Virus record (IMG/VR): IMGVR_UViG_3300019487_000093
Coordinates: 1-24,956 of that record
Reading direction: 5' to 3' (one strand)
DNA length: 24,956 bases
Source of the DNA: a virus
A program made the position numbers and the translations under genes. Position 1 is the first letter of the stretch. Each line of letters starts with the position of its first letter. The notes under the pieces are model-generated. The model saw nothing but the letters and a program-made list of their open reading frames with translations. It did no database searches and was not told where the DNA came from. Shown piece after piece: positions 1 to 24,956 of the stretch.

Positions 1-90
1 AGCGCCACTACGACCCCGAGCGCCTCCACGTCCCCGAGCGCGACCACGACCCCGAGCGCGACCACGACCTCGAGCGCGCCCAACTCCCAA
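1..90. repeat. 18-bp tandem repeat array, GC-rich
   Basis: Four 18-bp units, at 1-18, 19-36, 37-54 and 55-72, match the consensus agcgcgaccacgaccccg with a few substitutions each; a fifth, degraded unit follows at 73-90. The array is much richer in G+C than the phage DNA after it. Because 18 is a multiple of three, every forward frame is open and codes for a hexapeptide repeat. It starts at base 1, so the array may continue beyond the window. Confidence 0.9.
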
Positions 91-116
91 ATAAAACCGC
101 ATGGTTCATTATTTAA
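3..116 (+). CDS. Possible C-terminal end of a repeat-containing protein (partial)
   Basis: Frame 3 is open from the window edge to a TAA at 114-116. It encodes charged hexapeptide repeats of the type PERDHD, followed by a short tail ending AWFII. It would end 8 bases inside the convergent minus-strand gene that ends at 109, a normal tail-to-tail junction between a late rightward and an early leftward operon. Frame 1 is also open, to a TAA near 217, as a Thr/Ser/Pro/Ala linker-like peptide, but it would overlap the opposite gene by more than 100 bases. Which frame, if any, is translated cannot be decided here. No start and no recognisable domain is present. Confidence 0.3.
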   Translation, partial: RHYDPERLHVPERDHDPERDHDLERAQLPNKTAWFII

Positions 117-441
117 CACTCCGAGGAATGGTATGTTTCCAAATTACAGCGTCAATCAAGGAGCCGCGACCAATAATTACTTGGCCATCTGGAAACGGCT
201 CTACTTCGTTTAATTTTCCGTCGCGAATGGCTTCGTGAAATCGTCCGTCATCCGCTATCCAAGCAGCGTCTTCAAGTACCAATTCCTTTGAAGTCACCTT
301 AACCAGTTTACCCGTAAAGTGGTGGGTGACGGTTCTTATGAAATAGTTTTTACCTATTTCATACGGGTGATTGTCCGTTGTTGGACGGCACATAGATTGA
401 ATGTGCTTAATCTCTCTCACTGTTAAATCGTCGATGTTCAT
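109..441 (-). CDS. Conserved-type phage hypothetical protein, early operon
   Basis: A 110-aa protein that resembles, from memory, a family of uncharacterised small phage early proteins. Its core is probably a compact beta-rich fold: a stretch near residues 30-60 with IRTVTHHFTGKLV followed by ELVLEDAAWIADDGRF, and a C-terminal half with GQVIIGRG and DAVIWKH. No catalytic motif, signal peptide or membrane segment is visible. The ATG at 439-441 overlaps the TGA of the gene before it (ATGA), and an AGGAG Shine-Dalgarno lies inside that gene's last codons, so the two are translationally coupled. It is the last gene of the leftward operon. Function unknown; the family resemblance is recalled, not searched. 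Confidence 0.8.
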   Translation of the reverse strand: MNIDDLTVREIKHIQSMCRPTTDNHPYEIGKNYFIRTVTHHFTGKLVKVTSKELVLEDAAWIADDGRFHEAIRDGKLNEVEPFPDGQVIIGRGSLIDAVIWKHTIPRSVK

Positions 442-785
442 ATTTTCTCCTTTGTTTTCAAGTTACTTACCGCCCAATCCCGTACTCGATGCCAGCGTTT
501 TGTTTGCGTTTCAATGATTCTTGGCGAATCGTTGACATCAATAACCTTCTCAATAAATTCTGTATGTATGTTAAAAATAGATCCAAGTCCCTCATTAGAG
601 TCATCAATTTCGCGAACATTTAAATTCCTATATTTTAAACAAGCCCCCATAACGCAATATCCGTCAGAGTTTTCGAAATCACCATATATTAAAATCTTCT
701 CCGGCAAAGCATTCAACGCCAGTATCAACTCCCGCAAGAATGCCTGGCCGCGCTTACTGTTTATGGAGCGTTCTAGGGAGGGCAT
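438..785 (-). CDS. Conserved-type phage hypothetical protein, helical
   Basis: 115 aa, opening with a basic stretch (MPSLERSINSKRG) and then a helix rich in Leu (FLRELILALNALPEKILI). The middle contains GYCVMGACLKYRNLNV and a segment like FNIHTEFIEKVIDVND; the C-terminus ends RWHRVRDWAVSNL. The arrangement recalls a small uncharacterised phage family with the DALPEK motif near residue 30. The last codons contain the Shine-Dalgarno of the next gene, and the stop overlaps its start. An AGAGG site lies about 10 bases upstream of its own ATG. No enzymatic residues are recognised; function unknown. Its place among co-transcribed early genes suggests a role in takeover or replication, which is inference only. 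Confidence 0.8.
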   Translation of the reverse strand: MPSLERSINSKRGQAFLRELILALNALPEKILIYGDFENSDGYCVMGACLKYRNLNVREIDDSNEGLGSIFNIHTEFIEKVIDVNDSPRIIETQTKRWHRVRDWAVSNLKTKEKI

Positions 786-788
786 TTT

Positions 789-1283
789 CTATGCCTCTTC
801 TTTAACTCCAAACTTTATCTGACGATCCAATTCCTCGACCTCTCTTTTGACGTAGTTGAAATGACAATAACATGCGTCCCAGTCATTCGTAGATCCGAAT
901 CCATTTTTCTTATATTGGGCGTCTCTTCCAGGAGAAATATCTTTTGAGTGAGCACAGTCGAAGCCGAGCCACCAAACTTTCTCTGGACGGCCTGAGATTT
1001 TCGGGTGACAAATATATCTCGATTCATCATTAGTTTCAACGCAATGACCGGAGAAGGTAAGCCCTCCATGACATTCAAGATGATAGTTTTTAGAGTAGTC
1101 TTGCTCATATAATTCATGCCCTTCTGGTACACCAACGTATCCGCATAAATTTCCACCCGATTTATTTCTGACGATTAAGCAATCAAAATCCGTTTCAGGA
1201 TCGACCCAATAGGCTTTGTCCGGCTCATTGTCCCAAGGCCCGCGTTCCCATTCTGACTTATCAAACGTGTTCCAAGTTTTCAT
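789..1283 (-). CDS. Conserved-type phage hypothetical protein, Trp/Cys/His-rich
   Basis: 164 aa. A longer version starting with TTG at 1289 is possible, but the ATG at 1281-1283 has a suitably spaced GAGG-type site and overlaps the previous gene's TGA as ATGA, so I chose it. The protein is rich in Trp, Cys and His. Near residues 35-50 it has DCLIVRNKSGGNLCGYVGVP, then LECHGGLTFSGHC at about 70-82, RYICHP at about 89-94, and WWLGFDCAHSKDISPG at about 104-119. The Cys and His residues could bind a metal, but no named zinc-finger pattern is matched. It recalls uncharacterised small phage proteins starting MKTWNTFDKSEW. It lies 3 bases from the next gene. Function unknown. Confidence 0.8.
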   Translation of the reverse strand: MKTWNTFDKSEWERGPWDNEPDKAYWVDPETDFDCLIVRNKSGGNLCGYVGVPEGHELYEQDYSKNYHLECHGGLTFSGHCVETNDESRYICHPKISGRPEKVWWLGFDCAHSKDISPGRDAQYKKNGFGSTNDWDACYCHFNYVKREVEELDRQIKFGVKEEA

Positions 1284-1528
1284 TCCCAATCCTCAACCGG
1301 CTCATTTTTAAATAACTCTTTAATTTTTTTATAATAACATTCATCAATTACAATACCTATAGCATTCCCTTCTTTTTTACATTTCCTGCAAATCCACTGA
1401 AATTTAGTAGGGTATGAAACTAAATTTACAGGGGTGAATAATTTATCATGTGAGCATTCTTTTTTAAGTTTTCTTCTCATTTCCCATTCCTCAAATTTAA
1501 TCTTAATTATTTTTGCAGGCGGTTCCAT
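1280..1528 (-). CDS. Small phage protein with possible C-H/C-C zinc site
   Basis: 82 aa. Residues C25-S-H27 and C47-R-K-C50 (in WICRKCKKEG) are spaced like the two halves of a small zinc-binding knuckle, with the conserved-looking run VNLVSYPTKFQW between them. The N-terminus is basic and helical (KFEEWEMRRKLKKE). Its stop overlaps the ATG of the next gene and its first 22 bases overlap the end of the previous one, so it is translationally coupled on both sides. The Shine-Dalgarno is weak (GGA), which supports expression by coupling. A nucleic-acid or protein-binding role would suit the zinc knuckle, but the function is unknown. Confidence 0.75.
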   Translation of the reverse strand: MEPPAKIIKIKFEEWEMRRKLKKECSHDKLFTPVNLVSYPTKFQWICRKCKKEGNAIGIVIDECYYKKIKELFKNEPVEDWE

Positions 1529-1713
1529 TCTAAAATTTCCATAGGGATAAACTCTTTGTTCCTATTTCTCTTTCGTGTTTTTGTAAGTTTAGTAGACTTT
1601 TCATTCATGTGCTTAAATAATTTATAAAGATTACCAACTTCACAAAATAAAAATACGGTTACCAATAAATTGATCAAAATCATTAGTGTTAAAATCAATA
1701 ACCAATAGATCAC
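1507..1713 (-). CDS. Small single-span membrane protein
   Basis: 68 aa with a GTG start. The first ~26 residues (MIYWLLILTLMILINLLVTV and on) form a strongly hydrophobic segment, a single transmembrane helix or uncleaved signal anchor. A positively charged tail rich in Lys/Arg/Asn/Thr follows (TKTRKRNRNK), which by the positive-inside rule would face the cytoplasm. The GTG overlaps the TGA of the upstream reading frame as GTGA, with GGAG about 10 bases before it. Its 3' end overlaps the next gene by 22 bases. Small membrane proteins are common in phage early regions (superinfection exclusion, membrane stress), but nothing here shows which role applies. No family recognised. Confidence 0.6.
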   Translation of the reverse strand: MIYWLLILTLMILINLLVTVFLFCEVGNLYKLFKHMNEKSTKLTKTRKRNRNKEFIPMEILEWNRLQK

Positions 1714-2018
1714 TTTTCGTTCTCCACCGGCTCGTAGGTTGCGGCGAATATATCCGCACTACAATAAAATTGATTGCCGCATTCGTCGGTTAAAATATAA
1801 TCTCCATCCTCGATCTTGTTGCCTCTAAACAAATACAAATCATATAAGCAATTTGGTGGTGGATCTTCTTCAACTTTTTTTGGATCTTAAGGCCATGCGC
1901 CAAAGAGATGAATAATGTGTTCACACAATCGGTTTATTTGCAAGTTGGTGTGCGCCCTTGTTTCCAATAGCAATTCACGAAAATTGTTCAGGTTTTTCTC
2001 CATTGCTGTTCCGTCCAT
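1710..2018 (-). pseudogene. Phage ORF interrupted by one in-frame TAA
   Basis: An ATG at 2016-2018, preceded by AAAGGGGA at good spacing and only 11 bases after the nuclease gene, opens a 43-aa frame ending at a TAA at 1887-1889 (sequence ...HLFGAWP-stop). The same frame then continues for 58 codons without any ATG to a TGA at 1710-1712. That second part looks like real coding sequence: a DPKKVEEDPPPN linker, then a compact unit with DGDYILTDECGNQFYC and FAATYEPVE. Its stop overlaps the GTG of the next gene in the operon's usual style. A single C-to-T change turning CAA (Gln) into TAA would explain the break. Alternatives are a genuine 43-aa protein plus a remnant, stop-codon readthrough, or a sequencing error. 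Function unknown. Confidence 0.6.
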
Positions 2019-2029
2019 AGTTTTCCCCT

Positions 2030-3031
2030 TTATTTTTCCAAAAGTCTTACGGATGTTACGTAGTAGGATTTTCTGATAAAACTCATATGTTTTTCGGGCT
2101 GGAGTTTTCGGGAAACCTTAAACTGCCCGCAAATGAATTCATTAGAACCAGAGCGGGCGGCCTCTTCCTTAATAACGTCGCAAGCTTTTTCATATCGATC
2201 ATGGGATATTTTAAATTCCTCCTTGGCTAGGATCGCATCTAACAACCGCTCATTATTGACTTTCGGAAGATCCCTTTTTTCTTCGCCCAGGCATATTTTC
2301 CGAAAGGTGCAATCGTCACAGTATTGATCGTTCATGATTTTTGACGGAACTGAATCGCTCGCCACCGCGGCGTTAATCCGTTCGACTCGTTTAATCATCG
2401 AATCACAAAAATCATAATCCAAGACCGTGGGAATATATTTACGGAGACCCGTAACCTTATTTTTTAAGCACCAAAGACCAGCCGGGGACGAAGCCAAATA
2501 AAGATAGCTTTGAATCTGACCGTAATAGGCTTGAAGATACGGGCGGCGGTTTTCCTTGAAATCAAGATCCGAAGTAATTGTGTCCCAGATATGGGGGGAC
2601 ATGGTTTTCACTTCTAACGGGTAAACTTTCCCGATATCCGAGATCCCAGGAATTAAAATCAAGGCATCGACATGGCCCGTTATTTGAAGGTTCTTATCGT
2701 GAAAGTCTTGCTGTTGCCCTACGAGAGACCAGCCGTATCGATTGCAATCTTCAAGTACTTCCTTAAGTATTGCCGGCTCGTGTAAGGAGCCCTCGTCAAA
2801 GATGGCTTGTAGCCGCCAGTCATGTAACTCTCTTTTTTGCCAGGCGGTGCGGTGATAAAATCCGTAGGCTTCGCAAGGATGGCCTATGGTTGAGGAACGG
2901 TTGGTATGGCAGGGATAAATTCTAATCTTAGAGCGTAACCGCTCTATAGAGGCTTCCTGCAATTTCTGGCAGATCTCTTGTACTGCCAGTAGATCGTCCC
3001 CTTTTTGAACGTGTAGTAAAGGTGAAGGCAT
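2030..3031 (-). CDS. PD-(D/E)XK nuclease, Cas4/RecB-like with Fe-S cysteines
   Basis: 333 aa, a DNA exonuclease-type protein of the PD-(D/E)XK superfamily. Visible motifs in order: C53 in GHPCEAYGFY; E85 in GSLHEP (motif I acidic residue); D122 in ITGHVDALI; E140-V-K142 in PLEVKTM (the catalytic E-x-K); Q172-x3-Y176 in QIQSYLYL, the QxxxY motif of RecB/Cas4 nucleases; and C238-x2-C241-x5-C247 in YCDDCTFRKIC. One cysteine in the N-terminal part plus a C-terminal trio is the known 4Fe-4S arrangement of Cas4 and AddB. A strong GGGAGGA site precedes the ATG. It follows the RecT-like gene by 14 bases, so the pair very probably acts in recombination by making 3' single strands for the annealing protein. 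It is not next to cas genes, so it is not a CRISPR adaptation gene. Confidence 0.85.
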   Translation of the reverse strand: MPSPLLHVQKGDDLLAVQEICQKLQEASIERLRSKIRIYPCHTNRSSTIGHPCEAYGFYHRTAWQKRELHDWRLQAIFDEGSLHEPAILKEVLEDCNRYGWSLVGQQQDFHDKNLQITGHVDALILIPGISDIGKVYPLEVKTMSPHIWDTITSDLDFKENRRPYLQAYYGQIQSYLYLASSPAGLWCLKNKVTGLRKYIPTVLDYDFCDSMIKRVERINAAVASDSVPSKIMNDQYCDDCTFRKICLGEEKRDLPKVNNERLLDAILAKEEFKISHDRYEKACDVIKEEAARSGSNEFICGQFKVSRKLQPEKHMSFIRKSYYVTSVRLLEK

Positions 3032-3045
3032 CGGTCTATCCTCCC

Positions 3046-3966
3046 TTAGGCTGATTTTACTTTCTTGGCGGTCGATTTAGATAAAAACTCTTGGCAATAA
3101 GCTACGGCACTCTTTAATTTCGAAACGTCCGTCATTCCAGCAATATGGTGAAACTCCGTACTTTCCTTCATGGCCTTTGAGGCCAATACGTCCAGACTGG
3201 TTTCTGGTTTATGAAATCTGTGGATCTCATTTAGAAGGCGCTGGAACTCAACCCGGAGCGGCATAGCTTCTGTGAATAGCATGGCGGCTATTTGGGATGG
3301 TGCAGGACTAGGCCGCTCCTTAGGTTCTTCAATTACTTTCTCTAAGATCTCATCCTTAACTTCTGGCAAGGGGAGAGGTTCTTTATAGATTGGGAGAGTC
3401 TCTTCATTAACATCTTGTGAATCATCGAGTTCAATTGGCGCTTCAGTTGTTTCATCTGGGCTAGAGCCAAGTTCTGGAACCGGGAAGGAAAATATTAAAG
3501 CCTGCCGCAAAGCCTTCTCCGATAATGCCAACTCGGGATAGGTTACATGGTGGGACGAACTGGGTTTGTAATAGCTGGAAAATAGGGCTTCATATTCGAT
3601 TGGGAACTTGCGGTCTTTTCGATAAACGGCCGCGGTCACAGAAAAGAGTTTGCCGCGCCGCTCCGTATTAAAGGCCCCATCTTGATCCTGATAGAGTTTC
3701 TTAAAGGGCGAGAAACCCTGATAAATGCCCTTGTAATCTCTCTCGGCTATCTGAAGCATGCCCTTTAAACTGATATAGGGCTTATATCCGTTACTGGTTT
3801 TAATGAGATAAATCTCACCATTAAACGGATTTAGCCTCGCTCCCATGGCGATATGTAGGAAGACGGCATATTCCGCCTCCGGCGCTTCCTTCGCGATAAT
3901 ATTCTTAGCCGCCTTCTGAACATCGGGAACGCTCAAATCAATTCGTACCAGTGCTAGAGTTGTCAT
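3046..3966 (-). CDS. RecT/Bet-family single-strand DNA annealing protein
   Basis: 306 aa. Residues ~30-75 carry the family signature: AVFLHIAMGARLNPFNGEIYLI, then GYKPYISLKGMLQIAERD. Residues ~140-175 have YPELALSEKALRQALIFSFP, the helical motif seen before the end of the Bet/RecT core. The core is followed by an acidic, Pro-rich linker (~175-222) and a helical C-terminal part (~222-306), a tail commonly used to bind SSB or partners. Such proteins coat and anneal complementary single strands during phage recombination and replication. Its ATG overlaps the TGA of the HTH gene (ATGA), with an AAAGGA site inside that gene, and the partner nuclease is directly downstream. RecT and Bet subfamilies are hard to separate by eye. 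Confidence 0.85.
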   Translation of the reverse strand: MTTLALVRIDLSVPDVQKAAKNIIAKEAPEAEYAVFLHIAMGARLNPFNGEIYLIKTSNGYKPYISLKGMLQIAERDYKGIYQGFSPFKKLYQDQDGAFNTERRGKLFSVTAAVYRKDRKFPIEYEALFSSYYKPSSSHHVTYPELALSEKALRQALIFSFPVPELGSSPDETTEAPIELDDSQDVNEETLPIYKEPLPLPEVKDEILEKVIEEPKERPSPAPSQIAAMLFTEAMPLRVEFQRLLNEIHRFHKPETSLDVLASKAMKESTEFHHIAGMTDVSKLKSAVAYCQEFLSKSTAKKVKSA

Positions 3967-4199
3967 GATGGCCTTTTTCCTTTCAATAAGTGATCCATTT
4001 TTACCTGTAGAAAATCTGCTAATTCATAGATCGTTAACCAAAAAGGTCCTCTTTTGGATGTTGTCCCGGTCTCGATCTGGGAAAGAGTTTCTTGCATGAT
4101 GCCCGTATGGGTTTCAATCTCTTCTTGCGAGAAGCCCCTACAGATGCGCCAGAAGCGCAGGTTTTTACCTAATGTCTTTAACAGCGTTTTTTTTCTCAC
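3963..4199 (-). CDS. XRE-family HTH transcriptional regulator
   Basis: 78 aa with GTG start, preceded by TTGGAG at 7-base spacing. The whole protein is one lambda-repressor-like helix-turn-helix domain. Residues ~9-70 contain LGKNLRFWRICRGFSQEEIE (helices 1-2), THTGIMQETLSQIETG (recognition helix region) and LTIYELADFLQVKMDHLL (helices 4-5). It has no oligomerisation or cleavage domain, so it resembles a Cro-type or small operon regulator rather than a full CI repressor. It is the first gene of the leftward operon and lies about 40 bases downstream of a palindrome that overlaps the operon's promoter, so it probably controls its own operon and perhaps the divergent side. No integrase lies nearby, so this gene alone does not show lysogeny. 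Confidence 0.85.
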   Translation of the reverse strand: MRKKTLLKTLGKNLRFWRICRGFSQEEIETHTGIMQETLSQIETGTTSKRGPFWLTIYELADFLQVKMDHLLKGKRPS

Positions 4200-4228
4200 A
4201 CGATTTCTCCAACTGGTTAGACAATTGA

Positions 4229-4255
4229 ATTATATGCCTTGAAACAATAATTCAA
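4229..4255 (-). promoter_or_regulatory. Leftward promoter of the early operon
   Basis: On the minus strand, TTGAAT (4255-4250) and a perfect TATAAT (4234-4229) are separated by 15 bases, or 16 if CTTGAA is taken as the -35. Spacing is slightly short but the -10 is consensus. It sits 30 bases upstream of the GTG of the HTH gene in an A+T-rich intergenic region, the right place to drive the recombination and early genes. Confidence 0.6.
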
Positions 4256-4256
4256 G
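4238..4256. promoter_or_regulatory. Palindromic operator candidate (CTTGAA-N7-TTCAAG)
   Basis: A perfect 6-bp inverted repeat, CTTGAA at 4238-4243 and TTCAAG at 4251-4256, with a 7-base spacer. The centres of its arms are about one helical turn or slightly more apart, typical for a dimeric HTH repressor. It covers the -35 element and spacer of the leftward promoter. The + strand copy TTGAAA (4239-4244), followed by A+T-rich sequence near 4262-4270, could be a weak rightward promoter under the same control. Binding by the adjacent XRE protein is inference. Confidence 0.5.
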
Positions 4257-4319
4257 CTAAAAATTAAATATTTCTTTTTTTCTTGACTCGGGGCCTTTAA
4301 AAAGAGATGAGGGGTTTTA

Positions 4320-4679
4320 ATGTCAAAAGATAGGTTTAAGAAATTCCGTGTGAAAAAGGCTCTCGAACGGAGCCTCCATGCCGAAAACTTGGAAGCCTGG
4401 TACAATCGCCACAGAGCCAAGGAATGGTATCAAACGCCAAGAATGAAAGCCGCCAGAAGGTGGCTTGCTGAAGTAAAACGTCGTCCCCCTCAATCCTCCA
4501 CGCGCCGCCCACCGATAGATGCAAGTACGTGCCATGGCGGCCCCACTGCGGAATACCAAGAAAAGCCGCGTACCCTGCACACTCAGGGGAAGGCGAATAC
4601 GCAGGGATCAGGAGTCTTCCCCGGTTCGGAGAATGAGACGGGAACGAACGACCAAGACAGAAGACCACTTTTTACGTAG
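4320..4679 (+). CDS. Small basic hypothetical protein in the divergent region
   Basis: 119 aa from an ATG with a GAGGGG site 5-6 bases upstream. The first half is very basic and helical (KDRFKKFRVKKALERSLHAE, then MKAARRWLAEVKRR). The second half is low-complexity and polar (STRRPPIDAST, TEYQEK-like and GSENETGTNDQDRR), so probably disordered. Several other frames on both strands are also open here, which lowers confidence. I prefer this one because it starts next to the divergent control region with a good ribosome site. No domain is recognised; a nucleic-acid-binding role would fit the charge but is a guess. If it is not a gene, 4200-4852 is a long non-coding control region. Confidence 0.45.
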   Translation: MSKDRFKKFRVKKALERSLHAENLEAWYNRHRAKEWYQTPRMKAARRWLAEVKRRPPQSSTRRPPIDASTCHGGPTAEYQEKPRTLHTQGKANTQGSGVFPGSENETGTNDQDRRPLFT

Positions 4680-4718
4680 CAGCGGATTACTAAGGCCAAA
4701 AACCTTAATGATTCAAAG

Positions 4719-4738
4719 TGTGGATAACTTGTGGGCAA
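4719..4738 (-). promoter_or_regulatory. DnaA-box pair (one perfect, one degenerate)
   Basis: TGTGGATAA at 4719-4727 is the exact complement of the consensus DnaA box TTATCCACA. TGTGGGCAA at 4730-4738 is a second copy in the same orientation, with two mismatches, 11 bases further on. Both lie in the non-coding gap between a + strand ORF and a convergent minus-strand gene. A perfect 9-mer is expected by chance about 0.2 times in a window this long, so the evidence is suggestive, not conclusive. Confidence 0.35.
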
Positions 4739-4785
4739 AAGTCCAATGGCTTACTACGCTTCAAACCATTCCCCTTTCCCGTCTT

Positions 4786-4843
4786 CCTTTGCGTAGCGTA
4801 GCGTCCCCAATTAAAAGGGGCGCAGAGCGAAGCGTAGCAAAGG
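4786..4843. terminator. Large imperfect hairpin, possible bidirectional terminator
   Basis: Outer arms CCTTTGC (4786-4792) and GCAAAGG (4837-4843) and inner arms GCGtCCCC (4801-4808) and GGGGCGC (4817-4823) flank an 8-base A+T-rich loop. In between are short direct repeats of the type GTAGC/AGCG. The element lies in the 173-base gap between the ends of two convergent genes, where a two-way terminator is expected. No clean U-tract follows on either side, although + strand T's occur about 12 bases later, so a rho-independent mechanism is unproven. Confidence 0.4.
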
Positions 4844-4852
4844 TTCTTGGTA

Positions 4853-5086
4853 TTAGTTTTTTGCCTCTTCCGGGATCTTGGACATTGAAGTATCGAACGG
4901 GCAAAAAGAGATGCCAACTACATTTTGACCTATCGGCGTCACTTCCTTGGGAATAACGCCAATGCCATCATCAGGAATAGAACGGACGATAAAAGAATTG
5001 GGGCCCAGAGGTATGACAATCACAACGTCCAAATCATTCCATTCCGGATAACACTCTAAAACCCTACGGAGATCCTTTAGGGTCAT
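4853..5086 (-). CDS. Small hypothetical protein
   Basis: 77 aa. It opens MTLKDLRRVLECYPEWNDLD, a helix common in small phage proteins of unknown function. It continues as a probable beta sheet (VVIVIPLGPNSFIVRSI, GIGVIPKEV, NVVGISFCPF) with a polar tail. Strong AAGGAG at 8-base spacing. Its first 23 bases overlap the end of the zinc-ribbon gene, so it is translationally coupled to it. It is the last gene of a three-gene leftward unit ending at the hairpin near 4786-4843. Function unknown. Confidence 0.7.
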   Translation of the reverse strand: MTLKDLRRVLECYPEWNDLDVVIVIPLGPNSFIVRSIPDDGIGVIPKEVTPIGQNVVGISFCPFDTSMSKIPEEAKN

Positions 5087-5243
5087 CTCTTTTCTCCTTA
5101 CATTCTGGACACAACCAGGCCTTCTTTACAATCTCGCGCTCTTCAAAATTAAAGCACCCACCACAGTCTTCACACCAAAATATCGTCCTCTCACCTTCGT
5201 CCTTATCCGGTAAATCATCGTACCAACTGCGTTCATAGGCCAT
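5064..5243 (-). CDS. 59-aa zinc-ribbon protein
   Basis: A short gene with AAGGAGAG 7 bases upstream of its ATG at 5241-5243. The 59-aa product has two CxxC knuckles, C24-E-D-C27 (with an extra C30) and C45-P-E-C48, about 17 residues apart, in the pattern WCEDCGGCF ... AWLCPEC. This is the layout of a zinc ribbon, often found in small proteins that bind nucleic acid or RNA polymerase. The N-terminus is acidic and aromatic (MAYERSWYDDLPDKDEGE). It overlaps the next gene by 23 bases and follows the previous one by 12, so it belongs to the three-gene leftward operon. The partner and target are unknown. Confidence 0.7.
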   Translation of the reverse strand: MAYERSWYDDLPDKDEGERTIFWCEDCGGCFNFEEREIVKKAWLCPECKEKRDDPKGSP

Positions 5244-5255
5244 TTTCTACTCTCC

Positions 5256-5441
5256 TTATTGAACCGTATTGAAATGCGGGAATCGATTGATTGCACTCTT
5301 GAGATTATTCAAGTTCTCTTGTTGTTCTTTCACAAAAGCCAATTCCTCTGGATCTAACGGCTCTCCTTCTTCACGAAGAGCATCGATCGCAGAGTCTAAA
5401 TCCTTCAAATACTCCTCAATTAAGTCTTTCATCGTTTGCAT
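5256..5441 (-). CDS. Small acidic helical protein
   Basis: 61 aa, starting at the ATG at 5439-5441 because AAGGAGG lies 6 bases upstream. A TTG further upstream would place that Shine-Dalgarno inside the coding region. The product is acidic and almost wholly alpha-helical (MKDLIEEYLKDLDSAIDAL, then ELAFVKEQQENLNNLKSAI), consistent with a helical hairpin or short coiled coil. It is the first gene of the small leftward operon, with a promoter candidate at 5463-5491. No family is recognised. Confidence 0.65.
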   Translation of the reverse strand: MQTMKDLIEEYLKDLDSAIDALREEGEPLDPEELAFVKEQQENLNNLKSAINRFPHFNTVQ

Positions 5442-5462
5442 AAAAATCCTCCTTTTCAAGAA

Positions 5463-5491
5463 AAACTACGCCTCAGAAATCCATAAGTCAA
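5463..5491 (-). promoter_or_regulatory. Leftward promoter candidate for the three small genes
   Basis: On the minus strand TTGACT (5491-5486) is followed, after exactly 17 bases, by TAGTTT (5468-5463). The -35 is near consensus, the -10 is weaker, and the spacing is ideal. It lies about 20 bases upstream of the first gene of the unit. Its -35 is one arm of a 7-bp inverted repeat AGTCAAG/CTTGACT (5486-5492 and 5515-5521) whose other arm is the + strand -35. Confidence 0.5.
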
Positions 5492-5515
5492 GACAATAAA
5501 GAAATAGGCCTTGCC

Positions 5516-5542
5516 TTGACTGTAAGAATGTGAAACTATTTG
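5516..5542 (+). promoter_or_regulatory. Rightward promoter candidate for the packaging/virion operon
   Basis: TTGACT at 5516-5521 is followed by TATTTG at 5537-5542, 15 bases later. The -35 is near consensus, the -10 imperfect and the spacing short. A start site 7-9 bases after the -10 would fall at or near the ATG at 5551, giving a leaderless or near-leaderless message; no Shine-Dalgarno is present before that ATG. Its symmetry with the leftward -35 suggests shared regulation. Confidence 0.35.
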
Positions 5543-5550
5543 TCAATTCG

Positions 5551-6057
5551 ATGGGAAACCTGACCAAGAACTTTGACCAAAAAGAATTTGTGCATTCCGA
5601 TAATCATCCGGAATTGGCCGCCCGCATTCGAATAACTCCATTAGACGAGTATAAGTTCTACCTTCTTTCGCTCTTAATCTTGCAACCCGTTCGCAATTAT
5701 ATGGAATGCGCCATGAAGATAACGAATGGCAAACGCGATGAAGCATTAAATACCGCAGCCGGCGGGGTTAAAACAAGTGAACACCTTTATGGCCTATATA
5801 CCGGTGCCGTTGATTTTGTCTTTTCAGTCGATAGCGCAGTAGAAAATGGAAGACTTTTAATGGTAGCCTTTGATTTTATTGAAAAACAATTACGAGGCTT
5901 ATTTGGCCAATTGATCTTGGAATTTGATCCACAAGATAAATACCCGCTTTGCATCCATGTGAGCCTGCCAACGGTTGAACACCGTAACGAATGCCTAGTC
6001 AGGAAAGGAGATAAGAAAACGTTTTTAACCTATAAAGACTGGACATTTTTTAAATGA
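5551..6057 (+). CDS. M15-type zinc peptidase, putative endolysin
   Basis: 168 aa from the ATG at 5551. A GTG at 5530 would add seven residues, but family proteins typically begin close to the LTKNF motif. The fold resembles the peptidase M15 (VanY / D-Ala-D-Ala carboxypeptidase-like) group: LLILQPVRNYM, then MKITNGKRDEALNTAAGGVK followed by SEHLYG and GAVDF, and later CIHVSLP. Numbered from the GTG, H85, D95 and H143 are the expected zinc ligands. The usual SGYR motif is replaced by TNGKR. Such enzymes cut peptidoglycan cross-links during lysis or entry. No signal peptide is present. Its stop overlaps the next gene as ATGA. The position at the head of the packaging operon, rather than in a late lysis cassette, is unusual. 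Confidence 0.75.
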   Translation: MGNLTKNFDQKEFVHSDNHPELAARIRITPLDEYKFYLLSLLILQPVRNYMECAMKITNGKRDEALNTAAGGVKTSEHLYGLYTGAVDFVFSVDSAVENGRLLMVAFDFIEKQLRGLFGQLILEFDPQDKYPLCIHVSLPTVEHRNECLVRKGDKKTFLTYKDWTFFK

Positions 6058-6341
6058 TTCGCTGGAGAATATTAATCGACAAATCAAAGGCCAAGGATAA
6101 GGCATTTTCACGCTTCGTGCACTCCGGGGACTTCAGAAGCCTCGACAAAATAGAAGCCGGCATTTTCGTCTGTCTATTAGCAGAGTACGGCAGCCGTAAA
6201 GAATGGCGTCCAGCCATTAGACAAGTACTTGAATTCTACCACAAGAAGTTTCCAGTGGAAAAAAGTGAAGAAAAGAGCGAGAATACCGAAAACAATGAAG
6301 TAAAGGTACCAGATGCCAAAGCCCAGGAAAGTCAGGTTTGA
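6054..6341 (+). CDS. Small hypothetical protein with charged tail
   Basis: 95 aa. The N-terminal ~65 residues are basic and mixed helical (MIRWRILIDKSKAKDKAFS, then IEAGIFVCLLAEYGSRKEWR). The C-terminal ~28 residues are a disordered, Glu/Lys/Asn-rich tail. The ATG overlaps the TGA of the peptidase gene, and an AGGAGA about 45 bases upstream is too far to serve, so translation is probably by coupling. The 3' end overlaps the small terminase-like gene by 29 bases. Function unknown; position suggests an accessory packaging or lysis protein (inference). Confidence 0.65.
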   Translation: MIRWRILIDKSKAKDKAFSRFVHSGDFRSLDKIEAGIFVCLLAEYGSRKEWRPAIRQVLEFYHKKFPVEKSEEKSENTENNEVKVPDAKAQESQV

Positions 6342-6753
6342 TAAGCAAATTGTTGACTTCACCGTTCCGCAGATAAAAGTCCTTTCTTCGGTAGGTTGCA
6401 GCATGAATGAAATGAGCCAACTTATGGGAATTTCACCTGATGCAATTAGCCGAAGATTTAAGGAGAAACCTGAATTTTCTGCGGCATTTAAGCAGGGTAA
6501 AGTAGAAGCCAGGCAATCGGTAAGACACGCCGCGTTAACTATGGCAAGGTCTGGTAAATGTTGGCAAATGACGCAATTTTACTTGAAATGTAAGGACAAC
6601 TGGAAGGATCGCCAAGAAATCGGTATTTCCTACTTGAAGGATAATTTTGGAACCGAAGACGTGACGAAATTAACCAATGAACAAGCCGTAGCGCTCGCAG
6701 AAAAATGTCTCGAACGTTTGAAATCTAAGCCAGAGGATGAAAATGGGGAATAA
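6313..6753 (+). CDS. terS: Terminase small subunit-like protein
   Basis: 146 aa. Residues ~17-50 form a helix-turn-helix (TVPQIKVLSSVGCSMNEMSQ, then MGISPDAISRRFKEKPEF), the DNA-recognition module of many small terminases. Residues ~57-103 follow the family pattern: a helix with AAFKQGKVEARQSVRHAALT, then a segment like SGKCWQMTQFYLKCKDNWKD that assembles the oligomeric ring. The C-terminus (LTNEQAVALAEKCLERLKSK) is a helix that may contact the large subunit. The protein recognises the packaging site and stimulates the large terminase. AAAGG lies at suitable spacing before the ATG. It is 1.5 kb upstream of the large terminase, with six small genes between. Confidence 0.75.
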   Translation: MPKPRKVRFDKQIVDFTVPQIKVLSSVGCSMNEMSQLMGISPDAISRRFKEKPEFSAAFKQGKVEARQSVRHAALTMARSGKCWQMTQFYLKCKDNWKDRQEIGISYLKDNFGTEDVTKLTNEQAVALAEKCLERLKSKPEDENGE

Positions 6754-7084
6754 GGATTACATCCTCAAGACTCCCTCAGAAGAATCTAGGCAGATTAGAA
6801 AGGAATCCGGGCAACCATTCCAAGTCCTTTTATCGAAAGTAAGAGCCAAAGAGTTGCAATCCCAAAAAAGACTCTCTCAGTTTTATAGACGCATGGAAGA
6901 ACTAGGGATCGTTCATGAATCACAAGTAAGAAAAGATGGGCAAGATTTCTATCGTAAGGCTGACAAATCAGTTTCGGATATGGTTTTAGAGATTTACATT
7001 CATGATCATGTTAGAGCCATCTCTTTCGTTGAAGAGTTTAAAAATCCGTTTTTACTCACTAAGCCCGGTGCCCTAGTTCACTGA
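6743..7084 (+). CDS. Hypothetical protein between terminase subunits
   Basis: 113 aa. Two in-frame ATGs lie at 6737 and 6743; I chose 6743 because GAGG is 6 bases before it, whereas it abuts the first. The gene overlaps the small terminase-like gene by 11 bases. The product is basic and helical in its first half (SKVRAKELQSQKRLSQFYRR, then MEELGIVHE) and has a short hydrophobic C-terminal region (FVEEFKNPFLLTKPGALVH). No known domain is visible. Its location in the packaging block is the only functional clue. Confidence 0.65.
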   Translation: MGNKDYILKTPSEESRQIRKESGQPFQVLLSKVRAKELQSQKRLSQFYRRMEELGIVHESQVRKDGQDFYRKADKSVSDMVLEIYIHDHVRAISFVEEFKNPFLLTKPGALVH

Positions 7085-7096
7085 AAGGAAAGACCA

Positions 7097-7414
7097 ATGA
7101 ATAAAGCGCGCAATCTCTGCAATGGAATTTATTCCGAATTATGCCGTCAGTTGGGCGATGCCCATATGCGTCACAAACTCTATTCTGATCTCGTTGCACG
7201 CTTTGAAAAAGAGATTGAGAATCTCGATAAGGGTGCAGAATTGATAAAAGTCTTGGATTCACAAAGTAAGGCCGCAAATGAAATGTTGGCCAAAGAGCTA
7301 ATGGCCAATCAAGAGAAGCAAGTCGAAACATCAGAGCCAGAATCAACACCAAAAGATAGCGTTATTGTTGACGAGTGCGATAACAGCGGAGAGCCTTCAC
7401 AAGTCGCAGCCTAA
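7097..7414 (+). CDS. Hypothetical protein, coiled-coil type
   Basis: 105 aa, with GAAAGGAAAG upstream. Residues ~1-70 are predominantly helical: a basic opening (MNKARNLCNGIYSELCRQLG) followed by a heptad-like segment (LVARFEKEIENLDKGAELIK, then SQSKAANEMLAKELM). The last ~35 residues are polar and probably disordered. From memory, similar small proteins with an ELCRQLGD motif occur near packaging genes in metagenomic podovirus-like phages. Its last 50 bases overlap the longest form of the GNAT-like gene. Function unknown. Confidence 0.65.
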   Translation: MNKARNLCNGIYSELCRQLGDAHMRHKLYSDLVARFEKEIENLDKGAELIKVLDSQSKAANEMLAKELMANQEKQVETSEPESTPKDSVIVDECDNSGEPSQVAA

Positions 7415-7850
7415 GGTAGAAATACCATGCGCCTTTAGATCGGGTCATGAAGATGATCTTAACTTCGTTTTTTCTTCATGGATGCAGCATGTGGCCTTCG
7501 TTGATCGGTTTGCCAAAGAGCAGGGCATTCCGCACGAACTCTACAAGGCCGGCCAGCGAGATCTCATTACAAAAATCCTAAAATCTTCTCAGTTGATGGT
7601 CGCGGTCAATCCAGATGATTTTGATCAAATTCTTGGCTATATGGTCTTTAAGACAGACGCGCCGAGAGACATTATTCAATTTCACTTTCTTTATGTGAAA
7701 GGTCCGTACCGATACGGAGGCATTGCGACGCGCTTAATCGATATTATGCCAAGCGAAATGCGCAAAGAACACACCTACAAGAACCGCTTCGGGCATTATT
7801 TCTCAAGGAAGTATCGCTCCGATTACAATCCCTATTCAATTTGGAGGTAG
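7365..7850 (+). CDS. GNAT-fold acyltransferase-like protein
   Basis: Up to 161 aa, with a GNAT-like layout: an N-terminal FRSGHEDDLNFVFSSWMQHV segment, a central strand pair (QLMVAVNPDDFDQILGYMVF), a strand with QFHFLYVKGPYRYGGIATRL (motif A), and a C-terminal aromatic strand region. R116-Y-G-G119-I-A121, numbered from the TTG, fits the Q/R-x-x-G-x-G/A acetyl-CoA loop. It has no in-frame ATG upstream of the domain. The listed start is a TTG with no clear ribosome site. An ATA at 7422, with AAGG 5 bases before it and placed just after the previous stop, would give a more usual N-terminus. Substrate unknown. Proteins of this type do occur beside phage terminase genes. Confidence 0.65.
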   Translation: MLTSAITAESLHKSQPKVEIPCAFRSGHEDDLNFVFSSWMQHVAFVDRFAKEQGIPHELYKAGQRDLITKILKSSQLMVAVNPDDFDQILGYMVFKTDAPRDIIQFHFLYVKGPYRYGGIATRLIDIMPSEMRKEHTYKNRFGHYFSRKYRSDYNPYSIWR

Positions 7851-7856
7851 AGAGGC

Positions 7857-8024
7857 ATGCCGCTTAAAAAAAGTAAAAGTAAGAACGCGTTTAAAGAAAA
7901 TGTGAAAAGAGAGATCGCTTCCGGGAAAGACCCTTCTCAAGCCGTAGCGATTGCCTATTCAACAGCGCGCGCCGCGGGGGCGGGCAATTGGGCAAGAAAA
8001 GGCTATAAGAAAAGGAAAACCTAA
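7857..8024 (+). CDS. Very small basic phage protein (MPLKK type)
   Basis: 55 aa, strongly basic, with GGAGG/GAGG sites just before the ATG at 7857. The sequence opens MPLKKSKSKNAFKEN and then has a helix of the type PSQAVAIAYSTARAAG, ending in a Lys/Arg-rich tail. From memory, short proteins starting MPLKKG and with a KQAVAIAL helix are very common in phages next to packaging and head genes, and remain without an assigned function. It is 6 bases after the previous stop and directly abuts the next ATG, so it is part of the operon. Confidence 0.75.
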   Translation: MPLKKSKSKNAFKENVKREIASGKDPSQAVAIAYSTARAAGAGNWARKGYKKRKT

Positions 8025-8378
8025 ATGAGCACCAAGATTTTTTACGATCAGTTAAGAGTCTATCAGGCAGTTGTAGCCGGAAGCGCACGCAATAATACCT
8101 TCATCTTTCAAAGTTATGACAGAGGAAGGCGACTTTTCACGATTTGGAGAGAGTTCGGGAACGATGAAAGACCGCAAGATTGTTTTAATGTTTATGATCA
8201 TATGTTGAATCGTTTGACTCATATACCGATCTCTAATGTTCCATTTCTTGTCCCAGAAAATCAGGATGTTGGTGATGTCGCAATTGTTCGAATCGCTGCC
8301 GTCAGTAACGACGGACGAGGAAGCGAAAAGGCTCCTCAGCTTGCTAAAGAAGAGAGACAGAAAAAAGCCGCTTCTTGA
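8025..8378 (+). CDS. Hypothetical protein upstream of large terminase
   Basis: 117 aa, with AAAGGAAAACC before the ATG, which follows the previous stop without a gap. The N-terminal ~75 residues look folded (QLRVYQAVVAGSARNNTFIF, then GRRLFTIWREFG). The C-terminal third is polar (ERQKKAAS ending). Its 3' end overlaps the large terminase frame by about 100 bases, depending on the terminase start. No family is recognised. Confidence 0.65.
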   Translation: MSTKIFYDQLRVYQAVVAGSARNNTFIFQSYDRGRRLFTIWREFGNDERPQDCFNVYDHMLNRLTHIPISNVPFLVPENQDVGDVAIVRIAAVSNDGRGSEKAPQLAKEERQKKAAS

Positions 8379-9738
8379 TATTGTTCGGTACTGCTTCGAC
8401 AAGCAATCTGAGATGATTCTTGATCCAGCCACACGAAAAACCGTGTGTACTTCGTCACGCTCCGGGAAAACAGTCGGGTGTGCCGTTGATTTGTTAGATA
8501 CGGCCATTAAGTTTGAATCGAGGAATTATCTTTATGTCACAAAGACTCGTTTAAATGCGAAAAGAATCATATGGAAGTATTTTAAATCACTTAATCGAGA
8601 TTTCATATTTTCTGCGAATGCTAATGAGACCGAACTCACAATGACGCTCCCCAGTCTTTCAACCATCTATGTGGACGGTGCCGACAATGAAAGTATTATA
8701 GAAAAATATCGCGGCATTCCTTGGCATAAAGTCTACATAGATGAGGGCCAGGCATTCCCAGAGTATCTTGAGCCATTCGTTAATGAGGTACTAAGCCCGC
8801 GGTTGGTTGACTGGAATGGTACGCTAACCATTATGGGAACCCCAAATGCTGCGCGCTCAGGTGTTTTTTTCCGGGCGTGTCATCAGCAAACTGGATTCAA
8901 AGAGTACAAGAATTTCTCTTGGACTCTTCACGATAATCCGCACATTTCTAAGATGGCAGGTAAGTCGGTTAAACAGATTATTTTAGAAGAGTGCAAAAGA
9001 CGAGGGGTGTCCATTGAAAATGCGAGCATTCAAAGAGAATATTTCGGCCGCTGGGTTGAGGATCTTCATAGCCGTGTGTACGATTTTGATCCTTCTAGGA
9101 ATTATTACGATGTTCTGCCTGATGGTGTCGATTGGTTATATATCCTCGGCGTTGACCTCGGCTGGGACGACGCTGATGCGCTCGCCGTTTGGGCATATTC
9201 TCCGTCACATCCACTCATTTATCTCGTATACGATTTTAAGGCGCCGAAACTTACAATTACTGCGCTAGCGGAATTGATCAAAGCACTTGAAAAGAAGTTT
9301 AGTTTCGTTGAGCGGGTTGCCGATACCGGCGGACTTGGAAAGAAAGTAGTAGAAGAGATCCGGTTTCGTTACGGCATAACTCTAAAGGCGGCTGAAAAGA
9401 CAGAAAAGCGTGCTTTTATTACGTTAATGAATGACGATTTGCGCCGCGGCTTTATTAAAGTAAAACCCGGATCAAAGATTCTTGACGAATGGTCTATCCT
9501 TCAATGGGACTTGGAGCACGATCCACCGATTGAGGATGAGCAATTTGAGAATCATATAAGTGACGCTGGACTTTATGCGTGGCGAGAAGCGCGCCATTAT
9601 ACGCACAAGTTTTCAGAAGAACAAAAAGCAATAGATCCACTTTCAGCAGAAGGCATGGAAGAATACTGGAAAAAAGAAGAGGAGGATATAAAAGGTGGAG
9701 AATTCAAAGAATGGTGGGAACGAGAAGTCAAAGTATAA
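8275..9738 (+). CDS. terL: Terminase large subunit (packaging ATPase/nuclease)
   Basis: 487 aa from the ATG at 8275, which has AGG 9 bases upstream. ATGs at 8236 and 8266 are alternatives without a ribosome site. The N-terminal ATPase has Walker A SSRSGKT (residues 60-66), Walker B VYIDE (153-157) and the coupling motif LTIMGTPN. The C-terminal RNase H-like nuclease has the acidic residues D294 (GVDLG), D350 (VADTGG) and D430 (ISDAGLYAW) that bind two metal ions. The protein pumps DNA through the portal and cuts it. It overlaps the preceding gene by about 100 bases and the next by 44. Which packaging mode it uses (pac or cos) cannot be read from the sequence. Confidence 0.9.
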   Translation: MSQLFESLPSVTTDEEAKRLLSLLKKRDRKKPLLDIVRYCFDKQSEMILDPATRKTVCTSSRSGKTVGCAVDLLDTAIKFESRNYLYVTKTRLNAKRIIWKYFKSLNRDFIFSANANETELTMTLPSLSTIYVDGADNESIIEKYRGIPWHKVYIDEGQAFPEYLEPFVNEVLSPRLVDWNGTLTIMGTPNAARSGVFFRACHQQTGFKEYKNFSWTLHDNPHISKMAGKSVKQIILEECKRRGVSIENASIQREYFGRWVEDLHSRVYDFDPSRNYYDVLPDGVDWLYILGVDLGWDDADALAVWAYSPSHPLIYLVYDFKAPKLTITALAELIKALEKKFSFVERVADTGGLGKKVVEEIRFRYGITLKAAEKTEKRAFITLMNDDLRRGFIKVKPGSKILDEWSILQWDLEHDPPIEDEQFENHISDAGLYAWREARHYTHKFSEEQKAIDPLSAEGMEEYWKKEEEDIKGGEFKEWWEREVKV

Positions 9739-9976
9739 ATCTCTTTCAATTGAAAAAATTAAAGAAATCATTACCTTTTGCAAAAAGCATAGGATTTTGA
9801 AATGTAAGATCCAAGATGTAGAGTTCGAATTCACGCAATCTGCTTACCTGACCGACGAAGTGACTAAATCAATTGAAGATCATTTTAAAGAACCAAAAGA
9901 TACCGAAGTAGACGAATTCGGTTTAACACCGGATGAGAGACGAGACCTTGAATGGTCCGCTGTTCCGGGAAACTAG
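9695..9976 (+). CDS. Small hypothetical protein between terminase and portal
   Basis: 93 aa from a GTG with a strong GAGGAGG site 9 bases upstream, inside the end of the terminase gene. The frame shift relative to the terminase and the excellent Shine-Dalgarno support it. It begins with a polar stretch, then a helix (LSIEKIKEIITFCKKHRILK), a short strand pair (CKIQDVEFEFTQ) and an acidic C-terminus with LTPDERRDLEW. From memory, similar proteins occur between terminase and portal in other podovirus-like phages. Function unknown. Confidence 0.65.
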   Translation: MENSKNGGNEKSKYKSLSIEKIKEIITFCKKHRILKCKIQDVEFEFTQSAYLTDEVTKSIEDHFKEPKDTEVDEFGLTPDERRDLEWSAVPGN

Positions 9977-9986
9977 GAGAAGTTAA

Positions 9987-11918
9987 ATGCCAACTGATTT
10001 TAGATACGGTCAGAAAAAAGATGCCTCTCGCGCCTTATGGTGGAAACTACCGGCCGAGGAAGCATATCGGGAAATCTTTACCGTGATTGATTATTTGGAC
10101 GAAATCCAAGTTCGCCAGCGCTCAATGAATCTCATGAATTATCGCCTTTATGGGAATGCCCAGTTAATCGGGATGACCAATAAGTCATATAATCGGGTGA
10201 ACGCGGGCCCTGACCACCGCGTCACCCTAAACGTGATTCAAAGCATTTGCGATACGATGACATCAACAATTGCGTCCAACAAGCCTAAGCCTACTTTTTT
10301 GGTTGATGGCGGTAATTTCGAAAAGCAACAAATAGCCGAACGTCTTGATAAGTTTGTGCAGGGGATTTTCTATGAAACCAAATATTATGAACGTCAAAAG
10401 GAAGCCGTTAGAGATTCCACTGTATGGGGGACGGGTGTTATCAAGGTATACAAACACAATGGCCGAATCAAAATGGAGCGTGTTGTATCTAATGAAATTA
10501 AGATTGACGAGGCAGAGGCGATTTACGGTTACCCGAGACAGCTTCATCAGGTGAAATATTGCCCGAGGGAAGTCTTACTTGATCTATTTAAGAAAGACAA
10601 AAAGGCAGCCGAAAAGATTAAAAGCGCTCAATCAGCAACCGAAGAAGATAATCAACTTATATCAAATCCATATCAGCAAAGTTATAACATGATTAAGGTC
10701 GCAGAATCCTGGCATTTACCTTCCGGTGAGGATGCGAAGGACGGACGGCATGTGATCTCTATTTCAAGTGGGACACTTTTTGATGATCCAAAGAAGTATG
10801 ACAAGCAATATTTCCCGTTCCTTTTCTATAAATGGAAGCCAAGGCTTTTAGGATTCTGGGCCCAGGGGATTGCTGAACAATTGTGGGGCATTCAAACGGA
10901 AATTAACAAAATCCTTCGCACGATCCAGATCGCCATGCACTTAGGAAGCATCCCAAAGATCTTTGTTGAGATGAATTCGAAAGTGGTTCAAGCGCAATTG
11001 AATAATGAAATAGGGTCCGTGATTAAATATACTGGAGTGCCGCCGAGATATGAGGCCATATCATCTGTTTCACCCGAGTTGTTCCGACAATTGGATTGGC
11101 TCTATCAAAGAGCATACGAAATTATTGGCGTATCTCAGTTGACGGCGCAATCTAAGAAACCGGCAGGCTTAGACTCTAAGCCTTCTTTGCGTGAATATAA
11201 CGATATTGGCACGGCTCGTTTCTTGATCGAAGGGCAGAGATTAGAGGAAATGGCTTTGGACTGTGCCCGTCAGGTTATTGATTTGGCCAAAGAGATCGAC
11301 GAAGAAAATAAAGAAAAAGATGAAGACGGATTTTCAGTCATGACCGAAGACGGAACAAGCTGCGAAACAATAGAATGGAAAGACGTTAATTTGATTGCCG
11401 ATCAATGTGTGATGAAATTGTTCCCAACTTCAATTCTACCGACGACACCGGAAGGTAAGCGCGCTGCCATCGATGAAATGGTTGAAATGGGTTACATTGA
11501 TCGCACCTTTGCATTGAAGCTTTTCGATTCTCCAGATTTGAAGAGTTATTACAACATGGAAAATGCGGCGATCGATGATATCCAGAAAACAATTAAAACG
11601 ATCCTTTATGATGGAAAATATATCTCCCCGGAACCTTTACAGAACTTGCAACTTGGCATTTCCATGATGACCTCGGCCTATCTGCGTTCAAAGATTGAAG
11701 GCGCGCCGGCCGCGAGGAAAGCCATGATTCAGCAATGGATCGCAACGGCTCAGAAAATGATTCAATATTCACAGCAAGCCAGCCTCGCTATTGCTCCATT
11801 TCCACCGGAATTAAAAGCACCGAGTGCTGGCTTGTCACCAGAAGCCGCAATTGCTCAGGCAGCGGCGGCTTCTGGATTAAATGGACCGCCAATGTCAACG
11901 CCGCCAACAATTCAGTGA
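9987..11918 (+). CDS. Portal protein
   Basis: 643 aa, with AGGAGAAG before the ATG. The portal ring sits at one capsid vertex and is the channel for DNA. The identification rests on size, position directly after the terminase, and sequence texture: an N-terminal helical part (YREIFTVIDYLDEIQVRQRS), a segment with NVIQSICDTMTSTIASNKPK typical of portal clip/wing regions, FLFYKWKPRLLGFWAQGIAE followed by QTEINKILRTIQ (the long-helix region), and a C-terminal Ala/Gln-rich helical tail, which could extend as a barrel. No signal or membrane segment is present. It is the head-to-tail connector class seen in podoviruses. Confidence 0.85.
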   Translation: MPTDFRYGQKKDASRALWWKLPAEEAYREIFTVIDYLDEIQVRQRSMNLMNYRLYGNAQLIGMTNKSYNRVNAGPDHRVTLNVIQSICDTMTSTIASNKPKPTFLVDGGNFEKQQIAERLDKFVQGIFYETKYYERQKEAVRDSTVWGTGVIKVYKHNGRIKMERVVSNEIKIDEAEAIYGYPRQLHQVKYCPREVLLDLFKKDKKAAEKIKSAQSATEEDNQLISNPYQQSYNMIKVAESWHLPSGEDAKDGRHVISISSGTLFDDPKKYDKQYFPFLFYKWKPRLLGFWAQGIAEQLWGIQTEINKILRTIQIAMHLGSIPKIFVEMNSKVVQAQLNNEIGSVIKYTGVPPRYEAISSVSPELFRQLDWLYQRAYEIIGVSQLTAQSKKPAGLDSKPSLREYNDIGTARFLIEGQRLEEMALDCARQVIDLAKEIDEENKEKDEDGFSVMTEDGTSCETIEWKDVNLIADQCVMKLFPTSILPTTPEGKRAAIDEMVEMGYIDRTFALKLFDSPDLKSYYNMENAAIDDIQKTIKTILYDGKYISPEPLQNLQLGISMMTSAYLRSKIEGAPAARKAMIQQWIATAQKMIQYSQQASLAIAPFPPELKAPSAGLSPEAAIAQAAAASGLNGPPMSTPPTIQ

Positions 11919-11932
11919 AAGGATGAAATAAT

Positions 11933-13096
11933 ATGGACCCTCAAGTACAGTTTTTGAGTAAGGATCAAGAAGCGGCTCCGCTTAAAGAATTTATTCCCCC
12001 TTCAAAAACGATTGCCACGCGCCGGGTTGTAAGAGTGATGACGCCGCCAACTGCAACTCCTGCGGTTCCAGTAGAGGGTTCAAATGGCCAATCTGCTCCA
12101 GTACAAAGCGGGAATGGAACGCCTCCGGTAGCCGCATTATCGAACGATCAAAAGACCGATAAGGATACAGGCGATAAGAGCCCAGCCGATACCGCTCAAA
12201 AAGAGGCCAATCAGGCAGACAAGAAAGACGCGCCAAGCGAGCAAAATAGAGAAAAGAAACCAAGCGAAGAAACGCCTAATCCCGAGGATAAGAACCTGGC
12301 CAAGTCCTGGGCCACTTTGATGCGGAAAGAGAGGGAGGTCCAAAAAAGCCTCGCAGAGATGCGCGAATATCAGAAGGATCAGGCAGATTATCAGAAGTGG
12401 AAACAAGAAAAATCCTCATTTGATCCTATTTTACGTGCCAGGGACCTGATTAACACAGACCCGGACGAGGCGCTACGGCTTTTGGGGGTTAAGGGCGGCT
12501 TTTCTGAAACCTCAGAGAGAATGCTTGATCGACTCTCAAAGGGAGAATCAAAGCCGCATGCCGATGCAATGGTTGAACGCATGGCAAAAAGGATCGAAGA
12601 CCTGGAGTCAAAGATTGAAAGTAAGGAGCGAGAACGAACGGAAAGAGAACAAAGAGAGATTGTTGCTCAATATGTTGGCTATCTTGGAAACTTTTTGACA
12701 CAGAACAAGGTGACCTATCCTCTTTCGCATCATCATAGCGCTGCGCAAGTATTGCTTGACACAATGGATGAATATAAGAAACAATATGGCAAACTCCTCA
12801 GCGAAAAGGATGCTGCGGACATGGTGGAAGCCCACTATCGCAGCGAATATAAGCGCGCATTAGCAATTCCTGAAGTGCGCATGGGTCTTGAGCTTTCCGA
12901 GAATGTTTCACGTGAAACACAACCTCAGAAATCTCCTCTCCCAGAGTCTTCGCAGGGCTCCAAAGCAAATGATGAGCCCCCACATACGTTGACCAATAGC
13001 CAACACGGGTCCGCTCCAATGGCAGAGAAGGGTAGGCTTCTCACGCGGGAGGAACAGATAAGGGCACTCGTAGCGCGCAAATACGGTCAACAGTAA
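11933..13096 (+). CDS. Scaffolding-type protein
   Basis: 387 aa, with AAAGGATG before the ATG. The N-terminal ~120 residues are Pro/Ser/Lys-rich and disordered, with acidic and basic runs such as QKTDKDTGDKSPADTAQ. The central part (~125-250) is highly charged and coiled-coil-like (MRKEREVQKSLAEMREYQKD, then MAKRIEDLESKIESKERERT). The C-terminus is a helix-loop (REEQIRALVARKYGQQ). This pattern, between portal and major capsid genes, is that of scaffolds that guide capsid assembly and are then expelled or degraded. No protease motif is visible. The name rests on position and composition, not on a domain. Confidence 0.7.
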   Translation: MDPQVQFLSKDQEAAPLKEFIPPSKTIATRRVVRVMTPPTATPAVPVEGSNGQSAPVQSGNGTPPVAALSNDQKTDKDTGDKSPADTAQKEANQADKKDAPSEQNREKKPSEETPNPEDKNLAKSWATLMRKEREVQKSLAEMREYQKDQADYQKWKQEKSSFDPILRARDLINTDPDEALRLLGVKGGFSETSERMLDRLSKGESKPHADAMVERMAKRIEDLESKIESKERERTEREQREIVAQYVGYLGNFLTQNKVTYPLSHHHSAAQVLLDTMDEYKKQYGKLLSEKDAADMVEAHYRSEYKRALAIPEVRMGLELSENVSRETQPQKSPLPESSQGSKANDEPPHTLTNSQHGSAPMAEKGRLLTREEQIRALVARKYGQQ

Positions 13097-13097
13097 T

Positions 13098-13146
13098 CGC
13101 CGCCAGGCGAGCTGGGGACTTCTTAAATCTTCTCTCAAAGGCGGCG
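13098..13146. repeat. Inverted repeat in the scaffold-capsid gap
   Basis: CGCCGCC at 13098-13104 and GGCGGCG at 13140-13146 are perfect 7-bp arms enclosing 35 bases. A smaller competing hairpin, CCAG-GCGAG-CTGG, lies at 13103-13115. There is no U-tract, so this is not a standard terminator; it may be a processing or mRNA-stability element just before the heavily expressed capsid gene. The remainder of the gap to 13187 holds only the capsid ribosome site TGAGGAG. Confidence 0.5.
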
Positions 13147-13187
13147 TAGTCGAAACGCTTATTAAACCTTTTTGAGGAGATTTACAC

Positions 13188-14396
13188 ATGCCAGCAGATT
13201 TAACCACGTATGACTTTGATATGAAGGAGCTTTATTCCGATCAAGTCATTGAGAATCTTGTTTACAAACGTAATCCTTTTGCGGCTTTGGTTCCTAAGAA
13301 TGAAAATTTCTACGGTGATTTGAAGCCCATTCCAGTAATCTATGCGAATCCGCAAGGCCGATCTGCAACGTTTGCGACGGCACAAGCGAATAAAGGTTCA
13401 ACTCGCGGTATCAAATTCAATATCACCCGTAATAAAGACTACTCTTTGGGTGATGTCGATGGCGAGACGATGGAAGCCTCGTCAAACGACAAAGGCGCTT
13501 TCCTTTCGGTAGCAACCACTGAAATGGATGGCATCTTGATGTCGTTGTCGCGTTCTTTGGCGATTGATCTTTATAGAACTGGTTCAGGCGCAAGAGGTCA
13601 GAACTTATCCGGACAAGGTACGCCAACGATTACCCTCGTCAATATCGATGAAGTAACAAACTTTGAAGTCGGACAGGTTATTGTCGTTTCGGCGTCTTCT
13701 GACGGTACTTCCATTCGCTCTGGCAGCGTAACTATTACTGGTATCGACCGAGATGCCGGAACCTTAACTGCGGCAGCCAACTGGACGACTGGTATTGCAG
13801 CCATGGCAGCGAACGATTTCCTATATGTTCAGGGCGATCCGACTCTGAAAATTAGGGGACTTGCTGCGTGGATTCCGCAAACGGCTCCGAGTGCAACGGC
13901 TTTCTTCGGTGTGGATCGAACGGCAGACATTGTGCGCTTGTCAGGTGTGCGTAGAAACGCTGCAACATTTACCAACTTGCCAATCGAAGAACAGTTGATT
14001 GACCTCGCTATGGCAATTGGCCGTGAAGGTGGCGCGCCTAATTATTGCTTTATGAACTTTGCCAAGTACGGCTCACTTGAAAAGGCGCTCGGTTCAAAAG
14101 TGCAATATGTCGATGTTAGAGCGTCAGAATACATTGGGTTTAAAGGCATCGTGGTTAATGGTCCGAATAGCGATATTAACGTTTTGCCGGATCAGAACTG
14201 CCAGCCTAACTTAATGTATCAACTCCAACTGGATACGTGGGCTTTAGAGAGTCTAGGCAAATGCCCTCGCGTTTTGAAATGGGACAACAATCTGTGGCTC
14301 CGAAACGGTGCTTCGGATTCCGTTGAAATGCGCGCAGGCTATTATGCTCAGTTGCGTTCGAATGCTCCAGGTTGGAACGGCGTGGGTGTTATCTAA
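13188..14396 (+). CDS. Major capsid protein (HK97-like fold)
   Basis: 402 aa, the shell subunit. The start follows TTTGAGGAGATTTACAC, a strong ribosome site. The N-terminal region has NLVYKRNPFAALVPKNENFY then GDLKPIPVIYANPQGRSATF, matching the N-arm and E-loop portion of podovirus HK97-type capsid proteins. Residues ~144-218 are a beta-rich inserted segment (FEVGQVIVVSASSDGT, then GSVTITGIDRDAGTLTAAAN). The C-terminal part has IDLAMAIGREGGAPNYCFM and MYQLQLDTWALESLGKCPRV, like the P-domain helix and A-domain core. The gene is closed by a strong intrinsic terminator (14410-14436), consistent with abundant expression. Confidence 0.85.
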   Translation: MPADLTTYDFDMKELYSDQVIENLVYKRNPFAALVPKNENFYGDLKPIPVIYANPQGRSATFATAQANKGSTRGIKFNITRNKDYSLGDVDGETMEASSNDKGAFLSVATTEMDGILMSLSRSLAIDLYRTGSGARGQNLSGQGTPTITLVNIDEVTNFEVGQVIVVSASSDGTSIRSGSVTITGIDRDAGTLTAAANWTTGIAAMAANDFLYVQGDPTLKIRGLAAWIPQTAPSATAFFGVDRTADIVRLSGVRRNAATFTNLPIEEQLIDLAMAIGREGGAPNYCFMNFAKYGSLEKALGSKVQYVDVRASEYIGFKGIVVNGPNSDINVLPDQNCQPNLMYQLQLDTWALESLGKCPRVLKWDNNLWLRNGASDSVEMRAGYYAQLRSNAPGWNGVGVI

Positions 14397-14409
14397 GGTA
14401 GTTAAATCT

Positions 14410-14436
14410 AAGGGGGAGGAACCACTCCCCCTTTTT
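14410..14436 (+). terminator. Intrinsic terminator after major capsid gene
   Basis: A perfect 9-bp stem, AAGGGGGAG (14410-14418) with CTCCCCCTT (14425-14433), and a 6-base loop gaacca, followed by TTT and further T's. It starts 14 bases after the capsid stop. The next gene's ribosome site (TGGAGG) follows immediately, so it is probably a partial terminator that lowers downstream expression relative to the capsid. Confidence 0.85.
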
Positions 14437-14455
14437 CCTTTGGAGGAAAACAAAA

Positions 14456-14827
14456 ATGGCGAATACAGACGTAAAGTCAATTAAGTCTAGACAACGGCAA
14501 ATTGTTGAAATTCCTTTCACGGTAGCAATTGGTGCTTCCGGCGCTCCGACAATAAACGTCTCTCAAAGTGTCGGCATAACATCCATTACGAGAACTGGAG
14601 CGGGTGTGTATGACATTGTTTTCGTGGATGGGTATCAGTATTTGGCGGATTACAGCGTTTTTCAGATCGGTGCTTCTCAGGATTTGACGTTCCAGGTGAC
14701 GACTGATTTTAACACCTCAACGAAAACTCTTTCGCTAACTTGCAAAACGGCCAATACGGCAACTGATCCCACCAACGGTACGAGTCTAAAAGGGCACTTT
14801 GCATTTAAAAACTCAAGCGTAATCTAA
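14456..14827 (+). CDS. Beta-rich virion protein (head decoration or minor head)
   Basis: 123 aa, with TTTGGAGGAAAAC upstream. A basic opening (MANTDVKSIKSRQRQIVEIP) is followed by what looks like alternating beta strands throughout (PFTVAIGASGAPTINV, GVYDIVFVDGYQYLADYSVF, DLTFQVTTDFN, LKGHFAFKN). There are no enzyme motifs. Similar small beta-rich proteins, recalled from other phages, lie directly after the capsid gene; decoration or fibre-like head proteins are the likeliest class. This is inference from position and fold texture. Confidence 0.6.
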   Translation: MANTDVKSIKSRQRQIVEIPFTVAIGASGAPTINVSQSVGITSITRTGAGVYDIVFVDGYQYLADYSVFQIGASQDLTFQVTTDFNTSTKTLSLTCKTANTATDPTNGTSLKGHFAFKNSSVI

Positions 14828-14839
14828 GGAGTAATAATC

Positions 14840-15088
14840 ATGATGATGGGGCAAGATAAGAAAAAAATGCTTCAGATTATTATTGGTAAACCGCAACAAG
14901 ATGACGCTGGAAGCGAAGAGGATGCTATTTTAGCAGCCAAGGAAGATGCTTTTTTGCAATTTTCTCACGCTGTTAAAAATAGTGACGCAAATGCAGGGGT
15001 TGAAGCTTTTAAGACCATGTATGATCTTTGTAAAGAACTTTCAGATAATCATGGACCAATGGATGACGGTGAACCTGGTAATTATTAA
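14840..15088 (+). CDS. Small acidic helical protein in the head region
   Basis: 82 aa, with AAGGAGTAATAATC before the first ATG; three ATGs in a row begin the frame and the first is chosen by spacing. The N-terminus is mixed (KKKMLQIIIGKPQQDD). The rest is acidic and helical, with AILAAKEDAFLQFSHAVKNS and EAFKTMYDLCKELSDN, then an acidic tail. Comparable small helical proteins follow the decoration-type gene in related phages I recall; role unknown, possibly head completion. Confidence 0.65.
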   Translation: MMMGQDKKKMLQIIIGKPQQDDAGSEEDAILAAKEDAFLQFSHAVKNSDANAGVEAFKTMYDLCKELSDNHGPMDDGEPGNY

Positions 15089-15102
15089 AATATCGGGTCA
15101 GG

Positions 15103-15164
15103 CAGGGCTGGTGAGTATTTCCTTTTTTTCCTTTCAAGAGGGGATTTAACTGGCCCTGTTTTTT
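15103..15164 (+). terminator. Long-loop terminator candidate
   Basis: CAGGGC (15103-15108) pairs with GCCCTG (15153-15158), followed by TTTTTT (15159-15164). The stem is only 6 bp and the 44-base loop is unusually long and pyrimidine-rich (a run of C/T at 15117-15134), so efficiency is doubtful. It lies 15 bases after the previous stop and just before the ribosome site (GGGGG) of the next gene, in the only non-coding stretch of this block. Confidence 0.3.
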
Positions 15165-15181
15165 AATGGGGGCGCTGTAAA

Positions 15182-16177
15182 ATGGCTAGAACATTTAATC
15201 TAGTTGAATTAAGAACGCAGGCCCGCCAAAGGGCCGACCAAGAAACCGGGGATTATATCTCAGATGATGAACTAACATCATACATCAATTCAGCTTATGC
15301 TGAACTCTATGACTTAATTGTTCAATCGTGCGAGACTTATTTCATCGCTTATTTTGATGTACAAATTCCGACAGCTTGGGCTGGCGCTGAAATATTTGAT
15401 TTGCCAGTCACTTTTTACAAAGTTTTGGGAGTTGATTGGCTGGATTCATCAACTTCTTTAGACCCGATTTCTTTAAGAGCCTTTAATTTTCAAGAGAGAA
15501 ATAGGTCAAGTTTTTTAAGAAATGGACTTTCAACATCAACTTCAATGACCAATGTCCAGTACATGATTCAGGGAAGTGCAGTGAGGCTCATTCCTAAACC
15601 TGTTCAATCTGGCGTCTTGCGTGTGTGGTACGCACCAATGGCGAAGATATTAAAAGATCTTACGATGGATCAACCGGTCGATGTTCCGCAAGGGTATTCT
15701 TATTCTTTCTTGCCATCGGCAGTTGATACGTCAGCGGACACAATTACCATAACCAATCATGGATATTCTCTAGGAGATCCGATAAATAATCAGAACGTTG
15801 GGGGATCTTCACCATTTCCAACCGGTGTGGATGTTTATGTTATCCCAGTTACGAAAAACACGTTCCGCATCGCACAAACTTTGGATAATGCTTTTCGAAA
15901 TTCGTACTATGACATCACTTCATCCGGAACAGGTGTTAATTACCTACAGGATAATTTTAACAAAGTTGACGGTATAAACGGATTTGAAGAGTTTATCATC
16001 TGGGATTGTGTTGTTAAAATGCTAAATAAAGAAGAGTCTGACGCTTCTCTTGCAATGGCAGAAAAGATGAGAGCAATTAAAAGAGTCCAAGAGGGATTAG
16101 CCAACAGGGATCAGGGGGAAAGTTGGAGGACGATTGATATATATGGAAATAACGAAGGAGAATTACTCTGGCCATAA
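15182..16177 (+). CDS. Head-tail adaptor-like protein with an inserted beta domain
   Basis: 331 aa, with TGGGGGCG upstream. The N-terminus, ELRTQARQRADQETGDYISD then ELTSYINSAYAELYDLIVQS, is the signature of a helical adaptor family that I recall binding the portal in podovirus-like phages. The C-terminus (GINGFEEFIIWDCVVKML, then EESDASLAMAEKMRAI) completes it. Between them, residues ~172-256 (TITITNHGYSLGDPI, VYVIPVTKNTFRIAQTLD, YDITSSGTGVNYL) look like an inserted beta domain of the kind found in phage tail proteins. The name rests on family memory and gene order. It overlaps the next gene by 10 bases. Confidence 0.65.
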   Translation: MARTFNLVELRTQARQRADQETGDYISDDELTSYINSAYAELYDLIVQSCETYFIAYFDVQIPTAWAGAEIFDLPVTFYKVLGVDWLDSSTSLDPISLRAFNFQERNRSSFLRNGLSTSTSMTNVQYMIQGSAVRLIPKPVQSGVLRVWYAPMAKILKDLTMDQPVDVPQGYSYSFLPSAVDTSADTITITNHGYSLGDPINNQNVGGSSPFPTGVDVYVIPVTKNTFRIAQTLDNAFRNSYYDITSSGTGVNYLQDNFNKVDGINGFEEFIIWDCVVKMLNKEESDASLAMAEKMRAIKRVQEGLANRDQGESWRTIDIYGNNEGELLWP

Positions 16178-16485
16178 GCGGGTTTAAAAAGATTCTAACC
16201 CAAGATTATCGAATCAATCGAGTTCAGGAAAATATTGACGAAACCTTTCGTCGATTGACAGGGAACGAGTTTTTAACTGGTCTACTATTTGAAAACGTCA
16301 GACTGACAGCGGGAAAAAGTAATTATATTCGCCACAATTTGGGACGGGAAGCTAATTGGATTGTGACGAGAAAAAAAGAAATGTCATCGGATATCTGGGA
16401 GATTACCGAAACCAATCGCAGTATTAAGAATAATCTCATTTTAGATTGCGATTGGAGCGTTACGGTTAATCTTTACCTTTTTTAG
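16168..16485 (+). CDS. Small head/tail-region protein with a CTG start
   Basis: 105 aa if it starts at the CTG at 16168; a TTG at 16255 would give only 76 aa. The frame is open from 16153 with no ATG, GTG or TTG before that TTG, and AAGGAG (16155-16160) lies 7 bases before the CTG. The N-terminus then reads ISGFKKILTQDYRINRVQEN, like the start of recalled phage neck-region proteins, and continues TFRRLTGNEFLTGLL, then NYIRHNLGREANWIVTRK. The C-terminus has alternating strands (NNLILDCDWSVTVNLYLF). It overlaps the end of the adaptor gene. Role unknown, probably a small neck or tail-assembly component. Confidence 0.65.
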   Translation: MAISGFKKILTQDYRINRVQENIDETFRRLTGNEFLTGLLFENVRLTAGKSNYIRHNLGREANWIVTRKKEMSSDIWEITETNRSIKNNLILDCDWSVTVNLYLF

Positions 16486-16494
16486 GGGGCAAAC

Positions 16495-18099
16495 ATGACC
16501 ACACCGTTAATGAATCTAGATCTGCCGGTCGTTAGTGTTACAGCCGGTCCTCTTTGGGCAACCATGCTTAACGCCGCTCAGAATCTTATCGATTCTCATG
16601 ATCATACTTCAGGAAAAGGCAGCAAGGTCCCAACGGCTGGCATTTTGATCAATGCAAATTTAGAGATGAATAGCTTTGATCTGACTGAGATTCATGCACT
16701 CGCCTTGGATAATTTATCTGCAACGTTGGGCGCGTCACTGGTTGGTCGTCTTTATCAAGTGAATAAAGAGCTTTATTACAACGATGGGAACGGCACAGCG
16801 GTCAAGATGACCAATGCCGGCGCTGTAAATGTTTCAGGTTCAAATGGAATCGGGGGGGACTACGGCGGCGGAAATCCAGCCTCATTAAACTTTGTTGAAG
16901 CAACTTCGACATATGAGTTCTATGAGAATGCATCAAGTGTAAACAGGGGGAATATATTATTTAGAGGCCTTGATATGAGTGGACGAGCGGCGATCGCGTC
17001 AACCGCTCTTGCTGGCAATTTAACCATTACATCTACGGATGATACTTTCATCGTCAATGTCGATACGTCTGCGGTTCGGACAATTACTTTGCCAGATCCT
17101 ACCTTAGCAAAAAGATTGTTTATCATTAAAGATGTAACCGGAAGCGCAGATGTTAACGGAATTGTTATCGCTAGATTTGGATCGGAACAAATAGATGGGG
17201 TTGCAGCTAACTATACTTTTAGCGTTCCATTCGGTTCTCTAATTATTAGTTCGAACGGAACAAATTGGTTTGTCGTTAATCGAAATGAAAACTATCAACG
17301 CGGAACAGAAGTCAAGAATCTTGGTTTAACTGCAACGGTCGGCAGCAATGCTCTTACGTTTGCTTTAAAACAGAGAAACGGTTCAGATCCGACAACCGGA
17401 CAAGGCATGGTTTGCATTCCTTTTAGACATGCAACGCTTACAAACGGACAGACAAATATTAGATATGTAAAATCAGCTTTATCGATCACGATTCCTTCTG
17501 GGGCTACTCTTGGATTCAGCAGCGCGTATGACGACTTTGTGTATCTTTATGCTATAGATAACGCTGGAACGGTTGAATTGGCGGTTTCTGCTTCAGCTCT
17601 CTGGGCTGCGGAAAATGTGACCGCCGGAACCGTTTCTACAACTCTTCTGGACACGGCTTCTGACGATGCTGGGAGAATTTACTCAGCAACACAAAGATCA
17701 AATGTGCCTTGCAGAATGATCGGTGCGTGTTTTATTGCCGCCTCTACTCCTGGAACTTGGGCGAGTTCTCCATCATGGGTATTCGTTGGTGATCGTGTCC
17801 ATGAATCTTTTAACAGACGAACAGCCATGGTATCCGGTGTCAGTAATATCAACGCCCATCACGATCAAATTTATATCAAAGCTTTGGACGCGACGACCTA
17901 TAATATCCAGCTTCCAATTGCTCAGCATGGATTTAAATTCACCGTTAAAAGAAGTTCTGGGAGTGCTTCAAATAATATAACGATAGTTCGGGCTGGATCA
18001 GAAAATATTGATGAGGCAGCAGCGAGCTATGTTATGTCAACTTCCTTGCAGTCAGCCACTTTTTTCTGTGACGGAACTAATTGGTTCGTTATTTCTTAA
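16495..18099 (+). CDS. Fibre- or spike-like virion protein with internal duplication
   Basis: 534 aa, with TAGGGGGCAAAC upstream. The N-terminus has MLNAAQNLIDSHDHTSGKG, in which the HDH at 35-37 matches the HDHSG-type motif seen near the start of many tail fibres. The rest is beta-rich and Thr/Ser/Asn-heavy. Residues ~184-262 and ~458-534 are related: both have a block with RTITLPDP or YNIQLPIA, then a segment with GSEQIDG or GSENIDE, and end with a NGTNWFVV or DGTNWFVI motif. Such C-terminal repeats usually form trimeric receptor-binding tips. No peptidase, lyase or chaperone motif was recognised. It sits between neck genes and the nozzle-like gene. Confidence 0.65.
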   Translation: MTTPLMNLDLPVVSVTAGPLWATMLNAAQNLIDSHDHTSGKGSKVPTAGILINANLEMNSFDLTEIHALALDNLSATLGASLVGRLYQVNKELYYNDGNGTAVKMTNAGAVNVSGSNGIGGDYGGGNPASLNFVEATSTYEFYENASSVNRGNILFRGLDMSGRAAIASTALAGNLTITSTDDTFIVNVDTSAVRTITLPDPTLAKRLFIIKDVTGSADVNGIVIARFGSEQIDGVAANYTFSVPFGSLIISSNGTNWFVVNRNENYQRGTEVKNLGLTATVGSNALTFALKQRNGSDPTTGQGMVCIPFRHATLTNGQTNIRYVKSALSITIPSGATLGFSSAYDDFVYLYAIDNAGTVELAVSASALWAAENVTAGTVSTTLLDTASDDAGRIYSATQRSNVPCRMIGACFIAASTPGTWASSPSWVFVGDRVHESFNRRTAMVSGVSNINAHHDQIYIKALDATTYNIQLPIAQHGFKFTVKRSSGSASNNITIVRAGSENIDEAAASYVMSTSLQSATFFCDGTNWFVIS

Positions 18100-18108
18100 G
18101 GATAACAG

Positions 18109-21100
18109 ATGCCTCTTCTAAAACAAACAATAAGCATTCCTTTCGATAAAGGTATGGATACCAAGACCGATGAGAAGTTGGTCATGCCTGGGAAATTGCT
18201 TTTGCTTGAGAATGGCACATTCGTTAAAGGCAGGAAGATTAAGAAAAGAAACGGAACGGTTTCTTTAACTAAACACATTCTTGGACAAACGTCACCAGAT
18301 TTAACGGATGGCGACGGTATTGCTAGTTTCAATGATGAATTGATCGCCTTTGCCGATGACAAACTTTATTCTTTTTCAGATACCAATCAATCGTGGATCA
18401 ATAAGGGGGATCTGACTTCGGCCATCGTTGAACAAACTGGCGTTTTAAGGAACAATTATCAGCAAACGCAAGTCGATCTATGCCACAATTCTGGAATTAC
18501 ACTCTATGCTTGGAAAGATTCTCGCGGAGGAGTACGGGCAAGCGTTTTGGACGAAACTACCGGCGCTCAGATTCAAAGTGATGTTTTGATCTCTGCGACC
18601 GCGGAACTTCCTAAATGCCATGCAATCGCTGGGTTTCTTTATATCTTTTACAAAGATGTCGGAAATTTAGCATGGGTTAGGTTATCCGTAGGAGCGCCAC
18701 AAACATTTTCTTCACCAGCCAATTTAAAAACCGATCTTCATACGACTGAAGGCTGGTTTGATGTGGTTAATTTCGGCACTCGAATGGTCATGACCTATCA
18801 CAAGAATGACACAACGGTTCACATTTTCTTTATGAATAGCTCAGCCGTTGATTCTCCTATGGGATCTCCCGTTGAGATAACGATTGCAGAGCGGGCTAAA
18901 AACTGTCTTACTATTTTTAATCTTGATGATCTTTATATTTTCGTTGGCTATCACAATAATACGAGTGGTCTTAGAGTTGTAGGAAGAGATGCCAATTTCG
19001 TTTCTCTATTCGCAACAGCGACCGGAGATGCAGACACAACAAACAATTTCGTAAATATTACGGCATCAAAATCAACCTCGGCAATCGTAAAATTTTATTA
19101 TGAACAACAAAATTCAACCGAATCTCATAAAACATTAGTCAAAAACTTTACGATCCAAACCAATGGGACATTAACGGGTGCCGCAGTATTTAAGCGATCT
19201 GTTGGATTAGCAACCAAGGCTTTCGCGGTAGGTGGAAAATCCTATGTCAATTTTGTCCATGATAGCATTCAGCAAGCAACATTTTTCACCTGTACAGATA
19301 CAGGAAAGATTTTTACTCGAATGCTCATGTTTCGCGCCGGAGGATTGATCGGCGTGCCTAAACTTGGAGCATGTGCCGCGGTGAGCACTACAGAATGCCT
19401 TTTTGCAACAAGTGTTAAGAATAAAATTGAAGTTGAGGATAATGTCGCCTTTACAACGAAAGGGGTCAATAAAACCTCTTTAGTCTTTGATGACGATCCT
19501 GCTTTCAGAGGGAAGAAATTAGGAGAGAATCTTCATGTCGTCGGTGGCATGCTCTTTGATTATGATGGATTAAATATCGTTGAGCACGGGTTCCATCTCT
19601 TTCCTGAAAACGTCTTGGCTGACGTGAACCGCTTTTATGTTGTAAAAAAGCAAGATGGAACAGGTGGATTGCCAGAAATATCGCACATGGTGTTCCCACA
19701 TGGGGATAAAATAACCGGCGGTCAATATTGGACCTTAAATTCAACGACTACCGGTTACTATGTTTGGTATACGAAAGATGGTGTAGGGGTTGATCCTGCC
19801 GTTGGTGGGAGAACGGCCGTTGCAGTCGCTATTTTATCAACCGATAACGCCGATTCTGTAGCCACGAAAACAAAGACCGCATTAGATGCCATCGGTGGTG
19901 CGCCATTTATAACTACGCGTACAAATAATGGCTTGGTCATTACTAATGCCGCTAACGGTTCTGTCACAGACACTGCCAATGTGGATATGGGAACCTGCCC
20001 GATCTCTATTTCGGTCACAACTCAAGGAACGGCAAGCGCGGCCGAAACTACTTCTATTGTTTGCCCGGCAGCAAGTTTATTAACAGCCGGAGAATATTTT
20101 CTCTTAAACTCTGCCAATGATGCAAGACAGTATTATGTTTGGATCGATAAAGATTCTACTGGCGCCGATCCAATGGTTGCGGATTTTATCGGCATTAAAT
20201 GGAGTATTTCGACTGGAAACACAGCCACACAAGTTGCAACGGCCCTCGCCAATTCCCTGGAAGTTTTAGACGACTTTGTTGCAAGTTCAGCTACCGCGAC
20301 AGTGACGGTTTCAAATTCAGCCAATGGTGTCACGACGGACGCCGTCAATGTGAATGTTGGCGGTGGATCGATTGCCAATGGTGAGTATCAATATTCAGTT
20401 ATCTATCAATGGACCGATTCTAAAGGACAGATTCATCGAAGTGCACCTTCAACTCCGGTTACTGCGCTTTTGGCTGGTTTTAATAATAACGACGGAAAGG
20501 TCACTTTGGTCATTCCGACATTGCGTTTAACAGAGAAAGTAAACGTCATCATTCATGTATTCAGAACGGAAAACGCTCAGCTTATTTTCTATCGTCGAAC
20601 GAGTGTTACATCCCCAAAGTTCAACGATACTACAACGGATTTCGTGGTTTACACCGATTCGGTAAATGATGCAGGTATTATTGCCGGTGAAATTCTCTAT
20701 ACCAATGGCGGGAAACTTCCGAATATTGCGCCGCCGTCATGTAAAATTGCAACTGTTCATAATAATCGATTATGGTTAATCACTGACGAAGAGAATACAG
20801 TTTCCTATTCAAAGACCCATACCTATCTCGAAGGGGCTGGATTTAGTTCTTTCTTTAAAAGAAAGATCGATCCAGAAGGCGGCGGTTTAACCAATCTGGC
20901 AAGCCTCGATAACAATCTAATTATTTTCAAACGTACACGAATCCGCGCCATTTCTGGGAGAGGCCCCAATGATTCAGGTGGCGAGAATGATCTTTCCAAT
21001 GATTTTCTGATAACGGCTGACGTTGGGAATATACAGGTTAACTCAGTCGTTTCTTATGATGGAGGGCTTGTTTTTAAAAGTGACAAGGGAATTTATTTGC

Positions 21101-21801
21101 TCGACCGGTCTCTAAGGGTTTCTTACATTGGCGCGCCAGTTGAGGCTTATAATTCTTTGGAGATTACATCTGCCGTCTTGGTGGAAGGTGTGAATCAAAT
21201 ACGGTTTACAACCTCAAACTCTGTGTGCCTCGTCTGGGATTACTATTTCAATGAGTGGTCAGTTTTCACGAATTATACGGCCGTTGACGCTGTTGTCCAC
21301 AATGGCATCTATTATTTCATGACCGCCGATGGTACAGTCAAAAAAGAGGTCCCTAGCCCATTTACGGATGACGGTGCCAAAATAACGATGCGTCTTAAAA
21401 CGGCATGGTTAAAAGTCAATTCAATCCAAGGATTTCAGAGAGTTTATTGGGCAAGTATTCTAGGGGAATTTCTTTCAGATCATAAAATTCAGGTCGATAT
21501 TGCCTATGACTATGAGCAAGTCGTATCATTTTCGAGATTATGGAATCCAGTAGGGGTGATTAACACAACAGTTTACGGATCTGGAACACCTTACGGGTTT
21601 GATAGTACTTACGGAGGGAGTGCCGATAATGTATATCAATTCAGAGGACGCATGCCTCGTCAAAAATGTGAGTCCATACAGTTTACCATTCAGGATATTA
21701 TGGGAGATACCTTTGAAGAAAGTTTTAGCTTGAGTGATCTTGCCTTGGTCATCGGGCTAAAGGGTGGAATTAAACGATTAAAGGCAGGAAAGACGGTTTA
21801 A
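18109..21801 (+). CDS. Large tail protein, nozzle-type candidate
   Basis: 1230 aa, with TTAAGGATAACAG before the ATG. The first ~55 residues (FDKGMDTKTDEKLVMPGKLL, then LENGTFVKGRKIKKRNG) recall podovirus tail proteins that form the distal tube. Much of the body is beta-rich with recurring GxxLxxF or short VxWx motifs, as in a propeller or beta-barrel; this is a texture judgement. Residues ~532-640 and ~655-760 are tandem related domains (YYVWYTKDGVGVDPAV and YYVWIDKDSTGADPMV, then SVTDTANVDMG and VTTDAVNVNVG). The C-terminus (ESFSLSDLALVIGLKGGIKR) is a conserved-looking end. It is the largest complete gene here; the role is inferred from size and order. Confidence 0.6.
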   Translation: MPLLKQTISIPFDKGMDTKTDEKLVMPGKLLLLENGTFVKGRKIKKRNGTVSLTKHILGQTSPDLTDGDGIASFNDELIAFADDKLYSFSDTNQSWINKGDLTSAIVEQTGVLRNNYQQTQVDLCHNSGITLYAWKDSRGGVRASVLDETTGAQIQSDVLISATAELPKCHAIAGFLYIFYKDVGNLAWVRLSVGAPQTFSSPANLKTDLHTTEGWFDVVNFGTRMVMTYHKNDTTVHIFFMNSSAVDSPMGSPVEITIAERAKNCLTIFNLDDLYIFVGYHNNTSGLRVVGRDANFVSLFATATGDADTTNNFVNITASKSTSAIVKFYYEQQNSTESHKTLVKNFTIQTNGTLTGAAVFKRSVGLATKAFAVGGKSYVNFVHDSIQQATFFTCTDTGKIFTRMLMFRAGGLIGVPKLGACAAVSTTECLFATSVKNKIEVEDNVAFTTKGVNKTSLVFDDDPAFRGKKLGENLHVVGGMLFDYDGLNIVEHGFHLFPENVLADVNRFYVVKKQDGTGGLPEISHMVFPHGDKITGGQYWTLNSTTTGYYVWYTKDGVGVDPAVGGRTAVAVAILSTDNADSVATKTKTALDAIGGAPFITTRTNNGLVITNAANGSVTDTANVDMGTCPISISVTTQGTASAAETTSIVCPAASLLTAGEYFLLNSANDARQYYVWIDKDSTGADPMVADFIGIKWSISTGNTATQVATALANSLEVLDDFVASSATATVTVSNSANGVTTDAVNVNVGGGSIANGEYQYSVIYQWTDSKGQIHRSAPSTPVTALLAGFNNNDGKVTLVIPTLRLTEKVNVIIHVFRTENAQLIFYRRTSVTSPKFNDTTTDFVVYTDSVNDAGIIAGEILYTNGGKLPNIAPPSCKIATVHNNRLWLITDEENTVSYSKTHTYLEGAGFSSFFKRKIDPEGGGLTNLASLDNNLIIFKRTRIRAISGRGPNDSGGENDLSNDFLITADVGNIQVNSVVSYDGGLVFKSDKGIYLLDRSLRVSYIGAPVEAYNSLEITSAVLVEGVNQIRFTTSNSVCLVWDYYFNEWSVFTNYTAVDAVVHNGIYYFMTADGTVKKEVPSPFTDDGAKITMRLKTAWLKVNSIQGFQRVYWASILGEFLSDHKIQVDIAYDYEQVVSFSRLWNPVGVINTTVYGSGTPYGFDSTYGGSADNVYQFRGRMPRQKCESIQFTIQDIMGDTFEESFSLSDLALVIGLKGGIKRLKAGKTV

Positions 21802-21806
21802 AATAT

Positions 21807-22784
21807 ATGCCATACAATACTCAAGGTGGTGGTGGCGGAAATATCCCGCAAATCTTTGATATAGATACCGGACAACCAATTATCGAACAACCGATGTACG
21901 GTAATAATTTTGGTGGTGGGAATTTTGGAGGAGGTGGCGGCGGCGGGGGAGGGGGAGGAGATTTTCCAAATACCCCCGAAGGTAAGGCCGCAAAAAGAAT
22001 CCATAAAAACAATCTGAAGATGTTAAAAAATCTCCCATATGGGAGCCCGGCAGCGTTACCGTCTCAAAATATTGCCTTCAATATCCCGGATTTTCTCAAA
22101 AATAGAGACCTTCTTTATAGAACACATGATTATTGGGCTGGGAGAAGTCTTGAAGACATTTCCCCAACTCGCCCAATGCAAATGGAATACATTAACGCCC
22201 TACGGGCTGGAGCCATTGAAGGCCAGCCTTCTGCGTCAGAGAGATTGTTGAGAACAGCTGTTGATCGAAACACCCTTCAAAATCTTGCCCTGCAAGCCAC
22301 GGCTGGTAATCAGGACGCCGGATTAACCAACTATTTGATAGGCCAGCAAACTGCCCAGCAAAACCGTGAAGCTGCCAACGCTGCGGCTACCCTGAAGACT
22401 CAGGAGCTTTCGCAATATGGTTCGGCTCTTGAGACCCTTCGGCAGCAAGACTTGGCAACGGAAGACTTCAAACAGAAGATGGTCACTTATTATCTGAGTA
22501 CTGGCTTAAATCTTAATGCCGCGCAGGCCGCTGCCAATCAGGCTTTGGAATCGTTACTTGCAAATCAATATCAAGCAGCCCAGGCCATTCAAGCGCAATA
22601 TGCCATAGCTGCGGAAGCCAATAAGCAGGCTCAGCAAAACGCTTGGATCGGAGCCGGTGCTACGGTTGTCGGAGCGATTGGGGCGGCAATTGTTGGCGGC
22701 GGTGGTGGAGGCGGTGGGACTGGTCCTATACAGGGTCCAGGTTCTCCTACTGGTTTCGGAGAAGTTGGCGGAATAGGAGGTTAA
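21807..22784 (+). CDS. Internal/ejection-type virion protein with two poly-Gly tracts
   Basis: 325 aa with weak ribosome site. The N-terminal ~60 residues contain GGGNFGGGGGGGGGGG, and the C-terminus has a further run of eight glycines. Between them is a long Ala/Gln/Asn-rich helical stretch (~150-270; for example QTAQQNREAANAAATLKTQE and AQAIQAQYAIAAEANKQAQQ). Near residues 274-290 WIGAGATVVGAIGAAIV is hydrophobic enough to cross or insert in a membrane. This layout matches recalled phage ejection proteins that leave the capsid with the DNA and help cross the envelope. No enzyme motif is visible. Assignment is by texture and position. Confidence 0.55.
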   Translation: MPYNTQGGGGGNIPQIFDIDTGQPIIEQPMYGNNFGGGNFGGGGGGGGGGGDFPNTPEGKAAKRIHKNNLKMLKNLPYGSPAALPSQNIAFNIPDFLKNRDLLYRTHDYWAGRSLEDISPTRPMQMEYINALRAGAIEGQPSASERLLRTAVDRNTLQNLALQATAGNQDAGLTNYLIGQQTAQQNREAANAAATLKTQELSQYGSALETLRQQDLATEDFKQKMVTYYLSTGLNLNAAQAAANQALESLLANQYQAAQAIQAQYAIAAEANKQAQQNAWIGAGATVVGAIGAAIVGGGGGGGGTGPIQGPGSPTGFGEVGGIGG

Positions 22785-22788
22785 TAAT

Positions 22789-24321
22789 ATGGCTGGTATT
22801 TCTCAGCGTTTTAATCCGGCTAGTAATTCAATGGAGGTAATCGATTCAAATGGGATGGTGATATCGAGAATCCCTGTTGCTGGAATTTCACAGTCAGCAC
22901 TTGCCAAGTTTCAGAATCTTCCAGTTTACAGCCAACCAATTTCTGATCAACCGCCTCGCATTCAGCCATTAACGGCAGAAGAGAGAGATTCTTTTAATCC
23001 GAATGCCAGTTTTAATAGAACAGCGCAAACGTTGAGGAATGCTTTTTCAGAGCCGCAACCAGAAATTCCAGAACAAACGCCAACTCTTCAACCACAACCC
23101 GAGGCATCCTATGGCGTAGATCCAAGGAGTATTGCTGGAGGATTTTCACAAATAAAAGAGGGATTGCGGCGCGCCGGAGAATTGGAAGCTGCGGCCGCTG
23201 ATACGAAAGCCAATGTTTTGGAAGAGTTTAGTAAACGTGCACAAGAGCAACAGCTTCAAAATGAAGAAAGAGAAAGAGACCGTCTCCAGAAATTAAAGGA
23301 GATGCAGAATGAATATAAAGCGCTTTCGGATGACATTCGGAACACTCGGATTGATCCGAATCGGTACTATGCAACGCGTTCAACGGGCCAGAAAGTTTCT
23401 ACCGCCATTGGCTTGGCACTATCCGGGTTGGCCGATGCTGGGGCGGTTTTCGCCGGGCGGGGGCGGACGGACAATTTTGACCGTGCGCTGGGTATTATCA
23501 ATCAAGCAGTCGATCGCGATATCGCATTGCAGAAATTCCAGTTCGATCAGAAACGCGGGCAGGCGTCCGACAAGTTGACATTGTATGGCATTATGAATCA
23601 ACAGTTCGGCGATGAGCGAGCGGCAGAACAAGCAACAAAACTCTTCATGATGGAAGACGTGCGCAATCAGCTCTTGGCAACGGATATGAAATTCAAATCC
23701 CCGCAGGTGCGCGCCAATACTCAACAGCTTTTGGGTCGCATTGCAATTGAACAGCAAGACCGTCAGGAGATTTTATCCGCTAATCACCTGGCTAATCTTT
23801 ATAAAGCCCAAGAGCTCGCCATAAAAGCCAAAGAACTATCGGCCGGTAAAATTGTTCCTTCCGGGGAAGCTGCAAGAATTGGTGATGTGAATGCCTCCAT
23901 TTCTATTTTAGAGGATTTGGAACGGAGCTATTTTGGAGATGAAAAATATAAAACCGAGGCCAAGGTTGGTTTATTAAGTGGCCTTACCCAATATGCGCCA
24001 GGGAATGTTTCATCGGCGCGGCAATATCGAGATGAGGCAAGACAAGCAGCTCAAATGATTGGGACAGCTTTAGAGGGTGGAAAACTAACAGATAAAGATT
24101 ATCCGCGTTATTTAGCAATGCTTCCAACAGCGGGAGACAGCGAGGAGAGAGCCAAAAACAAAATCGAAGCTCTAAAAAGAAAATTGTTGATCAAAAAGAA
24201 AAAATCAATAGGTGCACTTCAGGGAGCTGGGTACAATACCGGAAATTTAGGGCCATCAGAATCCGCTACAGATTTTATTCTTAATAAATCAAATTCACGT
24301 GTTCTAGGACCAGGCGAGTAA
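22789..24321 (+). CDS. Internal virion (ejection-type) protein, coiled-coil
   Basis: 510 aa, with TAGGAGGTTAATA, a strong ribosome site, before the ATG. The N-terminal ~110 residues are Pro/Gln/Ser-rich and probably disordered. A long charged helix (AAAADTKANVLEEFSKRAQE, then ERERDRLQKLKEMQNEYKAL) follows. A short hydrophobic segment (STAIGLALSGLADAGAVFAG) and a further helical region (AQELAIKAKELSAGKI) lie in the middle. The C-terminus has NKIEALKRKLLIKKKKSIG. It has no catalytic motif. Its position between the poly-Gly protein and the next long gene suggests a component of the internal core or DNA-ejection complex. Confidence 0.55.
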   Translation: MAGISQRFNPASNSMEVIDSNGMVISRIPVAGISQSALAKFQNLPVYSQPISDQPPRIQPLTAEERDSFNPNASFNRTAQTLRNAFSEPQPEIPEQTPTLQPQPEASYGVDPRSIAGGFSQIKEGLRRAGELEAAAADTKANVLEEFSKRAQEQQLQNEERERDRLQKLKEMQNEYKALSDDIRNTRIDPNRYYATRSTGQKVSTAIGLALSGLADAGAVFAGRGRTDNFDRALGIINQAVDRDIALQKFQFDQKRGQASDKLTLYGIMNQQFGDERAAEQATKLFMMEDVRNQLLATDMKFKSPQVRANTQQLLGRIAIEQQDRQEILSANHLANLYKAQELAIKAKELSAGKIVPSGEAARIGDVNASISILEDLERSYFGDEKYKTEAKVGLLSGLTQYAPGNVSSARQYRDEARQAAQMIGTALEGGKLTDKDYPRYLAMLPTAGDSEERAKNKIEALKRKLLIKKKKSIGALQGAGYNTGNLGPSESATDFILNKSNSRVLGPGE

Positions 24322-24323
24322 TA

Positions 24324-24956
24324 ATGGCAGATAAGTTTTCAGATCAAAAGCTTACGGCATCTACTGCCGGACTTCAGCCTGGCGAAGTAGCTATTTTTGA
24401 TCCTGAAACAAAAAATGTTTTAGCTGTTCCTGAAAGCGATGTGCAAAGCGTTTTATCTCATGGCGGGGTATTAGCAACACCAGATCAGATAAAAAATGTA
24501 GCACTTGAAAATGAATACGGAGACAGGGAAAAAACAGCGGCAGTTCTCGGCCTAGCCCGCAGTCTTAGTTTTGGTCTATCAGATGTTGCAGCACGAGGTC
24601 TTGGATATGAGGAACTTGTCAGAGAGATAAAAGAACGAAATAAGTTAGGTACCGGGTTCGGTGAAATTGGTGGCATAGCGGTCCCGTTACTTTTGAGTGG
24701 CGGAACGATCGCTCTAGCCAAAGGTGCACAAGTTGGCGGAAAAGGAGTCCTAGCCGCCGCAAGAGCTGGATCTGCGGTTGAAAAAAGATTGGCCAGCGCT
24801 TTGGCGAAAACAGCCTTGTCAGAAGGTGAAAAGACCCTTGGCAAGCAGATTGCCCTTAAGGCCATTCCAAGGGCCGCTGGATCGGCTGTAGAGGCATCAT
24901 TTTATGGTGCCGGGCAAAGATTATCAGAAACGGCCTTGGGTGATCCTGAGACCAAT
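24324..24956 (+). CDS. Start of a large internal virion protein (partial)
   Basis: The frame opens at the ATG at 24324, two bases after the previous stop, and is still open at the window edge (211 codons). The start matches recalled large ejection proteins: MADKFSDQ, then GLQPGEVAIFDPETKNVLAV, followed by a Gly-rich helical segment (LARSLSFGLSDVAARGL; GEIGGIAVPLLLSGGT). Near the end SAVEASFYGAGQRLSETALG resembles the conserved region of that family. Such proteins can exceed 1000 aa and sometimes carry a lytic transglycosylase domain, which would lie beyond this window. The ribosome site is weak (AGGCGAG). Only the N-terminus is available. Confidence 0.6.
   Translation, partial: MADKFSDQKLTASTAGLQPGEVAIFDPETKNVLAVPESDVQSVLSHGGVLATPDQIKNVALENEYGDREKTAAVLGLARSLSFGLSDVAARGLGYEELVREIKERNKLGTGFGEIGGIAVPLLLSGGTIALAKGAQVGGKGVLAAARAGSAVEKRLASALAKTALSEGEKTLGKQIALKAIPRAAGSAVEASFYGAGQRLSETALGDPETN

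Follow-up and report, generated by a model that had tools for sequence, protein, structure and literature searches.

The window analysed here is the whole of virus record IMGVR_UViG_3300019487_000093, a stretch of 24,956 bases. Matches to PHROGs on its plus strand identify an endolysin, a small and a large terminase, a portal protein and a major head protein, and a leftward operon encodes a Cas4-like exonuclease and a Bet/RecT-like annealing protein, likewise recognised through PHROGs. On the basis of these structural, lysis and operon genes the record can be assigned to a tailed phage. A megablast search of the phage collection found no close relative of the phage as a whole. The locus under study lies in the leftward early operon, between the exonuclease gene and a small gene that follows it. 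The features are listed below with the evidence for each.

2030..3031, minus strand: Cas4-like exonuclease gene, the upstream gene, intact (PHROG 1990, E = 4.8e-25)
2025..2030, minus strand: Shine-Dalgarno (SD) sequence AAGGGG, 6 nt 5' of the ATG at 2018 and abutting the end of the exonuclease gene
1887..2018, minus strand: first piece, a 43-codon open reading frame (ORF) from ATG 2018 to TAA, with no significant relatives (sequence and translation)
1887..1889, minus strand: in-frame TAA (sequence and translation)
1875..1881, minus strand: run of seven A's just past the TAA, with no evidence of slippage (sequence, fold and start scores)
1710..1886, minus strand: second piece, 58 in-frame codons followed by a TGA (1710-1712), without a supported standard start (sequence, codon and SD scores)
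1722..1817, minus strand: PGDYG-type module (KIEDGDYILTDECGNQFYCSADIFAATYEPVE; PHROG 419/4502/1810 and a profile of 81 relatives)
1507..1713, minus strand: next gene, 68 aa, N-terminus hydrophobic by eye; its GTG start overlaps the TGA of the second piece and has its own SD (-6.4)

The initial annotation had described this locus as a split frame, and its layout was confirmed: an ATG at 2018, 43 codons, the TAA, 58 further codons and a TGA that overlaps the GTG at 1713. The run of seven A's downstream of the stop is also present at 1875-1881. Both flanking genes, the exonuclease and the GTG-started gene, appear unbroken, as had been stated. The proposal that the second piece ends with an overlap style shared by its neighbours holds in part: four-base ATGA overlaps occur at 438-441 and 3963-3966, but the other junctions of the operon differ. 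Similarly, a change of CAA to TAA is a possible origin of the stop, but it is one option among several, since seven of the nine one-base neighbours of TAA are sense codons.

The openness of the frame past the stop is weak evidence when taken alone, because shuffled sequences also stay open and other genes have equally long continuations. Shuffling the mononucleotides of the 174 nt 5000 times left 57 fully open sequences, and at least 58 open codons follow the stop in the same frame in 5 of the 32 genes of the window, the interrupted gene included. The other four run on in this way because a following gene lies in the same frame and starts at an ATG of its own (stop-to-start pairs 16485/16495, 7084/7097 and 14827/14840, and on the minus strand 789/785). 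At 16255-18099 of the window, a TTG-started ORF of 76 codons ends with TAG, and an ATG-started gene of 534 codons begins 9 bases later in the same frame.

It is the content of the second piece, namely its PHROG matches and its codon score, that places it beyond chance. The codon score was +15.1; stretches of 58 codons read in frame from window genes have a median of 9.0. The codons lying between the TAA and the module had a frame-0 score of 7.8, and the corresponding median for in-frame stretches of 22 codons is 3.6. The earlier description of protein-like sequence after the stop is therefore upheld by relatives and by a coding-like codon score, and, as judged from its sequence, the second piece is real coding-derived sequence. 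The first piece scored -4.1, which is under the 5th percentile (-0.5) of 43-codon stretches of window genes, but the codon measure is weak at such lengths because the end of the intact exonuclease likewise scores poorly. At the three codon positions the first piece has GC contents of 0.47/0.33/0.49, similar to the 0.48/0.35/0.43 of the early genes.

The second piece matched PHROG 419 (E = 4.4e-7), PHROG 4502 (E = 1.2e-6) and PHROG 1810 (E = 1.1e-5). The matched residues, 24-57 for the first two and 24-56 for the third, mark a 34-residue module with the pattern GDY/W-I ... G ... Y/F-x-C ... I-F-x-x-T-Y-E-P-V. These matches and a score of 40.2 bits against a profile of 81 relatives place the second piece in this module family. 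With Pfam PF14083 (PGDYG), the second piece scored 19.4 bits and the joined halves 17.7 bits, under the cut-off of 27. A literature search by the name PGDYG found nothing, and PF14083 and RKKPV did not appear among the literature matches listed.

Two sets of relatives were used for comparison. Twenty-seven were read singly, comprising L002 and 26 annotated phage proteins (20 + 6) whose records were hand-picked from match listings (one of them with 252 records, each match weak alone, best E = 7e-3). In all 27, the ORF has 31 or more residues ahead of the matched stretch; here, 23 residues separate the stop from the module. The larger set consisted of 161 loci with 145 distinct ORFs, obtained from two viral-contig scans and one genome scan; each viral-contig scan contributed the best 80 of at least 600 matches, and counts from the 145 ORFs are those of a sample. 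A tight pattern for an RKKPV-type motif was found in frame before the module in 130 of the 145 distinct sampled relatives, a few of which may be chance occurrences since the motif was sought in stop-to-stop translations. The rest were made up of 8 with looser versions of the motif recognised by eye, 4 cut by contig ends and 3 that lack the motif. In the window, the motif is absent from all three minus-strand frames of 1710-2118.

The interrupted gene is therefore like the RKKPV...PGDYG small phage proteins (PHROG 419/4502/1810, PF14083) in having a module of about 34 residues near the C-terminus and in lying within a stretch of small genes, and unlike them in the missing RKKPV-type N-terminal part, the in-frame stop before the module and the Pfam score below the cut-off. 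Some of these relatives (L005, which is a MazG fusion, L010, L019 and L022) carry protein past the module, whereas here the module ends the frame.

Relatives without an in-frame RKKPV start exist, and we counted them in favour of an interruption. In L098 (2248-2640) the start YRKKPVVIEATQWF and the module lie in different frames, as in a frameshifted family member. In L059 (2410-2608), and in the same way in L057, the module tail follows an SD and start that belong to an unrelated gene (MGTLSTLDHTGDTRIQWDPENP...) and to a different frame; these two contigs are duplicates, and the SD and ATG opening the other frame were judged by eye. In L094 (2370-2590) the 34-residue module stands alone and starts at its own ATG, which shares bases with the stop codon of an unrelated ORF of 39 residues; this module is possibly a minimal form of the PGDYG family. 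The present locus is like these in that the module is intact while the N-terminal part is lost, shifted or foreign. It differs from L098 and L057/L059, which have a frame shift or another 5' part, in that its stop is in phase, and from L094 in that its module has no ATG.

The initial annotation considered the two pieces to be one split protein, a view that the homology searches do not sustain. For the first piece, searches of PHROGs, Pfam and NCBIfam gave no family at E <= 1, its best tblastn match in phages had an E of 4, and no relative carrying it was found in the viral-contig and genome scans. Nor did any homologue turn up in which a single open frame contains both halves. Searching with the halves joined, as had been suggested, did not improve the score against the profile of 81 relatives (38.9 bits, compared with 40.2 for the second piece alone) or against Pfam. 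When the upstream part was shuffled, 477 of 500 sequences scored as well or better in the joined profile test, and 188 of 200 shuffles of the pre-module part aligned as well with the pre-module segments of 162 relatives. A tblastn match to L027/L029 spanned query residues 31-101, over the stop; in residues 31-68 it was equalled by 189 of 200 shuffles, and these two were rejected as a bridge between the halves, both being plain RKKP-type proteins. It had been proposed that homologues ending at the same TAA, with no relatives of the codons downstream, would refute a split gene. The downstream codons do have relatives, but none of these convincingly crosses the position of the stop. A second copy of the site was not found in a scan that may omit near-identical records.

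The structure model of the joined chain was poor (mean pLDDT 62), with values of about 43-57 in the first half and 85-89 in the module, and the strands modelled in the first half derive from the alignment and were not trusted. The intact relative L055 (2432-2662) folds well (pLDDT 92). This model had no match in the PDB at E 0.001 or better (best 1.8), and sequence searches of the PDB gave best E values of 0.2 and 0.55. In BFVD, 24 matches among the best 50 listed reached E 0.001, mostly uncharacterised or 'PGDYG' phage proteins, and one BFVD match is annotated QueE. A predicted protein of 43 aa (A0A4D6BB77) matches the module region of L055 with an E of 0.015 and a TM score of 0.81 by target. 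The decoration protein of phage L (6e3c) came up as a weak hit in three comparisons; the profile E of 1.1 and the Foldseek E of 2.8 are both non-significant, as is the VIA-align result (Z 3.5, rmsd 3.0 over 56 residues), near which unrelated chains also score.

The gene order in related records bears on the status of the block. Two viral scans limited by pattern confirmed relatives of the exonuclease in L003 and L186 alone; the exonuclease also matches 4 phage records at 25-31% identity. The exonuclease of L003 is 51% identical to that of the window and is followed directly by a relative of the gene at 789-1289 (55% identity over 159 columns; PHROG 2164, E = 7.9e-27 for the window gene). Neither piece had a match in the L003 record or in that of the more distant relative L186, each a weak negative with so short a query. 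The block is accessory, since the syntenic L003 lacks it at this position.

The start at ATG 2018 is well placed for translation. Its anti-SD duplex energy was -7.8, compared with a median of -5.8 for 29 gene starts, which left out three weaker-called ORFs (7365, 9695 and 16255), and a background median of -2.4. Between the stop and the module there is no ATG or GTG in frame, and the only standard starts are two TTGs at 1838 (+2.2) and 1832 (+0.6), both without an SD. The locus is thus not a single uninterrupted ORF with a ribosome-binding site, as the TAA at 1887-1889 closes the frame and no supported standard start follows. SD-like stretches lie 5' of an ATC at 1814 (-5.8, the 10th percentile of background) and of an ATT at 1796 (-8.0); the ATT is inside the module and its use would remove the module start. 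The next gene has its own site (-6.4), and therefore need not rely on translation through the module.

We favour, with a probability somewhat better than even, an accessory early phage gene with a terminal PGDYG-type module that has been interrupted by a nonsense change in a once-open gene. Ribosomes would start at ATG 2018 with its good SD and stop at the TAA, which would yield a 43-residue peptide and leave the module in frame behind the stop, without a usable standard start. For want of such a start, the module is probably not made, or made only in traces, and is presumably silent now. The nonsense change is favoured because the two pieces share a phase, coding-like codons follow directly on the stop, and the whole is neatly packed between the exonuclease and the next gene; both halves would then probably have been one gene. 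It is rather unlikely that the two were never one protein and that recombination instead joined the end of a gene with a PGDYG module to an unrelated small gene; their common phase would then be a one-in-three accident. Such a join would agree with the orphan first piece, the shuffle-level alignment of the pre-module part, the RKKPV-type motif missing from the three minus-strand frames, the foreign 5' part before the module tail in L057/L059 and the unrelated short ORF before the module in L094. On the other hand, the coding-like codons between stop and module and the neat packing are what one gene would show. Two working genes, the 43-residue peptide and a small stand-alone module protein made from a weak or non-standard start, would be in keeping with the stand-alone modules in L094 and A0A4D6BB77 and with the SD-like stretches before ATC 1814 and ATT 1796. 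We regard this arrangement as improbable: no ATG or GTG precedes the module in frame, both TTGs are without an SD, the value for the ATC goes no further than the 10th percentile of background, translation very rarely begins at ATC or ATT, and a start at the ATT would leave out the beginning of the module.

There is a similarly small chance that the TAA is a sequencing or assembly error, or a minority variant in the consensus, and that the real population has an open gene. The record is a single environmental virus with no second copy of the site found, but the neighbouring genes appear intact and assembled short reads seldom give a consensus with substitution errors. An altered genetic code had been excluded in the initial annotation, and we agree, since TAA ends 18 of the 31 other genes and the code is therefore standard. 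A long product would arise beside the short one if ribosomes were programmed to read through the TAA or slipped frame at the A run. This was suggested by the in-phase run into an intact module and the seven A's nearby, but it gained no positive evidence and we consider it very improbable. In the main frame the stop comes before the A run. Upstream starts in other frames are unsupported (ATG 1896, -0.9; GTG 1924, +0.3), the RNA of 1810-1900 is locally unstructured (z = +1.67; 194 of 200 shuffled sequences gave an equal or better fold), no Rfam match reached the gathering score, and the window contains no tRNA gene. The A run is ordinary, as there are 9 runs of at least seven A's on both strands of the window together. 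A slip at this run, or a change in its length, was rejected as the cause because the starts in the needed frames have no SD and the RNA is unstructured. We give hardly any credence to one start with two products, that is, an abundant 43-residue peptide and low-level passage of the TAA to a form with the PGDYG module; if true, such readthrough would make this phage an unusual example of passage through UAA. An ordinary broken or patchwork gene is preferred to a new mechanism of expression because the module is recognisable, widespread and without a usable start.

An interrupted gene of this kind would be one more case of decay or mosaic exchange among the small accessory genes of phage early operons. 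The PGDYG tail would then be a module able to lose, swap or outlive its N-terminal part (3 of the 145 sampled relatives lack the usual in-frame start), and viewing it as a module may help the annotation of a very common phage protein.

Elsewhere in the window, about 650 bases at 4200-4852 have no convincing gene, while the early operon is otherwise packed. An ORF at 4320-4679 on the plus strand had no PHROG match at E <= 0.01. The same stretch contains an inverted repeat, 4751-4777 and 4814-4840, whose arms are 70% complementary.
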